The translations under genes were made by a program, and so were the position numbers. From positions 1,116,001 to 1,180,000 of the forward strand of contig NZ_JAFMSU010000001.1 of the NCBI RefSeq assembly GCF_017916365.1: a stretch of 64,000 nucleotides of DNA. The letters run 5' to 3'. The notes below the pieces were generated by a model. It was given only the letters and a program-made list of their open reading frames with translations. It searched no databases and had not been told where the DNA came from. This stretch comes from Rufibacter roseolus. GTDB taxonomy: Bacteria; Bacteroidota; Bacteroidia; Cytophagales; Hymenobacteraceae. Positions 1 to 64,000 of the stretch are shown here, one piece after another. Every line of letters starts with the position of its first letter. The stretch's first letter is position 1.

Positions 1-272
1 TCCAGGGTGGGCGGCGTGGCATAAATAGGACCGGTATAGCCCTCGCGCACGAGCAGCGGAATCAATCCGGAGTGGTCTATATGGGCGTGCGAGAGGATGA
101 GGCAGGTGAGGTTCTCAGGCTCGAAGTCAAAGGAGCGGTTCCGTTCCTCGGTCTTGTCGCCCATGCCCTGGGTCAGGCCGCAATCCAGCAAAATGCGTTT
201 GCCATTCTCTAAAGTAACCAGGTGCTTGCTGCCGGTCACGGTCTGGGCCGCCCCGTAAAAAGATATCGTCAT
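1..272 (-). CDS. MBL-fold metallo-hydrolase (N-terminal part; runs off the window)
   Basis: The reverse strand reads from ATG at 272 to the window edge with no stop, giving about 90 residues that begin MTISFYGAAQTVTGSKHLV. The metallo-beta-lactamase metal-binding motif HAHIDHSG is present, preceded by LLDCGL, as in the RNA-processing/beta-CASP branch of the superfamily (YSH1-like exonucleases). The GAAxTVTGS start is typical of that branch. The beta-CASP and C-terminal parts are outside the window, so nuclease activity is inferred from family resemblance only. Confidence 0.8.
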   Translation of the reverse strand, partial: MTISFYGAAQTVTGSKHLVTLENGKRILLDCGLTQGMGDKTEERNRSFDFEPENLTCLILSHAHIDHSGLIPLLVREGYTGPIYATPPTL

Positions 273-334
273 AGGAGTAAGTCTGAATAGGTGGGGATTG
301 TACGGGCGGTAGCCTATTCAGATGCGTGAAAAAC

Positions 335-372
335 CGTTTTGGGCCTGTTTTCTTTCAAATGAGCCAAAAACG
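335..372. repeat. R1 dispersed hairpin, copy 1
   Basis: Arms CGTTTTGGGC and GCCAAAAACG enclose a T-rich/A-rich inner pair. It belongs to the R1 family described in the findings. Confidence 0.7.
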
Positions 373-483
373 ACTTTGTGCTACCCTGCGCCAGGAAGCC
401 ATTATGCTTATACCAAGCTAAAAGACCTCGTAGCGTCCGGAGGACCTGCGAGCGTCTGTGCCAACTACCTCTCTTTAAATGAA

Positions 484-518
484 AAGATCTCACAGGTTTT
501 TGAAACCTGTGAGATCTT
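484..518. repeat. Palindrome with CTCACAGGTTT core, copy 1
   Basis: Perfect 16-bp arms (484-499 and 503-518) with a 3-nt loop. The core CTCACAGGTTT...AAACCTGTGAG is shared with the palindrome at 38989-39021. The outer bases differ between the two copies (GAT here, GAC there) but stay complementary. Confidence 0.85.
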
Positions 519-526
519 CGTCTTAT

Positions 527-561
527 GTTTTCGGGCTGATTTCTTTTAAACAGCCTAGAAA
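527..561. repeat. R1 dispersed hairpin, copy 2 (degenerate)
   Basis: It reads GTTTTCGGGCTGATTT, then AAACAGCCT. The inner arms GGCTG/CAGCC are conserved and the outer right arm is decayed. It ends 4 bases beyond the galT stop codon. Confidence 0.5.
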
Positions 562-565
562 TAGC

Positions 566-1588
566 CTACAGCAGGGTCCTGAGTCTTTCGGCGGCGCTCT
601 CGGGGGTGATGTCGCGCTGGGGCTCGGCCATGAGCTCGTAGCCGACCATGAACTTCTTCACCGAGGCCGAGCGCAGCAGCGGCGGGTAGAAGTGCATGTG
701 CAGGTGCCAGCCGGGGTAGTCCCTGCCGTCGGTCGGCGCCTGGTGGAGGCCGGCCGAGTACGGGAACGAGGTCTGGAACAGCCGGTCGTACACTGAGGAG
801 AGGCGCTTCATGATGTCGGCGTAGGCGAGCTTCTCTTCCTCGGTGATCTCACCCAAGTGCCCGAAGTGCCTTCTGGGGATGACGATGGTCTCGAAGGGCC
901 ACACCGCCCAGAAGGGCACCAGCGCCACGAAGTACCCGTTCTCCGCCACGATGCGGGTGTTCTCCTCCAGTTCCAAGGCGAGGTAGTCAGAGAGGAGGCT
1001 GCGGCCATTCTCTGAAAAGTAGCGCTCCTGCTGCACGGTCTCCTTCGCCGGGTCGCCGGGCACGGAGCTCTGCGCCCAGATCTGCCCGTGCGGGTGGGGG
1101 TTGCTGCTGCCCATCACGCTTCCCTTGTTCTCGAAGATCTGCACGTAGCTGATCTCCTCCATGGCGCCCAGCTCCAGGTACTGCGCCTGCCACAGGTCCA
1201 CGACTTTTTTGATCTCGGTCGTCTCCATGTCCGAGAGGGTCAGGTCGTGGCGGGGCGAGAAGCAGATGACCTTGCAGATGCCCCGCTCGCTCTCCGCCCG
1301 CAGCAGGCCCTTGGAAAAGGAGCCAGCGGGCGTCTCGGCCTGCAGGGCGGCGAAGTCGTTCGTGAAGACGAAGGTGGAGGGGTAGTCTGGGTTGGTCTCG
1401 CCGTTGGCGCGCACGTTGCCCGGGCACAGGTAGCAGGTGGGGTCGTAGGCGGGGCGGGTGTCCTGCTCGGTAGACTCCTGCTGGCCCTGCCAGGGGCGCT
1501 TGGAGCGGTGCGGCGAGACCAGCACCCACTCCCCCAAAAGCGGGTTGAAGCGGCGGTGCGAGTGCTCGGTGATATCAAATGAATTCAT
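566..1588 (-). CDS. galT: Galactose-1-phosphate uridylyltransferase
   Basis: This 340-residue protein matches class I GalT in length and motifs. It would transfer UMP from UDP-glucose to galactose-1-phosphate in the cytoplasmic Leloir pathway. Visible features are the zinc-ligand pair CYLC (C52, C55), the active-site HPH of NPHPHGQIW (H165, H167) and the C-terminal LHMHFYPP. It lies 34 bases downstream of galK on the same strand and is probably co-transcribed. Base composition is richer in G+C than galK: bases 1441-1500 are 44/60 G+C, against 34/60 at 2041-2100. This hints at a different history for the gene. Confidence 0.95.
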
Positions 1589-1622
1589 AGTCTATTCTGT
1601 ATTGGAATGGGAAACGTAGGGC

Positions 1623-2789
1623 CTAGCGCTTGGAGAAATCAATCGGGACCAGGCTGCTGCCGTCCACAATCTCGGCCACGTAAGTCTTTAGCGTGATGTT
1701 GTACTGTTGTTGGTAAGCCTCGGTCATCTGGCGGGTGAACTCATCCAAATTATCCAGTCTCACCAGGTTGATGGTGCAGCCCCCAAAACCACCGCCCATC
1801 ATACGGGCACCCAGCACCGCGTCAGATTCCCGGGCGCGGTCGGCCAGGAAGTCCAGTTCGGGGCAGCTTACTTCATAGTCATGTTGCAGGCCCTGGTGCG
1901 AGGCGAACATTTTCTGCCCGAAAGCCACCAGGTCGCCGCGCTCCAGGTCCTCGCAGGCGTCTTCCACGCGCAGGTTTTCCTGCACCACGTACCGGCAACG
2001 TTTGTAGACGATGGGGTCAAATTCATCCTGGTGGCGTTCCAGCATCTGCTCGGTCACGTCACGCAGGCTGCGTACCTGTGGGTATAGTTTCTGAAGCAGG
2101 GCCACGCCGGTCTCACACTCCTGGCGGCGGGTGTTGTACTCAGAAGACGCTAAAGAGTGCTTCACCTGCGTGTCGCAGAGCACAATGCGGTAATCATCAA
2201 TGTTGAAGGGGTAGTACTGGTATTCCAGGGAACGGCAGTCCAGCTTCACCACGTGGTTCCGCTTCCCGAACATGCTGGCGAACTGGTCCATGATGCCGCA
2301 CATCACCAGCGCGTACTCGTGCTCGGCCTTCTGCGCCATCTTCACCATGTCAAAGCGCTCTATGCCGTACGCGTAAAGGTAGTTGAGGGCGTACGCCAGG
2401 CCGCACTCCACCGCCGCGGAGGAGGAAAGCCCCGCCCCGATGGGAATGTTGCCCCCGAACACCAGGTCAAAGCCCTTTACCTCGTAGTTGGCCTTCTGCA
2501 ACTGCGCCACCACGCCCAACAGGTAGTTGGCCCAGCCTATATCCGTGCGCTGCACGTTGGTCAGGTCAAACTCGCCACTTTCTTCCAGGTCAAAGGCGTA
2601 CGCCCGCATGGTCTGGGTACCGTTAGGCGCCAATGCAAAGTAAATTTCCTTGTTAATGGCGGCGGGCAGCACAAAGCCCTCGTTGTAGTCAGTATGCTCT
2701 CCAATCAGATTTACCCGGCCCGGGGAGCGGGCTACTACCGGTTCCGATTTGTATAGTTTCTTGAATTTGGCAACAATGTCTTCAACCAT
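1623..2789 (-). CDS. galK: Galactokinase
   Basis: This 388-residue GHMP-family kinase phosphorylates galactose to galactose-1-phosphate, the substrate of the neighbouring GalT. The galactokinase signature GRVNLIGEHTDYNEG is at residues 25-38, the ATP loop PIGAGLSSSAA at 116-126, the catalytic Asp in CGIMDQF is D168, and the third GHMP motif GGGFGGCTINLV is near the C terminus. It sits between the symporter gene and galT. A 14-bp-arm hairpin (2806-2841) separates it from the symporter gene, so galKT may be partly uncoupled from it. No mutarotase gene (galM) is present in the window. Confidence 0.96.
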   Translation of the reverse strand: MVEDIVAKFKKLYKSEPVVARSPGRVNLIGEHTDYNEGFVLPAAINKEIYFALAPNGTQTMRAYAFDLEESGEFDLTNVQRTDIGWANYLLGVVAQLQKANYEVKGFDLVFGGNIPIGAGLSSSAAVECGLAYALNYLYAYGIERFDMVKMAQKAEHEYALVMCGIMDQFASMFGKRNHVVKLDCRSLEYQYYPFNIDDYRIVLCDTQVKHSLASSEYNTRRQECETGVALLQKLYPQVRSLRDVTEQMLERHQDEFDPIVYKRCRYVVQENLRVEDACEDLERGDLVAFGQKMFASHQGLQHDYEVSCPELDFLADRARESDAVLGARMMGGGFGGCTINLVRLDNLDEFTRQMTEAYQQQYNITLKTYVAEIVDGSSLVPIDFSKR

Positions 2790-2805
2790 AATATCTGTAT
2801 TAAGC

Positions 2806-2841
2806 CTAAAGGCATAGCACTTTGAAATGCTATGCCTTTAG
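2806..2841 (-). terminator. Hairpin between symporter gene and galK
   Basis: Perfect 14-bp arms (2806-2819 and 2828-2841, CTAAAGGCATAGCA/TGCTATGCCTTTAG) with an 8-nt loop. No clear T-run follows on the minus strand, so it may be a weak terminator or an mRNA processing or stabilising structure rather than a full stop. Confidence 0.55.
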
Positions 2842-2878
2842 AGGTAAACGTAAACAACTTTCTTTTGATGGATTTCTT

Positions 2879-4516
2879 CTACCAGAATATGATGTAAAGG
2901 GCGGCCAGAATTCCACAGATGATGATAGAGCCTACGGCAAACGAGGTAGAAGTCCTGAACATAGAGGAATCAATCTCCAGTCCTTTGGGGTTGTGCTTGC
3001 TCTTAGGATCAAGCAAGGTGATGATGATCATCAGGAGCACGCAGACCACGAATACAATCCCCATCCGGTCCAAGAACGGAATCTCAGGGAACTGGAATTT
3101 CAGAAAGGTTGACAACGGAATGGTCAATACCGCCGCGGTCAAGGCTGCCGGAGAAGTGGTACGCTTCCAGAAGAAGCCCAGCGCAAAGATGGCAAACACA
3201 CCCGGCGAGATGAAGCCGGTGTATTCCTGGATGTACTGGAACGCCTGGTCCAGGTTACGCAGTACCGGGGCTACCACAATAGCAATGATGAAAGACGCCA
3301 CCACGGTCAGTTTCCCAAAGGTCACCAATCTTGTTTCTGAGGCGTTTTTGTTAAAGTACTTGCGGTAGATGTCCAGGGTGAAAATGGTGGAGATACTGTT
3401 GGCTTTACCAGCCAGGGAGGCCACAATAGCCGCGGTTAATGCCGCAAAAGAAAGACCTTTCAGACCAACCGGCAACAGGTTCAGAAGCACCGGATAAGCG
3501 TGGTCGGGCTTCACGTGGCCCAGTTCGTTCGCCATCTCGGCCTGGAACATACCGTTCTTGTGCAGTACGTAAGCAGCAATACCCGGCAACACCACAATAA
3601 TAGGCATCATCAGTTTCAGGAAAGCGGCGAAGAGGAGACCACTGCGGGCAGTTTTCAAATCAGCACCCAAAGCACGCTGGGTAATGTACTGGTTACAGCC
3701 CCAGTAGTTCAGGTTCACAATCCACATACCGCCAATGAGTACGGAAAGACCGGGTAGGTCCATGTAGGCGTCGCGGGTACCGCCTTCACCGTTCGGGATC
3801 ATGATCTCGTTCTCAGAAAGGATCATGCTGAAGTGGTCGCCGGCTTGCTGGCGCAGGTGCACCAGACCGTCCCAGGCGCCGGAGCCGCCCAATTGCTGAG
3901 ATACCAGGTCAAGGGCCAGGTAGGTGGTGGCCAGACCGCCCAACACCAGTACAAACACCTGAATTACGTCTGTGTAGCCAATCACTTTCATACCGCCCAG
4001 GGTAATGAAAATAGCGAAGATGGCGCAGCCGTACATACAGTAATAGAAGTCTATGCCCGTAATGGTCTCAATGGCCAGAGCCCCCAGATACAGGATAGAG
4101 GAAAGGTTTACAAACACGTACACCAAAAGCCAGAAAGCCGCCATAATGGTACTCACCGCATCGTTGTACCGGTGCGAGAGGAACTGCGGCATGGTGTAGA
4201 TCTTGTTCTTCAGGTAGATTGGGATGAAGAACACGGCTACCACAATAAGGGTGGCGGCAGCCATCCACTCATACGTGGAAATGGCAAGGCCCATAGCGAA
4301 ACCTGAGCCCGACATCCCGATGAACTGCTCGGCAGAGATGTTGGACGCGATAAGGGAAGCCCCAATGGCCCACCAGGTCAGCGACCCCTCGGCCAGGAAG
4401 TACTCTTTGGAGTCCATGTGGTCGGCTTTCTTCTGCCGGTAAATCCAGTAGCCGTACCCCGATACAATAAAGAAGTAGGTTAGGAAGACAATGTAGTCAA
4501 TGGTTTGTAAGCCCAT
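2879..4516 (-). CDS. Sodium/solute symporter (SSS family), probable sodium/galactose symporter
   Basis: This 545-residue protein has about 14 hydrophobic segments spread along its length and belongs to the sodium:solute symporter family (vSGLT/SGLT type). SSS-typical stretches are visible: SLIASNISAEQFIGMSGSG near residues 55-73, NYWGCNQYITQRALGA in the middle, and AALTAAIVASLAGKANS. It would import a monosaccharide with sodium across the inner membrane. Its position between a LacI repressor and galK/galT makes galactose the likely cargo. That substrate is an inference from context, since SSS members also carry other sugars and inositol. Confidence 0.88.
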   Translation of the reverse strand: MGLQTIDYIVFLTYFFIVSGYGYWIYRQKKADHMDSKEYFLAEGSLTWWAIGASLIASNISAEQFIGMSGSGFAMGLAISTYEWMAAATLIVVAVFFIPIYLKNKIYTMPQFLSHRYNDAVSTIMAAFWLLVYVFVNLSSILYLGALAIETITGIDFYYCMYGCAIFAIFITLGGMKVIGYTDVIQVFVLVLGGLATTYLALDLVSQQLGGSGAWDGLVHLRQQAGDHFSMILSENEIMIPNGEGGTRDAYMDLPGLSVLIGGMWIVNLNYWGCNQYITQRALGADLKTARSGLLFAAFLKLMMPIIVVLPGIAAYVLHKNGMFQAEMANELGHVKPDHAYPVLLNLLPVGLKGLSFAALTAAIVASLAGKANSISTIFTLDIYRKYFNKNASETRLVTFGKLTVVASFIIAIVVAPVLRNLDQAFQYIQEYTGFISPGVFAIFALGFFWKRTTSPAALTAAVLTIPLSTFLKFQFPEIPFLDRMGIVFVVCVLLMIIITLLDPKSKHNPKGLEIDSSMFRTSTSFAVGSIIICGILAALYIIFW

Positions 4517-4619
4517 AAAGAGGAGAGTGAATCAGTTGTTTGTTAGTTGAAAATGATATACCGTTTGGTGAAGTTATCTTTTTAATGATAATCTTATATA
4601 ATCGCAATATAAGATTTTT
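4517..4619. promoter_or_regulatory. lacI-symporter gap with AT-rich inverted repeat
   Basis: A 10-bp perfect inverted repeat (AATCTTATAT at 4590-4599, ATATAAGATT at 4607-4616) lies just past the lacI stop. It could be a weak terminator for lacI or a regulatory site for the symporter gene. No copy of the lacI-type palindrome is present here. Confidence 0.35.
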
Positions 4620-5663
4620 CTATTCTGTCCGGCGCCGGCTGTTTTTTTTGCGCAGAGAAGACTGGCGTACAACCAAAACCGGGTCAAGGATTATTTTCTG
4701 CGGAAGGTCCACCAGGGCAGGTTCTTCCTGGCGCAGGTTCATGAATATATTGGCCGCTTCCTGGCCCATGAGGGCGGTTTGCTGGTCAACGGTGGTTAAG
4801 CCCGGGGTGATGTAGGCGCTGAAAGCCTCGTTCGCAAACCCTACCAGGCCAATCTGGCCGGGCTTGCTCCAGGGGGTTTCTTTGATGGCCTGCAGGGCGC
4901 CCAGGGCAGTAAAATCCTCTACCGCAAAAATGGCATCGGGTCTTTTGGTCAGGTTGAGCAAAGCCTCGGTGCATTTGCGGCCCGAGTCTATGGAGACCTT
5001 CCCGTAGGTGATCAGGTCGCCGTCCACTTTATAGTTATGGGCTTTGAGCGCATCTACGTATCCGCGCAGCCGCTCATGGAAAATCTGGATATGCTGCGGG
5101 CCGGAGATGTGGGCAATGCGTTGGTAACCCTGCTGGATGAGGTGCTCAGTGGCCATGTAGGCGCCCTTGTAATCATCTATGACCACGGCTGGTACATCCA
5201 GTTCATCTATGGCCCGGTCAAACAGGATGAGCGGGATTTTGCGGTTTTTCACCTCCTGAAAATGGTCGTACCGGGTGGTCTCTTTGGCAATGGAGGCAAT
5301 GATGCCGTCTACGTTAGACTGCAGCAAGGTCTGTATCCCCTGCGCCTCATCTTCATAAGACTCATTTGTCTGGAACAGCAGAACGCTGTACCCCTGGCTT
5401 TTGGCCACTTTCTCAATCCCGTGGATAACGGACCCGAAGAAGCTGATTTCTGCACTGGGAATGATCACCCCAATTACGTAGGTCTTGCCCGAGCGAAGGG
5501 AGGATGCGGCGCGGTTTTGCCGGTAATTGAGTTTCTGGGCCGCTTTTCTTACAATCTCTTTGGTGGCAGAACTGATAGAAGGATGGTCGTTAAGGGCACG
5601 GGAAACCGTCGCTGCTGTTGTGTTCAGTTCCTTCGCAATATCATGAATGGTGGTTCTGCTCAT
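4620..5663 (-). CDS. LacI-family transcriptional repressor of the carbohydrate locus
   Basis: This 347-residue protein starts with a classical LacI helix-turn-helix (TTIHDIAKELNTTAATVSRAL, about residues 4-25, then a hinge helix near 50-60). A periplasmic-binding-protein-like effector domain follows, with YVIGVIIPSAEISFFGSVI and IDDYKGAYMATEHLI. It lies between the symporter-gal genes and susC, and a 16-bp palindrome (5667-5682) abuts its own start codon, so autoregulation is likely. The effector is unknown; galactose, arabinose or an oligosaccharide are reasonable guesses. Most Bacteroidota polysaccharide loci use hybrid two-component, ECF-sigma or SusR-like regulators, so LacI control is less usual. 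Confidence 0.93.
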   Translation of the reverse strand: MSRTTIHDIAKELNTTAATVSRALNDHPSISSATKEIVRKAAQKLNYRQNRAASSLRSGKTYVIGVIIPSAEISFFGSVIHGIEKVAKSQGYSVLLFQTNESYEDEAQGIQTLLQSNVDGIIASIAKETTRYDHFQEVKNRKIPLILFDRAIDELDVPAVVIDDYKGAYMATEHLIQQGYQRIAHISGPQHIQIFHERLRGYVDALKAHNYKVDGDLITYGKVSIDSGRKCTEALLNLTKRPDAIFAVEDFTALGALQAIKETPWSKPGQIGLVGFANEAFSAYITPGLTTVDQQTALMGQEAANIFMNLRQEEPALVDLPQKIILDPVLVVRQSSLRKKNSRRRTE

Positions 5664-5666
5664 GTT

Positions 5667-5682
5667 ACGTAATCGATTACGT
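5667..5682. promoter_or_regulatory. Putative LacI operator 1 (in front of lacI)
   Basis: The 16-bp perfect palindrome ACGTAATCGATTACGT extends by TT/AA on each side. Its centre is the CG step typical of LacI/GalR/CcpA-type operators. It begins 3 bases upstream of the lacI start codon, so binding should block lacI transcription or early elongation. Confidence 0.8.
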
Positions 5683-5684
5683 AA

Positions 5685-6006
5685 ATATATCTTAAAATTT
5701 ATTAATTTCGCAAATAGGTATTTTTGACTCTGTATTTTACATAATCTTAATAAAGCGTCATTTTAACACCTGTATTTTGTCTTTATTCTTTAAAAAATAA
5801 GCCATAAATAATAAATATTATAAGAAAACGAGAGAGTTAGAGGGGTGTGATTAGGAAATTAAATTGCCAATTTGTAAATATGCGACGTAATCGATTACGT
5901 TAATTTGCGAAATCGTTAATTGATGCCCGCTCACCTGTTTGTTTAAGAATCTTATAGGTCTTAAAATCTGAAGTGGATCGCTTTTACAACTCTTAACTCT
6001 TCTTAC
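5685..6006. promoter_or_regulatory. Divergent promoter region between lacI and susC
   Basis: An AT-rich 322-base gap must hold the promoters for both the leftward and rightward transcripts. It contains the second operator (5885-5900). TTAATTTG at 5900-5907 is one base from the Bacteroidota -7 consensus TAnnTTTG and would overlap the operator edge. Promoter positions are inference. Confidence 0.5.
5885..5900. promoter_or_regulatory. Putative LacI operator 2 (in front of susC)
   Basis: Identical ACGTAATCGATTACGT palindrome, centred 218 bp from operator 1 and about 107 bases upstream of the susC start codon. Two identical sites in one divergent gap are compatible with looping or independent control of both transcripts. 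Confidence 0.8.
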
Positions 6007-9000
6007 ATGAAAAAAAAGTTACGCAATGAAATGTCCTTGGGCAATGGACTCTACCATCTGGGGAGGTGTAAAATAGGCCACTGGCTCCTGATGCTGATGG
6101 TCTGCCTGATGGTTAATTCCCTGGCCTATGAAGCGCAGGCGCAGGGCAGAACGGTTTCCGGAAAAGTGGTTGGTGCCCAGGGCGAAGGTTTGGCCGGGGT
6201 AACGGTATTGGTGAAAGGAACCAGCAACGGTGCCTCTACAGATGCCAACGGTAATTTCACAATCTCCCTGGCCAGCGGCCAGGAGAACGGCACCCTGGTG
6301 GTTTCCTATATTGGCTTCACCTCGCAGGAAGTGCCTATTGCAGGGCAGTCTTCTATCAACATCACCCTGCAGCCAGATGAGCAGACCCTCAATGAGGTGG
6401 TAGTGATTGGTTACCAGACCGTACGCAAAAGTGACCTGACCGGCGCGGTTTCGGTGGTGAGCCCAGAGGCCGCCAGCAGAGTGAGCGCCAACTCGGTGGC
6501 AGAGTCTATCCAGGGCTTAACGCCCGGGGTAACGGTAAGAACCGAAGGGGTGCCCGGCGCCAACGCCAGAATTGAGATCAGGGGAACCGCCAGTTTCCTG
6601 AACACCGACCCACTGTATGTGATTGACGGAATGATCGCCGACGCGAACACTACCATCAACAACAATGACATCGCCTCTATCCAGGTATTGAAAGATGCTT
6701 CTGCCGCGGCCATTTACGGGGCGCGTGCCGCCAACGGCGTGGTGATCATCACTACAAAGCAAGGAAAAGAAGGGCCGGCAAAAGTTAGCTTCTCCGCCAA
6801 ATACGGGGTGCAGCAGATCCCTAAGCGCTGGGATGTGATGAATGCGAGCGAGTTTGCCGCCATGCAGCGCATGCAGTACCAGAACTCAAACAGAACCCCG
6901 CTGCCAAGTGTGGCCGAGGGTACTTTCAACCCAGCCATCAACACAGACTGGCAGGATGAAAGCCTTCAGAACGGAAGCCTGCAGGATTACAACGTTTCTT
7001 TGTCTGGCGGTACGGCTACAAGTAACTACCTTATCTCAGGTAGCTATTTCAGGAACGAAGGATTTGTGAAAGCCACTTCCTTTGACAGAGGTAGCTTACG
7101 GGTGAATACCAGCAGCCAGAAAGGCCGGGTTACCTTTGGCGAGAACATGGTGCTGACCAACTCCATCGCAAAGTCTCCGGGCGAAGGCAACCCCATCTAT
7201 GACATGGCCATTATGCTGCCGGTTATCCCGGTGCAGGATCCTTCCTACATTACCCCGTCTAACCCGGACGGTTACGGCATTGGATCTACCAGCGCTGTGA
7301 CCTATGCTTTTAACCCGGTGGCGGTGCGCAATTACCGCAACTACAGAACAGAGTTCGCCAAGTTGGTGGGTAACGCCTATATAGACGTGAAGCTGGTGGA
7401 CTGGCTCAGCTATAAATTCAACGTGGGTTTAGAGGTGAGCTTTGACCATTTGCAGCGCATCAGAAAAACAGGGGTGTACCAATTTAACGCCACTTCTTAC
7501 CCAAGTGAGATCACTGAAGACAGATCAAGATACCTCAGCACGCTGTTTGAGCACACCCTCAATTTCAACAAAACCTTCGGGGATCACTCCATCAACGGGG
7601 TGGTAGGGATTAGCCAGCAACAGGCAGAGAGACAGTATACAGCCGGCGGCAGAACCAACCTGCTGTATGCCAACGGTCAGTATTATACCACTATTGGCGC
7701 GGCCACGGGAACGGCCTCTGCCGGCGGCGGTCTGGGTGATGACTACAAGATATTTGGTTATCTGGGCCGGGTGAACTACTCATTCAAAGACCGCTACCTG
7801 CTTACCTTAACCGGCCGGGTAGATGAGGATTCCCGTTTCGGGGCGAACTACAGAAGAGGTTTCTTCCCGTCAGTGGCCGCCAGTTGGAGAATCAGCGAAG
7901 AGAACTTCTTCAACGCTCCCTGGGTGTCTGACCTGAAACTGAATGCTTCTTACGGTAAACTAGGGATTGTGGTGCCAAACCTGGGTTCCTGGCCTTACAC
8001 CGCTTACATCAACAACAGCCCCCGGGCTATTTTCGGGACAGACCAGACGCCTTACATCGGGGCTTACGCCGCCCGTCTGGCCAACCCAGACCTTCACTGG
8101 GAAGAAAGGGTGCAGCAGAACCTTGGTATAGACGCCAGCTTCCTCAACAACAGAGTCTCTTTGGAGTTCAACGTCTATAACTCATTGTCAAAAGACGCTA
8201 TTCTGGACCTGGACGTACCTGGCTACCTGGGTAACCTGCAAGGCAACCCGTTCATCAACACCGCTTCTATCAGAAACAAAGGTTTTGAGATTGCCGCCAC
8301 TTACAGAAGCAGCACCACTAGTGACTTCAGATGGGATGTTTCGGCCAACGCCACAACCATCAAAAACAAAGTAGAGGAAGTGGGCCAAGGGGTTTCCTTT
8401 ATCCAGACCGGTAATGCCCGCTCAGCGGTAGGCCGTCCGGTTGGAGAGTGGTACGTGATCAGAACCGACGGGATTTTCCAAAACCAGGACGAAATCAACC
8501 GCCACGTTAGTGCCGAAGGTACCGTGATCCAGCCTTATGCCAAGCCAGGTGACATCAGATTCATTGATAAGAACGGTGACGGGCAGATCAACAACGACGA
8601 CAGAGATTTCGCAGGTTCTCCCTGGCCTTCTCTGCAAGCCGGTGGGCAGTTCAACGCTTCTTACAAGCAGTTCAGCCTGAACGTGCAGTTGGTGGGGGTG
8701 TTTGACTACACCATCTACAATGATGTGAGAAGAGCGCTGGACATCTACCAGAACACCAACTTCCGCTCAGACCTGAGCCCTTGGTCACCAACCAACACCA
8801 ATACCAGTGATCCAAGAATAGGGTTGGAGACAGATGACCAGGGTATCATCTCCAACAACCGGGCAGAAAGCGACCGCTGGTTAGAAGAAGCTTCTTACCT
8901 GCGTTTCAGAAATGTTGAGTTGGGTTATGAGTTGCCGGCAAGTCTGCTCACCAAAGCCAGAATCTCAAACGCCCGCCTTTTTGTGAGCGGTCAGAACCTG

Positions 9001-9126
9001 TTTACCATCACCAACTATTCAGGGCTTGATCCTGACGTGACTGGTGGTATCCGGGAAAGAGGGTTGGATAATGGACACTGGCCATCGCCAAGGGTTATCT
9101 CTGTGGGTATTCAGGCCGGGTTTTAA
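6007..9126 (+). CDS. SusC/RagA-type TonB-dependent outer-membrane transporter
   Basis: This 1039-residue protein has a signal peptide (hydrophobic stretch about residues 26-40, cleavage near AQA-Q46), then a carboxypeptidase-D-like domain (about 48-122, GRTVSGKVVGAQGEGLAGV). A TonB-box-like segment EVVVIGYQTV is at 130-139. The plug follows, with DPLYVIDGM and VLKDASAAAIYGARAANGV, and then a long beta-barrel. It would form the outer-membrane oligosaccharide channel, energised by TonB, with the SusD partner encoded 22 bases downstream. It is the first gene of the rightward half of the locus and follows a LacI-type operator. Cargo is predicted from the neighbouring arabinan/galactan-type glycosidases. 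Confidence 0.95.
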   Translation: MKKKLRNEMSLGNGLYHLGRCKIGHWLLMLMVCLMVNSLAYEAQAQGRTVSGKVVGAQGEGLAGVTVLVKGTSNGASTDANGNFTISLASGQENGTLVVSYIGFTSQEVPIAGQSSINITLQPDEQTLNEVVVIGYQTVRKSDLTGAVSVVSPEAASRVSANSVAESIQGLTPGVTVRTEGVPGANARIEIRGTASFLNTDPLYVIDGMIADANTTINNNDIASIQVLKDASAAAIYGARAANGVVIITTKQGKEGPAKVSFSAKYGVQQIPKRWDVMNASEFAAMQRMQYQNSNRTPLPSVAEGTFNPAINTDWQDESLQNGSLQDYNVSLSGGTATSNYLISGSYFRNEGFVKATSFDRGSLRVNTSSQKGRVTFGENMVLTNSIAKSPGEGNPIYDMAIMLPVIPVQDPSYITPSNPDGYGIGSTSAVTYAFNPVAVRNYRNYRTEFAKLVGNAYIDVKLVDWLSYKFNVGLEVSFDHLQRIRKTGVYQFNATSYPSEITEDRSRYLSTLFEHTLNFNKTFGDHSINGVVGISQQQAERQYTAGGRTNLLYANGQYYTTIGAATGTASAGGGLGDDYKIFGYLGRVNYSFKDRYLLTLTGRVDEDSRFGANYRRGFFPSVAASWRISEENFFNAPWVSDLKLNASYGKLGIVVPNLGSWPYTAYINNSPRAIFGTDQTPYIGAYAARLANPDLHWEERVQQNLGIDASFLNNRVSLEFNVYNSLSKDAILDLDVPGYLGNLQGNPFINTASIRNKGFEIAATYRSSTTSDFRWDVSANATTIKNKVEEVGQGVSFIQTGNARSAVGRPVGEWYVIRTDGIFQNQDEINRHVSAEGTVIQPYAKPGDIRFIDKNGDGQINNDDRDFAGSPWPSLQAGGQFNASYKQFSLNVQLVGVFDYTIYNDVRRALDIYQNTNFRSDLSPWSPTNTNTSDPRIGLETDDQGIISNNRAESDRWLEEASYLRFRNVELGYELPASLLTKARISNARLFVSGQNLFTITNYSGLDPDVTGGIRERGLDNGHWPSPRVISVGIQAGF

Positions 9127-9148
9127 TTAAGTGTAAATAGAAAGGCAT

Positions 9149-10681
9149 ATGAAAAAGTTTCTAACATATTCATTGATGGCAGCTGGCTTGGCCATGTTCA
9201 GTTGCGATAAGGATTTAGATATAGAGAATCCGAACCAACTGGCCGTGGAAGCTTATTGGAAAACCCCGAACGATGCTCTGCTGGGGGTGAACGCCACCTA
9301 CAGTACCCTGCACCGGGGCATGTCCCGCTTCCTGCCCTGGTACTACATAGGCAGGTCAGATGAAGGCAGAAGCCTTAGCCCGGCCTCGCACCTGGTGAAC
9401 AACTTTGACCAGTTCCTGGTAACGGATTACAACCTGGGCGATACCTACGGGCCACTTTGGCGGGATAGTTACATTGGCGTGAATCGGGCAAACCAGGTGA
9501 TTAACAATGTGCCCAATATTGAGATGGATGAGACCCTGAAGCAGCGCTACATTGGCGAGGCCAAATTCCTGCGGGGGATGTTCTACTTCCACCTGGCTAC
9601 CATCTACGGCAACGTTCCATTGATCACCAAGGTGTCTGTGGTGGGTGACTTGCCGCCCACTGCAACCCAGGCAGAGGTGTTTGCCCAGATAGAGCGGGAT
9701 CTGACAGATGCAGCCGCAGTACTGCCCGCCACCTACGGCTCTGCCGACCTGGGCCGGGCTACCAAAGGAGCTGCTTACGCGTTGCTGGCCAAGGTGTACA
9801 TGCAGCAGCATAAGTACGCAGAAGCCGTGGCTCCGCTGAAATGGTTGGTAGAAGATGAGGGCAGAAATATCTATGACCTCATGCCTAACTACCGCGACAA
9901 CTTCCTGGTTACCTCTGAGAACAACAAAGAGTCTGTGTTTGAGTGGCAGTTTGCCCTGAACCCCGCAGAAAACCATGACGATGACACAGACCCGCGGGCC
10001 GATAACCTGAACTATGGCCAGTCTTTGGCTAAGTTCATGTCTCCTCCGGGCGTGGGTTGGTCAGACGTGGAGGCCCGCAGATGGGTAGTGGATGAGTTTA
10101 ATGAAAGAACCACCACCGGTGCCCGTGATCCGCGTTTGGCAGCCTCGTTCCTCTTTGACTACACAGATGAAAGAGGTCCGGCCTTTACCATGGTGTACGG
10201 CCAGACTTTCGCGCAACGCTACGGTGCCAACAATGACCGGGTATGGTTCCGCAAATTCCTCAATGACAACTGGAAAAACACCGAGGAATACAACTCACCT
10301 AACAACTGGCGCTACATCCGCTACGCAGATGTGTTGCTCATGTATGCCGAGGTGCTGAACGAGACCGGTAATACTGCCAAGGCTTATCAATATGTAGACC
10401 GGGTACGCCAGCGCGCAGGTTTGGCAAGACTGTCAGACGTGAAGCCTAACCTCACAAAGGAGCAGTTCCTGGAGCAAATCAAGCATGAGCGGCTTCTAGA
10501 GTTGTCTGGTGAAGGGCAGCGGTGGCATGATCTGGTAAGATGGGGAGATCTCACCTCTCCAACTACCAAACAGAGAGACCCAGCCTTCAACTCCTTCACG
10601 CCTGGGCAGGATGAGTTCTTGCCTATCCCTCAGTTGGAGCTGGACCTTAATCCCAATCTAAATCAGAACCCCGGTTATTGA
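9149..10681 (+). CDS. SusD/RagB-family surface glycan-binding lipoprotein
   Basis: This 510-residue protein has a lipoprotein signal (lipobox near AMFSC, C19) and SusD features: an early EAYWKTPNDALLGVNATYSTL, tetratricopeptide-like helices including YIGEAKFLRGMFYFHLATIYG, and the C-terminal NNWRYIRYADVLLMYAEVLNE and ERLLELSGEGQRWHDLVRWG. It would act as the lid of the SusC channel on the cell surface. It follows susC by 22 bases and is followed by a strong intrinsic terminator, which marks the end of the susCD transcript or a step-down in expression. Confidence 0.96.
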   Translation: MKKFLTYSLMAAGLAMFSCDKDLDIENPNQLAVEAYWKTPNDALLGVNATYSTLHRGMSRFLPWYYIGRSDEGRSLSPASHLVNNFDQFLVTDYNLGDTYGPLWRDSYIGVNRANQVINNVPNIEMDETLKQRYIGEAKFLRGMFYFHLATIYGNVPLITKVSVVGDLPPTATQAEVFAQIERDLTDAAAVLPATYGSADLGRATKGAAYALLAKVYMQQHKYAEAVAPLKWLVEDEGRNIYDLMPNYRDNFLVTSENNKESVFEWQFALNPAENHDDDTDPRADNLNYGQSLAKFMSPPGVGWSDVEARRWVVDEFNERTTTGARDPRLAASFLFDYTDERGPAFTMVYGQTFAQRYGANNDRVWFRKFLNDNWKNTEEYNSPNNWRYIRYADVLLMYAEVLNETGNTAKAYQYVDRVRQRAGLARLSDVKPNLTKEQFLEQIKHERLLELSGEGQRWHDLVRWGDLTSPTTKQRDPAFNSFTPGQDEFLPIPQLELDLNPNLNQNPGY

Positions 10682-10694
10682 TCTTTGAAGTAAA

Positions 10695-10729
10695 GCCGTG
10701 GAGCTGCCCAAGCTCCACGGCCTTTTTTT
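10695..10729 (+). terminator. Intrinsic terminator after susD
   Basis: Perfect 11-bp GC-rich stem (GCCGTGGAGCT at 10695-10705, AGCTCCACGGC at 10711-10721), 5-nt loop, then a run of seven T (10723-10729). It lies 14 bases past the susD stop codon. Confidence 0.9.
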
Positions 10730-10760
10730 ACCCGTTTTCTGAAACCATCAACCAAAACAT

Positions 10761-12572
10761 ATGAAAAAATATCTACCGTTTTTGCTTTGTCTGGGATTGT
10801 TAAGTCAGCAGGAAGAGGCTTCCGCCCAGAGCTTTACCATGAAAAACCTGAACTTCCCGGTGCAGCACGGTGACGTGTCGGCGGTGGACATTGACCGCGA
10901 TGGAGACATGGACCTGCTCATCATGGGCGAGGTCTCCGGCACGGAGCGTTTCGTGCAATTGTTTATCAATGACGGCGCCGGAAACTTCACCAAAACAGCT
11001 TCTCCTTTTCTGGCAGGGGCGTTTGCTTCCATTGACTGGGGCGATGTAGACAATGACGGCAGGCTGGACCTGCTGCAGTCGGGTTTTGGGGCTACGCCGT
11101 TTACAGCCTTGTTCAAGTCAAACGCCGCCGGCGTGTTCACCCAGGTAGCCAACTCCGGTATTCAGCAGGTAACTCCCGGCACCGGCTTCGCCGATCTGAA
11201 TAACGACGGCTATACAGATATCTATGCTTTCGGGAACGCGAACAACACGGCCAATGATGCCACCCGGGCCAAAATCTACTTCAATAACAAGTCTGGCGGC
11301 TTCACCGAGTCGGCGCAGTTCAATGATTTCAAGTTCATTGACCCCGAGATTTCGACCGTGGACTTTGACAAAGACGGTGACCTGGATCTGTTCGTGAATG
11401 GTTTTGAGGTGGTGAGCAATAGCCGCTTTTCCAAGATGTTCGTGAACACCAACGGTACGTTTGCCGTGCGTGACCTGGGCCTCATCCAGAAAGGATTCGG
11501 GGGCGCCGTTTGGGGCGACTATGATGCCGATGGTGACCTGGACCTGCTCCTGAACGGAGACGGCGGCGCCAACGGGGAACCTTCCAGTGATATCTACCGC
11601 CTGTACAAAAACACCGCCGGCGCTTTCGCCCAGGCTACCACTTTCTCTACCTACCGGCAGATTGCCGTGGGTGACGGCGGCCGCTTCGCCGACTGGGACA
11701 ATGACGGCGACCTGGACGTGATTGTCACCGGTTGGGATGACACCGCCAAAAGACAGGCCACGGCCATTTTCCTGAACAACGCAGGTACCTTCACAGCCAT
11801 GGCCAACAATGACCGGTTGCCGGGTGTGTCAGAAAGCTCCATTGAGGTAGCTGATATTGACGGCGACAGCGACCTGGACCTGATGCTCACCGGCTTCTCG
11901 GGCAACAACTTCAACGGAGCCAACAGCGCCTACAATGACAAGGTATCGGTGATTGTGGTGAACCCCGCTACTACGGTGAATACCGCGCCTGCCATGCCGG
12001 CCACGCTGCAAGCCACCATGGGTACCGGCGGCGCCGTTACCTTAAGCTGGAGCGCCGCCACTGACGCCACCACCTCTGCTAACTCTCTTTCCTACAACAT
12101 TTTCCTGCAAGACGCTGCCGGCAAAGTGTACATCCACCCCATGGCAGACACCACCACCGGTAAACTGATGGTGCAGAAAATGGGCAACATACAGCTCAAC
12201 ACCTCCTGGACCATCAAAGACCTGCCGCAGGGCAGATACCGCTACGGAGTGCAGGCCATAGACAACAGCTTCATGGGGTCACCTTTCATGAAGACCAGTT
12301 TCACCATCACCAACGGCGTGCTCACCGGCATCGCTGACCAGAAACTGGACCTGAACATGGAGGTGTATCCTAACCCTGCTCCGGGCAGAATCAATGTGAA
12401 GCTGGAGAAAGGCAAAAAGTACAACCTGAAAGTGTCTACCCTGGACGGCCGTACCGTGAAAACCCTCAGCGCCATGAACAGCGTGCAGTTGGCTTTGGCG
12501 CCGGGTGTCTACATTCTGCAGGTAAATGACAACAAAGGCGGCGTAGAGAACCGCAAGATTGTAGTCCAATAA
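10761..12572 (+). CDS. Secreted FG-GAP/VCBS repeat protein with type IX secretion sorting tail
   Basis: This 603-residue protein has a signal peptide (cut near ASAQ-S24). Then come at least six FG-GAP/VCBS blades, each with a calcium-binding-like DxDxDGDxD loop (for example DIDRDGDMDLL, DVDNDGRLDLL, DFDKDGDLDLF, DWDNDGDLDVI). A fibronectin-III-like stretch (about 415-515) follows, then a type A sorting domain from about residue 535 (VYPNPAPGRINVKLEKGKK...GVYILQVND). It is probably exported by the type IX system and attached to the surface. Its place in the locus suggests a glycan-binding or scaffold role, but no catalytic motif is visible, so that role is inferred from context. It is not a recognised SusE/SusF homologue. 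Confidence 0.85.
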   Translation: MKKYLPFLLCLGLLSQQEEASAQSFTMKNLNFPVQHGDVSAVDIDRDGDMDLLIMGEVSGTERFVQLFINDGAGNFTKTASPFLAGAFASIDWGDVDNDGRLDLLQSGFGATPFTALFKSNAAGVFTQVANSGIQQVTPGTGFADLNNDGYTDIYAFGNANNTANDATRAKIYFNNKSGGFTESAQFNDFKFIDPEISTVDFDKDGDLDLFVNGFEVVSNSRFSKMFVNTNGTFAVRDLGLIQKGFGGAVWGDYDADGDLDLLLNGDGGANGEPSSDIYRLYKNTAGAFAQATTFSTYRQIAVGDGGRFADWDNDGDLDVIVTGWDDTAKRQATAIFLNNAGTFTAMANNDRLPGVSESSIEVADIDGDSDLDLMLTGFSGNNFNGANSAYNDKVSVIVVNPATTVNTAPAMPATLQATMGTGGAVTLSWSAATDATTSANSLSYNIFLQDAAGKVYIHPMADTTTGKLMVQKMGNIQLNTSWTIKDLPQGRYRYGVQAIDNSFMGSPFMKTSFTITNGVLTGIADQKLDLNMEVYPNPAPGRINVKLEKGKKYNLKVSTLDGRTVKTLSAMNSVQLALAPGVYILQVNDNKGGVENRKIVVQ

Positions 12573-12597
12573 ACCAGAACCAACCGGAAAGTCGCAG

Positions 12598-12643
12598 AAG
12601 CCGTTTTGGGGTTGTTTTGCAGAAATCGGCCCCCAAACGGCTT
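12598..12643. repeat. R1 dispersed hairpin, copy 3
   Basis: Outer arms AAGCCGTTTTGGGG and CCCCCAAACGGCTT (one mismatch), 25 bases past the FG-GAP gene stop. The stem is extended by gene-specific bases outside the R1 core. Confidence 0.8.
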
Positions 12644-12729
12644 GCCAGAAATTGTGGATGGGTCCTGTGGCAAATGGTGACCGTGCAAGGGCCGTGTTGC
12701 TGTTTGTCACAGGATTTTCCTGAGAAGGT

Positions 12730-12765
12730 GTTTTAAGGCAATTTTACCTAAAATGGCCTTAAAAC
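12730..12765. repeat. R1 dispersed hairpin, copy 4
   Basis: Arms GTTTTAAGGC/GCCTTAAAAC and inner ATTTT/AAAAT are all perfectly paired around one a.g mismatch, with loop ACCT. It is one of the cleanest examples of the R1 two-segment stem. Confidence 0.85.
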
Positions 12766-13077
12766 GGTTCTGGCTTCTTTCCGGGCTGGTACTGCAGGTG
12801 GCCTTTGTCTCGCCTCCTTTTCAGGTGATGGTGGGCCAAGCTTTTATGGTTGTATGAAGCTTTGTGTGTTTGTATCCACTAGATGATTGTCTATATGAGA
12901 CGCGGGGTTGTAAAAGCGAAAAAGAGAAAGCAGGTCCTAACGTTGCTGGTCCTGCTGGTCATTTTGTTTCTGGAATCAATGGTGTAGCGGCTTGGTTTTC
13001 TGAACCGAGCGGAAGGAGGGGGATTAATCTCACCGGGTTTGGCAAATCGCCTGAGCCTGGTGCTTACTACCTGAATA

Positions 13078-14301
13078 ATGGAATTACTTAAAACGAAGGT
13101 CTGGTGTCTGCTGCTGGGGGTGTTGTTCACCTTTTCCTGCAAAAGCGGGGATGATGACCCTAATCCCGGACCGGGACCGGGCCCCACCCCAGGAGTACAC
13201 GCAGATGATTTTCCGGCGGTAGACAACAGCACTACTTCCTTAAACATCACCTGGAACGCCACGGGCACCAAGTTGTCGCATGACGTGTATTTTGCGGAGT
13301 ACGGCAGGGTGCGTCGTGTGAAAGGAGACACGCTGCTGCTGACGTATCATTATGGTACGCCCGGAAACGAGTGGGACAACATCGCCATCAGGAGGAGTAT
13401 TGACGATGGCGCCACCTGGTCTGCCCCCGAAACACTCATGGCCGACAACAACCCCAGCTACTACGGTTTCTCCAATCCAGACATACTGGTGCTCAAAGAC
13501 GGCCGGGTGATCCTGGCCTACACCGGCCGCGGCAACCCAGATGACAATGCCCACGCCAACATCCAGATCAGGATCAGCAATGACCGGGGCTGGACCTTTG
13601 GGCCGCCCGTGATTGTGGCTACCGGCCGGTCCTGGGAACCGTCTATGGTGCAGTTACCTGATGGCGAGATTGAGATTTTCTATTCCAGCGAGGCCCGTTG
13701 GTGGGCTGGCCCAGGGTCTACCGCGCAAGAGCAGGAGATCCTGATGGTGCGGTCCACGGACAACGGCGCCACCTGGAAACTACCCAGGCAAGTGGCCTAC
13801 ACCCCCGGTATGCGCGACGGCATGCCGGTTCCGGTGGTCTTGAACAACGGCAAAGGCATTGTCTTCCCCATTGAATCTGTGAAGAACTCCAAATCACCCT
13901 GGATTGTGTGGTCCTCGCTGGAGGCCCGCTTCAACTACCAGGGGCCCAGCACCACCGCCAACAGCCGACGCTGGCTGGCCACTTCGCAGAATATCTGGGG
14001 CGGGGCTCCGTACCTCATCCAGTTACCGTCTGGCGAGACCATTCTCTCCTGCCAGGATGCCGGTGGCCGCTCTGTAGGCGCCGACTGGAAAAAGAATACC
14101 ATGCTGGTGTTGGTGGGCAACAGCTCGGCCATGAACTTTACCAACATTACCTACCCCTGGCCCAACCTGCCCAATAATGAGGGCGCCTATTACTCGTCTA
14201 TGTTCCTGAAAGACGCCAACACCATCTGGTTAATTACTACCCGGAATTTCAGTGACGGGCACAGTGAGGTCTACCTAAAAGAAGGACACATAGGGCCTTG
14301 A
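13078..14301 (+). CDS. Secreted sialidase-like/BNR beta-propeller lipoprotein, possible GH93 exo-arabinanase
   Basis: This 407-residue protein has a lipoprotein signal (lipobox ending at C21, FTFSCKSG) and a Gly/Pro spacer. A propeller domain with BNR/Asp-box motifs follows (SIDDGATWSAP, SNDRGWTFGPP, STDNGATWKLP). The fold is that of sialidases and of GH93 exo-alpha-1,5-L-arabinanases. RSWEPSMVQLPDGEIEIFYSSE and MRDGMPVPVVLNNGKGIVFPIE fit the GH93-like branch better than true sialidases, and the surrounding GH43 genes support an arabinan target. The precise family is not certain from motifs alone. It starts a tandem run of glycosidase genes. Confidence 0.75.
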   Translation: MELLKTKVWCLLLGVLFTFSCKSGDDDPNPGPGPGPTPGVHADDFPAVDNSTTSLNITWNATGTKLSHDVYFAEYGRVRRVKGDTLLLTYHYGTPGNEWDNIAIRRSIDDGATWSAPETLMADNNPSYYGFSNPDILVLKDGRVILAYTGRGNPDDNAHANIQIRISNDRGWTFGPPVIVATGRSWEPSMVQLPDGEIEIFYSSEARWWAGPGSTAQEQEILMVRSTDNGATWKLPRQVAYTPGMRDGMPVPVVLNNGKGIVFPIESVKNSKSPWIVWSSLEARFNYQGPSTTANSRRWLATSQNIWGGAPYLIQLPSGETILSCQDAGGRSVGADWKKNTMLVLVGNSSAMNFTNITYPWPNLPNNEGAYYSSMFLKDANTIWLITTRNFSDGHSEVYLKEGHIGP

Positions 14302-14368
14302 GGCGCTTAGGAATCAACAGGGTAGGAGAGCGTTATAAAAGAATTATTTACTGAGTTATTTACAATTT

Positions 14369-15436
14369 ATGCATCATTACAAACGGCTGCTGTATGGTAT
14401 TACCCTTTTTCTGGCGCTTGGCGCAAGCTGCAAAAAGGAAGCGGATGAAGTACAGAAACCAGTCACCCCCGGAACCAATACATCCAACACCTTTACCAAT
14501 CCCTTGCTGCCCAGCGGACCAGATCCGTGGGTGTACCAGCAGAACGACACCTATTATTACACCCATACCCTGGGCAACCGCATTGGCTTGATCAAGACCA
14601 AGACCATCTCGCAACTGGGCAAAGAGGCCTTTACCACCGTATTCGCGCCTGGGGTCTCAGAGCCATATTCCCAGAACCTTTGGGCTCCCGAGATCCACTT
14701 TTTGCAAGGCAAGTGGTACATCTATTTCGCCGCTGATAACGGGAATGATGTGAATCACCGCATGTACGTGCTGGAGAATGCTGCCGCAGACCCTACCACC
14801 GGCACCTGGACCATGAAAGGCAAACTGACCCCTACTACAGACCGATGGGCCATTGACGGATCAGTGTTTGAGCACGGCGGTCAGCTGTACTTCATCTGGT
14901 CTGGTTGGGTGGGCAACAATGACCCGGGCATCCAGCAGATTTACATTGCTAAGATGAGCAACCCCTGGACACTGGAGGGAGACCGCGTCATGATCACCAG
15001 GCCTACCTTCAATTGGGAGATGAACGGCCTGGTGAATGAAGGCCCCGAGGTGATCAAGAATGCGGCTGGAAAAGTTTTCATGGTGTACTCGGCCAGTGGC
15101 TGTTGGACCGATAGTTACTCCCTGGGCCGCCTTACCCTGCGTGACAACGGCAATCCCATGAACCCTGATGACTGGATTAAGTCACCCGCGCCTGTGTTTG
15201 CTACCAAGGCTGAGAGCAACGCCTTCGGGCCGGGCCACAACGGGTTCTTCAAGTCGCCGGACGGCACCGAGGACTGGATCATTTACCACGCCAACTCTTT
15301 CAGTAACCAGGGCTGCGGCAACACCAGAAGCCCGCGCATCCAGAAGTTCACCTGGAACGCGGACGGTACGCCCAACTTCGGCGAGCCGGTGAAAATCAAT
15401 ACGCCGCTTCCCCGGCCATCTGGTGAAGTGAAATAA
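14369..15436 (+). CDS. GH43-family glycosidase lipoprotein (arabinanase/arabinofuranosidase type)
   Basis: This 355-residue lipoprotein (C21 after LGAS) has a five-bladed GH43 propeller. Likely catalytic residues are the base D52 (PDPWVY), the pKa-modulating D163 (RWAIDGSVF) and the acid E224 (NEGPEVI), each in its usual GH43 context. NLWAPEIHFLQGKWYIYFA is also typical. It should cleave alpha-L-arabinofuranosyl or beta-xylosyl linkages on the cell surface or in the periplasm. It is closely similar in layout to the protein at 18246-19334, which suggests duplication. It is 67 bases downstream of the BNR gene and is followed by an R1 hairpin at 15477. Confidence 0.9.
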   Translation: MHHYKRLLYGITLFLALGASCKKEADEVQKPVTPGTNTSNTFTNPLLPSGPDPWVYQQNDTYYYTHTLGNRIGLIKTKTISQLGKEAFTTVFAPGVSEPYSQNLWAPEIHFLQGKWYIYFAADNGNDVNHRMYVLENAAADPTTGTWTMKGKLTPTTDRWAIDGSVFEHGGQLYFIWSGWVGNNDPGIQQIYIAKMSNPWTLEGDRVMITRPTFNWEMNGLVNEGPEVIKNAAGKVFMVYSASGCWTDSYSLGRLTLRDNGNPMNPDDWIKSPAPVFATKAESNAFGPGHNGFFKSPDGTEDWIIYHANSFSNQGCGNTRSPRIQKFTWNADGTPNFGEPVKINTPLPRPSGEVK

Positions 15437-15476
15437 CCTTTGCCTGAAAAGAGCCGAAGCAATTATAGTGGACCTG

Positions 15477-15512
15477 GTTTATGGCCTGTTTTTAGAAGAA
15501 CAGGCCATAAAC
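15477..15512. repeat. R1 dispersed hairpin, copy 5
   Basis: Perfect 14-bp arms GTTTATGGCCTGTT/AACAGGCCATAAAC, 8-nt loop, 41 bases past the GH43 stop. The TAT/ATA change relative to other copies is compensated in the opposite arm. Confidence 0.9.
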
Positions 15513-15622
15513 GCTGGCTTCTTTATCGGCAAAGGCCAGGGACTGTCCTGGGATAATCCCGCAAGGTTGACCAAGGCTTTCCTGACCCAAATACCGTTGG
15601 ACTTAAACCAAAATAGAATTTG

Positions 15623-16771
15623 ATGAGACCTTTACTTTCATTGTTCGCTATTCTCTGCCTGGCCACGGGCGCTTTCGCGCAACGGTCCGGAAACTTCAAT
15701 GGCCTGGAGATGAACCTAGGCAACCTTTACCGTACCTCCAACGCTGAGACCCGCTCCATCAGCCCGGAGAACTTCACCGGAGAGAAAGGCAAAGGCGGCA
15801 TGGCGCCCTTAGACAAAGGCGTGCACGGCCGCCAGGCGCGCGAACTGGGCGTGGGCTGGAAAGTAAACCCGTTTATCTGGATTGAAGGGGGCAAAACCGT
15901 TACTCTGGCCGAGATTGACGGCTCCGGGGCCATCCAGCACATCTGGATGACCCCCACCGGCAACTGGCGGTACTCTATTCTAAGGGTATACTGGGACGAC
16001 GAGAAAGAGCCTTCCATTGAGGTGCCCGTGGGCGATTTCTTCGGGATGGGTTGGGGCGAGTATGCGCCGCTGAACTCTCTGGCCGTGACCGTGAACCCTG
16101 GCAGCGCTTTCAACTCATACTGGGTGATGCCGTTCAGGAAGAAGTGCCGCATCACCATGGAGAACACCCATTCTGAGCGTATGAACCTGTTCTACCAGAT
16201 AGACTACACTCTCACCGATATCCCCAATGATGCCGCGTATTTCCACGCGCAGTTCCGGCGCAACAATCCCACCAAAGGTTCTTTGTATACCCTGGTAGAC
16301 GGTATCAAAGGCAAGGGCCAGTACGTGGGCACCTACATGGCTTGGGGCGTGAACAACAACGGCTGGTGGGGCGAGGGCGAGATCAAGTTCTACATGGACG
16401 GCGACAGAGATTTCCCTACCATCAACGGCACCGGCACAGAGGACTACTTCTGCGGCTCCTACAACTTCGAGAACAAGAAAACCCGGCAATACGAGCCGTA
16501 CTCCACCGCCTACGCCGGGTTGCACCAGGTTATCCGTCCTGATGGGCTGTACAACGCGCAGCAACGGTTTGGCATGTACCGCTGGCACATCGTAGACCCG
16601 GTGCGGTTCAGCAAAGATTTGCGCATCACCATCCAGGACCTGGGTTGGCGCAGCGAAGACCGGTACCTTCCGCAGCAGTCAGATATCAGCTCAGTGGTGT
16701 ATTGGTACCAGACTGAACCGCACGCGCCGTTCCCCAAACTGCCGTCTAAAAACGAGTTGGAAGTAAACTGA
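15623..16771 (+). CDS. DUF2961 / GH172-like secreted glycosidase
   Basis: This 382-residue protein starts at ATG 15623, giving MRPLLSLFAILCLATGAFAQ with signal cleavage after FAQ. A TTG three bases upstream is an unlikely start. It carries DUF2961 hallmarks: VHGRQARELGVGWKVNPF, IDGSGAIQHIWMTPTGNWRYSILRVYWDDE, VPVGDFFGMGWGE, FPTINGTGTEDYFCGSYNF. DUF2961 is now CAZy family GH172, whose characterised members act on fructofuranosides and D-arabinofuranosides. The candidate carboxylates include the Glu in GTEDYF. Activity on a furanoside would fit the arabinofuranosidase-rich neighbourhood, but the exact sugar is not decided by sequence. Confidence 0.88.
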   Translation: MRPLLSLFAILCLATGAFAQRSGNFNGLEMNLGNLYRTSNAETRSISPENFTGEKGKGGMAPLDKGVHGRQARELGVGWKVNPFIWIEGGKTVTLAEIDGSGAIQHIWMTPTGNWRYSILRVYWDDEKEPSIEVPVGDFFGMGWGEYAPLNSLAVTVNPGSAFNSYWVMPFRKKCRITMENTHSERMNLFYQIDYTLTDIPNDAAYFHAQFRRNNPTKGSLYTLVDGIKGKGQYVGTYMAWGVNNNGWWGEGEIKFYMDGDRDFPTINGTGTEDYFCGSYNFENKKTRQYEPYSTAYAGLHQVIRPDGLYNAQQRFGMYRWHIVDPVRFSKDLRITIQDLGWRSEDRYLPQQSDISSVVYWYQTEPHAPFPKLPSKNELEVN

Positions 16772-16780
16772 CAAGCAATC

Positions 16781-16819
16781 TGTTTAAAGCCTGATTTCTT
16801 GAAAACATCCTTCAAGCGG
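16781..16819. repeat. R1-like remnant, copy 6
   Basis: GTTTAAAGCCTGATTTCTTG resembles the left half of R1. The right half (CCTTCAAGC) is decayed. It begins 10 bases past the GH172 stop. Confidence 0.35.
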
Positions 16820-16878
16820 GAAAAGCCCAAGAAGTCTTGCCAAAGAAATGAAACTACGCACTTAACTGAAACTGAACT

Positions 16879-18048
16879 ATGAAATGGAAGTACTACCTGC
16901 TGGCCCTGGTTTGCGGCTTGTTAACCCAGAGTTGCGGCAGAAAAGATGCCACCACCCAGGAAACCGCCGTAAAACCCAGAACCGTCTGGAGTGTAGACAA
17001 AGCCAAAGCCTGGTACAAAGACAAGGGCTTCATCATCGGGCCTAATTTCTCGCCCAGCACCGCCATTAACCAACTGGAGATGTGGCAGGCCGAAAGTTTT
17101 GACACCGCCACCATTAACCGCGAGCTGGGCTGGGCGGAGGACCTGGGCATGAACACGGCGCGGGTGTACCTGCATGACCTGTTGTACCAGCAAGACTCAG
17201 CCGGTTTTCTGCAGCGGGTGGACACGTTTCTGGACATCGCGCAGCGGCACAACATCAAGCCTATTTTGGTGATCTTTGACTCCGTGTGGGACCCTAACCC
17301 CAAACTGGGGAAACAGCGAGAGCCCCGGCCCCACGTGCATAACTCAGGCTGGGTGCAAAGCCCCGGATCTGCCGGTCTGCAGGATTCTACCCAGCACCCG
17401 CGCCTGGAGCGCTACGTGAAAGGCGTGATCCGAAGGTTCGCCAACGATGACCGCATCCTGGCCTGGGACATCTGGAACGAGCCAGACAACCTGAACCAGG
17501 GCTCGGCTTACGGCAAGCAGGAACTGCCCAACAAACTGGACTACGTGTTGCCTTTGCTGAAGAAAAGCTTTGTCTGGGCCCGCGCCGCCAATCCGGTGCA
17601 GCCGGTGACCTCGGCGGTCTGGAAAGGGAACTGGTCAAGGGAAGACTCGCTCACGGCCATCGAGAAAGTGATGCTGGATGAGTCTGACATCATCACCTTC
17701 CATAACTATGACAGTGCCCAATACCTGGAGCAGCGCATCAACTGGCTCAAGCGCTACGGCAAGCCCATGATCTGCACAGAGTACATGGCCCGGCCCAACG
17801 GCAGCACCTTCCAGAGCTCTCTGCCCGTGGCCAAAAAGCACAACGTAGGCATGGTGAACTGGGGATTTGTGGCGGGTAAAAGCCAGACCATTTATCCTTG
17901 GGACAGTTGGGACAAAAACTACACCGCTGAGCCCAAAATCTGGTTCCACGATATCCTGCGGCCAGACGGCACGCCGTACAGCCAAGCCGAGGTAGACCTG
18001 ATCAAAAGCATGACCGGCGTGAGAGAAAAGGCCGTGGCCGCGCAGTGA
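16879..18048 (+). CDS. GH5-like (clan GH-A) glycoside hydrolase lipoprotein
   Basis: This 389-residue protein has a lipoprotein signal (LLTQSC, C19) and a TIM-barrel of the cellulase/GH5 type. The probable acid/base Glu is in LAWDIWNEPDN and the probable nucleophile Glu in KPMICTEYMAR, both near the ends of their strands. Proteins of this kind are often labelled 1,4-beta-xylanase or cellulase. The locus suggests cleavage of a beta-linked backbone such as galactan, or removal of a side sugar. The substrate cannot be fixed here. It stands between a GH172 gene and a GH43 gene. Confidence 0.8.
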   Translation: MKWKYYLLALVCGLLTQSCGRKDATTQETAVKPRTVWSVDKAKAWYKDKGFIIGPNFSPSTAINQLEMWQAESFDTATINRELGWAEDLGMNTARVYLHDLLYQQDSAGFLQRVDTFLDIAQRHNIKPILVIFDSVWDPNPKLGKQREPRPHVHNSGWVQSPGSAGLQDSTQHPRLERYVKGVIRRFANDDRILAWDIWNEPDNLNQGSAYGKQELPNKLDYVLPLLKKSFVWARAANPVQPVTSAVWKGNWSREDSLTAIEKVMLDESDIITFHNYDSAQYLEQRINWLKRYGKPMICTEYMARPNGSTFQSSLPVAKKHNVGMVNWGFVAGKSQTIYPWDSWDKNYTAEPKIWFHDILRPDGTPYSQAEVDLIKSMTGVREKAVAAQ

Positions 18049-18113
18049 TTTGGTAAAGAGCTGCTCCTGAATAATTGATGATACAACCCAAACTGCTTTC
18101 AAAGTGCGGGTAC

Positions 18114-18150
18114 TGTTTTGGGCCTGTTTTAAGAAAAAAGGCGGCAAAAG
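18114..18150. repeat. R1 dispersed hairpin, copy 7
   Basis: Left arm CTGTTTTGGGCCTGTTTT is canonical. The right arm AAAAAAGGCGGCAAAAG is partly decayed. It lies 65 bases past the GH5-like gene. Confidence 0.55.
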
Positions 18151-18245
18151 GGAATCGTGAGAAAGAGAGGGTAGCTGCCAGATGGCGGCGGGTTTTAAAA
18201 TGAATAATCCCGGCCCGGGCCGGAGGAAGGCGCTATAATAGAAGT

Positions 18246-19334
18246 ATGAATCCCCATTTAAAGAAGTTAGTCTTTTTAGTTGCTTGTGGTGGGTGGCTGC
18301 TGGGTTGTAAGTCCAGTGCCACCCTGCCTGCGCCTGTGGCTACAGGTGACCGGGAGACCGCATCCGCGCTTTATTTCACCAACCCCATCATGGACGGCGC
18401 CGATCCCTGGGTACTGAAGAAAGACAGCGTGTACTATTCCTGCGGCTCCGGCAACGGCTCTATCTATGTCTCGCAATCTACGAAACTGACCGAATTGGGC
18501 AAGCGGGTGCCCGTATGGAAAGCCCCCGCCAGCGGCTGGAATGCGCATAACATCTGGGCCCCCGAGATCCACTACCTACAGGGCAAATGGTACATCTACT
18601 ACGCCGCCGGGAAAGACCCGGGAGGGCCGTTCATCCACCAGCGCTCTGGCGTGCTGGAGTCTACTACTGATAGTCCATTTGGGCCGTACGCAGACAAAGG
18701 CATGCTCTACACCGGCGACAGCCTGCAGAACCCGTCCTCGGTAAGGTGGGCCATTGACGTGTCGCCGTTCTATCTCAATGGGCAGTTGTACGCGGTATGG
18801 TCGGGCTGGGAAAAGAATGCCTTGACGGATAGAACCAAGCAGCATCTCTACATCGCCCGGATGAGCAATCCCTGGACCATTGCCTCTAACCGGGCCAAGA
18901 TCTCTTCGCCCACTGAGCCCTGGGAAACCGGTGGGGAACTGGACCTCAACGAGGGGCCTGAGCTGCTGAAGAAAAAAGAGAAAGCCTTTTTGATTTACTC
19001 CTGCCGCGAATCGTGGCTCAAGGAATACCGGTTGGGGCAGTTGACCCTCAAAGACACCTTAGCCGATCCTATGGTGGCGAGTAACTGGACCAAGTCAAGC
19101 GCGCCCGTGTTTCAGGCTACCGCCAACGTACTGGGGGTGGGACACTGCAGTTTCACCACCTCGCCGGACAACACCGAGGACTGGATTTTCTATCACGCCA
19201 AGAAATCAGAAAAACCTGGCTGGCAGCGCGACATCCGGATGCAGAAATTTACCTGGACGGCAGACGGCTATCCGGTTTTCGGGGAGCCGGTGCCCTCCGG
19301 GGTTCCTATACCGGTGCCCTCGGGGCAGAAATAG
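18246..19334 (+). CDS. GH43-family glycosidase lipoprotein (second paralogue)
   Basis: This 362-residue lipoprotein (lipobox GWLLGC, C21) has GH43 residues D53 (GADPWVL), D171 (RWAIDVSPF) and E236 (NEGPELL). The core shares many short blocks with the protein at 14369-15436 (NxWAPEIHxLQGKWYIYxA, HLYIARMSNPWT, TEDWIxYHA). The two genes are probably ancient duplicates with different fine specificity. It probably releases arabinose or acts on arabinan on the outer membrane. The gap to the next GH43 gene is 78 bases. Confidence 0.9.
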   Translation: MNPHLKKLVFLVACGGWLLGCKSSATLPAPVATGDRETASALYFTNPIMDGADPWVLKKDSVYYSCGSGNGSIYVSQSTKLTELGKRVPVWKAPASGWNAHNIWAPEIHYLQGKWYIYYAAGKDPGGPFIHQRSGVLESTTDSPFGPYADKGMLYTGDSLQNPSSVRWAIDVSPFYLNGQLYAVWSGWEKNALTDRTKQHLYIARMSNPWTIASNRAKISSPTEPWETGGELDLNEGPELLKKKEKAFLIYSCRESWLKEYRLGQLTLKDTLADPMVASNWTKSSAPVFQATANVLGVGHCSFTTSPDNTEDWIFYHAKKSEKPGWQRDIRMQKFTWTADGYPVFGEPVPSGVPIPVPSGQK

Positions 19335-19412
19335 AACTATCTGAATTGAATTGGTTAACCGTTTACAAACCCAGGGCCGGAACCAACCGGCAGACTGGCA
19401 TTTCCTTTACCT

Positions 19413-21023
19413 ATGAAAAAATACTTCCTCTCCATCTCAGCCGTAGTGCTGGGGCTATTGGCTTCCTCCTGTCAAAAGAACCAGGGCACTACCTCCCCAG
19501 AGACCTCAGCCGCGCCCGTGACCTCCACCCAGGCGGTGACCTACAGCAATCCCGTGCTGCCCGGCGACTACGCCGACCCTTCGGTAGTGCGCGTGGGCGA
19601 TGATTACTGGGCCACGGCCACCTCTTCTGAGTGGGCACCATTGTACCCTATCCTGCGCTCCAAAAACCTGGTAGACTGGGAGACTGTGGGTCACGTATTC
19701 CCCAATAAGCTGCCAGACTGGGCTGAGGCGCATTTCTGGGCCCCCGAGATCACCTATGACAAAGGCAAATTCTACATCTACTACACGGCCAAGAAGAAAG
19801 GCGGCAACCTCTGCGTAGGCGTGGCCAGCGCCACCAAAGCCACCGGCCCTTACACCGATCTCGGTCCGCTGGTGTGCCAGGAAGTGGGTTCCATTGACGG
19901 TTTCCCCATTAGAGATGAGAAAGGCGACCTGTACCTTATCTGGAAAGAAGACGCCAACAGCGTAGGCAAGCCTACACCGCTCTGGGGCCAGCGCATGAAC
20001 GAGGAAAGAACCGCGCTCACCGGCGAGAAGTTTGAGCTCTTCCGGAACGAGAAAGGAACCTGGGAAGGCGGTCTGGTGGAAGGCCCGGCCCTCATCAAAC
20101 GCAACGGCTACTATTACATGTTTTACGCCGGTGATGCCTGCTGCGGACGCGCCTGCACCTACGGCGTGGGCGTGGCCCGGGCGAAGGATATACGCGGCCC
20201 TTGGGAGAAATATGCGGGTAACCCCATCATGAAGAAAAACGAAACCTGGACCTGCCCGGGGCACGGCACCGTAGTCTCTGATGGCAAAGGCCGCGACTTT
20301 TTCCTGTATCACGCCTACAGCGCCAACAGCACCGTGTACCCGGGCCGCCAAGGCTTGCTGGACGAAATCACATGGGGTACGGATGGCTGGCCATCGTTCA
20401 AGAACGGTTCCCCTGCCTTAACCGCTACCGCGCCGTACAACACCAACGCCAAAGAGGAACTGGACATCCAGGAAGAGTTCACGACCAGCACCCTGGCACC
20501 CTCCTGGCAATGGTTTGTGGAGCAGACGCCCAAGTTCACGGTGCAGCCGGGTAACGGCGGTCGCTTGCTGCTGCAGGCTACCCCTGAGAAAGTAGGCAGT
20601 GTGTTATCAAAGCGCACCATAGAGGCAGACTATACCGCCACCACTGCCGTAAACCAGAAACAATTGGGCCAGGGAGTAGCCGCCGGCTTGGCCGCCATCG
20701 GGGACCCGCAGAACGCCATCGGGGTATCGGTGCGGAACGGGGAAATCACGCTATGGACGGTGAAAGAGAATAAAGAAACGGTGCACTCTAAAGTAGCGGC
20801 GCCAAAAGGAGATCTGCTGCAATTCAAACTCACCGCCGCCAAAGGTGACCAACTGCAATTCGCCTGGAGTACCGACGGCACCACCTGGAATCCTCTGAAC
20901 GAAGGCAACCCCCTAAACGGCGATTTCCTGCCACCTTGGGACCGGGGCGTGCGCATAGGCCTTACCGCCAAAGGACCGGTGGGTTCCTCCGCCGTATATG
21001 AATGGTACCGGTTGGTGCATTAA
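19413..21023 (+). CDS. Two-domain GH43-family glycosidase lipoprotein
   Basis: This 536-residue lipoprotein (LLASSC, C20) has an N-terminal GH43 propeller with D55 (GDYADPSVV), D162 (GSIDGFPI) and E223 (VEGPALI). A cysteine-rich insert is present (AGDACCGRACTYG). From about residue 350 there is a C-terminal concanavalin-like/beta-sandwich domain of the kind often fused to GH43 (LAPSWQWFVEQTPKF...VYEWYRLVH). Subfamilies with this layout include beta-xylosidases, arabinofuranosidases and exo-galactanases. It closes the rightward locus and is followed by an R1 hairpin with a T-run at 21060. Confidence 0.88.
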   Translation: MKKYFLSISAVVLGLLASSCQKNQGTTSPETSAAPVTSTQAVTYSNPVLPGDYADPSVVRVGDDYWATATSSEWAPLYPILRSKNLVDWETVGHVFPNKLPDWAEAHFWAPEITYDKGKFYIYYTAKKKGGNLCVGVASATKATGPYTDLGPLVCQEVGSIDGFPIRDEKGDLYLIWKEDANSVGKPTPLWGQRMNEERTALTGEKFELFRNEKGTWEGGLVEGPALIKRNGYYYMFYAGDACCGRACTYGVGVARAKDIRGPWEKYAGNPIMKKNETWTCPGHGTVVSDGKGRDFFLYHAYSANSTVYPGRQGLLDEITWGTDGWPSFKNGSPALTATAPYNTNAKEELDIQEEFTTSTLAPSWQWFVEQTPKFTVQPGNGGRLLLQATPEKVGSVLSKRTIEADYTATTAVNQKQLGQGVAAGLAAIGDPQNAIGVSVRNGEITLWTVKENKETVHSKVAAPKGDLLQFKLTAAKGDQLQFAWSTDGTTWNPLNEGNPLNGDFLPPWDRGVRIGLTAKGPVGSSAVYEWYRLVH

Positions 21024-21059
21024 CTGATGAATTGAAACAATAGCTTATTCTTATTGTCT

Positions 21060-21107
21060 AAGGGTTTTGGGGCTGTTTTCCAGGAAACAGCTCCGAAACC
21101 CTTTTTA
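21060..21107 (+). terminator. R1 hairpin copy 8 with T-run (terminator of the last GH43 gene)
   Basis: Arms AAGGGTTTTGGGGCTGTTT and AAACAGCTCCGAAACCCTT pair with two mismatches and a 6-nt loop. The right arm runs into TTTTT, giving a textbook intrinsic terminator shape 37 bases past the gene end. Confidence 0.8.
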
Positions 21108-21190
21108 ATTTGAAGCTGATTGCGGCGGGAAAATTGGCATTGTAGAAGCAATCCCTTGTGGTTGCCCTTGCGCCGGCTACCGCAATACAG

Positions 21191-21214
21191 GTTGTTGGTG
21201 ATAACACCAACAAC
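21191..21214. repeat. GTTGTTGGTG palindrome, copy 1
   Basis: 10-bp arms GTTGTTGGTG/CACCAACAAC around ATAA. It is in inverted orientation relative to the copy at 21462. The flank on one side (TATTGCGGTAGCC in reverse) is shared with that copy. Confidence 0.85.
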
Positions 21215-21251
21215 GGCAACAACAGATGATATAGAGCCAACTTCAGGCATG

Positions 21252-21286
21252 TATTCCGTCCCCCTTCGAAGGGGGTAGGGGAATGA
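21252..21286. repeat. CCCCCTTCGAAGGGGG palindrome, copy 1
   Basis: The 16-bp palindrome is flanked by ATTCCGT and TAGGGGAATGA. It is almost identical to the copy at 28409-28443. Confidence 0.85.
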
Positions 21287-21314
21287 TTTCATTGCAAATA
21301 ATGGCATTCCCAAA

Positions 21315-21387
21315 GTAGGGGCAATCCCTTGTGGTTGCCCTTCACGTTTGCTGCCACCAAAGGGCAACCACAAGGGATTGCCCCTAC
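21315..21387. repeat. Perfect 28-bp inverted repeat
   Basis: Bases 21315-21342 and 21360-21387 are exact reverse complements (left arm begins GTAGGGGCAATCCC), with a 17-nt spacer. A third partial copy of the arm (CAATCCCTTGTGGTTGCCCTT-like) is near 21151. A degenerate one (GGGCGCCCACAAGAGATGCC) starts at 50219. Confidence 0.9.
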
Positions 21388-21392
21388 AGTTT

Positions 21393-21431
21393 CGGTTTTC
21401 TAGCCGTTTTCCAAAGAATAGGCCCAAAACG
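21393..21431. repeat. R1 dispersed hairpin, copy 9
   Basis: CGGTTTTCTAGCCGTTTTCC, then GGCCCAAAACG. The left arm is partly diverged and the inner TTTTC segment is retained. Confidence 0.5.
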
Positions 21432-21461
21432 TTTCCTTTCTATATTCTTGTCATCCTGCCA

Positions 21462-21483
21462 TTGTTGGTGTTATCACCAACAA
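21462..21483. repeat. TTGTTGGTG palindrome, copy 2
   Basis: Arms TTGTTGGTG/CACCAACAA around TTAT. The following CCTGTACTGCGGTAGCC matches the flank of copy 1 in reverse orientation, so copies 1 and 2 form a larger inverted pair. Confidence 0.85.
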
Positions 21484-21546
21484 CCTGTACTGCGGTAGCC
21501 TGCGAAAAGGCACATACCGCAGATTTTCCAACTTCCCCACACCTGT

Positions 21547-21585
21547 CGTTTAGAGGCCCTTTTTCAAAAATTAACCCCTGAACGG
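21547..21585. repeat. R1-like hairpin, copy 10
   Basis: CGTTTAGAGG and CCCCTGAACGG arms with CCCTTTTTC inside. It is degenerate but follows the R1 layout. Confidence 0.4.
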
Positions 21586-21685
21586 CTTGCCTAAGGGTAT
21601 AAATTCCAGGAAGCGGAGACCTAAAAGCAACCTAAAGTCTGGTTCAGGGTACTACCTAGAGTTGAGGTTTCACACTTGCCAGAAT

Positions 21686-22159
21686 ATGGAAAAGGATATA
21701 ACACTGGCCGAGGATTACTATGCCTTCCAGCGCAAGGAATGGCTGGTGGCCCGGATATTTTGGATTGCCATGTCTTTGGTGCTGGCGGCCGCTGCGCTGG
21801 GGCTTTTCGGGAAGGGATTCCTCAGTGACCGGACGGTGACCTCCCATAGGGTTAGGTTTGAGTTCAACAAGTTCATGCGGGTAGAGAAAGGCACCGAGCT
21901 CCGGATTCATGTAACTCCCGGCGGGCAGAATGCGCAAGTCAGTTTCAACAATGACTACATCAATAAAGTACGGATTGACCAGATTATCCCTGAGCCGATC
22001 TCCGTGGAGGTGAAGGACCACCGGCTGGTATACACCTTCAGTCTGGTACAGAATGGGTTTATCACCTTTTTCCTGGTGCCTTACAAAACAGGTTCCCAGC
22101 CCTTGGATGTTAACGTGGGCAATGCGCGCATGGCGGTCAACCAATTCGTCTATTTCTAA
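21686..22159 (+). CDS. Small single-pass membrane protein of unknown function
   Basis: The ATG at 21686 gives 157 residues beginning MEKDITLAEDYYAFQRKEW. One transmembrane helix (about residues 22-44, FWIAMSLVLAAAALGLF) is followed by a beta-rich soluble part ending in VNQFVYF. The family was not recognised. It is 21 bases upstream of a DUF421 gene and probably co-transcribed, so it may be an accessory partner of that membrane protein. An in-frame extension upstream to 21587 runs into R1 repeat DNA and is not credible. Confidence 0.7.
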   Translation: MEKDITLAEDYYAFQRKEWLVARIFWIAMSLVLAAAALGLFGKGFLSDRTVTSHRVRFEFNKFMRVEKGTELRIHVTPGGQNAQVSFNNDYINKVRIDQIIPEPISVEVKDHRLVYTFSLVQNGFITFFLVPYKTGSQPLDVNVGNARMAVNQFVYF

Positions 22160-22180
22160 AGTTCAACCAAAACTGCTGCT

Positions 22181-22669
22181 ATGGAATCCATCATTTTACG
22201 GGCCCTTACTGTGTATATCCTGGTCTTCGTTATCCTGCGCATGGCGGGCAAGCGAACCTTGGGCGAGATGACTGCTTTTGACCTGGTCTTGCTATTGATC
22301 ATCAGTGAGGCCGTGCAGAATGCCCTGGTAGATGACGATAAATCCATCACCGGCAGCATGCTGGTGATTCTGACCATGGTGTTCGCTGATATCATGGTCT
22401 CGCTGGCTACCAACCGGTTCAGGTTCCTGGACAGCGTCATCAACGGGATTCCGCTTATCATTCTGGAGAACGGCAAGCCGCTGCTGGATCGCATGAACAA
22501 GGCCCGGCTGCAGGAAGACGATATTCTGGAGGCCGCCCGCAAAACCCAGGGCCTGGAGAACATGGACCAGATCAAATACGCCGTGCTGGAAAAGGACGGC
22601 TCTATCAGCATCATCCCTTTCCACTTGAATGAAAACGGCATCAAGCCCAACATCATCAAAGAATCCTAG
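22181..22669 (+). CDS. DUF421 (YetF/YkjA-type) membrane protein
   Basis: This 162-residue protein has three N-terminal hydrophobic helices (MESIILRALTVYILVFVILRMAGKRTLGEMTAFDLVLLLIISEAVQNAL and a further segment near 55-70). The DUF421 C-terminal region follows (INGIPLIILENGKPLLDRMNKARLQEDDILEAAR...YAVLEKDGSISIIPF). RxxGKRTLGEMTAFD is the hallmark of the family. The molecular role of DUF421 proteins is poorly defined. The gene ends at a strong bidirectional hairpin shared with the convergent RDD gene. Confidence 0.9.
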   Translation: MESIILRALTVYILVFVILRMAGKRTLGEMTAFDLVLLLIISEAVQNALVDDDKSITGSMLVILTMVFADIMVSLATNRFRFLDSVINGIPLIILENGKPLLDRMNKARLQEDDILEAARKTQGLENMDQIKYAVLEKDGSISIIPFHLNENGIKPNIIKES

Positions 22670-22707
22670 CCAAAGCAAATTGTAAAGCCCTGCCGAGGCT
22701 CAAAACC

Positions 22708-22761
22708 AAGAGCGGTGTTTCAGGCCTGATTCTGGGAAAACAGACCTGAAACACCGCTCTT
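22708..22761. terminator. R1 hairpin copy 11, bidirectional terminator
   Basis: Perfect 17-bp arms (22708-22724 and 22745-22761, AAGAGCGGTGTTTCAGG/CCTGAAACACCGCTCTT) carry an R1 core. It lies between the convergent DUF421 and RDD genes, with a T-rich stretch on the plus side, so it probably ends both transcripts. Confidence 0.85.
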
Positions 22762-22783
22762 ATTTATTTGTAAGGAAAATAAT

Positions 22784-23512
22784 TTACGCCTCCATATCTG
22801 CGGTGAGGTGGTGGTAGTCTTTGATGACGGTTTTGAGGAACTCGCGGTCGGTCATGGTAGGGTTCACGCCCATGACTTCTTTGGCGCGTTCCGCGATGCG
22901 GTTGAGCAGGGCCTCGTTCTTGTGCTCAATGGCTTTGGCCAGCAGTTTGCGCACCAGCGCCATGTCTTTGTCTGAGAGCATGGCCACCTCGGGGAACACA
23001 ATGGTGTAGTTTTCCTCCAACTGCACCTGAAACAGGTTCTTTTTCTGCACGGCGGTGGTTCTGATCACGCTGGTACCCGCCGCCACATCGCCCAGGCGCT
23101 GACCCTTGCCGGTGATGGCGATGGTAGCAATGGCCACAATGCCGTAGAAAAAGATATCAATGGGCCGCAGAAGCCAGCGCAGCAGGTAATCCCCGATGCT
23201 GGGCGACTGTCCGCTCAGTTTGATCACCTTGATGTCTCGGGCTCTTTTTCCAAGGCTCTGGCCGTTCATGAAAATCTCGCAGAGCAGGTCGTAAAAGGTA
23301 TAAGGTAGCATGGCCAGAACGGCCGCTACAATGTAAGTTGCCTGGGGTACCTCGGCGGGAGCTAATACCAGGATAAAAACCAGAGCGCAGATGGTAAACC
23401 AGCCCATGCCCACCAACGCGTCAATGATATAGGCCAGGATTCTGTCACCCACGCTTGCGATCTCATACTCTACCTCCACATTCTGCGTGGTCCTGATTTT
23501 GATGGTTTCCAT
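22784..23512 (-). CDS. RDD-family membrane protein
   Basis: This 242-residue protein has an RDD domain: ASVGDRILAYIIDALVGMGW at 16-35, membrane helices near 36-58 and 64-85, and SLGKRARDIKVIKLSGQSPSIGDYLLRWLLRP. A soluble C-terminal part follows. It is divergent from the spoIIM-type operon, and RDD genes regularly sit beside spoIIM-DUF4129-DUF4350-moxR-DUF58 sets in Bacteroidota, so the two halves probably work together. The role is unknown. Confidence 0.88.
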   Translation of the reverse strand: METIKIRTTQNVEVEYEIASVGDRILAYIIDALVGMGWFTICALVFILVLAPAEVPQATYIVAAVLAMLPYTFYDLLCEIFMNGQSLGKRARDIKVIKLSGQSPSIGDYLLRWLLRPIDIFFYGIVAIATIAITGKGQRLGDVAAGTSVIRTTAVQKKNLFQVQLEENYTIVFPEVAMLSDKDMALVRKLLAKAIEHKNEALLNRIAERAKEVMGVNPTMTDREFLKTVIKDYHHLTADMEA

Positions 23513-23551
23513 TTACTTGGTCAGCTGCTTTATTAACTTGCCTAAGTTAGA

Positions 23552-23559
23552 TATATTTG
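23552..23559 (+). promoter_or_regulatory. Probable -7 promoter element of the spoIIM operon
   Basis: TATATTTG matches the Bacteroidota -7 consensus TAnnTTTG and lies 22 bases before the spoIIM start codon. A convincing -33 TTTG at the right spacing was not seen. Confidence 0.45.
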
Positions 23560-23581
23560 GAAGGAAACAAAAAGACCAGGC

Positions 23582-24544
23582 ATGCGCGAGGCCGCTTTCA
23601 TCAAACAGAATTCAGCTAAATGGAAACGGTACGCCACCGAGCCCACGTCTAACCCAGATGAGCTCGCCGACCGCTTTATTGAGCTCACCGATGACCTGGC
23701 CTTCGCCCGTACCTTCTACCCGGATTCTGACAACACAGACTACCTCAACAGCCTCACCGGCAAGGTGCATCAGGCCATTTACCGGAACAAGAAAGAGAAA
23801 GGCAACCGCTTTGTGCTGTTCTGGAAACAGGAGTTGCCTTTGCTCATGGCGCAGTACCACCGGCAGTTGTTCTATGCGTTCCTCATTTTTGCGGCGGCCG
23901 TTTTCATTGGGGCGATTTCTGCGGCGTATGATGACACCTTTGTGCGCCTTATCTTGGGTGATCAGTACGTGAACCAGACCGTAGACAACATCCGGAAGGG
24001 TGATCCCATGGCGGTCTACAAGCAGGCCGATGAAACCATCATGTTCCTGACCATTACCTATAACAACATCAAGGTGGCGTTCATCGCCTTTGCCATGGGT
24101 GTTTTACTTTCTGCGGGTACTTTCTGGATTTTGCTCAAAAACGGCATCATGCTGGGCGCCTTCCAGTACTTTTTCTACAAGCAGGGGCTGTTGCTCAGCT
24201 CCATGCTCACCATCTGGATTCATGGTACCCTGGAGATCTCTGCCATCATCATTGCCGGGTGCGCCGGTTTTGTCATGGGCAACAGCTTGCTCTTTCCCAA
24301 GACTTTCTCCCGGTTGGAATCTTTCCGGCGCGGGGCTAAAGACGGGATGAAGATTGTGGTGGGGCTGGTGCCTATTTTTATCATGGCCGGTTTCCTGGAA
24401 GGTTTTGTGACCCGCCATACCCAGATGCCCCTGTTCGCCAGTTTGCTCATTATTGGGGGCTCGGCGGCATTGATCGTTTTTTACTTTCTCTTATATCCTT
24501 ACTGGCTGCAAGCTAAGTTACCTAATGAAAGACCAGTTGATTGA
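23582..24544 (+). CDS. SpoIIM-family (stage II sporulation protein M-like) membrane protein
   Basis: This 320-residue protein has a soluble N terminus beginning MREAAFIKQNSAKWKR and about five hydrophobic helices after residue 95. It shows the SpoIIM-type stretch YNNIKVAFIAFAMGVLLSAGTFWILLKNGIMLGAF and WIHGTLEISAIIIAGCAGFVMG. The organism group does not sporulate. In Bacteroidota these proteins occur in a conserved set with DUF4129, DUF4350, MoxR and DUF58 proteins. The last 20 bases overlap the next gene, indicating one operon. Confidence 0.87.
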   Translation: MREAAFIKQNSAKWKRYATEPTSNPDELADRFIELTDDLAFARTFYPDSDNTDYLNSLTGKVHQAIYRNKKEKGNRFVLFWKQELPLLMAQYHRQLFYAFLIFAAAVFIGAISAAYDDTFVRLILGDQYVNQTVDNIRKGDPMAVYKQADETIMFLTITYNNIKVAFIAFAMGVLLSAGTFWILLKNGIMLGAFQYFFYKQGLLLSSMLTIWIHGTLEISAIIIAGCAGFVMGNSLLFPKTFSRLESFRRGAKDGMKIVVGLVPIFIMAGFLEGFVTRHTQMPLFASLLIIGGSAALIVFYFLLYPYWLQAKLPNERPVD

Positions 24545-25403
24545 GTTCAGGCTAGAGCGTGATTTAAGCCAGAAACTGAATGCCACCATTGCGTTTCTGC
24601 GGCAGAACTTCAGGCCGCTTTTCAAGTGCATTATTCTGTTTGTGGTGCCCTTTGCGCTGCTGGCGGGAATCTTCTCGGGTATCTACCAAAGTACCCAACT
24701 GGAAGAGCTTTCAGGGGCGGTGGAGTATGGGTCCATGGGGGCGTACACGTTTGCCCAGACCGTGAACTCGGCGCATTACTGGGTGAGCCTGTTTTTCTCG
24801 CTGGTGAGTTTTGTGCTCTTGAGCCTCACCATCTATTCTTACATGCTGCAGTATATGCAGCACCGGGGCCAGGTTGATTCTGCCCAGGTGTGGGAAGGAA
24901 TTAAAAGCAACTTTATTCCGGTGCTGTACTCCAGCGTGGGCGTGATGCTGATAGGCATTCTGGCCACCTTGCTGCTGGTGCTGCCGGGTATCTACGTGGC
25001 GGTGGCGCTGTGTATGTTCGTGCTGGTGATGCTGCACGAAGAAGTAGGTTTCCTGGATGCCGTGGAGCGCTGTTTTTACCTGGTCAAAGGCTATTGGTGG
25101 CCCAGTTTCGGGTTTCTGCTGTTGCTGGCCTTGCTGCAGGGTGTCATCGGGTTTGTGGCCTCGGTGCCGGCCATGGCGCTGTATATCCTGCGTATTCTGC
25201 ACTTGCCGGCCGGCGAGAGTGATGTGTTGCTGGTGATCGCCACTTCCTTCACCACCTTTATCAGTTTACTGCTGTATGCGCTTAGCCTCACCGGTGTGGC
25301 TTTCCTGTATTTTGACCTGGTGGAGAAGAAAGAAGGCGTGGGGCTGCTGGAGCAGGTAAACCAGATTGGTGCCCAGCGGGAGACATCTTTAGACCTGTTA
25401 TAA
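24525..25403 (+). CDS. Multi-pass membrane protein of the spoIIM-moxR operon
   Basis: This 292-residue protein has about six hydrophobic segments (for example CIILFVVPFALLAGIFSG, VSLFFSLVSFVLLSLTIYSY, VMLIGILATLLLVLPGIYVAVAL). The central LLVLPGIYVAVALCMFVLVMLHEEVG resembles the membrane domain seen in glycerophosphodiesterase-associated and DUF975-like proteins. No catalytic motif is seen and the function is unknown. It overlaps spoIIM by 20 bases and ends 8 bases before the DUF4129 gene. Confidence 0.75.
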   Translation: MKDQLIEFRLERDLSQKLNATIAFLRQNFRPLFKCIILFVVPFALLAGIFSGIYQSTQLEELSGAVEYGSMGAYTFAQTVNSAHYWVSLFFSLVSFVLLSLTIYSYMLQYMQHRGQVDSAQVWEGIKSNFIPVLYSSVGVMLIGILATLLLVLPGIYVAVALCMFVLVMLHEEVGFLDAVERCFYLVKGYWWPSFGFLLLLALLQGVIGFVASVPAMALYILRILHLPAGESDVLLVIATSFTTFISLLLYALSLTGVAFLYFDLVEKKEGVGLLEQVNQIGAQRETSLDLL

Positions 25404-25411
25404 TCCTGCCT

Positions 25412-26143
25412 GTGCGCTTTCCCCGGCTTCTATTCTTCCTGCTTTTTCTGTGCTGTATGCTCAGCGGTAACACCTCCGTTGCAGGGCCGTCTCAAACGCC
25501 GGCCCCGGCGGCTGTTGCGCCATTGCAGCTGCGCTACCCCGATGCCAAAAAACTGCAGGAACTCCGCGAGAACAAAGACTTTCAGTATCAGCAGGACATC
25601 CGGCCAGATATGTCTTTCTGGGAGCGTTTCTGGCGGCGCGTAGGCGATTTCCTGAACAGTCTCCTGGGCAAAACCTCTTACAACGGCTTCTGGAAGTACG
25701 TGCTCTACGCCATTGCCATTGCCACCACCGTGTTTGTCATTTTGAAGCTGTTCCAGGTAGATTTCTCGGGCCTGTTCGGCAGAAAGCCGGCGGCGGCTGC
25801 CCTATCCTATGAGACCTACCGCGAGAACATCCACGAGATAGATTTTGCGGCCCTGCTGGAGGAGGCCGAGGCCCAGGGTGATTACCGCCGCGCCATCCGG
25901 TTGTACTACCTGCGCACTTTGAAAACCCTCACCGATGGTGGCTTTATTGACTGGCGGCCGGGTAAAACCAACTGGAGCTATGTACATGAGCTGCAGAACT
26001 CGCCTTTGCAGAAGCCATTTGAACGCGTGACCCAGCTGTTTGAGTACGTGTGGTACGGCGGCTCAGCGGTAGACGAGCAGAAGTTTTTGGCCGTAAGAAA
26101 CTCGTTCCAGCAGTTTAACCAGTCTTTAGTAAAAACGGCATGA
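25412..26143 (+). CDS. DUF4129 domain protein
   Basis: This 243-residue protein starts at GTG (25412), giving a signal-peptide-like MRFPRLLFFLLFLCCMLSG. There is one internal transmembrane helix (about residues 92-112, YVLYAIAIATTVFVILKLF). The C-terminal DUF4129 region contains AEAQGDYRRAIRLYYLRTLKTL and FERVTQLFEYVWYGG. The stop overlaps the next start by 4 bases (ATGA), so translation is probably coupled. DUF4129 often accompanies transglutaminase, DUF58 and MoxR genes, but its role is unknown. Confidence 0.82.
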   Translation: MRFPRLLFFLLFLCCMLSGNTSVAGPSQTPAPAAVAPLQLRYPDAKKLQELRENKDFQYQQDIRPDMSFWERFWRRVGDFLNSLLGKTSYNGFWKYVLYAIAIATTVFVILKLFQVDFSGLFGRKPAAAALSYETYRENIHEIDFAALLEEAEAQGDYRRAIRLYYLRTLKTLTDGGFIDWRPGKTNWSYVHELQNSPLQKPFERVTQLFEYVWYGGSAVDEQKFLAVRNSFQQFNQSLVKTA

Positions 26144-27336
26144 AAAACTACCGTTTATACGCGCTGGCCCTGGGGCTGCTTTTCGCCGTTTTTGTAGTGG
26201 TGGAATACTATCGGCCTAAACCCATTGACTGGAACCAGACCTTCTCCAACAAAGACAAGATTCCGTACGGCGCCTATGTGCTTTTTGAGCTCTTGCCAGA
26301 CCTTTTCCCTGGTCAGTCTGTTACCTCCGTCCGGTTACCGGTGGTGAACCAGGTAGAGGAAAACAGCATACTTAGGGAAGATAGCACGGCAGCACCGGTG
26401 AATTATCTGTTTGTCAATGGGGCTACGCAATTAGACAAGCTGGAGCTAAAAACGCTGCTCCAGTTTGTGGCGCAGGGCAGCAACGTTTTCATCAGCTCCC
26501 ACCATTTCTCCCGACCGCTACAAGACACCTTGGGCTTTAAACTGGAGTTCGCGCCCAAACATGATTCCCTGGGACTGGTTTTCACGCACCCGCAGCTTTC
26601 GAAGAACAAACCGGTGCAGTATGCCTGGGACAAGGTGAACCGCACCATCACCCTGAACGCAAACCACGCAGCCACCGTGCTGGGCAAGAACACGGCCGGC
26701 GGCGTCAACTTTGTGCAGATCCGGTTTGGGAAGGGAAGCTTTTACCTCAGTTCGGTGCCATTAGCCTTTACCAATTACCACGTCATCCATCCGGTGCAGA
26801 GTAAGTACGCGGCGCAGGCGCTGTCGCATTTGCCGGTGAGGCCCGTGTGGTGGGACGAGTACCAGAAGCAGGGCGCCGAGGGCGATGACTCGGTGTTCAG
26901 GGTGCTGCTGAGCCATGAAGCTTTGGCCTGGGCGTATTACCTTGCCTTAGGGGGTCTGCTGCTTTTTGTGTTGTTTGAAAGCAAACGCACGCAGCGCATC
27001 ATTCCCGTGGTGGAGAAACCCAGGAACACCACGCTGGAATTTGTGCGCGTCATCGGGAACCTGTACTTCAACTACCGAGACCATAAAGTCATTGCCGAGA
27101 AGAAAATCAATTACTTTCTGGAGTACCTGCGCCTGCATTACTTTGAATCTACCCGGGTGCTGGACCAGGAACTGCAGACCCGCATTGCCCATAAGTCTGG
27201 GATTGCCACCTCAGAAGTAAGCGAGCTTTTTCGGCTTATCAACTACGTGCGCGCCACTGATACCCTGGAAGATCATAACCTGTGGCAGTTGAACAAACAA
27301 TTAGAAAGCTTTTACCGGCAAGCTAACAGCCGATAA
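26140..27336 (+). CDS. DUF4350 domain protein
   Basis: This 398-residue protein has an N-terminal membrane anchor (RLYALALGLLFAVFVVVEYY), a DUF4350 part (WNQTFSNKDKIPYGAYVLFELLPDLFPG, LLQFVAQGSNVFISSHHF) and a second helix near residue 265-283 (ALAWAYYLALGGLLLFVLFES). A cytoplasmic helical tail follows. It is coupled to the DUF4129 gene by an ATGA overlap and lies 9 bases before moxR. It is a conserved member of this operon type, with unknown function. Confidence 0.82.
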   Translation: MKNYRLYALALGLLFAVFVVVEYYRPKPIDWNQTFSNKDKIPYGAYVLFELLPDLFPGQSVTSVRLPVVNQVEENSILREDSTAAPVNYLFVNGATQLDKLELKTLLQFVAQGSNVFISSHHFSRPLQDTLGFKLEFAPKHDSLGLVFTHPQLSKNKPVQYAWDKVNRTITLNANHAATVLGKNTAGGVNFVQIRFGKGSFYLSSVPLAFTNYHVIHPVQSKYAAQALSHLPVRPVWWDEYQKQGAEGDDSVFRVLLSHEALAWAYYLALGGLLLFVLFESKRTQRIIPVVEKPRNTTLEFVRVIGNLYFNYRDHKVIAEKKINYFLEYLRLHYFESTRVLDQELQTRIAHKSGIATSEVSELFRLINYVRATDTLEDHNLWQLNKQLESFYRQANSR

Positions 27337-27345
27337 CGAATAAAC

Positions 27346-28341
27346 ATGGAACCACTAGAAGAAGCCGCGTTAGGGCTGGCACCACAAACAGATTTCTCTG
27401 ACCTGCAGCAGGCCGTAGGGCAAATAAAGGAAGAACTCCGCAAGCGGATCATCGGGCAGGAAGCCTTTATTGATCTCCTGCTGGTCGCTATCCTGGCGGA
27501 TGGGCACGTGCTCATTGAAGGCGTGCCGGGCATTGCCAAAACCTTGACTGCCAAATTGCTGGCCCGCACCATTGACGTGGGTTTTAACCGCATCCAGTTC
27601 ACCCCAGACCTGATGCCCTCTGACGTGCTGGGAACCTCGGTTTTCCACCCTGGTACGGCTACTTTCCAGTTCAAGCAGGGCCCTATTTTCTCCAACATCG
27701 TGCTGATTGACGAGATCAACCGAGCCCCGGCCAAAACGCAGTCTTCCTTGTTTGAGGTAATGGAAGAGCAGCAGATCACGCATGACGGGACTCAGTACGC
27801 CATGGCCGATCCGTTTATTGTGCTGGCTACCCAGAACCCCATTGAGCAGGAGGGTACCTACCGACTGCCCGAGGCCCAGCTGGACCGTTTTATGTTCAAG
27901 ATTCTGGTGCAGTACCCGTCTCTGGCCGAGGAGGTAGCCATTTTGGGTGTGCACCACAACCGTCCGGCTCTGCAGCAGACCCTGGACGAGATCCGGCCCG
28001 TACTCACCGCTGAGAAGGTGTCCATGCTTAGAAAGCAGGTACGCGAGGTGCACGTAGATACCAAAGTGCTGGAGTACATTGCCCAACTGGTGGTGCAGAC
28101 CCGCGCAAACAAGTCACTGTACCTGGGCGCCTCGCCGCGGGCATCGCTGGCCCTGCTCAACAGCGCCAAAGCGCTGGCCGCCATCAGGAACCGCTCCTTC
28201 GTAATTCCCGAGGACGTGCAGGAACTGGCCCCATCTGTCCTGCGCCACCGCATCCTGCTCTCCCCTGAACGCGAGATGGAAGGCGCCACCCCAGACGATG
28301 TCATCAAACAGATCATTCAGAAGACCGAGGTTCCCCGGTAA
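27346..28341 (+). CDS. MoxR-family AAA+ ATPase
   Basis: This 331-residue protein has Walker A GVPGIAKT (59-66), Walker B VLIDEINRAPAKTQSSLFEVME (about 119-140), sensor motif VLATQNPIEQEGTYRLPEAQLDRF, and the C-terminal lid with SPRASLALLNSAKALA. MoxR ATPases act as chaperones that mature or remodel partner proteins, typically with DUF58 and von Willebrand-type partners. Here the DUF58 gene follows. It shares the operon with the DUF4350 gene. Confidence 0.94.
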   Translation: MEPLEEAALGLAPQTDFSDLQQAVGQIKEELRKRIIGQEAFIDLLLVAILADGHVLIEGVPGIAKTLTAKLLARTIDVGFNRIQFTPDLMPSDVLGTSVFHPGTATFQFKQGPIFSNIVLIDEINRAPAKTQSSLFEVMEEQQITHDGTQYAMADPFIVLATQNPIEQEGTYRLPEAQLDRFMFKILVQYPSLAEEVAILGVHHNRPALQQTLDEIRPVLTAEKVSMLRKQVREVHVDTKVLEYIAQLVVQTRANKSLYLGASPRASLALLNSAKALAAIRNRSFVIPEDVQELAPSVLRHRILLSPEREMEGATPDDVIKQIIQKTEVPR

Positions 28342-28408
28342 CAGGCTTGCCGGTTTTGCTGTAGCTTTTGCTTCGTCTTCTATTTTAAACTTAGATAAGG
28401 GGCCACGC

Positions 28409-28443
28409 ATTCCGTCCCCCTTCGAAGGGGGTAGGGGGATGAC
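28409..28443. repeat. CCCCCTTCGAAGGGGG palindrome, copy 2
   Basis: The same palindrome and flanks (ATTCCGT before, TAGGGGGATGA after) as at 21252-21286. It sits between moxR and the DUF58 gene. Confidence 0.85.
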
Positions 28444-28497
28444 AAAGGCCGTTCAAATAGCAAAATACCATTTCTACAAAGCATCCACCAAAAACCT

Positions 28498-28534
28498 GTT
28501 TTAAACCCGTTTTCCTCAAATCAACCCTAAAACG
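28498..28534. repeat. R1 dispersed hairpin, copy 12
   Basis: GTTTTAAACCCGTTTTCC, then ACCCTAAAACG. It lies directly upstream of the proposed CTG start of the DUF58 gene and covers its in-frame stop codon (28528-28530). Confidence 0.55.
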
Positions 28535-28542
28535 CTCAACCC

Positions 28543-29886
28543 CTGAAAGCACTCATCTCCTTTTTTAACCGCCTGTATTTCACCAGGTACTTCTTCTACG
28601 CCTTCTCAGCGGCAGTAGGGTTGTTTGTGCTGGCTTTCTTTTTCCCGGCCTTTTTGTTCCTGGTGAAGATCCTGTTTGGGGTGCTGGTGCTGTTTGTGCT
28701 GGTAGACATGGCCGCGCTGTTTCGCCATCAGGAGGGGATTTCGGCGTCACGCAGTATGCAGGAGAAGCTTTCCAACGGGAGCGAGAACCCGGTGTACCTG
28801 TACGTGGAGAACCGCTATGGTTTTCCGGTACGGCTGGAGGTGATTGAGGAGCTGCCGTTCCAGTTCCAGAAGCGTGATGCGAGTTTCCTGGTGCAGGTGC
28901 CGCCCGGCGAGACGCACGTGATTGAGTACCTGCTGCGGCCGGTGCAGCGCGGCGTTTATTCCTTTGGGGCCACCAACGTGTTTGTGAACGGGCCCTTGCA
29001 GTTGGTGCGCCGCCGGTACCAATTCGGGCAGGGACAGGAAGTGCCGGTGTACCCCTCGTTCCTGCAACTGCGGCAGTATGAGTTGTTGGCGGCCTCGCAG
29101 CACCTCACGGCCATGGGTATCAAGAAGGTGCGGAAAGTAGGCCACAGCGCCGAGTTTGAGCAGATCAGGTCGTACGTGGCCGGCGATGACCAACGCACCA
29201 TCAACTGGAAGGCCTCGGCCCGTAAGGCGGAGCTGATGGTGAACCATTACCAGGATGAGAAATCGCAGCAGGTGTATTGTCTTATTGACAAGGGCCGCGT
29301 GATGGAAATGCCGTTTGCCGGTTTAAGCCTGCTGGACTACGCCATCAACGCCACGCTGGTACTCTCCAACGTAGCCTTGCGCAAGGAAGACAAAGCCGGA
29401 CTCATCACGTTCTCAGACCAGATCGGGTCAATGCTGCCTGCTGAGCGCCGGGCCTCGCAGTTGCAGAAAATCCTGGAGTTGCTCTACAGCCAAACGACTA
29501 AATTCCAGGAAACAGATTTCCAGCGCCTGTACGTCACCGTAAGGTCCAAGATAAAACAGCGGAGCCTGCTGCTGCTCTTTACCAACTTTGAGACGCTGAA
29601 CGGCGCCAAGCGCCAGCTGCCGTACCTGCGCAAACTGGCCAAGCACCACCTGGTACTAGTGATCTTCTTTGAGAACACCGAGACCCGTGCCCTGCTGGAG
29701 AAACCCGCCGACAGCACCGAGGAGATCTACCTGAAAGCCGTTGCTGAGAAGTTTGCCTATGAGAAGCGCCAGATTGTAAAGGAATTCACGGCCCACGGCA
29801 TCCACTCCGTCTTAACGCCACCAGACAAGCTCACCGTCAACACCATCAACAAATACCTGGAGTTCAAGTCCCGTGGGCTGCTGTAG
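28543..29886 (+). CDS. DUF58 domain protein (probable CTG start)
   Basis: The first ATG- or TTG-type starts (28621 onward) cut into the first membrane helix. The reading frame is open back to 28531 and codes LKALISFFNRLYFTRYFFYAF, the typical N terminus of Bacteroidota DUF58 proteins, if CTG 28543 is used as start (447 residues). Two hydrophobic helices near 20-60 are followed by DUF58 proper, with SAEFEQIRSYVAGDDQRTINWKASARKAELMVN and a von Willebrand-like C-terminal half. It is the expected partner of the MoxR ATPase. Start choice is inference; a sequencing slip is an alternative. Confidence 0.83.
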   Translation: MKALISFFNRLYFTRYFFYAFSAAVGLFVLAFFFPAFLFLVKILFGVLVLFVLVDMAALFRHQEGISASRSMQEKLSNGSENPVYLYVENRYGFPVRLEVIEELPFQFQKRDASFLVQVPPGETHVIEYLLRPVQRGVYSFGATNVFVNGPLQLVRRRYQFGQGQEVPVYPSFLQLRQYELLAASQHLTAMGIKKVRKVGHSAEFEQIRSYVAGDDQRTINWKASARKAELMVNHYQDEKSQQVYCLIDKGRVMEMPFAGLSLLDYAINATLVLSNVALRKEDKAGLITFSDQIGSMLPAERRASQLQKILELLYSQTTKFQETDFQRLYVTVRSKIKQRSLLLLFTNFETLNGAKRQLPYLRKLAKHHLVLVIFFENTETRALLEKPADSTEEIYLKAVAEKFAYEKRQIVKEFTAHGIHSVLTPPDKLTVNTINKYLEFKSRGLL

Positions 29887-29897
29887 GGTAGGGGCAA

Positions 29898-29945
29898 ATT
29901 CCTCTTTTGGGCGCCTTATTAGAAAATCGGCCCAGAAAAAGGAAT
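29898..29945. repeat. R1 dispersed hairpin, copy 13
   Basis: ATTCCTCTTTTGGGC and GCCCAGAAAAAGGAAT arms with a T-rich/A-rich inner pair. It lies between the convergent ends of the DUF58 gene (29886) and the LuxR-type gene (29970). Confidence 0.75.
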
Positions 29946-29969
29946 CGTCACTAGCCCTGCCAAAAGCAC

Positions 29970-30662
29970 CTAGATCAGGTCAAAGGCACGGGCGTACTGC
30001 GAGATTTCGAAAAAGGAATGGGTATTTAGTTTTGTCTTGATGTTGCGGCGGTGGGTGTTCACGGTCTTCTCTGAGATGTACATTTCCTGCGAGATCTCCT
30101 GCGAGCTTTTGCCCAGGGCTACCAACCGCAGTACTTCCCGCTCGCGCGGACCCAACAGGGCGAACCTCTGGTAGTGTTGGCGCAGGAAAGCGTTCTCTTC
30201 CAGCACCCGGTTTATCTTGGCCGTGACGTGGTTCATAGGATTTACCGCAATGGCAATGGTGATGGAGAGCAGCGGCAAGTCTTCCTCGTCACGCATGAAG
30301 ATCTTAACCGAGCTCAGGTGAAGCATCCAGTCTTCCTGGTCATGGAAGCGCACCTGCTGGAAAAAGGAGAGGACCTCGTCCGGGTCATTGCGGCTAAGCA
30401 GCCCCTGAATGAGTTTAGGGATATAATCGGCAGACTCTATGGGGTTGAAGAACCGGGAGTGAAATTCCGCACCCATCTGCTGCAGCTCTTCCAGGGTAGT
30501 CCCAATCTGTCGGAGCCCCCTGAGGGACATATACTCCACCGCCAGGTCTTTCTGGATGTTGTGGATGACGACCACGCCGGGCAACAAATCGGCGAAAGCC
30601 GCTATCTCAGATATTTTTTCCTCAATCTTTTGCCGAAGGCATACAGGGGGAGATGCTTTCAT
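29970..30662 (-). CDS. LuxR-type transcriptional regulator with PAS-like sensor half
   Basis: This 230-residue protein has a C-terminal LuxR/GerE helix-turn-helix (about 165-225: LGPREREVLRLVALGKSSQEISQEMYISEKTVNTHRRNIKTKL). The N-terminal 150 residues look like a PAS fold (LPGVVVIHNIQKDLAVEYMSLRGLRQIGTTLEEL). No phospho-acceptor receiver domain is present, so activity is probably controlled by a ligand or partner bound to the N-terminal half. It is monocistronic, convergent with the DUF58 gene. The target genes are unknown. Confidence 0.85.
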   Translation of the reverse strand: MKASPPVCLRQKIEEKISEIAAFADLLPGVVVIHNIQKDLAVEYMSLRGLRQIGTTLEELQQMGAEFHSRFFNPIESADYIPKLIQGLLSRNDPDEVLSFFQQVRFHDQEDWMLHLSSVKIFMRDEEDLPLLSITIAIAVNPMNHVTAKINRVLEENAFLRQHYQRFALLGPREREVLRLVALGKSSQEISQEMYISEKTVNTHRRNIKTKLNTHSFFEISQYARAFDLI

Positions 30663-30817
30663 TGGTCTGTGGGCTAGGGGATGTCTATTGTAAAAATAGA
30701 TTTTTTGGTGAATTTATATCCATCTTACCCGGCAGAGACTTGAAATAAATACCTCTAAAGTTAAAAAACAGTATTTAATCTGGAGAAAAGGACGGTGAAA
30801 GTACCAGGAAGGCTTAA

Positions 30818-30862
30818 AAACTGAAGAGCCACTTCCAAGTATTATCTTGTAGGTGGCTCTTC
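30818..30862 (-). terminator. Hairpin downstream of threonine aldolase
   Basis: Arms GAAGAGCCAC (30823-30832) and GTGGCTCTTC (30853-30862) pair perfectly, with a further CAAG/CTTG pair inside. On the minus strand they are followed by a T-rich run. It lies 75 bases past the threonine aldolase stop. Confidence 0.65.
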
Positions 30863-30936
30863 TGGATAAATCAATGTGCCCACCAACCTAAGGACAAGCG
30901 GCGGGTTCGGTGAGTTACTGGGGGAAGTAGGAGTAT

Positions 30937-31977
30937 TTACTTTGCTGCCGCAGAAAGGCTTTTTACCTCCTGTAAGAACTGGTCTACCTGCTCTTCGGGG
31001 GTCGCCCAGGAGGTGATTAATCTAATGGCCGAGACTTCTCCGGGCATTTTCCGCCAGACAAAAAAGCCGTAGTTTTTAGAAAGTTGGGCAATAAACGCAT
31101 CTGGCAGGATGGGGAATATCTGGTTTGTCTCTGACTGGGTCAGGAAAGAGTAGCCGAGTTCCTGCAGTTGCCGGGCTATTTTTTGGGCCATGGCGTTAGC
31201 GTGGCCCGCCAGGTGGAACATGAGGTTGTCGCGCAGCAGCTCCGCGAACTGAATTCCGAATAATCGGCCCTTGGCCAGCAATGCGCCGCGCTGTTTGATG
31301 TAGTATTTGAAGTCCTTGCGCAGGCTGGCATTACAGATCACAATGGCTTCGCCGATCAACCCTCCGCTTTTGGTGGCACCCAGGTAAAAGATATCGGTGA
31401 GGGCGGCTACGTCTGCCAGCGTGAGGTCATTGTTCTCCGCCGACAAAGCCATGGCCAGGCGGGCGCCATCCATGAACAAAAGTAGGTTGTTCTCCTGGCA
31501 GAAGGCGTACAGATTGGTTAATTCGTGTTTTTTATAGATGGTGCCAATCTCAGTGGAATTGGAGATGTAGACGATCCGGGGCTTGACGGTATGGTACTCA
31601 GGAAACTTATTGAGCAAGGGCCTGATGAGGTCTGGGCTTAATTTTCCGTCTGGGGTGGGCACGGTTTCAATCTTATGCCCGGTAGCTTCAATGGCGCCCG
31701 CCTCATGGTTGTTGATGTGCCCCGTCTCGGCGGCAATCACAGACTCATAGGTTTTAAGGAAAGCACTCAGCACAATAAGGTTCGCCAGCGTGCCACCGGC
31801 CACCAAATGCACATCCAGATCGGGTTGTTTGCACAGAGCCTTGATGGCGACCACAGACTCCAGGGAGAAGGCATCGTTCCCGTAGCCGGCCTGCTGTTGC
31901 GTATTGGTCTCGGTTAGTCTTTGTAGGATATTAGGGTGACAACCCTCGCTGTAGTCATTGGTGAAACTATAAAGCAT
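30937..31977 (-). CDS. Low-specificity L-threonine aldolase-type PLP enzyme
   Basis: The start at ATG 31977 gives 346 residues (MLYSFTNDYSEGCHPNIL), matching the family N terminus better than the upstream ATG at 32034. It is a fold-type I PLP enzyme that would split threonine or allo-threonine to glycine and acetaldehyde. The PLP-binding Lys is K203 (FYLGATKSGG) and the ring-contact Asp is D170 (LLLFMDGARLAMA). HLVAGGTLANL and ETGHINNHEAGAIE are also typical. It lies downstream of the PepSY gene on the same strand but behind a terminator-like hairpin, so it is probably a separate unit. Confidence 0.9.
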   Translation of the reverse strand: MLYSFTNDYSEGCHPNILQRLTETNTQQQAGYGNDAFSLESVVAIKALCKQPDLDVHLVAGGTLANLIVLSAFLKTYESVIAAETGHINNHEAGAIEATGHKIETVPTPDGKLSPDLIRPLLNKFPEYHTVKPRIVYISNSTEIGTIYKKHELTNLYAFCQENNLLLFMDGARLAMALSAENNDLTLADVAALTDIFYLGATKSGGLIGEAIVICNASLRKDFKYYIKQRGALLAKGRLFGIQFAELLRDNLMFHLAGHANAMAQKIARQLQELGYSFLTQSETNQIFPILPDAFIAQLSKNYGFFVWRKMPGEVSAIRLITSWATPEEQVDQFLQEVKSLSAAAK

Positions 31978-32060
31978 GGTGGTTTTGCTATCTGGAAATT
32001 GGGGATTGGACAAAGATACAGCAGCGCACCACAAGTTTACCGGTTCCTAGCCCCTAAACT

Positions 32061-32092
32061 TAAAAAGAGAAAGCAGGCGGAAAGCCTGCTTT
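32061..32092 (-). terminator. Terminator downstream of the PepSY gene
   Basis: Arms AAAGCAGGC (32070-32078) and GCCTGCTTT (32084-32092) have a 5-nt loop. The minus strand then reads TCTCTTTTT. It lies 42 bases past the PepSY stop codon and ends the iron-uptake-like operon. Confidence 0.75.
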
Positions 32093-32133
32093 GGAAAGTG
32101 AAGAAGTCTGAGAATGGGGCTGTCCGATAGTAT

Positions 32134-33357
32134 CTATGCCGTTGCCACACCGGAATTTTTAGGTCTGGTGCTTTCTGCGTTTCTGGCAAGATTGGCCTTC
32201 TTCTTGGTTTTCTTCTTTTTGTTCCACCACACCAGAAACCCGGTAATAGGCAAACTGGCACAGATGAGGCTGATGGAAAACGCCAGGATTTTGCCCGGCA
32301 AGCCCCAGACCGCCCCAATGTGGATGTCATAGTTGAGCATGGTCAATTTGTCTGCGGTATTTGCCTCTGTATAACGGTCGCCCTGCACCCGGTAAAGCGC
32401 CACCGTGTACTGGTCATAGTAATACTCGTTGCGGTTGTACCAGGAACCTTGGTTCTGGTAGGCGATGATTTCAAGGGCATCGTCCTTGTCTTCCAGAATA
32501 GGCGTCATGTAAAAGCCCTGTGCGTCTGGTTCTACGGCGATGGTTTTGTACCAGGCCCGGTCCAGCGCCGATACCGTATTATTGGCCAACAAACCCGCTT
32601 TAGTAGTGTCTGAATGCGGATGATGGTGCCCCGGCATCTCTTTTCCGCCTGAGGTCACGTAGTACAGGCCTTCTTCAAACCACTTAAAGCTCCAGACCAA
32701 GCCGGTAACCCCCAGCACAAAGGCCAGGATCAGAGTGTAAAAACCCAGGACGTTGTGCAGGTCATAGTTCACCCTTTTGAAACTGCCGCTCCATTTGATT
32801 TTGAAGCTTTTGTCGCGGTTAGATTTGTTCCAGCGTTTGGGCCACCACATCACCAATCCGGTAATCAGCAGCACCAGGAAAATGAGCGTACAAACTCCCA
32901 CAATCGGTCGGCCAATTTCATAGGGTAGCCAAAGGGCCCGGTGCCCATTAATGATGAAGCGGAAGAAATCGAACTCACCCTCTCCCAATGATTGCTGTTT
33001 CTTTAAGAATTGGCCGGTATAAGGATTGAGAAAAACAGCCGTAAAATGCCCCTTCTTCTGAAAACCCACTGCGGCAGCGCCTTCGCGGTTGCTATAGGTC
33101 AGGCCGGTGGGCTTTGCATTAGGCATGTACGCCAATGCAGTATCCAGTAACTGGCTGGGCGGTACAAAGGCTTTTTCCTGGGCCTCCACAAACCGCCAGG
33201 GCTCCAGGGCATCTTTAATCTCCTGCTGAAAAGCGTAAAAACAACCCGTGAGGCTCACGATAAACACCACAATGCCTGATACCAGACCTAGCCAAAGGTG
33301 GAGCCAGTCGTTGAGGCGTCTTAGCGGACTTGGGTTGTTTGACTTTTTACTTTTCAT
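32134..33357 (-). CDS. PepSY-associated membrane protein (iron uptake reductase type)
   Basis: The start at ATG 33357 gives 407 residues (MKSKKSNNPSPLRRLNDWLHLWLGLVSGIVVFIVSLTG). Four main membrane helices (about 21-42, 135-165, 205-225, 365-385) surround periplasmic PepSY-like parts, the layout of the PepSY_TM family. Histidines at the helix ends (DWLHLWLG, NGHRALWLP, YDLHNVLGFYT) resemble heme or metal ligands in this family. A His-rich stretch GHHHPHSD lies in a periplasmic loop. Relatives are thought to reduce ferric siderophores after uptake. It follows the DUF4374 and TonB-receptor genes. Confidence 0.85.
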   Translation of the reverse strand: MKSKKSNNPSPLRRLNDWLHLWLGLVSGIVVFIVSLTGCFYAFQQEIKDALEPWRFVEAQEKAFVPPSQLLDTALAYMPNAKPTGLTYSNREGAAAVGFQKKGHFTAVFLNPYTGQFLKKQQSLGEGEFDFFRFIINGHRALWLPYEIGRPIVGVCTLIFLVLLITGLVMWWPKRWNKSNRDKSFKIKWSGSFKRVNYDLHNVLGFYTLILAFVLGVTGLVWSFKWFEEGLYYVTSGGKEMPGHHHPHSDTTKAGLLANNTVSALDRAWYKTIAVEPDAQGFYMTPILEDKDDALEIIAYQNQGSWYNRNEYYYDQYTVALYRVQGDRYTEANTADKLTMLNYDIHIGAVWGLPGKILAFSISLICASLPITGFLVWWNKKKKTKKKANLARNAESTRPKNSGVATA

Positions 33358-33384
33358 GATGTACGCTGGGGAATGGGTAAAGAA

Positions 33385-33423
33385 TACCACCAGCCTCAGA
33401 TGAATAGGCCAAGGCTGGTGGTA
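33385..33423 (-). terminator. Hairpin between DUF4374 and PepSY genes
   Basis: Perfect 12-bp arms TACCACCAGCCT/AGGCTGGTGGTA (33385-33396, 33412-33423). No T-run follows on the minus strand, so it is more likely an attenuating or mRNA-stabilising hairpin inside the operon. Confidence 0.5.
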
Positions 33424-33429
33424 GGTATG

Positions 33430-34674
33430 TTATTTCAGTCTGGCAATTCCGCCTAAGAAAGAGCCTTCAATCACCGCTCCTTTGGTGGCGGTGGCGGTAG
33501 CAATATCGGTCTGGTAGATGTTTACCACCCCATTGGTGGAAATGGCAGTGTATACTTTTCCTTCATCCAGCAAGGCCGCGAAGCTTCTGCCTCCGTTGCC
33601 GGTGAACTGAGGCGCATTGGCTACCAGAGTGATGGTTTTAGCTGATAAGTCCACAATGGCCAATCGCAGGTTCTTGTCAGACCATCTGTCTGCCAGGGTA
33701 GGAGCTACGGTGGTGATGGCCGCAAACAACTTGTTATTGCCTATGTAGATCGCGTGGGCAATCTTGCCGCCGTTAGGGGCGGTATCTGTGTTGAAGAAGT
33801 AGTTTTGGTCAAATTCTGTAGAACCAGCCGCAATACGCAGGATGCCGGCGGGCTTGGTTGATTGGCTGTAGCCGTTATTGTAGCTGCTGTTGGAAACAGT
33901 ATATAAATCGCCGTTCTCGGTTTTGAAGATACCTGACTGGGTATTGAATGCCCCCGCTGGACCTGTACGGGTGTCTTTGATCACTTTCTGTAGCCCGAAG
34001 CCCGGATAGCTATAGATGGCCACGTAGCAGGTATCGGTGTTAGCGGTAGCGTAGGTGGTATGGTTCACCGGATAGAAGGTCTGGAACAGTTGGTTGCCTC
34101 TTACTCTCATGCCGGTATGGAACAGCCAATCTCTGTTGCTGGGGTGAATGCTGTTCATGGGAACATCGGCTCTGCTGGTGATGGCGTTGGAAGCAACGTT
34201 CACCGTGTAGAATTTGGCATTAAGGCCAGCCGTTGGCGAAGCAGGTAAGGATACGCCCACCATAGTAGTACCGGTTCCGTCTGGATCTATGAAGTCATTG
34301 TTGGCCAGTTCAAAGGTAAGACCAGTTTTGGTGGTCAGTTGGTTAGAGGAATTGAGTGTAATGGCATTCACATCAGTTACGCCTAACCCGCCAATGCTAT
34401 AGAAAGTGCCTCCCCCGAACGCGTAATCACGGTAGCCAGACTGCAACAGGCCGTTTCCGGTCAGAGAAATGGTGCCGCTCATGAGGTTGCTGGTCTGCAC
34501 CACGTAATTGGTGGTGGAGGTGGAAGTGGTAACTCCTACTCCCAGGGCATACACTTTGTCTGTTCCAGTACCCGGCGTAGGATCGTCGTTCTCGTTATCG
34601 CTACAGGAAAAGGAGGTAAAGACCACTCCTGCAAAAAGGCTTATTCTGGCTAGTTGTTTGATCACTGATTTCAT
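33430..34674 (-). CDS. DUF4374 lipoprotein (iron-uptake associated)
   Basis: This 414-residue lipoprotein (lipobox TSFSC, C24; DNENDDPTPGTGTD linker) is predicted to fold as a beta-propeller. DUF4374 proteins are encoded beside TonB-dependent receptors for iron complexes in Bacteroidota, and here the gene lies 22 bases after such a receptor gene. A role as a surface-exposed siderophore- or iron-binding lipoprotein is likely but rests on context. The family call comes from layout (TonB receptor, DUF4374, PepSY) and the overall sequence style. Confidence 0.78.
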   Translation of the reverse strand: MKSVIKQLARISLFAGVVFTSFSCSDNENDDPTPGTGTDKVYALGVGVTTSTSTTNYVVQTSNLMSGTISLTGNGLLQSGYRDYAFGGGTFYSIGGLGVTDVNAITLNSSNQLTTKTGLTFELANNDFIDPDGTGTTMVGVSLPASPTAGLNAKFYTVNVASNAITSRADVPMNSIHPSNRDWLFHTGMRVRGNQLFQTFYPVNHTTYATANTDTCYVAIYSYPGFGLQKVIKDTRTGPAGAFNTQSGIFKTENGDLYTVSNSSYNNGYSQSTKPAGILRIAAGSTEFDQNYFFNTDTAPNGGKIAHAIYIGNNKLFAAITTVAPTLADRWSDKNLRLAIVDLSAKTITLVANAPQFTGNGGRSFAALLDEGKVYTAISTNGVVNIYQTDIATATATKGAVIEGSFLGGIARLK

Positions 34675-34696
34675 TTAGGTAGTTATTGGTTGGTGA

Positions 34697-37129
34697 TTAT
34701 TTGCTGATAAAGTATCTGGCCCTTAAGAAGAAGGAGCGACCCGGCTTCTGGAGCAGGTAATTATCAAAGAGTTTGCTGTCGGTCAGGTTCCGGGCCTCCA
34801 GGGAGAGGCCATATTTGCCGCCATGCAGCGTGTAGTTGATCATGGCATTGTGGGCTACCTGGCGCGGAATCACATCCTGGTTGTTAGATCCCAGGTGCTC
34901 CGGCGTGAAGTAGTATTCCTCCACGTAATTGAGGTTGTAATTGAGGGTAAGCACGTTGTTTTTTGTGCCCAGATCAGTGAAAGAATACCCTATCTCTGCG
35001 TTCCCAAACAGGTAAGGCATGTTAGGGATGCGGTAACCGTAGCCCAGGTTCCTGTAGACGGTGGTACCTGTGAGATTGGTGCTGGTCAGGAATTCCTCTC
35101 TGTCCACAATGCTTTGGTAGGTGAAGTTCAATCCCATTTGGAGCCTGTTTTTCCAGGAATACCGGAAATCGCCTTCCACTCCGTTGGTCACCACGTTCCC
35201 CATGTTGATGTACTGCCGGTCAATAGGCTGGGCTTGCCTTTGGTCCAACCGGATGTAATCATCTGAATTTCGGTAGATATAATTGGCCTCCAGGGCGAAT
35301 TGGTGATCTGGGTGGGGTTTGAAGGAATACATGGCCCCTGCGTTCACGTTGTCGCTGTTCTCAGGCTTCAGGGCAGAGTTTCTCCGGACAAACAGACCGT
35401 CTCCCAGCAATTCAATCGCCTCAGGCAGGCGGTAGGTATGCTCATAAGAGGCTTTCAACTGAAGTTGGGGCAGGATGAAACCGCCCAGCGCTGTTCCATA
35501 GCCGATGTTATTGGTTTTGGTCTGGATGGGCTGATAGTTTGGCTCACCCGTTCCGTCAGAGACCTGCTCAAAGGAACTGGCATCTAAAAGGTAGAGCTTA
35601 GAAAAGGCCGTAGCGGTAAAACGTTTCTTGTTCAGCTGCCAGGCAAGGCCCATTACCTGTTTGTTCAGGGCTTGTGGGTACCGGAAAGTCACGTTTTGCG
35701 GATCTTCCACGTCACTTGATTTCCGCCCGAAGTCAGACAAGACATAGTTGAAAGAAAGGGAGTGGTCAGGAAAAAGCGCGTAGCTGAGGTTGGCGGTTAC
35801 CAGGCCTTCACTGTCTCGGTTCTTCAGCTGCGTCCGGACAAACTCAGCCGTGCTGGTTACTTTCGTTTCCCGGTTCCAGTTGTATTGCAGGCGGGTGGTG
35901 TCTACAAACCGGTTGTGCGTTATATTGTAGGCGCTGTACAGACTCAGGTCCAGGCCGTTCACAAAGAGATTCGCTTTACGGTACTTCACCGTCGGGATCA
36001 CAGAGGAAGAGCGGGTAGTTCTGGCGCCAAAGACCTGTTCCATGGTCACGCCTGTCTGGATCTCCTTGTCATTGCCTGAGGCAATCAGTCCTACCAGGAA
36101 AAGGTCGGCATACTTCTTTCCGGTGAGGCCGCCTTCCAACTGAAGAGTCCCCGATTTATAGGCATCATGGAAACGCTCTACTTCTCTCGTTGCTTCTTTT
36201 TGGCCGGTGGTAAGGTTGATAGGCTGCACATCCACCTTATAGTTATTGTCTGAGTAGTTGTAGAAAGCGTTTGCCCGGAAAGTTAGCCCGCTTTTGAGAT
36301 TGGTGAAGGCACCGTTCACAGCGGCTTTGTGGGTATTGAAAGACCCGAAGCCGTAAGAGAAATCCAGAAAGTTAGGGTTGGCCCGCGTCACGATGTTCAC
36401 CGCACCGCCCAAAGCGTCTGCTCCCAGATGAATAGGAAGTACGCCCTTGTAGACTTCTATCCGTTCGGCCATGGTCACCGGCAGATTGTTAAGCGTCAGG
36501 GAAGAGCCGAAGTTATCCATAGGGATGCCGTCCAGGAAGAATTTGACCTGTTTTCCGGAAAAGCCATTCAAAGAGAAACTGAAGTTAGAGCCCACGCCCC
36601 CTTCCTCCCGGATGCGGATGCCGGTAGTTCTGTTCAGGGCCTGGTTCAGATCAGCGGAGGTGCTGTACAGCTTCCTGGTATCCAGCACGGTCACGTTGAA
36701 TCCTTCTTCTTTGATAGCGGTATTCTGCGTTTTTCCGGTTACCAGTACCTCATCCACGTTCAGGCTTCCAGATAGCGCAATCGTGCCCAGGTTGGTGGTG
36801 TGGCCAGGTGAAATGTGAATCCTGCTCGTTTTTGAGGAATAGCCCACAAACGAAACTACCAGGTCATAATCACCCTCAGGAGCAGAGAGAGAAAAAAAAC
36901 CGTCAGCATTGGTCTGAACCGCAGCCTCGGTGCCTTTGATAAACACGTTGGCGAACTCAATGGCCTTGCTTCCGGTGTCGGTTACCTTCCCTGAGACTGT
37001 TCCGGTGTTTTGGGCATATCCAGCCAAATAACAGGTGAGAAGTAAGAAGAATAGGGCAAAGAGCCCTTTGGAAAAAGGAATGGTAAGCTTTATATATGGC
37101 AGTGAGGGAAGTACTCTCATATTGCTCAT
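34697..37129 (-). CDS. TonB-dependent outer-membrane receptor, siderophore/iron type
   Basis: The start at ATG 37129 gives 810 residues, with a signal segment (FSKGLFALFFLLLTCYLAGYAQ). Then come a carboxypeptidase-D-like domain (about 43-120, GTVSGKVTDTGSKAIEFANV), a plug (DEVLVTGKTQNTAIKEEGFNVTVLDTRKL, MAERIEVYKGVLPIHLGADALGGAVNIVT), and a beta-barrel ending in RSFFLRARYFISK with a C-terminal aromatic pattern. It lacks a SusD partner. The gene heads an operon with DUF4374 and PepSY genes, the arrangement of ferric-siderophore uptake. Two metal-repressor-like palindromes lie upstream. The ligand is not known. Confidence 0.9.
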   Translation of the reverse strand: MSNMRVLPSLPYIKLTIPFSKGLFALFFLLLTCYLAGYAQNTGTVSGKVTDTGSKAIEFANVFIKGTEAAVQTNADGFFSLSAPEGDYDLVVSFVGYSSKTSRIHISPGHTTNLGTIALSGSLNVDEVLVTGKTQNTAIKEEGFNVTVLDTRKLYSTSADLNQALNRTTGIRIREEGGVGSNFSFSLNGFSGKQVKFFLDGIPMDNFGSSLTLNNLPVTMAERIEVYKGVLPIHLGADALGGAVNIVTRANPNFLDFSYGFGSFNTHKAAVNGAFTNLKSGLTFRANAFYNYSDNNYKVDVQPINLTTGQKEATREVERFHDAYKSGTLQLEGGLTGKKYADLFLVGLIASGNDKEIQTGVTMEQVFGARTTRSSSVIPTVKYRKANLFVNGLDLSLYSAYNITHNRFVDTTRLQYNWNRETKVTSTAEFVRTQLKNRDSEGLVTANLSYALFPDHSLSFNYVLSDFGRKSSDVEDPQNVTFRYPQALNKQVMGLAWQLNKKRFTATAFSKLYLLDASSFEQVSDGTGEPNYQPIQTKTNNIGYGTALGGFILPQLQLKASYEHTYRLPEAIELLGDGLFVRRNSALKPENSDNVNAGAMYSFKPHPDHQFALEANYIYRNSDDYIRLDQRQAQPIDRQYINMGNVVTNGVEGDFRYSWKNRLQMGLNFTYQSIVDREEFLTSTNLTGTTVYRNLGYGYRIPNMPYLFGNAEIGYSFTDLGTKNNVLTLNYNLNYVEEYYFTPEHLGSNNQDVIPRQVAHNAMINYTLHGGKYGLSLEARNLTDSKLFDNYLLQKPGRSFFLRARYFISK

Positions 37130-37148
37130 CAAGTCGATAGCTCAATAA

Positions 37149-37223
37149 TTAGACTAATTCTAAATAATGACACAATATTAGGCCATACAACTTAGAATCC
37201 CAAGTTATTTAGAATGATTCTAC
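37149..37223 (-). promoter_or_regulatory. Two metal-repressor-like palindromes upstream of the TonB receptor
   Basis: TTAGACTAATTCTAA (37149-37163) and TTAGAATGATTCTAC (37209-37223) are near-palindromes fitting TTAGAAT-n-ATTCTAA. A half-site TTAGAAT is at 37192-37198. The pattern resembles DtxR/IdeR or Fur-type iron boxes and lies 20-94 bases upstream of the receptor start. Binding by a metal-dependent repressor is inference. Confidence 0.55.
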
Positions 37224-37370
37224 AGTAAATAGAAGATGAGCATAGACCAACTGCAGAAAGGCAGAGGAAGATGGCTTGAATAGTTAGTTAATGGAATACA
37301 CCATCATAGGCATCACTCCGGTACTCAAGCCATAGGAGTGATAAAGAAGTGTGTGAACTATGTGCAAACA

Positions 37371-37408
37371 AAAAAGCCACTTACAAGTTTTATCTCGTAA
37401 GTGGCTTT
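37371..37408 (-). terminator. Terminator downstream of tRNA-Asn
   Basis: Arms AAAGCCACTTAC (37373-37384) and GTAAGTGGCTTT (37397-37408) have a 12-nt loop. The minus strand continues into TT then GTTTG. It lies 8 bases past the tRNA 3' end. Confidence 0.75.
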
Positions 37409-37416
37409 CTTTTAAG

Positions 37417-37490
37417 CTCCCCCTCTTGGGCTCGAACCAAGGACCCCATGATTAACAGTCATGTGCTCTAACCGACTGAGCTAAGGAGGA
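37417..37490 (-). tRNA. tRNA-Asn (anticodon GTT)
   Basis: On the minus strand the 74-nt cloverleaf is complete: acceptor TCCTCCT/AGGGGGA (one G-U pair), D arm GCTC/GAGC, anticodon stem CATGA/TCATG with loop CTGTTAA (anticodon GTT), T arm CTTGG/CCAAG with TTCGAGC, discriminator G. CCA is not encoded. Confidence 0.95.
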
Positions 37491-37697
37491 GTTTATTACT
37501 TTCTGGCCGTGTGACCTTGAATGATGATGCAAAAGTAGGGGCTATTCTGATTGTGTGCAAGTCTTAGCAAATAAAATTTTCATGATTTCTGATAAGTGGC
37601 TGAAAATGAAATCAGAAAATTTTCTGTTTAGGGGCTCTTTATTTGAAAATAGCCCCTAAACAGAGGCAGTGCCGCGAAATGCTTTTACCCCGCTGTT
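37491..37697. other. Gap between tRNA-Asn and pheS
   Basis: AT-rich. It contains R1 copy 14 (37624-37663) just downstream of pheS. The tRNA promoter must lie near 37491-37560. No gene is seen. Confidence 0.5.
37624..37663 (-). terminator. R1 hairpin copy 14, downstream of pheS
   Basis: Perfect 13-bp outer arms CTGTTTAGGGGCT/AGCCCCTAAACAG with inner TTT/AAA pairing. It lies 34 bases past the pheS stop. The minus strand after it reads AAAATTTTCTG, with only a short T-run. Confidence 0.8.
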
Positions 37698-38723
37698 CTA
37701 GATTGCCTCAAATTGACGCAGGAAACGGGCATCGTTCTCAGTGAACAGGCGCAGGTCCTTGATCTGGTACTTGAGCATGGTGATCCGCTCAATACCCATC
37801 CCGAAAGCGAAGCCAGAGAACTCCTTGGAGTCGATGCCACAGTTTTCCAGAACCTGAGGGTCTACCATGCCTGAGCCACCAATCTCCACCCAGCCACTGT
37901 GCTTACAGATATTGCAGCCTTCGCCTTTGCAGATAAGACAAGTGATGTCAATCTCAGCGCTGGGCTCAGTGAACGGGAAGAACGACGGACGGAAACGGAT
38001 CTGGGTGTCTGGCCCAAACAACTCCTGCACGAAGTAATATAAGGTATCTTTCAGGTCTTTGAAGCTCACGCCACGGTCCACGAACAAGCCTTCTACCTGG
38101 TGGAACACACAGTGCGCTCTTGCCGAAATGGCTTCGTTCCGGAATACGCGGCCTGGAGACAGCGTGCGGATAGGTGGCTTTTGGTGCTCCATCACGCGCA
38201 CCTGCACACTGCTGGTATGCGTGCGCAGCAGCATGTCTGGGTTCTTGCTCAGGAAGAACGTGTCCTGCATGTCGCGAGCGGGATGGTTCTCAGGGAAGTT
38301 CAACGCCGAGAAGTTGTGCCAGTCATCCTCCATCTCGGGGCCTTCAGACACGTTAAACCCGATGCGCTCAAAGATCCGGATGATCTGCTCCCGCACGCGG
38401 GCCAGCGGATGCCGGGTGCCCAAGGCATTAGGCACAGGCGGTAAGGTGAAATCAAGGCCCGCCAGCGCATCTGGTGTGGCATTCTGCTCCAGCGCTTCCT
38501 GCACGGTGTCCATCTTCTGCTGCGCCAGCTGCTTGAGCTGGTTCAACTCCTGGCCTACCTGTTTGCGCTGCTCAGGGGCAACGGTTTTCATCTCGTCAAA
38601 CAGCGCAGCAATCTGGCCTTTGCGGCTCACATACGTATTCCGGAAAGTTTCCAGTTGCTCTTTGTTCTCTATAGCATAGGCCTCTACCTCTTGGGTCAGC
38701 CGTTTAATGTTCTCCAATAGCAT
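37698..38723 (-). CDS. pheS: Phenylalanyl-tRNA synthetase alpha subunit
   Basis: This 341-residue protein has the full PheS layout: an N-terminal coiled-coil (about 1-85), then the class II catalytic core. Motif 2 is around FRNEAISARAHCVFHQVEGLFVDRG, HNFSALNFPENHPARDMQDTFF marks the substrate site, and motif 3 is FGMGIERITML near the C terminus. It charges tRNA-Phe with phenylalanine as a heterotetramer with PheT. The pheT gene is not in the window, so the two subunit genes are not adjacent here, as is common in Bacteroidota. Confidence 0.97.
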   Translation of the reverse strand: MLLENIKRLTQEVEAYAIENKEQLETFRNTYVSRKGQIAALFDEMKTVAPEQRKQVGQELNQLKQLAQQKMDTVQEALEQNATPDALAGLDFTLPPVPNALGTRHPLARVREQIIRIFERIGFNVSEGPEMEDDWHNFSALNFPENHPARDMQDTFFLSKNPDMLLRTHTSSVQVRVMEHQKPPIRTLSPGRVFRNEAISARAHCVFHQVEGLFVDRGVSFKDLKDTLYYFVQELFGPDTQIRFRPSFFPFTEPSAEIDITCLICKGEGCNICKHSGWVEIGGSGMVDPQVLENCGIDSKEFSGFAFGMGIERITMLKYQIKDLRLFTENDARFLRQFEAI

Positions 38724-38802
38724 AGCGCAAAGATAAAGAAGTAATGGTGAATGCGTAAGGTTTTGTAAGGAAGAGCAGCGGCTAGCTGAGCTTGTTGATA
38801 TG

Positions 38803-38840
38803 ATTTACGCCTGTTTTACGGAAATCGGCTCCTAAACAGA
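38803..38840. repeat. R1-like hairpin, copy 15
   Basis: GATTTACGCCTGTTTTACGG, then AAATCGGCTCCTAAAC. The inner segment is conserved and the outer arms are partly decayed. It is one of the few copies at a gene 5' side (upstream of pheS). Confidence 0.4.
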
Positions 38841-38915
38841 TTGCAGGGAAGTGCTTAGGTAGCCTTTCCCTTGTAATTGGCTTAGTTTCTTTGGGAGAAT
38901 GGTTTGAAGCTGGTG

Positions 38916-38974
38916 CATCACGGCAGTTGCAAACTGCCGGCCATGGTGGGTCCAAGTCGCAGACTTGAACCATG
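38916..38974 (-). repeat. GCAGTTTGCAACTGC repeat, copy 1
   Basis: Read on the minus strand it has CAAGT, ACTTGGACC, CATGG and GCAGTTTGCAACTGC in the same order and spacing as the copy at 49627-49680. GCAGTTGCAAACTGC is itself a palindrome. Confidence 0.8.
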
Positions 38975-38988
38975 TCATATTATTCAGA

Positions 38989-39021
38989 AGACCTCACAGG
39001 TTTTCAAAACCTGTGAGGTCT
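38989..39021. repeat. Palindrome with CTCACAGGTTT core, copy 2
   Basis: Perfect 16-bp arms (AGACCTCACAGGTTTT and its complement) around a single C. The core is shared with 484-518. Confidence 0.9.
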
Positions 39022-39449
39022 GGGTCGTTCCTGCTAGCGCATTCCCAATTCCAGCCTTTCGGTGGAGCGCCTTGTCAGGTTCCGGTGCCGTTAGGCATTG
39101 CGACTGAAAGGAGCAAAGGAAGCTGGCGCAGCGCGAGACCGGAAGGCGGGGCCTCGCGGCCGTGAGCGCACGGAGAGAAACGATGCAACAAATCAGGTTA
39201 TGCACCCACGCAAATAACGGCGCCACGCCAGCGAAAGCGGACTACAATCCCACAAGAAAACTGAAAGTAAACAGCTCCGCCATGCTAACGCAAACAGACC
39301 AAACAAACACAAAAGCATCGGTAAAAAACAAATTACCTCCGTTTACCTACGCCCACCCGCCATTCACCTACTTTCTCTGGGGCTTAGCCTAATTCCCGTT
39401 GTGGCGCGCAGCGGTTCTGCCTAGTTTTGGAACATAAATCAGCAAGGTT

Positions 39450-40241
39450 ATGGAAAATCCGAACATAAAACGAGTAGGCGATTACCGGCACTGGGAACGA
39501 CCTATGGGCAAAGGAGGCCGGGTGGCCGCCGGGTTATTGATCATTGGGGTTGGCGCTATGTTGCTGGCCTACCAGATGAACGCTATCTTCTTGCCGAGCT
39601 GGGTTTTCTCCTGGAAGGTGCTTCTAATTGTGATAGGGCTGTTTTCGGGGATCAGGCATTCGTTCCGCAATCCCGGATTCATTGTGCCCATCATCATTGG
39701 GGGCGTGTTTCTGTTGGAGGACCTGATGCCTGGTATTCGGCTCAGAAATTTTTTATGGCCGATCATCCTCATGGTGGGCGGTCTTTGGCTTATCTTCAAA
39801 CCACGGCACACCTGCGAGAAACACATGAAGAACGTAAGGCGCTTCGGACCGCAGGGACCTAACTTCAACCGGACTAATTCCCCCAACGAGAGCTTTTCCA
39901 AAGACGACTTCCTGACGGCCACCGCGGTGTTTGGCGGCATCACCAAAAACGTGATCACCAAAGACTTCAAGGGCGGCGACATTGTGACCTTCTGTGGCGG
40001 GGCCAAATACAACCTCACCCACGCCGACATGCAGGGAGAAGTGATTCTGAACATCACCGAGTTCTTCGGGGGGGTGAGCCTGATTGTTCCGCCCCACTGG
40101 CGGGTTCGCTCTGAGGTGGTCACCATCTTCGGGGGAGTAGATGATAAGAGAGGCTTCGTGGAGGCGGCCCTGGAATCAGACAAAGTACTGGTATTGAGGG
40201 GAACTGTGCTCTGCGGAGGCATAGAGATCAAGAGTTACTAA
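39450..40241 (+). CDS. LiaF-like membrane protein of an envelope-stress module
   Basis: This 263-residue protein has four short hydrophobic helices in the first 120 residues (GRVAAGLLIIGVGAMLLAY, WVFSWKVLLIVIGLFSG, FIVPIIIGGVFLLEDL, FLWPIILMVGGLWLIF). A beta-helix-like soluble domain of the LiaF/DUF2154 type follows, with repeated FGG/CGG turns (ATAVFGGITKNVI, VTFCGGAKYNLT, ITEFFGGVSLIVPPHW, VVTIFGGVDDKRG, GTVLCGGIEIKSY). The gene stop overlaps the next start (TAATG), so it forms an operon with a LytS-type kinase and LytTR regulator. It may sense or inhibit that pair. Confidence 0.85.
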   Translation: MENPNIKRVGDYRHWERPMGKGGRVAAGLLIIGVGAMLLAYQMNAIFLPSWVFSWKVLLIVIGLFSGIRHSFRNPGFIVPIIIGGVFLLEDLMPGIRLRNFLWPIILMVGGLWLIFKPRHTCEKHMKNVRRFGPQGPNFNRTNSPNESFSKDDFLTATAVFGGITKNVITKDFKGGDIVTFCGGAKYNLTHADMQGEVILNITEFFGGVSLIVPPHWRVRSEVVTIFGGVDDKRGFVEAALESDKVLVLRGTVLCGGIEIKSY

Positions 40242-41311
40242 TGATATCGGTTGCGCCGGCTTACGGGGCAAACAACTGCTTGACTATGTCTACCTTCAAG
40301 AATATTCTGCTGTACCTGGGTTGGGCCTTGCTGTGGGCCCTGGTGCAAACCGCGGTGATTTACCAGGCGGGTTTCCCGGTAGAGCTAGCTTGGAAAGACG
40401 CCTCTTTAAGCAGTGGTCTGGTGGTGAGCAGCGGATATGTGATGGCCTTGGCGCTTCGGTTCTATAGGCCGGGCGGACGGCAGGTGGTGTATTTGATGGG
40501 CTGGAGTTTGGGCGTGGCCATGATCAGCCTGGTGCTCTGGGACACCGGAATGGAGTACCTGCTGGGGCCGCAAACAGAATACCTGGCCTTTGTGGATAAA
40601 ACGTTCTTTGTGCGGCTGGCCTTCGCGTGGCTCATGATATTGTTTATTGTGTTGCAGAACTGGCTCTGGTTTTATGCCCGCGAGAAACAGGAAGCCGAGG
40701 AGCGCAAAGCGGCCACTGAGAAACTGGCCCGCGAGGCCGAGCTGTTCAACCTGCGGCAGCAATTGCAACCGCACTTCCTGTTCAACAGCTTAAACTCCAT
40801 CAGTGCGCTGGTGAAAACCCAGCCCGACCAGGCCAAGAAAATGGTGCAGCAACTCTCTGATTTTCTCAGGGGAACCCTGCGGAAAGATGACCAGACCATG
40901 GTACCCCTCGCCGATGAACTGCAGCACCTGCAGATCTACCTGGAGATTGAGAAAGTGCGTTTCGGGCACCGGCTGCAGACCCAGGTAGATTACCAGGAAG
41001 AGAGCCTGCAAGGGACTTTGCCTTACCTGTTGCTGCAACCCATCGTGGAAAACGCCATCAAGTTTGGCTTATATGATACCATTGACGATATTTTAATCAA
41101 GATTACCGCCACCCTCCAGGATTCCATGCTGGTCATCAGCACCCTGAATCCTTTTGACTCCGCGCTGCTGCAGCACAAGCAGGGCACCGGTTTCGGGCTG
41201 GACTCGGTACGGAGGCGCCTGTACCTGTTGTACGCCCGCACCGATCTGCTCACCACCCACCAACAAGACAACGTTTTCATCACCACCGTTAAAATACCTC
41301 AGAAATTATGA
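40241..41311 (+). CDS. LytS-family sensor histidine kinase
   Basis: This 356-residue kinase has four membrane helices in the first 150 residues. A His_kinase (PF06580-type) domain follows with the phospho-acceptor His in LQPHFLFNSLNSISALV and an ATPase domain (LLLQPIVENAIKFG; GTGFGLDSVRRRL). The TAATG overlap at 40241 supports translation from there, but ATG 40286 (MSTFKNILLYLGW) is a more typical N terminus and is an equally possible start. It pairs with the LytTR regulator encoded immediately downstream (ATGA overlap). The signal is unknown. Confidence 0.9.
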   Translation: MISVAPAYGANNCLTMSTFKNILLYLGWALLWALVQTAVIYQAGFPVELAWKDASLSSGLVVSSGYVMALALRFYRPGGRQVVYLMGWSLGVAMISLVLWDTGMEYLLGPQTEYLAFVDKTFFVRLAFAWLMILFIVLQNWLWFYAREKQEAEERKAATEKLAREAELFNLRQQLQPHFLFNSLNSISALVKTQPDQAKKMVQQLSDFLRGTLRKDDQTMVPLADELQHLQIYLEIEKVRFGHRLQTQVDYQEESLQGTLPYLLLQPIVENAIKFGLYDTIDDILIKITATLQDSMLVISTLNPFDSALLQHKQGTGFGLDSVRRRLYLLYARTDLLTTHQQDNVFITTVKIPQKL

Positions 41312-42051
41312 TCAAGTGTCTGGTAATTGATGATGAACCCCTGGCGCGGAGCATTGTCTGCGAGTACCTGCAGAAGTACCCAGATATGGAGATGGTGCAG
41401 GAATGCAACAACGGTTTTGAAGGCGTGAAAGCCATCATGCAGCATCAGCCGGAGCTGGTGTTCCTGGACATCCAGATGCCCAAGATCAACGGTTTTGAGA
41501 TGCTGGAACTGGTGGAGGCGGTGCCGGGCGTCATCTTCACCACCGCCTTTGACGAGTACGCCATCAAAGCCTTTGAGACCAACGCCGTGGATTACCTGCT
41601 CAAGCCTTTTACCCAGGAGCGTTTTGATGCCGCTTTAAAGAAATGGCGCCAGAAACAGCAGCAGCCGGTACCAGAGACTACGGTGAAAGTGCTGGAAGAA
41701 GTGCCCGCCAAGCAGCCCGAGGAGCAGGTGCGCATTGTGGTGAAGGTGAACAACGACATCCGGATCATTCCGGTGCAGGACATCCACTATCTGGAAGCCT
41801 ACGATGATTACGTGAAGATTCATACTGCCAACGGCTGTTTCCTGAAGAAGAAAACCATGGGCTACTATGAGAAAACCCTGGAGAACCGCCAGTTTGTGCG
41901 GGTGCACCGGTCTTACATGATGGCCCTGGACCAACTCACCCGCATTGAACCCCTGGAGAAGGAAACCCACGTGGCCCTGCTCCGCAACGGTACCCGCCTG
42001 CCCCTGAGCAAAGCAGGTTACGCCCGCCTGAAAACCGTGCTGGGTATTTAG
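41308..42051 (+). CDS. LytTR-family response regulator
   Basis: This 247-residue regulator has a receiver domain (phospho-acceptor D54 in LVFLDIQMPKINGFE, conserved acidic DDE at 8-10, TTAFDEYAIKAFE, LLKPF). A LytTR DNA-binding domain occupies about 140-247 (VKVNNDIRIIPVQDIHYLEAYDDYVKIHT; RQFVRVHRSYMMALDQL). It overlaps the kinase gene by 4 bases and would receive its phosphate. An R1 copy lies about 80 bases downstream. Confidence 0.93.
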   Translation: MIKCLVIDDEPLARSIVCEYLQKYPDMEMVQECNNGFEGVKAIMQHQPELVFLDIQMPKINGFEMLELVEAVPGVIFTTAFDEYAIKAFETNAVDYLLKPFTQERFDAALKKWRQKQQQPVPETTVKVLEEVPAKQPEEQVRIVVKVNNDIRIIPVQDIHYLEAYDDYVKIHTANGCFLKKKTMGYYEKTLENRQFVRVHRSYMMALDQLTRIEPLEKETHVALLRNGTRLPLSKAGYARLKTVLGI

Positions 42052-42131
42052 CGCCTGAAAACCCGAAAAAAGCACCAAAAAATATTTCTAAGAATAAGCC
42101 TAAACCCCGGCCGGAAGCCTGGGTAAGGGAA

Positions 42132-42171
42132 CCGTTTTAGGGTTGCTTATGCAAAAACAGCCTCAGAACGG
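42132..42171. repeat. R1 dispersed hairpin, copy 16
   Basis: CCGTTTTAGGGTTGCTTATG with right arm CAGCCTCAGAACGG. The outer CCGTT/AACGG pairs and inner segment are retained. It lies 80 bases past the LytTR gene. Confidence 0.6.
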
Positions 42172-42208
42172 CACCAGTCCTGATAATGATGGTTCCGGTT
42201 TTGGTACT

Positions 42209-42247
42209 CGTTTCCGGGATGTTTTTGAGGGTATCGGCCTTAAACAG
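42209..42247. repeat. R1-like hairpin, copy 17 (degenerate)
   Basis: CGTTTCCGGGATGTTTTTG, then TATCGGCCTTAAAC. The layout matches R1 but several pairs are lost. Confidence 0.35.
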
Positions 42248-42345
42248 CACTCCGGTAATTGTAGCTCTCTGCTGGTCATTTGAACTCGCTTCGGAAAGTT
42301 ATAAAATCAGATAATCAATGGTTTAGGGCGCTGAAAACATTTGTG

Positions 42346-42377
42346 ATGGAAACTTTGGGAACAAGAAAAGTTTCCAT
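42346..42377. promoter_or_regulatory. Probable TetR-family operator
   Basis: ATGGAAACTTT (42346-42356) and AAAGTTTCCAT (42367-42377) are perfect complements separated by 10 bases, 27 bases before the TetR start codon. Further GGAAAC/GGAAA motifs follow at 42397-42411. The site could control the whole efflux operon. Confidence 0.65.
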
Positions 42378-42404
42378 AGGTTTACCCCCGATCAACGGAA
42401 ACAA

Positions 42405-43019
42405 ATGGAAATCAGAGACAGGATATTGCAGGAGGCACTAGCCCTTTTCTTTCAGAAAGGGATCAAGTCAGTTTCAATGGATGATGTAGCCGCGCGTTTG
42501 GGGGTGTCTAAAAAGACCATCTACAAATGGTTCGCTAACAAAGACGAGGTGGTGTTTGAGGGCATGCAGCAGTACATCAAGGGCATGGAAGGAACCTGCA
42601 GCCAGGCGCTGGCCTCTACAAGCAACGCCCTGGAAGCCATGTTCCAGATTGTGGAGATGGTACGCGGGCTCATGCGGCAGATGCACCCCAGCATTTTCTA
42701 TGACCTTCAGAAATATCACCCCACCTCCTGGGGGCTGTGGCAGGAGCATAAAAACAATTTCTTTTTAAAGCAGACCAAAGAGCACATCCAGCGCGGCATC
42801 AAAGAGAAGCTGTTCAGGGAAGATATTGACGTGGAGATTCTGGCCAGGCTGCGCCTGGCGGAGGTGGAGCTGGGTTTTGATTCAGAGACTTATCCGGCCA
42901 CCCGGTTTGACTTGCAGAAAGTGCAGATAGCGCTGCTGGAGCATTTCATGCTGGGGCTGGCCACCCTTAAGGGGCATAGATTGATCAATCAACATAAACA
43001 GATCACTGAAGAAGACTAA
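42405..43019 (+). CDS. TetR-family transcriptional regulator of the efflux operon
   Basis: This 204-residue regulator has an N-terminal TetR helix-turn-helix (IRDRILQEALALFFQKGIKSVSMDDVAARLGVSKKTIYKWFANKDEVV, residues 3-50). A helical ligand-binding half follows. It sits 4 bases before the TolC-type gene of a TolC-adaptor-RND set, so it probably represses its own operon through the inverted repeat at 42346-42377 and responds to a pump substrate. Confidence 0.93.
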   Translation: MEIRDRILQEALALFFQKGIKSVSMDDVAARLGVSKKTIYKWFANKDEVVFEGMQQYIKGMEGTCSQALASTSNALEAMFQIVEMVRGLMRQMHPSIFYDLQKYHPTSWGLWQEHKNNFFLKQTKEHIQRGIKEKLFREDIDVEILARLRLAEVELGFDSETYPATRFDLQKVQIALLEHFMLGLATLKGHRLINQHKQITEED

Positions 43020-43023
43020 ATGT

Positions 43024-44502
43024 ATGAAAAAGCGCCTCTCCGTTAGTTGGCTCCTGTTAGCCTGGCTCCTCACTGTACTGGATCCTTTGCCGTCCTGGGG
43101 ACAGGAGCAGTCGTTCTCGCTGTCCCAGGCCATCCAGTTCGCCCTCCAGAACCGCCCCTCGCTTAAGACGCTCCGGAACCAGGAACAGATAGACAAAGCC
43201 AAAGTAGGCGAGGTACGCGCCATAGGGTTGCCACAGGTGAACGCCGGGGTAGATATCAGCAACAACTTCATCCAACAGAAGGCCATCGTGGATTTCAGCG
43301 CGTTTGGGGGCGGCGGGCAACTCAACAGCTTCACCATCACGCAGCAGCAACTCAACTCGGGGCAGGACATTGTGCTCACGCCTACCTATACCGTGCCCGA
43401 GGGAATGTCAGGCCCGCAGGCCATCACGTTTGTGCAGCCCTGGACGGGGGCGGCGGCACTCTCGGCCTCCCAGTTGCTCTTTGACGGTTCCTACCTCATT
43501 GGGCTGCGGGCAGCCTCTACCTATACCCAACTCTCAAAGAAAAACACCCAGCAGGGCGAGATTGAAACCGCTGAGCAGGTAAGCAAAGCCTATTACAGCG
43601 TGCTGGTGGCCGCGGAGCAGATCAAATTGCTGGACCAGAACCTCACCCGCCTAGACACGCTCTTGCGCCAGACCTCCATTATGAACCGAAACGGGTTTGT
43701 GGAGAAGCTGGACGTGGACCGCCTACACGTAAGCTATAACAATCTTAAGATAGACCGCGACAAAGCCCAGCGGCTGCTCACACTGGGAGAGCAACTGCTC
43801 AAGTTCCAGATGGGCTACCCCCAGGCCCAATCCATCCTGCTCACCGATCAGCTCAATGAGAACAGCCTGGTCACCGGCAAGCCCAAAATCAACTACAGCG
43901 CCTTTGCCTATACCAACCGCGTGGAATACTCCATCTTGGAAACCCAGCGCGACCTGGCCCTTTTGCAGCAGCGCAACATCAAATCTGGTTACTGGCCCCG
44001 GCTGCTGCTCAACGCCAACTACGGCTACAACGGCGTGGGAAAATCGGCCTCTAGTCTGCTGGATGTGCGCGCCGGAGCCAACAACACCACTACCCGCAAC
44101 TGGTTTGATTTTGGGGTGGTGGGCGTGAGCCTGCAGGTACCCATCTTTGACGGCCTGCGCAAAAGCTATCAGGTGCAGCAATCCAGAATACAGTTGGAGA
44201 ACGTGAAGCTGGGTTTTGAGCAGCTGCAACAGGCCATTGATTTAGAGTTGCGGCAAGCCGATGTCACGGTAGAGAATACCATGAGCGTGTTGCGGGCCCA
44301 GCGGGAGAACCTGCAGCTGGCCGAGGAGATTGCCCGCGTGGCGCGCATCAAGTACCAGGAAGGTGTAGGCTCCAACCTGGAAGTTATCACCGCCGAGACC
44401 GACCTGCGTGCCGCCCAGACCAGCTACTACAGCGCCCTCTATGACGCCCTCATTGCCCAGGTAGACGCTGACCGGGCCACTGGTGCCTTACTCCTGAAAT
44501 AA
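43024..44502 (+). CDS. TolC-family outer-membrane efflux channel
   Basis: This 492-residue protein has a signal peptide (MKKRLSVSWLLLAWLLTVLDPLPSWGQ) and two TolC repeats rich in coiled-coil helices (SLSQAIQFALQNRPSLKTLRNQEQIDKAK near 30-60, YQVQQSRIQLENVKLGFEQLQQAIDLELRQAD in the C-terminal half). YQEGVGSNLEVITAETDLRAAQTSYYSALYDALIA is diagnostic. It forms the outer-membrane duct for the RND pump encoded downstream. The gap to the adaptor gene is 9 bases. Confidence 0.94.
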   Translation: MKKRLSVSWLLLAWLLTVLDPLPSWGQEQSFSLSQAIQFALQNRPSLKTLRNQEQIDKAKVGEVRAIGLPQVNAGVDISNNFIQQKAIVDFSAFGGGGQLNSFTITQQQLNSGQDIVLTPTYTVPEGMSGPQAITFVQPWTGAAALSASQLLFDGSYLIGLRAASTYTQLSKKNTQQGEIETAEQVSKAYYSVLVAAEQIKLLDQNLTRLDTLLRQTSIMNRNGFVEKLDVDRLHVSYNNLKIDRDKAQRLLTLGEQLLKFQMGYPQAQSILLTDQLNENSLVTGKPKINYSAFAYTNRVEYSILETQRDLALLQQRNIKSGYWPRLLLNANYGYNGVGKSASSLLDVRAGANNTTTRNWFDFGVVGVSLQVPIFDGLRKSYQVQQSRIQLENVKLGFEQLQQAIDLELRQADVTVENTMSVLRAQRENLQLAEEIARVARIKYQEGVGSNLEVITAETDLRAAQTSYYSALYDALIAQVDADRATGALLLK

Positions 44503-44511
44503 ACCCCACCC

Positions 44512-45672
44512 ATGAACCTTTCATCTCTATCTTCTATGAAAATCTACCTCATCGCCGGCTTTATTTCCATGGCCCTGTTCGCCTCTGGCTGCGGGCAGAA
44601 AGAGAAAGACAAAGCCACCCAATTAGCCGAACTCAAGAAAGAGCAGGCCGCCCTGGCCAGCCAGATAACCCAACTGGAAACCGAACTGCAGAAAGAAGGC
44701 AAGGGCAGTGCGTCCAAAGTGGCCACCGTACCGGTATCGGTGGTGAAGGTGCAGCCCGAGACCTTCCGCCATTACCTGGAGGTGCAGGGCCGCGTGGACT
44801 TTGACCAGAACGTGATGGTAAGCCCCAAGGTGCCGGGCGTACTCACCAGCCTGCGCGTGGACCCCGGCAATCGGGTGAGCCGCGGCCAGACCCTGGCCAC
44901 CATTGACGCTGGCCCGCTGGACCAGCAGATTGCCGCTCTGCGCCCCAATCTTGATTTGGCCCGCACAGTGTACCAGAAACAGAAGAACCTCTGGGACCAG
45001 CGCATCGGCACTGAGATCCAGTACCTGACCGCCAAAAACAACGTGGAGAGTTTGGAGCGTCAGTTGGCTGCCATGCAGGCCGCCCGGGCCCAGTACATCG
45101 TGAAAGCGCCTATTTCCGGTGAGGTGGACCAGGTAGTTCCCAAGTCAGGAGAGGCGGTGGCGCCCGGTATGGGCATCATCAGGCTGGTGAATGCCAGCAG
45201 CGGCAAGATTGTGGCGGAGGTCTCAGAAGCCTACGCGGCCAAGATCAAAAGGGGCGATGACGCGCTGGTGCTCTTCCCCGATCTGAATCGGGAGATCATG
45301 ACCACGGTGCGCGTGGTGGGCAGCAACATCAATCCCAATAACCGATCATTCACTGTGGAATTGGGCGTGAAGCCTTCTGAACAGGGCAAGGTGAACCTGC
45401 GGCCCAACATGGTGGCGGTAGTACGCATCCAGGATTACGCCAAAGAGAATGCGCTCACCCTGCCGCTGGACATTGTGCAGAAGGATGAGCAGGGCAATTT
45501 TGTGTACGTGGTGGAGCAGAAAGGCAACCAGCGCGTGGCTGCGAAGCGCAACATTTCCACAGGTACTTCTTACGGCGGTAAAGTGGAAGTGCTCACGGGC
45601 CTCAATTCCAATGACCAGGTGATTAGTGCCGGAGCCCAGAACCTCAATGAGGGGCAGCCGGTGAGTTTCTAA
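44512..45672 (+). CDS. RND efflux periplasmic adaptor lipoprotein
   Basis: This 386-residue adaptor starts at ATG 44512; ATG 44536 (MKIYLIAGFISMALFASGC) is an alternative with an ideal lipoprotein signal. A coiled-coil near the N terminus (TQLAELKKEQAALASQITQLETELQ) precedes the barrel-sandwich/lipoyl region (SPKVPGVLTSLRVDPGNRVSRGQTLATID), a helical hairpin, and a beta-barrel with IVKAPISGEVDQVVPKSGEAVAPG. It links the TolC channel with the RND permease. Confidence 0.93.
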   Translation: MNLSSLSSMKIYLIAGFISMALFASGCGQKEKDKATQLAELKKEQAALASQITQLETELQKEGKGSASKVATVPVSVVKVQPETFRHYLEVQGRVDFDQNVMVSPKVPGVLTSLRVDPGNRVSRGQTLATIDAGPLDQQIAALRPNLDLARTVYQKQKNLWDQRIGTEIQYLTAKNNVESLERQLAAMQAARAQYIVKAPISGEVDQVVPKSGEAVAPGMGIIRLVNASSGKIVAEVSEAYAAKIKRGDDALVLFPDLNREIMTTVRVVGSNINPNNRSFTVELGVKPSEQGKVNLRPNMVAVVRIQDYAKENALTLPLDIVQKDEQGNFVYVVEQKGNQRVAAKRNISTGTSYGGKVEVLTGLNSNDQVISAGAQNLNEGQPVSF

Positions 45673-45673
45673 G

Positions 45674-45702
45674 GCGTTTTTCCAAAAAGAGGCCCCAAAC
45701 GC
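45674..45702. repeat. R1 partial copy 18
   Basis: GGCGTTTTTCC, then AAAGAGGCCCCAAACGC. The left arm lacks the GGG-CTG segment, as if internally deleted. It begins 1 base past the adaptor stop codon, inside the efflux operon. Confidence 0.5.
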
Positions 45703-45728
45703 ACCTCGGTGCCCAGGGTTTCCTAACC

Positions 45729-48700
45729 ATGAACCAAATGGAACAGTCTCATAACATCAAGGAATTCAAGCCCACCAGTTGGGCCATTGATAACCGCACC
45801 AGTATCTACATCATTGCGTTCATCATCTCCATTGCGGGTATCCTTACCTATAACCGCCTGCAGAAAGAGAACTTCCCGGACATCGTGATCCCCACCATGA
45901 TCGTGACCACGGTGTACCCCGGTACCTCGCCCTCAGACATGGAAAATCTGGTGACTCGGCCCATTGAGAAGCAGATCAAATCCCTGAACGGGGTCAAGAA
46001 GGTCACCTCTACCTCCATGCAGGACTTTGCCATGATCAACGTGGAGTTCAACACCGATGTAGACGTGGAGGTAGGCAAGCAGCGGGTGAAAGACGCCGTG
46101 GACAAAGCCAAAACCGATCTGCCCACCGATCTGCCCCAGGCGCCCAACGTGCAGGAAATCAGCTTCTCAGAGATGCCCATCATGTACGTGAACCTCTCGG
46201 GGAATTTCAGCGCTGAGAAACTGAAACAGTTCGCCGAGGACCTGCAGGACCGTATAGAGGCCCTGCCCGAGATCACCCGCGTGGACATTGTGGGCGCCCT
46301 GGAGCAGGAAGTGCAGGTGAATATGGACATGTATAAAATGCAGGTGGCCGGCGTCACGTTTGGTGACGTGGAGCGCGCCATCTTCACCGAGAACATGACC
46401 ATTTCCGGAGGCACCGTGCGGGTTGGTGACATGAAAAGGGCCGTGCGCGTAGTAGGTCAGTACACCGATCCGGCCATCATCGGGGATATTGTGGTGAAGT
46501 CTCTTAACGGGGGTAACATCTACCTGCGGGACATCGCGCAGGTCACCGATACCTTTGAGGAGCGTGAAAGCTTCGCCCGTCTGGACAATGACCCGGTGAT
46601 CACGCTCAACATTGTAAAGCGCAGCGGCGAAAACCTCATTGAGGCCTCAGACAAGATCAACGCCATCATCAAAGAGGCGCACGGCACCACCTTGCCCCAG
46701 AACCTGAAGATCACCGTCACCGGTGACCAGAGCAACAAGACCCGCCACACCCTCAATGACCTCATCAACACCATCATCATCGGGTTCATCCTGGTGACCT
46801 TGATTCTGATGTTTTTCATGGGTACCACCAACGCCTTATTTGTGGGCTTATCGGTGCCGATCTCCATGTTCATCGCCTTCCTGATCATGCCCATGATTGG
46901 GTTCTCGCTGAACATGATTGTGCTCTTCTCGTTCCTGCTGGCGCTGGGGATTGTGGTGGATGATGCCATTGTGGTGATTGAGAACACACACCGCATTTTC
47001 CACCAGACCAACTGGAGTATTGCCAAATCTGCGAAGATGGCGGCTGGCGAAGTATTCCTGCCCGTGCTGGCCGGGACGCTCACTACGGTGGCGCCGTTCC
47101 TGCCGCTGGCCTTCTGGCCCGGCATTGTGGGCGAGTTTATGTTCTACCTGCCTATTACGCTCATCCTCACGCTGATGGCCTCGCTGCTGGTAGCCTTTAT
47201 CTTCAACCCGGTTTTTGCTGTATCCTTCATGAACCGTGACCATGATCCGGAGAAACAGAGAAAGTCCTTTAGGTTATCTATGATTATCATGGCTGGGGTG
47301 GCGCTGCTGAGTTATGCGGTAGGCTGGGCAGGGGTTGGCAACCTGGTGGTAGTGCTCATAGTGTTTGTGGTTTTAAACAAGTATGTCTTCACCGGCTGGA
47401 TAAATGGTTTCCAGGGTCGGGTGCTACCCGCCTTTATGAGTAGGTATGAGGGTTTGCTGCGCTGGATGCTGGTGGGCCGCCGGCCTTACAAGGTGGTGGC
47501 CGCGGTAGTCGGTCTGCTGGTATTCTCCTTTGTGGTCACCGCTATCAGGGTCCCTAAAGTAGTGTTCTTTCCGCAGGGTGACCCTAACTTTATTTACACC
47601 TACATCCGGATGCCGGTGGGTACCGACCAGGTGGTGACGGATTCTATCACCAAGGTAGTGGAGAGTAGGGTGTTCAAGGTGGTGGGCCAGAATAACCCCA
47701 ACGTAGAGTCTGTGATCTCTAACGTGGCGGTGGGCGCCGGTGACCCCATGGCCGGGGGGCAGCAGGCGGAGTCTAACCGGGGGCGGGTAACGGTGGCCTT
47801 TGTGGAGTACCAGTACCGCGAGCCGGGCGTAAGAACCTCTAAGTACCTTGATGACATCCGGGAGGCGGTGAAAGGCATTCCCGGCGCCGAGATCACCGTG
47901 GAGCAGGAGCAGAACGGTCCGCCGGTGGGCAAACCCATTCTGGTGGAGGTAGCCGGCGAGGATTTCGCTGGCCTCATCAAGGTCTCCAAAGACGTGCAGC
48001 GCTACCTTGATTCCCTGCAGATTGCCGGCGTGGAGGACCTGCGTACCGATCTGGAAGATAAGAACCCCGAGATCACCGTGGAGATTGACCGCGTGCGGGC
48101 CAACCGCGAAGGCCTGAGCACCGCCCAGATAGGTTCCGAACTCCGGACAGCTATCTTCGGGAAAGAGGCTTCCAAGTTCAAGAAGGATGAAGACGAGTAT
48201 CCTATCCAGATCAGGTTGGCTGAGCAGTACCGCAAAAACATTGACCAGCTCATGGGTATGGTGCTCACGTTCAGAGATGCCGCGGGCATGGTGCGCCAGG
48301 TACCGGTATCGGCGGTAGCCACCATCAGATATTCCACCACGTACGGCGGCATCAAACGCAAGAACCTGAAGCGGGTGATCTCGCTTTCCTCCAACGTGCT
48401 GGGCGGCTACAACCCCAATGAGGTGGTGGGCAATATCCAGACGGCCCTGGACCGGTTCCCTACGCCCGAGGGGTACGAGATACGAATGGGTGGCGAGCAG
48501 GAAGACCAGAAAGAAACTATGGATTTCCTTTCCCTGGCGGGTATTGCTTCCATGGGCCTCATCTTCCTTGTGCTGGTGACGCAGTTTAATTCGGTTTCCA
48601 AATCCCTCATTATTTTATCAGAAGTTATCTTCTCTGTAATAGGGGTATTGTTGGGTTTCTCTGTCTTTAATATGGATATGTCAATAGTGATGACCGGGAT

Positions 48701-49115
48701 TGGGATTATTGCCCTGGCCGGGATTGTGGTAAAGAACGGGATTCTGCTGGTTGAATTCACGGATGTGCTGAAAGGGGAGGGAATGGAGCTGAAGGAGGCG
48801 ATTGTGATGGCCGGCAAAACGCGTCTGAGTCCGGTGGTGCTGACCGCTACCGCCACCATTCTAGGTTTGATTCCCCTGGCCATTGGTCTCAACTTCAACT
48901 TCTTCACGCTCTTTACGGAGTTGGAACCGCACTTTTTCCTGGGCGGCGAGAACGTGACTTTCTGGGGACCCCTGGCCTGGACCATCATTTTTGGTTTAAG
49001 CTTTGCTACGTTCCTTACCCTGTTGGTAGTGCCTATGATGTACCTGATCAATGAGAAAATCAAAAGCAAGGTACTTCCCAAACGCCGCGAGAAAGAAGCG
49101 GTTCTGGTAGGCTGA
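45729..49115 (+). CDS. RND-family efflux permease
   Basis: This 1128-residue inner-membrane pump has about twelve family helices plus extra ones. The TM4 proton-relay stretch LALGIVVDDAIVVIENTHR contains the paired Asp residues. Porter domains carry RIEALPEITRVDIVGALEQEVQVNMD and VEDLRTDLEDKNPEITVEID. Compared with the usual 1020-1060 residues, there is an insertion near residues 500-583 with two additional hydrophobic helices (SMIIMAGVALLSYAVGWAG, NLVVVLIVFVVLNKYVF). It forms a tripartite pump with the upstream adaptor and TolC genes. Substrates are unknown. Confidence 0.94.
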   Translation: MNQMEQSHNIKEFKPTSWAIDNRTSIYIIAFIISIAGILTYNRLQKENFPDIVIPTMIVTTVYPGTSPSDMENLVTRPIEKQIKSLNGVKKVTSTSMQDFAMINVEFNTDVDVEVGKQRVKDAVDKAKTDLPTDLPQAPNVQEISFSEMPIMYVNLSGNFSAEKLKQFAEDLQDRIEALPEITRVDIVGALEQEVQVNMDMYKMQVAGVTFGDVERAIFTENMTISGGTVRVGDMKRAVRVVGQYTDPAIIGDIVVKSLNGGNIYLRDIAQVTDTFEERESFARLDNDPVITLNIVKRSGENLIEASDKINAIIKEAHGTTLPQNLKITVTGDQSNKTRHTLNDLINTIIIGFILVTLILMFFMGTTNALFVGLSVPISMFIAFLIMPMIGFSLNMIVLFSFLLALGIVVDDAIVVIENTHRIFHQTNWSIAKSAKMAAGEVFLPVLAGTLTTVAPFLPLAFWPGIVGEFMFYLPITLILTLMASLLVAFIFNPVFAVSFMNRDHDPEKQRKSFRLSMIIMAGVALLSYAVGWAGVGNLVVVLIVFVVLNKYVFTGWINGFQGRVLPAFMSRYEGLLRWMLVGRRPYKVVAAVVGLLVFSFVVTAIRVPKVVFFPQGDPNFIYTYIRMPVGTDQVVTDSITKVVESRVFKVVGQNNPNVESVISNVAVGAGDPMAGGQQAESNRGRVTVAFVEYQYREPGVRTSKYLDDIREAVKGIPGAEITVEQEQNGPPVGKPILVEVAGEDFAGLIKVSKDVQRYLDSLQIAGVEDLRTDLEDKNPEITVEIDRVRANREGLSTAQIGSELRTAIFGKEASKFKKDEDEYPIQIRLAEQYRKNIDQLMGMVLTFRDAAGMVRQVPVSAVATIRYSTTYGGIKRKNLKRVISLSSNVLGGYNPNEVVGNIQTALDRFPTPEGYEIRMGGEQEDQKETMDFLSLAGIASMGLIFLVLVTQFNSVSKSLIILSEVIFSVIGVLLGFSVFNMDMSIVMTGIGIIALAGIVVKNGILLVEFTDVLKGEGMELKEAIVMAGKTRLSPVVLTATATILGLIPLAIGLNFNFFTLFTELEPHFFLGGENVTFWGPLAWTIIFGLSFATFLTLLVVPMMYLINEKIKSKVLPKRREKEAVLVG

Positions 49116-49151
49116 TTTGTTTGAAAAAGGACCCTTTAAATTTTTACCTAT

Positions 49152-49409
49152 ATGATTACCGCCCATATCCCCGCTGTTACCCGCAAAGTCGTTAGAATCA
49201 TTAGCAAGACCAAGGAGATAAAGCCCTCCCGCCTCCGGGCCTCCGCAAACCTGAACAAGGAGTTTGGTTTTGACACTGTAGATGTAGTGGACATTATCCT
49301 AGAGCTAGAGAAACGCTTCAAGATCGTGATCCCCGATGAAGTACCGCTCAACACCGTTGGTGACTTTGTAGACTATGTCTCCAGCCACACCATGCGACAG
49401 GCAAGTTAA
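49152..49409 (+). CDS. Acyl carrier protein-like, phosphopantetheine Ser replaced by Thr
   Basis: This 85-residue protein has the acyl-carrier helix pattern: VTRKVVRIISKTKEIKP, LNKEFGFDTVDVVDIILELEKRF, IPDEVPLNTVGDFVDYV. In normal ACPs the second helix begins with Asp-Ser-Leu and the Ser carries 4'-phosphopantetheine; here the codons read GAC ACT GTA, giving Asp-Thr-Val with Thr at 42. No other Ser is close by. It follows the RND permease by 36 bases and may share the transcript. It may be a non-acylated ACP-like partner protein. The call as ACP fold is firm; function is open. Confidence 0.82.
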   Translation: MITAHIPAVTRKVVRIISKTKEIKPSRLRASANLNKEFGFDTVDVVDIILELEKRFKIVIPDEVPLNTVGDFVDYVSSHTMRQAS

Positions 49410-49493
49410 TCCCTTTATTAAAGTGCTCATTTTTTGACTTGGAAAGGCAGAGGGATTATCCTTCTGTCTTTCTTCATTTATAAAGGTTTTGGA

Positions 49494-49534
49494 AGGTTTT
49501 GCGGCTGTTTTGAAGAAACCGGGTGTAAAACAGT
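49494..49534. repeat. R1 dispersed hairpin, copy 19
   Basis: GGTTTTGCGGCTGTTTTG, then AAACCGGGTGTAAAACAG. The left arm is canonical and the right is partly diverged. It lies 85 bases past the ACP-like gene. Confidence 0.5.
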
Positions 49535-49626
49535 TTCCAAGCACATGGTTCCATTTGTTAGAACATAGTCTCCCTTTGAACGTGAAGGGATGACTTCTTC
49601 TGGTGATCCTTCTTCTCTCATCCCTG

Positions 49627-49680
49627 ATTCAAGTTTTCAACTTGGACCTATCATGGTCTGCAGTTTGCAACTGCAATGAG
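49627..49680 (+). repeat. GCAGTTTGCAACTGC repeat, copy 2
   Basis: CAAGT, ACTTGGACC, CATGG and GCAGTTTGCAACTGC occur in the same order and spacing as the minus-strand copy at 38916-38974. Confidence 0.8.
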
Positions 49681-49889
49681 GCGTGAGCCTCAAGTTCGCA
49701 TTTTTCTGTGCATAGCCGGGATTCTCCACTTGAGGATTGCCCAAACGAGAGTTTGAGGCAGCGAGCGGCGCTCTAAAGAGAGCTGTTTACACCTGCCGGT
49801 TTTCTTGCAGATCCTTTAAAGAGCAGTTACTTCCTATTTCCTTCCTTACCAAGCCTCATTGCTGCAGATGCGCTCTGCGGGCGTTTGTC

Positions 49890-49913
49890 ACTTTTCTCCT
49901 TGATGAGAAAAGT
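49890..49913. repeat. ACTTTTCTC/GAGAAAAGT hairpin
   Basis: Perfect 9-bp arms with loop CTTGAT, embedded in GTCACTTTTC...AAAAGTAACC. Confidence 0.6.
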
Positions 49914-50140
49914 AACCAAAAGAATCAAGAAGCCTCAAACCCGCTGACGCTCGGACAGTGAGGCTTCATTCAAGGTACCACCTGGCTAAAGCTATCTGTT
50001 ACATAGTCCATGCAGGCCACTACCAAATGAACAGTTCATCCGTGCGCCAGTCCGGGCCTCGGCCTCACTGTAGGCCTTCGCCCCGGCCCGCCGCAGGAGA
50101 CAGATGGTTATGTTGTCTGCTCGGATTACCTAATTATGTA

Positions 50141-50163
50141 GAGACCAGGCACCGCCTTGTCTC
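50141..50163. repeat. GAGACCAGGC/GCCTTGTCTC hairpin
   Basis: Ten-base arms with one mismatch and a 3-nt loop. Confidence 0.5.
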
Positions 50164-50289
50164 CAATGGGTCCTCCGTAATCACCGGCAGCTACCGGAAA
50201 TAACCATCGCTTACTGAAAGGGCGCCCACAAGAGATGCCCCTACATTATCCTCGTCTTTCTCCTCCCTGCCTCGCCCATCCTGCCCGCC

Positions 50290-50313
50290 GTTGTTGGTGT
50301 TATCACCAACAAC
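50290..50313. repeat. GTTGTTGGTG palindrome, copy 3
   Basis: 10-bp arms GTTGTTGGTG/CACCAACAAC around TTAT. The core is the same as at 21191 and 21462; the flanks are different. Confidence 0.85.
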
Positions 50314-50383
50314 CGGAAATATGGCTCAGCCGCCTTCTGACGCATTGCAAAATTCCCCTCCTCGGAGGGGCAGGGGTTGGTTG

Positions 50384-50423
50384 TGTTTCGAAGCTATTTT
50401 CAAAGAAACAGCCCAAAATCGGC
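50384..50423. repeat. R1 dispersed hairpin, copy 20
   Basis: GTTTCGAAGCTATTTTC, then GAAACAGCCCAAAATC. It lies 72 bases past the YgjP-type gene end (minus strand). Confidence 0.5.
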
Positions 50424-50460
50424 TGCATTCCCAATTCGCAAATGGGTGTGCTCCAAAACG

Positions 50461-50492
50461 ACTCAGAACTCAGGACTCAAGACTCAGAACTC
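50461..50492. repeat. Short tandem repeat, unit about 8 bases (ACTCAGGA-like)
   Basis: Four imperfect units reading ACTCAGA, ACTCAGG, ACTCAAG, ACTCAGA end 3 bases before the YgjP-type stop codon. Confidence 0.7.
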
Positions 50493-50494
50493 CT

Positions 50495-51247
50495 TCAAAA
50501 AACCTCCAGGCGATAGGCCTTAAGTTGTTTGTCCAGTCCGCGGGCGTCGCCGCTGATTTTGTCCAGGAGGGCCCAGAAGCGGGGGCCGTGGTTCTTTTCT
50601 ACGGTGTGGGCCAGCTCGTGAAGGATCACGTAATCGCAGAGGTGCTCGGGGAGGCGCATGAGGTGCAGGTTCAGGTTGATGTTGTTCGTGTGGGAGCAGC
50701 TGCCCCAGCGGGTCCTGGCGTTTTTGATGGTCACCTGCTGGAAAGAGAACCCAAGCTGCCGGGCGAAATGCGCCACGCGCTGGGGCAGATAGCGCTTGGC
50801 TTCCAACCGAAGGGTGTATTCCACGGCGTTTTTGATGTAGTCCTGCACATCTGCATGTTGCCAATCTATCTGCTCTGGGTACCACACGTACAGCACGCCG
50901 TCTTTGATGCGGCTTTTACAGTGGGGCAAGGGATGGGGCAGCAGGAGCAATTGGTGGAACCGGGTCCTGAACTCCACCTCAGGGGAGAACAGCGTTTTCT
51001 TGTTCTGTTGCAGTTCCTGAGAAGACAGATGCTTTCTGATCCAGGGGGCTTTCTCCTGCACGAAGGCCTCGGCCTGGGCCAGCGTGGCGCGCTTGGGTAA
51101 GGTCACCCGCACGCCTTTGCCGGGTCTTATGCTGATTCTAACGTATTTGGCCGTGGCGCTGGGAACAAACTGCACAAGGCCTATGGTATCAATCTCCTTC
51201 TCCAGAATCCCCGATGCAAGGGTGGGGCTGCTTTTCTTCCTCTCCAT
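50495..51247 (-). CDS. YgjP/DUF45-type zinc metallopeptidase-like protein
   Basis: The start at ATG 51247 gives 250 residues (MERKKSSPTLASGI), more plausible than the upstream ATG at 51283. The protein has the YgjP family pattern: RISIRPGKGVRVTLPKRATLAQAEAFVQEKAPWI, NARTRWGSCSHTNNINLN, and zinc motif HELAH (H210, E211, H214) followed by KNHGPRFW (H220). The family resembles WSS/SprT metalloproteases, and its substrates are not defined. It is monocistronic, with a short tandem repeat right at its 3' end. Confidence 0.9.
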   Translation of the reverse strand: MERKKSSPTLASGILEKEIDTIGLVQFVPSATAKYVRISIRPGKGVRVTLPKRATLAQAEAFVQEKAPWIRKHLSSQELQQNKKTLFSPEVEFRTRFHQLLLLPHPLPHCKSRIKDGVLYVWYPEQIDWQHADVQDYIKNAVEYTLRLEAKRYLPQRVAHFARQLGFSFQQVTIKNARTRWGSCSHTNNINLNLHLMRLPEHLCDYVILHELAHTVEKNHGPRFWALLDKISGDARGLDKQLKAYRLEVF

Positions 51248-51316
51248 ATCCTGGCAAAGATACGGCTTACGCAGGTAAATCAAGAAGCGTTTTCACCAGG
51301 CCTGAAAGCAACGGCA

Positions 51317-51345
51317 TAAAAAAAGCGTCTCCGCAGAGACGCTTT
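51317..51345 (-). terminator. Intrinsic terminator of the YkvA/DUF1232 gene
   Basis: Perfect 10-bp arms AAAGCGTCTC/GAGACGCTTT (51322-51331, 51336-51345) with a 4-nt loop. On the minus strand the stem runs into a stretch of T (51324 down to 51318). Confidence 0.85.
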
Positions 51346-51451
51346 CCAAATCATGTATCAATCCAAAAAGATTAACTGAGCAAAGCCAAATCAAGGTCTC
51401 TCACTAACGATTCACTCAATCAATCCTTCATTCAATCTCTCATTCTCACCC

Positions 51452-52324
51452 CTAGCGGATGTTGCCGCCGTGGTCTGTATCATAGCTGTTGCTGCTGGGC
51501 ACGCGGGTGCTGTCTGTGGTAGAAGCCCTTACCTCGGGTTCGCCGTAGCCGGAGGGCACGCCGTGGTCGGTGGGGGCTGCGTCATGGGTGGCCGTTGGGT
51601 CTATCTCCTGGATGGGGGTGCCTTCCACGGAGTGTAGGCTGGTCACCGGAATATCATGGTGCTGGTTAGGGATAACGCCTCCGGTAGAGCCCTGTGAGCC
51701 CGAGGAGTTGTTGCCCATCTGCATGTTGCCTTCGCCGTAACTCTGGTTCTGCTGCGAAGCTGAGGAGCCTATGCCGGAGTTGGAAGGAGCTGACAGGCGG
51801 CTGCTGCCGTACTGGCCGGGCGCTTCGTTCTCGTACTTAGGCGTGTGGGCAGATGGGTCTGTGTTAGCGGTGGCAGGCACAATGGCGCTACTTTCATGGG
51901 TTCTGCCGTTGGCAACTTCCCAGGCCAGGAACTTGTCCATCTCGGTTTTGATGCTGGTCATAAACCAGGCCAGCAACGTCACATCATCCAGGAGACCAAT
52001 GATCGGAATCCAGTCTGGGACCATGTCAATTGGCGACAGGAAGTAGATGAGCACGGCCACACCCATCACGATGGTGTTTTTAGGGATGCCGTGGTACTCC
52101 CCGCTCACCGATGCCTTGATCAGGCGCGATAAAGTGGTCACGCTCTCCACCGCCTCAGACGCAATCGTCCCGAAGTCCTTTTTCTCGGCCGCCTTCTGGT
52201 AGGCATCGTTCAGGAGGGTCTTTATGCGCAGCGGTTGCTTGAGGTATTCTTCGGCCTTGTGCAGAAATCGCTTGAAGGCGGAGGACTTGTGTACATCGTT
52301 GGGGTTATCGGTTTGGTTTTCCAT
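51452..52324 (-). CDS. YkvA/DUF1232 membrane-associated protein with low-complexity tail
   Basis: This 290-residue protein has a DUF1232/YkvA core at about residues 25-140 (SAVSGEYHGIPKNTIVMGVAVLIYFLSPIDMVPDWIPIIGLLDDVTLLAWF type pattern with one or two hydrophobic helices). A long Ser/Gly/Asn/Gln-rich, probably disordered tail occupies residues 150-290. The core family is widespread and of unknown function. The tail length is unusual for the family. It is a single gene with its own terminator. Confidence 0.82.
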   Translation of the reverse strand: MENQTDNPNDVHKSSAFKRFLHKAEEYLKQPLRIKTLLNDAYQKAAEKKDFGTIASEAVESVTTLSRLIKASVSGEYHGIPKNTIVMGVAVLIYFLSPIDMVPDWIPIIGLLDDVTLLAWFMTSIKTEMDKFLAWEVANGRTHESSAIVPATANTDPSAHTPKYENEAPGQYGSSRLSAPSNSGIGSSASQQNQSYGEGNMQMGNNSSGSQGSTGGVIPNQHHDIPVTSLHSVEGTPIQEIDPTATHDAAPTDHGVPSGYGEPEVRASTTDSTRVPSSNSYDTDHGGNIR

Positions 52325-52504
52325 ATGGTTTTTGACGTTTGAGTAACAGGTGTAAAGGTCAGCGCCTCATTTCCGCATCGGCAAGTAACAAAAAAGAAAG
52401 AAGATCAGGTAAGAAGTTAAATGGGGCCGGTGCGTATGATGGCTTGTAACACTTTCTATACTTGTTTTAAGGGTAAATAGTTAGAAACGTCGATGGATAA
52501 CAAG

Positions 52505-52545
52505 CTGATTTATGGGCTGTTTTTACATAAACAAGGCAGAAGCAG
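52505..52545. repeat. R1-like hairpin, copy 21 (degenerate)
   Basis: TGATTTATGGGCTGTTTTTAC, then AAACAAGGCAGAAGC. The inner segment is kept. It lies past the end of the NlpC/P60 gene. Confidence 0.4.
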
Positions 52546-52553
52546 GAACACAA

Positions 52554-52590
52554 AAAAGCGCCTGCCCTGTAGAACAGAGCAGACGCTTTT
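52554..52590 (-). terminator. Terminator of the NlpC/P60 gene
   Basis: AAAAGCGCCTGC pairs with GCAGACGCTTTT with one mismatch (c61/a83 of the 52500 block). On the minus strand the stem ends in TTTTTT. It lies 24 bases past the gene stop. Confidence 0.8.
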
Positions 52591-52613
52591 GATATGCTTA
52601 AAGCTGCAGCAGA

Positions 52614-53255
52614 TTAGATAGGTCTGCCGGCGGCGTAAAAGTTTCTCTTGTAGTAAGGAGACATAAGGGAGTTGATCATTACCCCACCATTAGAGGCGGC
52701 ATGGATGAATTTGCCGTCTTCCAGGTAAATGCCTACGTGATAGATGGGTTGGCCGGGTCCGCGGCGGAAGAAAACCAGGTCGCCGGTTTCAAGGGCGTTT
52801 TTGGAGACTCTGCTCACTTCATGGAACATGGAGCGTGAGCTGTGGGTAAGCGTGATGCCGTACACTTGCTTGTAGACTTTGCTTACAAACCCAGAGCAGT
52901 CTGTGCCGCGTTGGGTGTTTCCGCCGGAGCGGTAAGGGGTGCCAATCCAGTCAGCCACGGTTTCCAGCAGGGCTTTGTCTTCGTCGTAATCTAACTTAAG
53001 ACCTAGAGATTGGGAGTAGTAGTTGTAGAAAAGAGAGTCTTTGAAAGTGAGACTTTTCTCTTTGGTTACCCCGCTGAGCGGATCGTTAGAACTGAAATTG
53101 TTGTGTTCCAGCGCCCATTCCTGGATTTGTTCTGATGGGGTGACCGATAAAGATTCTTCAGAGTAGTTGTTGGCTGAAGAAGGTTGCACTTCATAAAAGA
53201 AGGACAGAAACGCAGAGCCTAAGGCTAGTGCAGACAGAATGTAACTTTTCATCAT
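52614..53255 (-). CDS. NlpC/P60 (C40) cell-wall peptidase
   Basis: This 213-residue protein has a signal peptide (SYILSALALGSAFLSFF) and a C-terminal NlpC/P60 domain (about 95-213). The catalytic triad is visible as C120 (GTDCSGFVSKVY), H173 (YHVGIYLEDG) and H184 (FIHAAS). It would cut peptide stems of peptidoglycan in the periplasm. An ATG three bases inside gives a nearly identical start. Monocistronic. Confidence 0.93.
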   Translation of the reverse strand: MMKSYILSALALGSAFLSFFYEVQPSSANNYSEESLSVTPSEQIQEWALEHNNFSSNDPLSGVTKEKSLTFKDSLFYNYYSQSLGLKLDYDEDKALLETVADWIGTPYRSGGNTQRGTDCSGFVSKVYKQVYGITLTHSSRSMFHEVSRVSKNALETGDLVFFRRGPGQPIYHVGIYLEDGKFIHAASNGGVMINSLMSPYYKRNFYAAGRPI

Positions 53256-53541
53256 CTGTTTTAATGGTGAAACATCGGGTGGTACCGGCTGCAGCAGAGA
53301 CCACCTCGCGGCTCTTCCAACTGTCAGCGTCAGAGACGCTTAAAAACAAGAAGAAAGCCCTTTTACAGAAAGTATGCTATTTTCCAACATACTCTCATTA
53401 TTTCAAAGGTAAATATGAAACCTTTTAAAACCAAACTCGTTTAAAGCCGGATTTATTGTGTGGGAATTGTAAAGAAGGGAAAACGATGCAAGAATGCAGC
53501 TTTAAAAGCTTGTCTGCCGTATAATTTGGCAAAAAAGAAAG

Positions 53542-53895
53542 ATGAAGCCCCTGGAAAATAATTTGAAAATTATTGAGAACTCACCTCTGGCGCGGTTTGC
53601 CCGCTGGAAGTTGAAGGGCACCAACGTGGCGATGGTACTGGGCAAAACTATACACTTGAGCGGAGTTTCCAAAGAAAATTTTTTACAAGACAGTGCCTGG
53701 GTGGCGCATGAGCTGTGCCATGTGCGTCAGTTTCAGGAGCATGGCTACCTTAGATTTCTCTGGCTGTACCTGGTAGAATCTATAAAAGTGGGCTACTATA
53801 ATAATAAGTATGAGGTGGAGGCGCGCATGGCCGGGGTGAAACAGAATCTGCTGGCCAAGCAAAATCAGGCCCAGCCGCCTTCCGGAGCGGTTTAG
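53542..53895 (+). CDS. Small DUF4157-like protein with HExxH motif
   Basis: This 117-residue protein has the zinc-protease-like motif HELCH (H56, E57, H60 in WVAHELCHVRQFQEHGY) and a downstream Glu in NKYEVEARMA, which could be the third ligand. It resembles the DUF4157-type metallopeptidase core seen near toxin and contractile-injection genes. No such genes are nearby. The role is unknown. It ends at an almost perfect R1 terminator hairpin. Confidence 0.78.
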   Translation: MKPLENNLKIIENSPLARFARWKLKGTNVAMVLGKTIHLSGVSKENFLQDSAWVAHELCHVRQFQEHGYLRFLWLYLVESIKVGYYNNKYEVEARMAGVKQNLLAKQNQAQPPSGAV

Positions 53896-53917
53896 GAACT
53901 TTCAGAACTTACCATAA

Positions 53918-53977
53918 AGAAGGGCTGCCGTTTAGGGCTTGTTTTCTGCAAAACAAACCCTAAACGGCAGCCCTTCT
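53918..53977. terminator. R1 hairpin copy 22, bidirectional terminator
   Basis: A 28-bp stem with a single mismatch and a 4-nt loop (arms begin AGAAGGGCTGCC, core CGTTTAGGGC-TTGTTTT). It lies between the convergent DUF4157-like gene and thioredoxin-like gene, 22 bases from each. It is the longest R1 stem in the window. Confidence 0.9.
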
Positions 53978-54000
53978 AAGTTTTTAGTATTCTTTGCCTT

Positions 54001-54627
54001 CTAGCTGTTATTGCGCCATTTAATGGTGCAGCCAATGGCTTTGGTGCTGTTTTGCGTCACGGCTTTGCCGGAGAGCAGATTGTCCACGGCAGCCTCTACG
54101 TAGCGTTTCTGTACTTTCTCTGGATCACCGGAGTTATCATCTATTGCGCCTATATAGGACACTTTCAAGTCCTGCCCAGATTTGGTGAGAATGTAGACGT
54201 GCGGCGTGCGGGTGGCGCCGTAGCGTTTGGCCACTTCCTGGGTCTCGTCATAGAGGTACACAAACGGGAATTTCTTATCGCTGGCGCGTTTCTGCATCTG
54301 GGCGTAAGAATCGTCTGGGGAGACTTTCACGTCATTGGGGTTGATGGCGATGACCGGGTAACCCTTGGCCGCATATTTCTTGTGCAGCTGAATGAGGCGG
54401 TCTTCGTAGAGCTTGGCGTAAGGGCAGGTATTGCAGGTGAAGGTCACAATAAAGCCTTTGGCCTCTTTCTGGTCGCGGAGACTCACCATCTGTCCGTTTA
54501 CGTTCTTCAGTTTGAAGTCCGAGGCGGAGTCGCCCACCTGGTAACCGCCATCGGCGGCTTTGTAGGCGGAGGTTCCCAGCAGCGTGAACACGCTGAGGAT
54601 CAAGAGTAAGTAGTAAGGTTTTTTCAT
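54001..54627 (-). CDS. Secreted redoxin/AhpC-like thioredoxin-fold protein
   Basis: This 208-residue protein has a signal peptide (MKKPYYLLLILSVFTLLGTSAYKA). A thioredoxin-like domain follows, with GDSASDFKLKNVNGQMVSLRD and active site CNTC (C65, C68) in TFTCNTCPYAKLYEDR. Cys residues spaced CxxC suggest thiol-disulfide exchange or peroxide reduction in the periplasm. It is 21 bases downstream of a TlpA-type gene, in the same orientation and probably one operon. Confidence 0.9.
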   Translation of the reverse strand: MKKPYYLLLILSVFTLLGTSAYKAADGGYQVGDSASDFKLKNVNGQMVSLRDQKEAKGFIVTFTCNTCPYAKLYEDRLIQLHKKYAAKGYPVIAINPNDVKVSPDDSYAQMQKRASDKKFPFVYLYDETQEVAKRYGATRTPHVYILTKSGQDLKVSYIGAIDDNSGDPEKVQKRYVEAAVDNLLSGKAVTQNSTKAIGCTIKWRNNS

Positions 54628-54648
54628 AAGCGTAAGGTTTGTGGGAGA

Positions 54649-55179
54649 CTAAGGGTTATTTGGGAATTTAGAGGTGATGTATTCCTGCAGCTGCGCCAGC
54701 GTAATGGGTTTCTCTATGAAAAACCGCTGCTTGCGGCCGTTGTTCACGAAAAGGGTAGCCGGGATGGCGCCGCTCCACGAAGGATCCACTACATCAATCC
54801 AGGCATTCTGGTCCGGCTCATCCAGCAGAAAGACGGTGCTCTGCAGCTTGTGCCTTGACACGAACGGCACCACCTTCTTCTCCAGGTCCTTGGCAAAGTC
54901 CATGCTCACCAGCACCACCTGAATTGGCTTGCCGGCACTCTGCTTCTGCAGGGCCTCAAAGTTGGGGAGTTCCTCAATGCAGGGTTTGCACCAGGTAGCC
55001 CAGAAGTTAATAACGTAAGTGGTGTCTGAGGTGGAGTTAAGGTATTTCTGCAGGTGCGGGAGCTTCACGCTGGCCACCTTTTGGGTCTGGGCCATAGCGT
55101 TTCCGGTCAGCAGTAAACTGAAGAGCAAAGCACTGAGACAAAGGATTCTCCGGGGGATCATAGAGACAGTGTATTTCAT
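54649..55179 (-). CDS. TlpA-type thiol-disulfide oxidoreductase
   Basis: The start at ATG 55179 gives 176 residues with a signal peptide (MKYTVSMIPRRILCLSALLFSLLLTGNAMAQ). An upstream ATG at 55233 would add a hydrophilic leader and is less likely. The thioredoxin domain has the site WATWCKPC (C64, C67) and cis-Pro region GAIPATLFVNNG. It would act as a periplasmic reductant, probably with the neighbouring redoxin. Confidence 0.9.
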   Translation of the reverse strand: MKYTVSMIPRRILCLSALLFSLLLTGNAMAQTQKVASVKLPHLQKYLNSTSDTTYVINFWATWCKPCIEELPNFEALQKQSAGKPIQVVLVSMDFAKDLEKKVVPFVSRHKLQSTVFLLDEPDQNAWIDVVDPSWSGAIPATLFVNNGRKQRFFIEKPITLAQLQEYITSKFPNNP

Positions 55180-55251
55180 ACCAATGTAACGATTCTGTTT
55201 ATACCAAAGTACAACTATATAAGATTTTAACATATACGTAACTTATTACAC

Positions 55252-55809
55252 ATGTCACAGAAACTCACAGGAAAGAAAATAGCCATTCTGGTTGAAAACG
55301 GATTTGAGCAGGTAGAACTGGAAAAACCAAAAGCCGCCCTGGAAGAAGCCGGTGCCGAAACCCACATCATCTCCCCGCAATCAGGGAAAGTGAAGGCTTG
55401 GGCCATGACCGATTGGGGCCAGGAGTTCCCCGTGGACAAAGAACTCAAAAGCGCCGTAGCCTCTGACTATGACGCGTTGTTGCTGCCCGGCGGCGTCATG
55501 AACCCAGATTACCTCCGCGCCAACGAGCAGGCGGTGGCCTTTGTGCGCGCCTTCAATGACAACGGCAAACCCATCGCCGCCATCTGTCATGGCCCATGGA
55601 CGTTGATTGAGGCGCAAGCCGTGCAGGGAAGAAAGTTGACCAGCTGGCCCTCGCTTAAAACCGACCTCACCAACGCCGGCGCCAACTGGGTAGACCAGGA
55701 GGTAGTCACAGACCAGGGCCTGGTGACCAGCCGCAAACCAGACGATATTCCCGCCTTCAACAAAAAGATGATTGAGGAGTTTGCCGAAGGAAAGCACGAC
55801 CGGTCCTAA
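55252..55809 (+). CDS. DJ-1/PfpI-family protein (class I glutamine amidotransferase-like)
   Basis: This 185-residue protein has the typical nucleophile elbow AICHGPWTLIEA (C112, H113) and the N-terminal KIAILVENGFEQVELEKPKAALEEAGAE. Family members include general stress proteins, deglycase/holdase candidates and cysteine peptidases. Short size and the PfpI-type CHG motif fit the YhbO/PfpI subgroup. It is divergent from the tlpA-type gene and ends at a strong hairpin. Confidence 0.93.
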   Translation: MSQKLTGKKIAILVENGFEQVELEKPKAALEEAGAETHIISPQSGKVKAWAMTDWGQEFPVDKELKSAVASDYDALLLPGGVMNPDYLRANEQAVAFVRAFNDNGKPIAAICHGPWTLIEAQAVQGRKLTSWPSLKTDLTNAGANWVDQEVVTDQGLVTSRKPDDIPAFNKKMIEEFAEGKHDRS

Positions 55810-55823
55810 GTTCACCCAACTAA

Positions 55824-55866
55824 AAAACGAGAGCGCCGATGACATGATCATCGGCGCTCTCGTTTT
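55824..55866 (+). terminator. Terminator of the DJ-1/PfpI gene
   Basis: Perfect 19-bp arms (55824-55842, 55848-55866, AAAACGAGAGCGCCGATGA and its complement) with a 5-nt loop, ending in TTTT. It lies 15 bases past the stop codon. Confidence 0.9.
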
Positions 55867-55897
55867 AGGTCTGTTTTAGCTAAAATAATCCTAAAAC
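55862..55897. repeat. R1 dispersed hairpin, copy 23
   Basis: GTTTTAGG...CCTAAAAC outer and TGTTTTAGC/TAAAATAA inner arms. Its first five bases are shared with the preceding terminator stem. Confidence 0.65.
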
Positions 55898-55909
55898 AGG
55901 AACGGCTAA

Positions 55910-55951
55910 AAACGCAGAAGGTGCTTCCAAACGGGAGCACCTTCTGCGTTT
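55910..55951 (-). terminator. Terminator of the outer-membrane beta-barrel gene
   Basis: Perfect 16-bp arms AAACGCAGAAGGTGCT/AGCACCTTCTGCGTTT around a 10-nt loop. It lies 23 bases past the stop codon of the minus-strand beta-barrel gene. Confidence 0.85.
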
Positions 55952-55973
55952 AAAACCCTATAATTAACGCTTG

Positions 55974-56609
55974 TTAGAATCCTACGCCTAAATAGACCTG
56001 GAAGTTACCTGCTCTGATGTCATTGAGGGCACGGTTGGCGTTGGCCGAGTCAAATTTGCCCAGGTCCTCAAAGCTGCGGTAGTAACGTCCGCCCACTCTG
56101 AAGATAAACACCTTGGCCTCAATCCCGGCGGCGGCGCCGTAGTCAAAAGTGTTCAGACCTTCCTTGTCAATCTCCTTGTCGTTTTCCTTGGCGGTAAGCA
56201 TCACGCCCACCTGCGGACCCGCATGGATGCTGATGTTGTCTGTAAGGCTGAGTACGCCCAAGACCGGCACATCAATGTAATCAAACTGTCTGTCGGCGTC
56301 ATTGGCGTTCACCTCACGGCGGGTGTAAAGGGCCTCCGGCTGGATGGAGAACACCCGGCTCACGCTGAACTGGGAGTAAAAACCGGCGTGCCAGTTGGTA
56401 GAGGACTTGAGGTTGTCCAGCATGTCTTTGCCATCGCCCTGGAGCGAACTAAACAAGACCCCGCCTTTCACCCCGAAACCGCTGTTGGTGCGTTCTCCGC
56501 CGCCGGATTCCTCGTTGTGGTTGATGACGCCTCTGTTCAGTACGCGCTCCTGCGCCTGTGCCGCTTCAAAGAAAAATACACTTATTAACAGTAAACAAAG
56601 TTTTTTCAT
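55974..56609 (-). CDS. Outer-membrane beta-barrel (porin-family) protein
   Basis: This 211-residue protein has a signal peptide (MKKLCLLLISVFFFEAAQAQ). Alternating hydrophobic strands follow, with GFGVKGGVLFSSLQG, WHAGFYSQFSVSRVFSIQPEALYTRR, ISIHAGPQVGVMLTAKEND and VYLGVGF at the end. This is the PF13568-type small beta-barrel common in Bacteroidota. Specific function is unknown. Monocistronic. Confidence 0.88.
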   Translation of the reverse strand: MKKLCLLLISVFFFEAAQAQERVLNRGVINHNEESGGGERTNSGFGVKGGVLFSSLQGDGKDMLDNLKSSTNWHAGFYSQFSVSRVFSIQPEALYTRREVNANDADRQFDYIDVPVLGVLSLTDNISIHAGPQVGVMLTAKENDKEIDKEGLNTFDYGAAAGIEAKVFIFRVGGRYYRSFEDLGKFDSANANRALNDIRAGNFQVYLGVGF

Positions 56610-56786
56610 AGTAGGTAGTACATTTGGGATAGATAATAAACCCTTTCCGCAGAAACGGCTTGTTCCTCTTATACTATCTCTTGCCTATAATGTTGCAGAC
56701 AAACATTCTGCGCCAAGACAATGTTGTCTCAGTAACCCAGAAGAGGTTGAAGAGGAATAATCCTAAAAACAGCTTGCCCAGAAATT

Positions 56787-57689
56787 ATGCTTAAGATTGC
56801 CTGGTCCCCCGAGTACGCGCACCCGTTGCCGGAAAACCACCGGTTTCCCATGCTCAAATACGAGCTACTTCCGCAGCAGCTCCTCTACGAGGGCACCGTG
56901 ACGCAGGAGAACTTTTTCCAGCCCACGCCTTTGCCCGAGGAGCGCATTGTGCGGGTGCATGAACCGGATTACTGGCGACGGCTGCACGGGTTGGAGCTCA
57001 CCCCCTCCGAGATCAGGAAAACGGGTTTCCCGTTGTCTAAGGAGCTGGTGGCGCGGGAGGTCATGATCATGGGCGGCACGGTGATGGCCGCGGAGTTTGC
57101 GCTGGAATTCGGCATGGCCATGAACATTGCGGGTGGCACGCACCATGCCTTCACTGACCGGGGCGAGGGTTTCTGCCTCTTAAATGATAATGCATTGGCC
57201 GCCCAATACCTCTTGGACGAAGGCAAGGCGCAGAAGATCCTTATTGTGGATCTGGACGTGCACCAGGGCAACGGCACTGCCCAGATTTTCACTGATGAAC
57301 TGCGTGTGTTCACCTTCAGTATGCACGGCGGCAACAACTACCCATTGCACAAAGAGAAATCTGACCTGGATGTACCCCTGCCCGATGGCATTGGCGATAC
57401 CGAATACCTGAAGTTATTACGTGAGCATCTGCCCGTCCTCATGGAGCAGGTGAACCCTGATTTCGTGTTTTTCCAGAGCGGGGTAGACGTGCTGGCCTCT
57501 GACAAACTGGGCAAACTAGGGCTCACCCTGGCCGGCTGCAAAGAGCGCGACCGGTTGGTGCTGGAACTCTGCTACCAACGCAGGATTCCCGTTTGCGCCA
57601 GTATGGGCGGCGGCTACTCCACCCGCATCGCAGACATAGTGGAAGCCCACGCCAATACCTTCCGGCTGGCCCAGCAGATCTTCTTTTAA
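56787..57689 (+). CDS. Histone deacetylase-like (class II, AcuC/HDAC superfamily) hydrolase
   Basis: This 300-residue protein has the arginase/deacetylase fold motifs: MNIAGGTHHAFTDRGEGFCLLND (paired catalytic His), ILIVDLDVHQGNGTAQIF (zinc-binding Asp/His), FFQSGVDVLASDKLG (zinc Asp) and MGGGYS. Bacterial relatives remove acetyl groups from small molecules, polyamines or proteins. The actual substrate is unknown. It stands alone, followed by a GTATCAGGTAGCA inverted repeat. Confidence 0.93.
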   Translation: MLKIAWSPEYAHPLPENHRFPMLKYELLPQQLLYEGTVTQENFFQPTPLPEERIVRVHEPDYWRRLHGLELTPSEIRKTGFPLSKELVAREVMIMGGTVMAAEFALEFGMAMNIAGGTHHAFTDRGEGFCLLNDNALAAQYLLDEGKAQKILIVDLDVHQGNGTAQIFTDELRVFTFSMHGGNNYPLHKEKSDLDVPLPDGIGDTEYLKLLREHLPVLMEQVNPDFVFFQSGVDVLASDKLGKLGLTLAGCKERDRLVLELCYQRRIPVCASMGGGYSTRIADIVEAHANTFRLAQQIFF

Positions 57690-57693
57690 ATGA

Positions 57694-57758
57694 GTATCAG
57701 GTAGCACGTATAATGTAGCAAGATTTTGTCCTGATACTTGATACATGCTACCTGATAC
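57694..57758. repeat. GTATCAGGTAGCA inverted repeat
   Basis: Perfect 13-bp arms (57694-57706, 57746-57758) with a 39-base spacer that itself contains further GTAGCA and TGATAC(TT) motifs. It may double as a bidirectional terminator between the convergent deacetylase-like gene and the small membrane gene. Confidence 0.75.
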
Positions 57759-57764
57759 GGTAAA

Positions 57765-57983
57765 TCAAATACGGGTTTTAAGTTTGGTATCAGCGCCGCG
57801 GAGGAAGGGAAGGGAGCGTTTCAGCGCCAGGTAGATCACCGGCACCAGCAGGAGCACAAGCAGTAAGTAGATCATCACCTTCATGATTTCAAAAAACAGG
57901 CTGATGACCATGGCTGATAAAAGGATGGATGCCGCCAAAAGCAGCCAGAATTGAAGGGGTTGTTTTGAGGAACTTCGGCCCAT
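57765..57983 (-). CDS. Small two-helix membrane protein of unknown function
   Basis: This 72-residue protein has two predicted helices (QFWLLLAASILLSAMVISLFF and KVMIYLLLVLLLVPVIYLAL) and a basic C terminus (KRSLPFLRGADTKLKTRI). The family was not recognised. The start MGRSSSKQP and codon usage look real. It converges with the deacetylase-like gene. Confidence 0.6.
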   Translation of the reverse strand: MGRSSSKQPLQFWLLLAASILLSAMVISLFFEIMKVMIYLLLVLLLVPVIYLALKRSLPFLRGADTKLKTRI

Positions 57984-58127
57984 GGGAAAAGTTTTGGTGA
58001 AACAATGTGCGGGGCCTCGCCGGTAAAGGTGGGCTTCCGCATTTAACAGGGATCATTCTTCGTGGTAACCGCTGCTTTTATGTTGCGGTAAATACGTATA
58101 TCTTTCTCTGTTATAGTAAGTTACAAA

Positions 58128-58871
58128 TTATTTTTTGTTTTGGTGCCGTTTTTCTGCAATCGGGCCAAAAAGAATCTGCCAGCGGAAGGCCCAGCGCCAC
58201 CGCAACCGGTAGCTTTCAATACCTGCCTTGGCCAACGTGCGCTGCCAGTCTGCGCGGGAGAAAGCCCGCAGCACCGAGAGCGGCGCGTCATGCTTTACCA
58301 GATACGAGCGCGAGAACATTTGGGTAAGACTCTTGATGGAATAGTAAGCCAGCGGATGCCGGTGGATGTCATTGATGAGCACGGCCACGCGCACCTGGTC
58401 TTTCAGTTGGGCCAGGAGGGAGGCCAGTGCCGCCTCCGGGAAATGGTGCAGGAACAGGCTACAGATGACAATGTCAAACTCCTGCTGGGCAAACTCCGGG
58501 GAGAAGACATCGGCTTGGCGGTAAGTGATCTCTGGGTAGTCCTGGCTTAGGGCGGTGCTATACTGGAGCATAAAGGCGTTGGCATCTATGCCGGTCAGTT
58601 CTACCTGCAGGTTTTTACTCCGCGCCCAGCGGGCCACCATGCGCAGGGTATCACCGCCACCGCTGCCTAGATCGGCTATTCTAAGGGTGTTTTCGGGAAA
58701 AGAGGCCAGAAATGGATCCTTTATAACCTGATTTAGGCCGTTGCGCACCACGTCATGCCCGCCCAGCCAGACGTTGATGAACTCCAGTTCCTGCAGGTTC
58801 CGGCGCAGGTCATCATTGGCCAGCGACAGGTCATCCATCAGCTCCGGTTCCGTGGACCGCTCGCTAAACAT
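58128..58871 (-). CDS. Class I SAM-dependent methyltransferase of the type III PKS cluster
   Basis: This 247-residue protein has SAM motif I TLRIADLGSGGGDTLRMVARWA, the post-I acidic turn LTGIDANAFML and FDIVICSLFLHHFPE. Its start overlaps the type III polyketide synthase stop by 8 bases, so the two are translationally coupled. In related clusters such a methyltransferase acts on alkylresorcinol or quinone products; that role here is inferred. The last dozen or so codons lie inside an R1 hairpin, so its C terminus (FGPIAEKRHQNKK) is repeat-derived. Confidence 0.9.
   Translation of the reverse strand: MFSERSTEPELMDDLSLANDDLRRNLQELEFINVWLGGHDVVRNGLNQVIKDPFLASFPENTLRIADLGSGGGDTLRMVARWARSKNLQVELTGIDANAFMLQYSTALSQDYPEITYRQADVFSPEFAQQEFDIVICSLFLHHFPEAALASLLAQLKDQVRVAVLINDIHRHPLAYYSIKSLTQMFSRSYLVKHDAPLSVLRAFSRADWQRTLAKAGIESYRLRWRWAFRWQILFGPIAEKRHQNKK
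58137..58172. repeat. R1 dispersed hairpin, copy 24 (inside a coding 3' end)
   Basis: TGTTTTGGTGCCGTTTTTCTG, then AATCGGGCCAAAAAG. It overlaps the last codons of the methyltransferase gene. Confidence 0.65.
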
Positions 58872-59973
58872 AGTGTACTGAAAGCAACATGGATTCCAGG
58901 GTGAGTCCCGGCCCGAAGGCGAAGCTCAGGATGGGCGCCTCGTGGCGACCGGGCTGCAGTTCCTGCCACAGCGCCCGCAGCACGAACAGCACCGTAGCCG
59001 AGGACATGTTCCCGAACTGCCGCAGTACCTGATAAGCATGCCGGTTGTCTTTGGCGGTAAGGCCCAGCGCCTCTTCAATTACCTCCAGGATCTTGCGCCC
59101 GCCCGGATGGATGGCAAACAGCTCAACCTCCTCCAGCTTCAGGTTCAGCTTTTGAAGAAGAGACTGCGTCAATTGTCCGATGCCCTGTTTGATCAAGGCC
59201 GGCACGTAGGAGGAAAGCGTCATCTCAAACCCGAAATCGTGGATGTGCCAGGCCATGTCTTTGTGCCCCGAGGGCGCCAGATCGCAGTGAAACGCGTCCA
59301 CGCGCAGCGAGAGCGGCGACAGCGGTTTAGGGCTCACCAACACGGCGGCCGCACCATCGGCGAAAAGGGAATTGGAGACCAAATGGTCGCTTTGCTGCTG
59401 TTTCTGGAAATGCAGGGTGCAGAGTTCGGTGCAGACGATAAGCACACGGGCGTGGGCATCGGCGCGGCAGATGGTATCGGCTACCTTAAGGGCGTTGAAG
59501 GCTGCGTAACAACCCATAAAGTAGATGCAGGTACGCTGCACCTGGCTAGGTAAGCCAAGCGCCTCTACCAATTCAATGTCCAGGCCGGGGGCGTACATGC
59601 CCGTGCAACTCACCGTAATGAGGTGGGTGATCTGGCTAACGTCTATGTCCGGAACCTGGGCCAGGCACTCCTCCGCGGCCGCCACTGAGAGCGGCAAAGC
59701 ATTTTTGCGGTATTCCTGCATGCGGTCGCCCACGGTAGGGAAAGGCTCCAAGCCGGGCGTGTTGGGGTAGAACTCGTACTCGCCGTTCTGGCGGCCGTAG
59801 TCGGGGAGGGCGGTGTGGCGCTGGTCAATCCCCGATACCCGGTACAGGGCTTTGAGTTTGCGCGTATCATCCTGGTCCAGCTGAAGGGCCTCGGCCATAA
59901 AATCAGCAATCTGTTGCTGAGGAAAAGCATGCGGTGGATTTGCTGTGCCGATGGCGCAGAGGTAACTCTTCAT
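58864..59973 (-). CDS. Type III polyketide synthase (chalcone/stilbene synthase family)
   Basis: The start at ATG 59973 gives 369 residues (MKSYLCAIGTANPPHAFPQQQ), matching family N termini. The upstream ATG at 60105 would add 44 unrelated residues. The catalytic triad is C123 (TVSCTGMYAPGLD), H289 (FAIHPGGRKILEV) and N322 (QFGNMSSATVLF). A homodimer would extend a fatty acyl-CoA or acyl-ACP starter with malonyl-CoA to alkylresorcinols or pyrones. It is coupled to the methyltransferase and lies downstream of a flavoprotein gene. Confidence 0.94.
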   Translation of the reverse strand: MKSYLCAIGTANPPHAFPQQQIADFMAEALQLDQDDTRKLKALYRVSGIDQRHTALPDYGRQNGEYEFYPNTPGLEPFPTVGDRMQEYRKNALPLSVAAAEECLAQVPDIDVSQITHLITVSCTGMYAPGLDIELVEALGLPSQVQRTCIYFMGCYAAFNALKVADTICRADAHARVLIVCTELCTLHFQKQQQSDHLVSNSLFADGAAAVLVSPKPLSPLSLRVDAFHCDLAPSGHKDMAWHIHDFGFEMTLSSYVPALIKQGIGQLTQSLLQKLNLKLEEVELFAIHPGGRKILEVIEEALGLTAKDNRHAYQVLRQFGNMSSATVLFVLRALWQELQPGRHEAPILSFAFGPGLTLESMLLSVHYV

Positions 59974-60164
59974 ATAATAAGTATAAGCAAAAAATGCGGC
60001 AAGATGTTTAAAGAGCCGGATTTGTTTTGCCGGGGCTCTGGGCAGAGGGGGAGTGATGCCCGCCATCCGGAACATACTCATAACCCCGGGTTGGGGTTTT
60101 GGCAAAAGAATAAAGCCCGCGAAAGTCCATTAAAAACATGCAAGCCTCCGACTGACAGGCAAGG

Positions 60165-60203
60165 TTGTTTCAGGTCGATTTTGTAGAAATCAGGCTTAAA
60201 GCA
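60165..60203. repeat. R1 hairpin, copy 25
   Basis: TGTTTCAGGTCGATTTTG, then AAATCAGGCTTAAAGCA. It shares the trailing AGCAGGATGGT with copy 26. Confidence 0.6.
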
Positions 60204-60271
60204 GGATGGTTAATGAATCGGTCGTTTCATCTTATGCATTTCAGGAGTTCACCTTATAGAAACTTCCTCCT

Positions 60272-60347
60272 CGGTCTGTCTCCTGACAGACCGAAATAGC
60301 AAGCTGAAAACTGGTTGTTGCTATGTTGGCCTGTCAGGGGACAGACC
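60272..60347. repeat. GGTCTGTC palindrome pair
   Basis: CGGTCTGTC-TCCT-GACAGACCG (60272-60293) and GGCCTGTC-AGGG-GACAGACC (60328-60347), which also form an inverted pair through their CCTGACAG/CTGTCAGG parts. Confidence 0.7.
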
Positions 60348-60361
60348 AAGGAAATGGTATC

Positions 60362-60399
60362 CGTTTCAGGGCAGTTTTTAGAAAATCAGGCCAAAAGCA
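60362..60399. repeat. R1 hairpin, copy 26
   Basis: CGTTTCAGGGCAGTTTTTAG, then AAATCAGGCCAAAAGC. It lies 26 bases downstream of the flavoprotein stop (minus strand). Confidence 0.65.
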
Positions 60400-60424
60400 G
60401 GATGGTCAATTCGAGACTGGAGAA

Positions 60425-61543
60425 TTAAAAAGGCTTGCCGTGCGTGCGCCGCATGATGGCACCCACAGCGCCCGGAAGGTATTTGAGGCTGGTAACCGCC
60501 AACTCAGACAGAATAGGCTTCCCGAACAGGCGCTGCACCAGGCGGCCGGTCTGTAACCGGGCGCCAAACTGCCGCTGCCAGGCATTGGAGTAATTGTTTT
60601 CCAGTTGGGTTCTGGTTTGCTGGCCGTTCAGGAAGAGCAGCACCTGCTCAGACAGCAGTTTAGCCGAGTGGATGGCCATGGCCATGCCGTTGCCGCACAG
60701 CGGCGTGATGAGGCCGGCGGCGTCACCACTCATGAGCACGTGGTCTTCCAGGCAGGCTTTGGGCGCGAAGGAAATCTCGTTGATAACCTCGGGTTGGGGA
60801 TACAGAAACTCGCTGTTTTGGAGCAGGTCGCGTAGCCAAGGGTTTTTGCCTAGTTCCTGGGCCTCCATCTGGGCTATTGTGCCGTGCTTTTTCAGGTTCT
60901 GGCGAGTAGTAAGGTAACAGAAACAGTACCGCTCCTCCTCAATCGCCGAGACTCCGGCGTATCCATCAGAGAAATTGTGCAGCGCAATGACGTGTTTGGG
61001 CAGTTGCGTACGGATGTGGTATTTGACCGCCAGGTATGGGGAGCGTTCCTCAAAGAAAGAGCGGTTCAGGCGGCGGTCCAGGGCACTGCGCTTACCGTAC
61101 GCTCCAATGACCACCGGGGCCTGCAATTGCTCTCCGGAGGAAAGCGTGACGGTGAAATCATGTCCATCAAAAGCTACCTCGGTGGCGCTTACCCCTTGCC
61201 GGAACGTGACACCCTGCCGCTGGGCTAACTGGAAAAGGTGGTGGTCCAAAGTGTAACGGCTCACCCCAAATCCGCCCAGATCAAGCGGGGCTTGGAGCGT
61301 ACGGCCGGTGGGGGAAGAAAGCAGGAAATGGGTTAAATGAGCAGGTTTCAATATCTCTACGTCCACGCCCAGACTCTGTAGAAAGGGGAGAACCTCGTTG
61401 GAAATATATTCGCCGCAAACCTTGTGGAAGGGAAACCTTTTCTTCTCTACCAGTGTCACCTCTACGCCCTGGCCCGATAGTTGCAAAGCATTCACCAAAC
61501 CGGCTAATCCTCCTCCAATGACAATGACTTTGCGGGTAACCAT
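60425..61543 (-). CDS. FAD-dependent oxidoreductase of the type III PKS cluster
   Basis: This 372-residue flavoprotein has an N-terminal Rossmann motif (VIVIGGGLAGLVNALQLSGQGVEVTLVEK), substrate-side PFHKVCGEYISNEVLPFLQSLG and the second FAD motif LMSGDAAGLITPLCGNGMAMAIHSAKLL. This is the geranylgeranyl reductase/aromatic hydroxylase-like branch. With the polyketide synthase and methyltransferase downstream it forms a set like the srs cluster of Streptomyces, where the flavoprotein oxidises an alkylresorcinol. The gap to the polyketide synthase is 451 bases and carries hairpins, so co-transcription is uncertain. Confidence 0.9.
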   Translation of the reverse strand: MVTRKVIVIGGGLAGLVNALQLSGQGVEVTLVEKKRFPFHKVCGEYISNEVLPFLQSLGVDVEILKPAHLTHFLLSSPTGRTLQAPLDLGGFGVSRYTLDHHLFQLAQRQGVTFRQGVSATEVAFDGHDFTVTLSSGEQLQAPVVIGAYGKRSALDRRLNRSFFEERSPYLAVKYHIRTQLPKHVIALHNFSDGYAGVSAIEEERYCFCYLTTRQNLKKHGTIAQMEAQELGKNPWLRDLLQNSEFLYPQPEVINEISFAPKACLEDHVLMSGDAAGLITPLCGNGMAMAIHSAKLLSEQVLLFLNGQQTRTQLENNYSNAWQRQFGARLQTGRLVQRLFGKPILSELAVTSLKYLPGAVGAIMRRTHGKPF

Positions 61544-61701
61544 AGGTGCTGGTAAGATGTTGCTTTTATGCTATAATTGTTATTTAAAACAACTCATTTA
61601 CGTATTTGTTCAGTATAAAATACAAAACCAAGTGTACTCCTTGATCGTTAACAAGTTATAAGTTGATAGATCAATTTAGCATTAAGGCTTAAAGAAAACC
61701 C
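61544..61701. promoter_or_regulatory. Divergent promoter gap
   Basis: An AT-rich 158-base gap between the flavoprotein and mini sorting-tail genes must hold both promoters. No clear consensus element is seen. Confidence 0.3.
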
Positions 61702-62070
61702 ATGAAACACTTTATACTCTTATTTTTTATTTGTCTCACCTTCTTTGACACCTCGGCCCAGGTTAGGACCCGGCCACTGCCAACAGAACAGAAGAGTGAG
61801 GCAAAGGTAGACGTAGAAGACCAGTCTATGTCTGTGTACCCCAACCCCAGCACCGGTGTGATTACCATCTCCCTGGCAGGCTTTGAAGGCAAAAAGACCG
61901 ATCTCCGGATCATGAATGTTATTGGCAACGTGGTGTACCGCGAAGTAATACAAGACCCGGACACCCATTACATGAAAGTGTTAGACCTGAACAAACTGTC
62001 TAAAGGATTGTACTACGTAAAACTGGAGGCTCCTGCCTACAGCGAGGTAAGGAAGGTAATTTTGAAGTAA
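61702..62070 (+). CDS. Mini protein: signal peptide plus type IX secretion sorting domain
   Basis: This 122-residue protein has a signal peptide (MKHFILLFFICLTFFDTSAQ) and about 20 linker residues. It then consists almost entirely of a type A C-terminal sorting domain (MSVYPNPSTGVITISLAGFEG...GLYYVKLEAPAYSEVRKVILK). Normally this domain is a tail on a larger cargo. Here there is practically no cargo, so the domain itself may be the functional part or the protein may occupy the secretion machinery. It has its own terminator. Confidence 0.85.
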   Translation: MKHFILLFFICLTFFDTSAQVRTRPLPTEQKSEAKVDVEDQSMSVYPNPSTGVITISLAGFEGKKTDLRIMNVIGNVVYREVIQDPDTHYMKVLDLNKLSKGLYYVKLEAPAYSEVRKVILK

Positions 62071-62089
62071 CATTCAGCCCCAATAAGTG

Positions 62090-62119
62090 AAAGGCAAAAC
62101 CAATGGTTTTGCCTTTTTT
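62090..62119 (+). terminator. Intrinsic terminator of the mini sorting-tail gene
   Basis: Perfect 12-bp arms AAAGGCAAAACC/GGTTTTGCCTTT with a 3-nt loop, continuing into TTT (62117-62119). Confidence 0.9.
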
Positions 62120-62712
62120 ATTTGCCATTAACCCACTGAGACGCAAAGGAAAACAATAATTTGCCTTTTGCTTTATGCAGGCAGAAAATGGCCATCCCTT
62201 ACCGCATACCCAGGCAGAATCAGTTCTTGGTTCAAATGCTCATTGAGGTTAATTCTTTTTGGCTGGTGTAAGGCTAATTTGCTTGTAATAAAGGGAATGA
62301 CAAAGATTCAGGAATTATACGGAATTGTAAGTGGGAATTACCCGTAAGCACGGTTTGGCCATTTGTACCTTAAACCAAGCCTTTTATTCTTTGTTCTATT
62401 TGCCAAAAGATGCACCAGTTTTGTCACAGCCGTAGAAAAGAAGCGGATTTATTTTTTTGATACTTCTAAAAAGAACCTGATTAAGTAGTGGATTCTAGGT
62501 GACAGGTAGGTGAAGATGTGCTTTGATCATTCATTAACTCTTGCAAACAGATAATCTCTTATTTGTGGTGCAATTGAATTAGCCTGAAAAGAATTATTGG
62601 AATAAATAAAGCAAGGCGTCAAAAATCCAAATAAGACGCTGCAAGTAAACAGGATTCTCAGGATAGGAATGTGACCACGCCATAGGCCGGGTGGGAAGAA
62701 AGAAAAGGAGAG

Positions 62713-62784
62713 TGGCCTCGCCGGGAATCGAACCCAGATCTAAAGTTTAGGAAACTTCTATTCTATCCGTTGAACTACGGGGCC
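62713..62784 (-). tRNA. tRNA-Arg (anticodon CCT)
   Basis: A 72-nt cloverleaf on the minus strand: acceptor GGCCCCG/CGAGGCC with a C5-A68 mismatch, D arm GTTC/GAAT, anticodon stem GAAGT/ACTTT with loop TTCCTAA (anticodon CCT), T arm CTGGG/CCCGG with TTCGATT, discriminator A. CCA is not encoded. The acceptor mismatch is odd but the remaining structure is sound. Confidence 0.92.
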
Positions 62785-63104
62785 ATCTAATGCAGTGCTG
62801 CATTGGTCTATTTGCAAAAGTAAAGCAAAATTAATATCAAGAAAATTTTAAAGCCACTAAATCTAACGCACCAACCATTTTTGTTTTCTCTTTTCCTGCC
62901 TTAATGAAACAAGTGCCAGGGCTTGTACCAGTAGATCTGGTCTGTGGAACAAGTTTAATTAATGTTTGAAAAGAAAATATTCAGAATAAAGGCAATAATT
63001 ACCAGAGTAATTCATTTAATAAGAAACAAATTGCGTAGAGGAATTCGTAGTGTAATTTAGTGGGAACAATTGGCAGCTTTTCGCTGAAGAATCAACGTTA
63101 TTTA

Positions 63105-63112
63105 TATATTTG
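63105..63112 (+). promoter_or_regulatory. Probable -7 promoter element of the small basic-tailed gene
   Basis: TATATTTG matches TAnnTTTG and lies 32 bases before the start codon at 63145. No clear -33 element is seen. Confidence 0.45.
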
Positions 63113-63144
63113 CATAGATTTCAATCTATAACAACCTAATTACT

Positions 63145-63345
63145 ATGAGAGATCAACTTAAAAGCAAGCTTGACAAGATGCAAATGGAGGTAATCCGCGA
63201 TTGCCAAAATGTTGAAGATGTTCAATTGATGCTAGGTATTTTCAGCCAAATGAATGAGGCTTTGAATCAAATTCCAGATTCTTTGAACAAGCCTAAAGGC
63301 GCAAAAAGAGGCCGTAAGCCAAAAAGCGCAGACGCTAATTCCTAA
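63145..63345 (+). CDS. Small protein with helical body and basic AT-hook-like tail
   Basis: A 66-residue protein, probably all-helical (MRDQLKSKLDKMQMEVIRDCQNVEDVQLMLGIF), ending in a basic KGAKRGRKPKSA segment. GRKP resembles an AT-hook core, so minor-groove DNA binding is possible. The family was not recognised. It has a -7-type promoter just upstream and a terminator-like hairpin downstream, which supports a real gene despite its size. Confidence 0.75.
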   Translation: MRDQLKSKLDKMQMEVIRDCQNVEDVQLMLGIFSQMNEALNQIPDSLNKPKGAKRGRKPKSADANS

Positions 63346-63367
63346 TAAGGATCTAGGGTTTATTTAG

Positions 63368-63411
63368 AGGAGTGAGGGAGACCATAGACATGGCCCGTCA
63401 CTCCTTTTTTG
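63368..63411 (+). terminator. Terminator-like hairpin of the small basic-tailed gene
   Basis: 8-bp arms AGGAGTGA (63368-63375) and TCACTCCT (63398-63405) enclose a 22-nt loop and run into TTTTT then GTTTTT. Confidence 0.65.
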
Positions 63412-63422
63412 TTTTTGGTTGG

Positions 63423-63450
63423 TTTTTATTTAAACAGGGCAAAAAGCGCC
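63423..63450. repeat. R1 remnant, copy 27
   Basis: TTTTTATTTAAACAGGGCAA, then AAAGCG. Only the right half of an R1 element is recognisable, past the small gene's end. Confidence 0.3.
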
Positions 63451-63782
63451 GGTGGGTTAATTTGATCCATGCGAATTAAAAACCGGCGGCCTGAGTATTC
63501 TGTGCTGGTTGGGCAAGAAATAACTGTATTTGTTTACGGAATGCATCAGCGCGGGAGACTCTGCAAAAAGGGGCATTAGGCCTCTCCTGGCCACAGTCTG
63601 GACTGTAAGCTGCCGGTATTGGAAAAGGCTGGGGAAAGAAGTTGAGGAAAATTTTCAACAACTGCGCCGGAAAGGCAAATGAAGAGGCCATATTCACGTA
63701 TATGTGGCGTTGGAAGGTAACCCAACAAGCAGATGAACTGGTTGAGATTTCAACTGAACGGCTTCTGACTTAGAATTTATCC

Positions 63783-64000
63783 ATGGAGTCAACAGTAACC
63801 AATATTTCATTAGCGCCCCATGAAGCGGATGACACGCAGCCGGCACTGCTGTTCATCCCTGATATAAGCGGCTTCACCCGGTTCATGCATGAAAACGGGG
63901 TGCAGTACAGCCGTAACCTTATCGCTGATTTGCTGGAGATCATCATTGAGGCCAACATCCTCAACATGGAAGTCTGCGAGATCCAAGGAGATGCCATCCT
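63783..64000 (+). CDS. DUF2652 domain protein (N-terminal part; runs off the window)
   Basis: ATG 63783 opens a frame with no stop to the window edge (72 codons). It has LLFIPDISGFTRFMHENGVQYSRNLIADLLEIIIEAN and EVCEIQGDAIL. This is the beginning of the DUF2652 family, related to class III adenylate cyclase homology domains (IPDISGFTxFM and the EIxGDAI turn). Cyclase activity has not been shown for the family and the catalytic residues further on are outside the window. Confidence 0.8.
   Translation, partial: MESTVTNISLAPHEADDTQPALLFIPDISGFTRFMHENGVQYSRNLIADLLEIIIEANILNMEVCEIQGDAI

Follow-up and report, generated by a model that had tools for sequence, protein, structure and literature searches.

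A type III polyketide synthase gene trio of Rufibacter roseolus and a UbiA-family gene as candidate genes for making a prenylated phenolic lipid

Introduction

Gene sets that follow the logic of a type III polyketide synthase (PKS) accompanied by a methyltransferase and an oxidoreductase are known from srsABC (Streptomyces griseus) and pkqABC (mycobacteria, Streptomyces). The available part of PMC6669644 describes SrsB as an isoprenylcysteine carboxyl methyltransferase, and polyketide quinones (pkqABC) are reported as alternate electron carriers (PMC9927152, excerpt). A type III PKS likewise stands with a methyltransferase and an FAD oxidoreductase in hidABC (hierridin, cyanobacteria) and in an operon of Planctomycetota. 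PKSs of planctomycete trios gave alkylresorcinols when expressed (PMC10896814, excerpt), and one hierridin-like cluster, of Raphidiopsis, was reported with a prenyltransferase (PMC8086630, excerpt). A membrane prenyltransferase that O-prenylates a small polyketide is also on record (PMC4044012, excerpt). Here we compare with these systems a trio of genes from Rufibacter roseolus and a UbiA-family gene found elsewhere in its genome.

Results

Organization of the locus

The window (the whole 64-kb stretch of DNA analysed) was claimed in a first-pass annotation to carry genes for a flavoprotein, a type III PKS and a methyltransferase (MT) in a row. All three were found in place on the minus strand (Table 1), and the 8-base overlap noted between the PKS and MT genes was confirmed (58864-58871; the PKS stop is at 58864). 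The gene order is FAD, a gap of 451 bp, PKS, MT. For the hairpin pattern in the gap, with up to three mismatches allowed, 0.00 chance occurrences are expected in the window. Given this gap in R. roseolus itself, a single transcript for FAD and PKS-MT may at most be considered possible. The longest PKS reading frame begins at TTG 60105, but the conserved start is ATG 59973, at which the matches of relatives begin.

Table 1. Features of the R. roseolus locus (positions in the window)
Feature	Position	Strand	Remarks
FAD-dependent oxidoreductase	60425..61543	-	372 aa; first gene of the row; likely ring hydroxylase
FAD-PKS intergenic gap with two related hairpins	59974..60424	-	hairpins at 60271-60294 and 60326-60349
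Type III polyketide synthase	58864..59973	-	369 aa; ATG 59973; Chal_sti_synt_N/C
Class I SAM-dependent methyltransferase	58128..58871	-	247 aa; Methyltransf_25

Among 30 own-family loci of ~4 kb or less (the R. roseolus locus counted) the FAD gene is present in 27, in two of which (L003, L012) it is cut by the locus end, and MT adjoins PKS in 29. All eight longer own-family loci carry the three genes, although in one of them the FAD gene spans two frames. Thus, the grouping of FAD, PKS and MT is not due to chance.

Type III polyketide synthase

The PKS matches the Pfam families Chal_sti_synt_N (109.6 bits) and Chal_sti_synt_C (82.4 bits), each with a cut-off of 27. In an alignment of 65 PKS ORFs (its rows include the same-stretch duplicates L181 + L189 and L039 + L218) the catalytic triad C155, H289 and N322 is intact throughout; C185, aligned with Cys205 of PKS18, is kept in 62 ORFs, and W242 in 62, with F in the other three. 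The structure model (pLDDT 84.0) has PKS18 and Steely1 as its best folds, with TM about 0.9. PKS18 is also the best phmmer match among solved relatives (1.7e-50), and Steely1 is the best profile match.

At the position of W242, Leu is found in PKS18, M. marinum 7cb3 and Ectocarpus 4b0n, and Trp in Steely1. This position is that of Gly256 of CHS, by way of an alignment to CUS of a PKS from Novosphingobium that shares this Trp and the Met; the Met and Gly of CUS are nine apart, fitting Met265/Gly274 in the available part of the review PMC6274091. There, Trp281 of ArsB is said to steer toward resorcinol and away from pyrone. W242 would be the equivalent of this Trp281 by residue spacing only, ArsB itself lying outside the alignment; as ArsB and ArsC were absent among the PDB matches listed in the PKS structure searches, the link to Trp281 is indirect. 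The predicted active-site residues are those expected of an alkylresorcinol former rather than a pyrone former. Records of Streptomyces and Nonomuraea type III PKSs yielded no srs comparison.

Methyltransferase and FAD enzyme

The MT matches Methyltransf_25 of Pfam (51.5 bits, cut-off 27), along with Methyltransf_11, Methyltransf_31 and others; its NCBIfam match to PRK06202 reaches 143.3 bits, under the cut-off of 243. No carboxyl-methyltransferase family was matched at E <= 0.001 in the Pfam and NCBIfam profile searches. The FAD enzyme matches FAD_binding_3 (70.7 bits, cut-off 22) and is likely to be a ring hydroxylase; hydroxylation is not certain, because the top-scoring NCBIfam family is that of geranylgeranyl reductases (GG-red-SF, 107.1 bits, below the cut-off of 158.8).

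MT homologues (E <= 1e-15) were found in 83 of the 98 relatives, including G076, which is without PKS; among the 85 PKS-bearing relatives none was found at this threshold in G063, G069 and G072. FAD homologues (E <= 1e-20) occur in 83 of the 98 as well, and G001 (PKS at contig end) and G072 were the PKS-bearing relatives where none was found.

Homologues of the two modifying enzymes are also present on plasmids. Of 25 plasmid MT homologues among the matches listed (32 records), 19 have a type III PKS match no more than 3 kb away, the other six being Sphingobium rows not checkable for PKS. For the FAD enzyme the figure is 17 of 27 rows; seven Sphingobium rows were not checkable and one was not viewed, and near the remaining two (Bernardetia, Hymenobacter DG01) the stretch seen held no PKS. 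UbiA had no match in the plasmid collection, and trios without UbiA were found in the stretches seen of Deinococcus, Proteobacteria and a planctomycete.

UbiA-family prenyltransferase

Outside the window, on the same contig and 0.74 Mb from the trio, the R. roseolus genome carries a gene for a membrane prenyltransferase of the UbiA family (G000:C1:1919665-1920546), one of six PF01040 matches over cut-off in this genome. PF01040 was also matched by the UbiA of all four relatives tested, and a model of the R. hautae protein (pLDDT 92.1) has UbiA structures as its best folds. The first Asp motif, N(S/A)xxDxD, is present in 48 of 49 aligned sequences (rows that include the same-stretch duplicates L181 + L189), and all 49 have QxxxD in place of DxxxD at the second motif, with Q185 and D189 invariant in 20/20; hence, the substrate may be unusual. 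Identity with MenA was rejected: of four relatives' UbiA proteins tested against the NCBIfam MenA model, one scored 24.6 bits (cut-off 346) and three did not match.

A second methyltransferase-like gene accompanies UbiA in 59 of the 60 own-family genomes. The two are about 1 kb or less apart in 58 of these and on different contigs in G038, while G021 has neither. Outside the family this gene was found in one of 38 genomes (G072), and it was rejected as a general member of the set, being at most a lineage-specific addition.

Linkage and co-occurrence of UbiA and PKS

UbiA lies 7-159 bp from PKS in 11 of the 24 UbiA-bearing relatives outside the own family. In the phylum sample the two genes are no more than 545 bp apart in 13 of the 19 genomes whose UbiA match reaches 280 bits (G077 and G092 are common to both counts). 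UbiA, PKS, MT and FAD genes stand side by side in five genomes of the class that belong to other orders. In the own family UbiA is unlinked to the trio, yet present in 59 of 60 genomes; since the genes occupy two loci there, gene-neighbourhood mining would miss the proposed pathway.

PKS presence in the 98 relatives was defined by a match of at least 110 bits, giving 85 genomes; the five weaker of 90 matches (G064, G071, G076, G080, G084) are probably of the FabH type and were left out. By this definition 83 relatives have PKS and UbiA, two have PKS alone (G021, G087), none has UbiA alone and 13 have neither. All four genes are present in 79 of the 98; G072 holds PKS and UbiA, with MT and FAD not found at the cut-offs used. 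In 198 phylum genomes PKS was found in 94, and in 35 of the 35 that bear UbiA. The two samples share six UbiA-positive genomes (G000, G020, G025, G069, G077, G092). The relatedness of the genomes inflates the co-occurrence statistics.

PKS was found in 60 of 60 own-family genomes sampled and in 25 of the 38 genomes from elsewhere in the order, a spread that resembles that of a core trait rather than of an occasional secondary metabolite.

A contig scan confirmed 581 UbiA loci; the best 80 kept, mostly Hymenobacteraceae, include five with PKS (family and order names were taken from named loci). In family f41 of the phylum sample UbiA is matched weakly (123-154 bits) and not next to PKS. In L205 and L207, which belong to family f26 of the class, the trio occurs without this UbiA (none at E <= 1e-25) and with a FabA-like gene close by, as well as an SDR gene in L207. 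A further constant neighbour of the four genes was rejected: those examined vary by lineage (L,D-transpeptidase, T9SS protein, histidine kinase, methionine sulfoxide reductase).

Discussion

Proposed pathway and alternatives

We propose, with a probability of roughly 0.6, that the trio and UbiA form a pathway to a prenylated, methylated and hydroxylated alkylresorcinol or quinone, encoded at two loci in R. roseolus. The trio would be the ring-making and ring-modifying half. The PKS would add malonyl units to a fatty acyl starter and close the chain by aldol condensation to an alkylresorcinol, as its active-site residues suggest. By analogy with homologous trios, the FAD enzyme would hydroxylate the ring, giving a hydroquinone or quinone, and a ring carbon or oxygen would be methylated by the class I MT, in either order. 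UbiA would then add an isoprenoid chain to the ring, a step suggested by linkage and co-occurrence in relatives.

The first-pass annotation had the PKS making a phenolic lipid that the MT and the flavoprotein modify. This part is upheld by the resorcinol-type residues and by plasmid homologues of MT and FAD near PKS; a plain alkylquinone, as product, became less likely, since UbiA on the same contig, 0.74 Mb away, makes a prenylated one more likely. A plain srs/hid-type alkylresorcinol or alkylquinone pathway of PKS, MT and FAD alone, with UbiA co-occurring for other reasons such as shared ecology, is on the unlikely side. It would explain the trios without nearby UbiA in other phyla, in f26 and in G021 and G087, the 75 of the best 80 (of 581) UbiA loci without PKS, and the planctomycete trios that yielded alkylresorcinols, including a form with a single methyl group (PMC10896814, excerpt). 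It leaves unexplained why UbiA adjoins PKS in 11 of the relatives and in 13 genomes of the phylum sample (two in common), why it was never found without PKS in either whole-genome sample, and why the four genes are side by side in five genomes.

An alkylpyrone product of the kind made by PKS18, O-methylated by the MT, we regard as highly improbable: PKS18 is indeed the best phmmer match and best fold, but it carries Leu, like 7cb3 and 4b0n, where the R. roseolus enzyme has the Trp whose presumed equivalent favours resorcinol; Steely1, the best profile match, has Trp too, and it is not obvious what a hydroxylase would do on a pyrone. It is distinctly unlikely that the FAD enzyme, instead of hydroxylating the ring, reduces the prenyl chain in the manner of geranylgeranyl reductases, with a prenyl-reduced phenol as product. 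The sub-threshold GG-red-SF match and the dihydrogeranyl groups of agq products (Awakawa 2011, title) would fit such a role; still, close FAD homologues (482 and 486 bits with the FAD model) belong to the L205 and L207 trios, in genomes without this UbiA at E <= 1e-25, and proteobacterial plasmids carry more distant homologues near PKS.

The association of the trio with UbiA in relatives suggests a prenylated lipid, possibly quinone-like, that is undescribed in this bacterial lineage. If UbiA acts on the PKS product, such a prenylated phenolic or quinone lipid would extend across a large group of environmental bacteria; this bears on a possible respiratory role of polyketide quinones outside Actinobacteria and yields defined genes and a compound class for a lipid search. 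A bolder reading, which we hold very doubtful, is that most sampled Cytophagales and some other orders of the class have a near-core second isoprenoid quinone beside menaquinone, its ring coming from a type III PKS and not from chorismate, as a membrane redox carrier or antioxidant.

Comparison with known systems

The first-pass annotation likened the locus to srsABC. The PKS, methyltransferase and oxidoreductase logic does agree, as it does for pkqABC, and the FAD enzyme, of the FAD_binding_3 family, may correspond, by description, to an SrsC-type flavoprotein hydroxylase; the MT differs from SrsB in being a class I SAM enzyme. A prenyltransferase is unmentioned in the available descriptions of srsABC and pkqABC, unlike the UbiA association in relatives of R. 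roseolus.

A closer match than srsABC is the operon of three genes in planctomycetes, a relative of hidABC. Identities to the Paludisphaera trio are 38% for PKS (1e-76), 29% for MT (9e-22) and 26% for FAD (8e-20), with E-values computed for a set of 15 proteins; HidABC was likened by description. The order in these operons, mostly MT-FAD-PKS in the available descriptions, differs from FAD, gap, PKS-MT in R. roseolus, where the trio moreover goes with a UbiA prenyltransferase.

Prenylation of a type III PKS product has a reported precedent in Actinobacteria. The products of agq of Actinoplanes missouriensis are said to be alkyl-O-dihydrogeranyl-methoxyhydroquinones. In a secondary account (PMC10896814, excerpt) this pathway proceeds from a type III PKS alkylresorcinol through prenylation and hydroxylation. 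The los region of Micromonospora endolithica (loseolamycins) has adjoining UbiA prenyltransferase, methyltransferase and type III PKS genes, but with an acyl-CoA dehydrogenase between the latter two and no flavoprotein hydroxylase listed in the available part of PMC7587189. Both agq, which differs in being actinobacterial, and los were likened by description. The combination of a type III PKS with UbiA is thus already known from Actinoplanes, and the R. roseolus system would be a variation on it.

The trio and its layout

The type III polyketide synthase (PKS) gene of the window lies between the genes of a class I methyltransferase (MT) and an FAD-dependent oxidoreductase (FAD), a set that the first-pass annotation had likened to alkylresorcinol/alkylquinone pathways (srsABC). 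The MT gene overlaps the end of the PKS gene by 8 bases, and a gap of 451 bp separates the FAD and PKS genes. The longest PKS ORF begins at TTG 60105; the start was reset to ATG 59973 because the matches of relatives begin there. The source genome (5.5 Mb, 7 contigs) contains a single PF00195 match over the cut-off.

Features of the trio and related loci (window, G000:C1:1116001-1180000 of the source genome G000)
Feature	Sequence	Coordinates	Strand	Pfam
FAD-dependent oxidoreductase	window	60425-61543	minus	match well over cut-off
Type III PKS	window	58864-59973	minus	matches well over cut-off
Class I methyltransferase	window	58128-58871	minus	match well over cut-off
Hairpin pair	window	60271-60349		
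Histone-deacetylase-family gene	window	56787-57689		match
FAD gene of relative G027	L055	6866-7980		
Second methyltransferase-like gene	L075 (G000:C1)	8557-9339		no match

The FAD-PKS gap holds two related hairpins, one with a perfect stem (0 expected by chance). A histone-deacetylase-family gene lies near the trio, and a homologue was also seen by eye near the trio in four of eight longer loci of the same family, Hymenobacteraceae. The FAD gene of G027 is in two overlapping frames, by frameshift or sequencing error.

Trio and FAD homologues at other loci

PKS, MT and FAD genes occur together on plasmids of Deinococcus, Psychrobacter, Methylobacterium, Paludisphaera and Mesorhizobium. Identity to the window proteins in Novosphingobium, Paludisphaera, Psychrobacter and Methylobacterium is 37-51% for PKS, 24-38% for MT and 23-28% for FAD. 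The Deinococcus PKS and MT are 43% and 31% identical to those of the window, while its FAD enzyme gave no significant BLAST match to the window FAD (0.033) and a weak model match (36.4 bits). The Psychrobacter PKS gene is on one strand, with FAD and MT on the opposite one.

Two loci of another family of the class, f26 (L205 in G236 and L207 in G197), pair close homologues of the MT and FAD genes with a PKS that is less closely related, in genomes without a UbiA-family prenyltransferase (UbiA) of the window-genome kind. A FabA-like gene lies near both trios (by Pfam in L205, by eye in L207), with an SDR gene also in L207; these genes perhaps provide a dedicated starter supply.

On a Deinococcus radiodurans plasmid (L062) the PKS-MT-FAD row continues with genes for a glycosyltransferase and a phospholipase D-like protein, a hint of a phenolic lipid with further decoration. 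An integrase-core gene precedes the Mesorhizobium trio (L226); a gene of the cyclopropane-fatty-acyl-phospholipid synthase family and a transposase gene come after it. On a plasmid of Hymenobacter sp. DG01 (L225) an FAD paralogue (41%) adjoins an isonitrile synthase and a TauD-like dioxygenase gene, and PKS is absent from the stretch viewed around it.

Linkage of PKS with UbiA

An ORF of ∼300 aa between the PKS and FAD genes of four loci (L036, L043, L044 and L050) matches PF01040 (UbiA). With a true type III PKS defined as a match of at least 110 bits, 83 of the 98 relatives searched have UbiA, all 83 together with PKS; two have PKS only (G021 and G087), none UbiA only and 13 neither. Counted by genus, UbiA is present in 25 of 26 PKS genera versus 0 of 12 others (Fisher p 4.8e-9, not a strict probability, as relatedness is ignored). 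Of the 85 relatives with PKS, G063, G069 and G072 gave no MT match, and G001 and G072 no FAD match.

Relatedness among genomes inflates such counts, and linkage is the stronger argument for the association. Outside the family, PKS and UbiA are 7-159 bp apart in 11 of 24 UbiA-bearing genomes. In the phylum sample (198 genomes; cut-offs E <= 1e-25 for UbiA and E <= 1e-40 for PKS) UbiA is present in 35 genomes and PKS in 94, and all 35 UbiA genomes have PKS. UbiA reaches at least 280 bits in 19 of them, with PKS within 545 bp in 13; the remaining 16, all from family f41, have weak matches (123-154 bits) away from PKS. In five genomes of the same class and other orders (L182-L186) UbiA, PKS, MT and FAD adjoin, on one strand in four and with UbiA divergent in L184. 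Among named contigs for the best 80 of 581 UbiA loci, UbiA is adjoined by PKS and MT in five, three being Flavobacteriales MAGs; the FAD gene is also shown in four of these five (one only partial).

Within the family UbiA is unlinked from PKS, lying ∼0.74 Mb away in G000, where it is adjoined by a second methyltransferase-like gene. That gene occurs in 59 of 60 genomes of the family, and G021 is without both it and UbiA. Because some trios, such as those of family f26, come without UbiA, the prenyltransferase extends a broader module and is not one of its defining parts.

Among the matches listed, the named record closest to the G000 UbiA is that of Rufibacter hautae (91%), which marks the source as a Rufibacter-like member of Hymenobacteraceae. 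The model from an 18-row alignment led by the R. hautae UbiA has pLDDT 92.1; among solved structures it matches best archaeal UbiA homologues, digeranylgeranylglyceryl phosphate synthase and UBIAD1. The first Asp motif, N(S/A)xxDxD, is present in 48 of 49 aligned UbiA sequences, and the second reads QxxxD instead of DxxxD in all 49. Judged by the NCBIfam MenA model, the UbiA proteins of four relatives are not MenA.

PKS active site

The closest solved relatives of the window PKS are PKS18 (single-sequence search) and Steely1 (profile search), likewise the top two fold matches of its AlphaFold model (pLDDT 84.0). Catalytic Cys155, His289 and Asn322 are present in all 65 aligned PKS ORFs, a second cysteine, Cys123, in 61 and Trp242 in 62. 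Residues T144, A148 and C205 of PKS18 align with T124, A128 and C185; in PKS18 a role is ascribed to T144 and A148 as well as to tunnel residue C205. The residue aligned to Trp242 is Trp in Steely1 and Leu in PKS18, 7cb3 and 4b0n.

A Novosphingobium PKS that shares this Trp and a Met with the window PKS aligns to CUS, whose Met and Gly lie nine residues apart, a spacing that fits the Met265 and Gly274 of a review. That review lists PKS18 C205 as a tunnel residue, gives the CUS pair as equivalents of CHS Gly256 and Phe265, names ArsC Gly284 and Met293, which are spaced alike, and states that Trp281 to Gly in ArsB abolished resorcinol formation (PMC6274091). Tryptophan 281 is also singled out in work on Streptomyces polyketide quinones (PMC9927152). 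Judging from the conservation of Trp242 and its mapping to what is presumably the ArsB Trp281 position, the window PKS is expected to turn a fatty acyl starter into an alkylresorcinol.

Proposed pathway

In the proposed pathway PKS would convert a fatty acyl starter and malonyl units into an alkylresorcinol, the best supported of the steps; the FAD enzyme would add a hydroxyl, giving a hydroquinone or quinone, MT would methylate the PKS-derived product and UbiA would attach an isoprenoid chain. One study reports that planctomycete PKSs of such trios, when expressed, yield alkylresorcinols, and that adding MT and oxidoreductase to the PKS gives a single methylation, probably on carbon, with the role of the oxidoreductase left open (PMC10896814).

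The best NCBIfam match of the FAD enzyme, below cut-off, is the geranylgeranyl reductase superfamily, as would suit a reductase of the prenyl chain; however, close homologues belong to the trios of L205 and L207, whose genomes lack this UbiA. Ring hydroxylation is thus the more probable function of the FAD enzyme, and prenyl reduction the less probable one.

Comparison with known systems

In antiSMASH tables, a type III PKS region of a Hymenobacter has no similar known cluster, and for those of five Reichenbachiella strains a similar cluster is not given in four. Titles and abstract openings, a scope mostly outside subscription literature, yielded no published description of type III PKS with UbiA in Bacteroidota. 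The principle of PKS with prenyltransferase is known in bacteria. On a Streptomyces sp. NBC_00490 plasmid (L227) the genes of a cupin, an aminotransferase, a class I methyltransferase and an annotated aromatic prenyltransferase accompany that of a type III PKS, which makes another prenylated-polyketide layout. By a secondary account, agq of Actinoplanes already pairs a bacterial type III PKS with a membrane prenyltransferase (PMC10896814; PMC4044012); two further sources list the same pair for the los region of Micromonospora (PMC7587189) and a prenyltransferase in one cyanobacterial hierridin-like cluster (PMC8086630).
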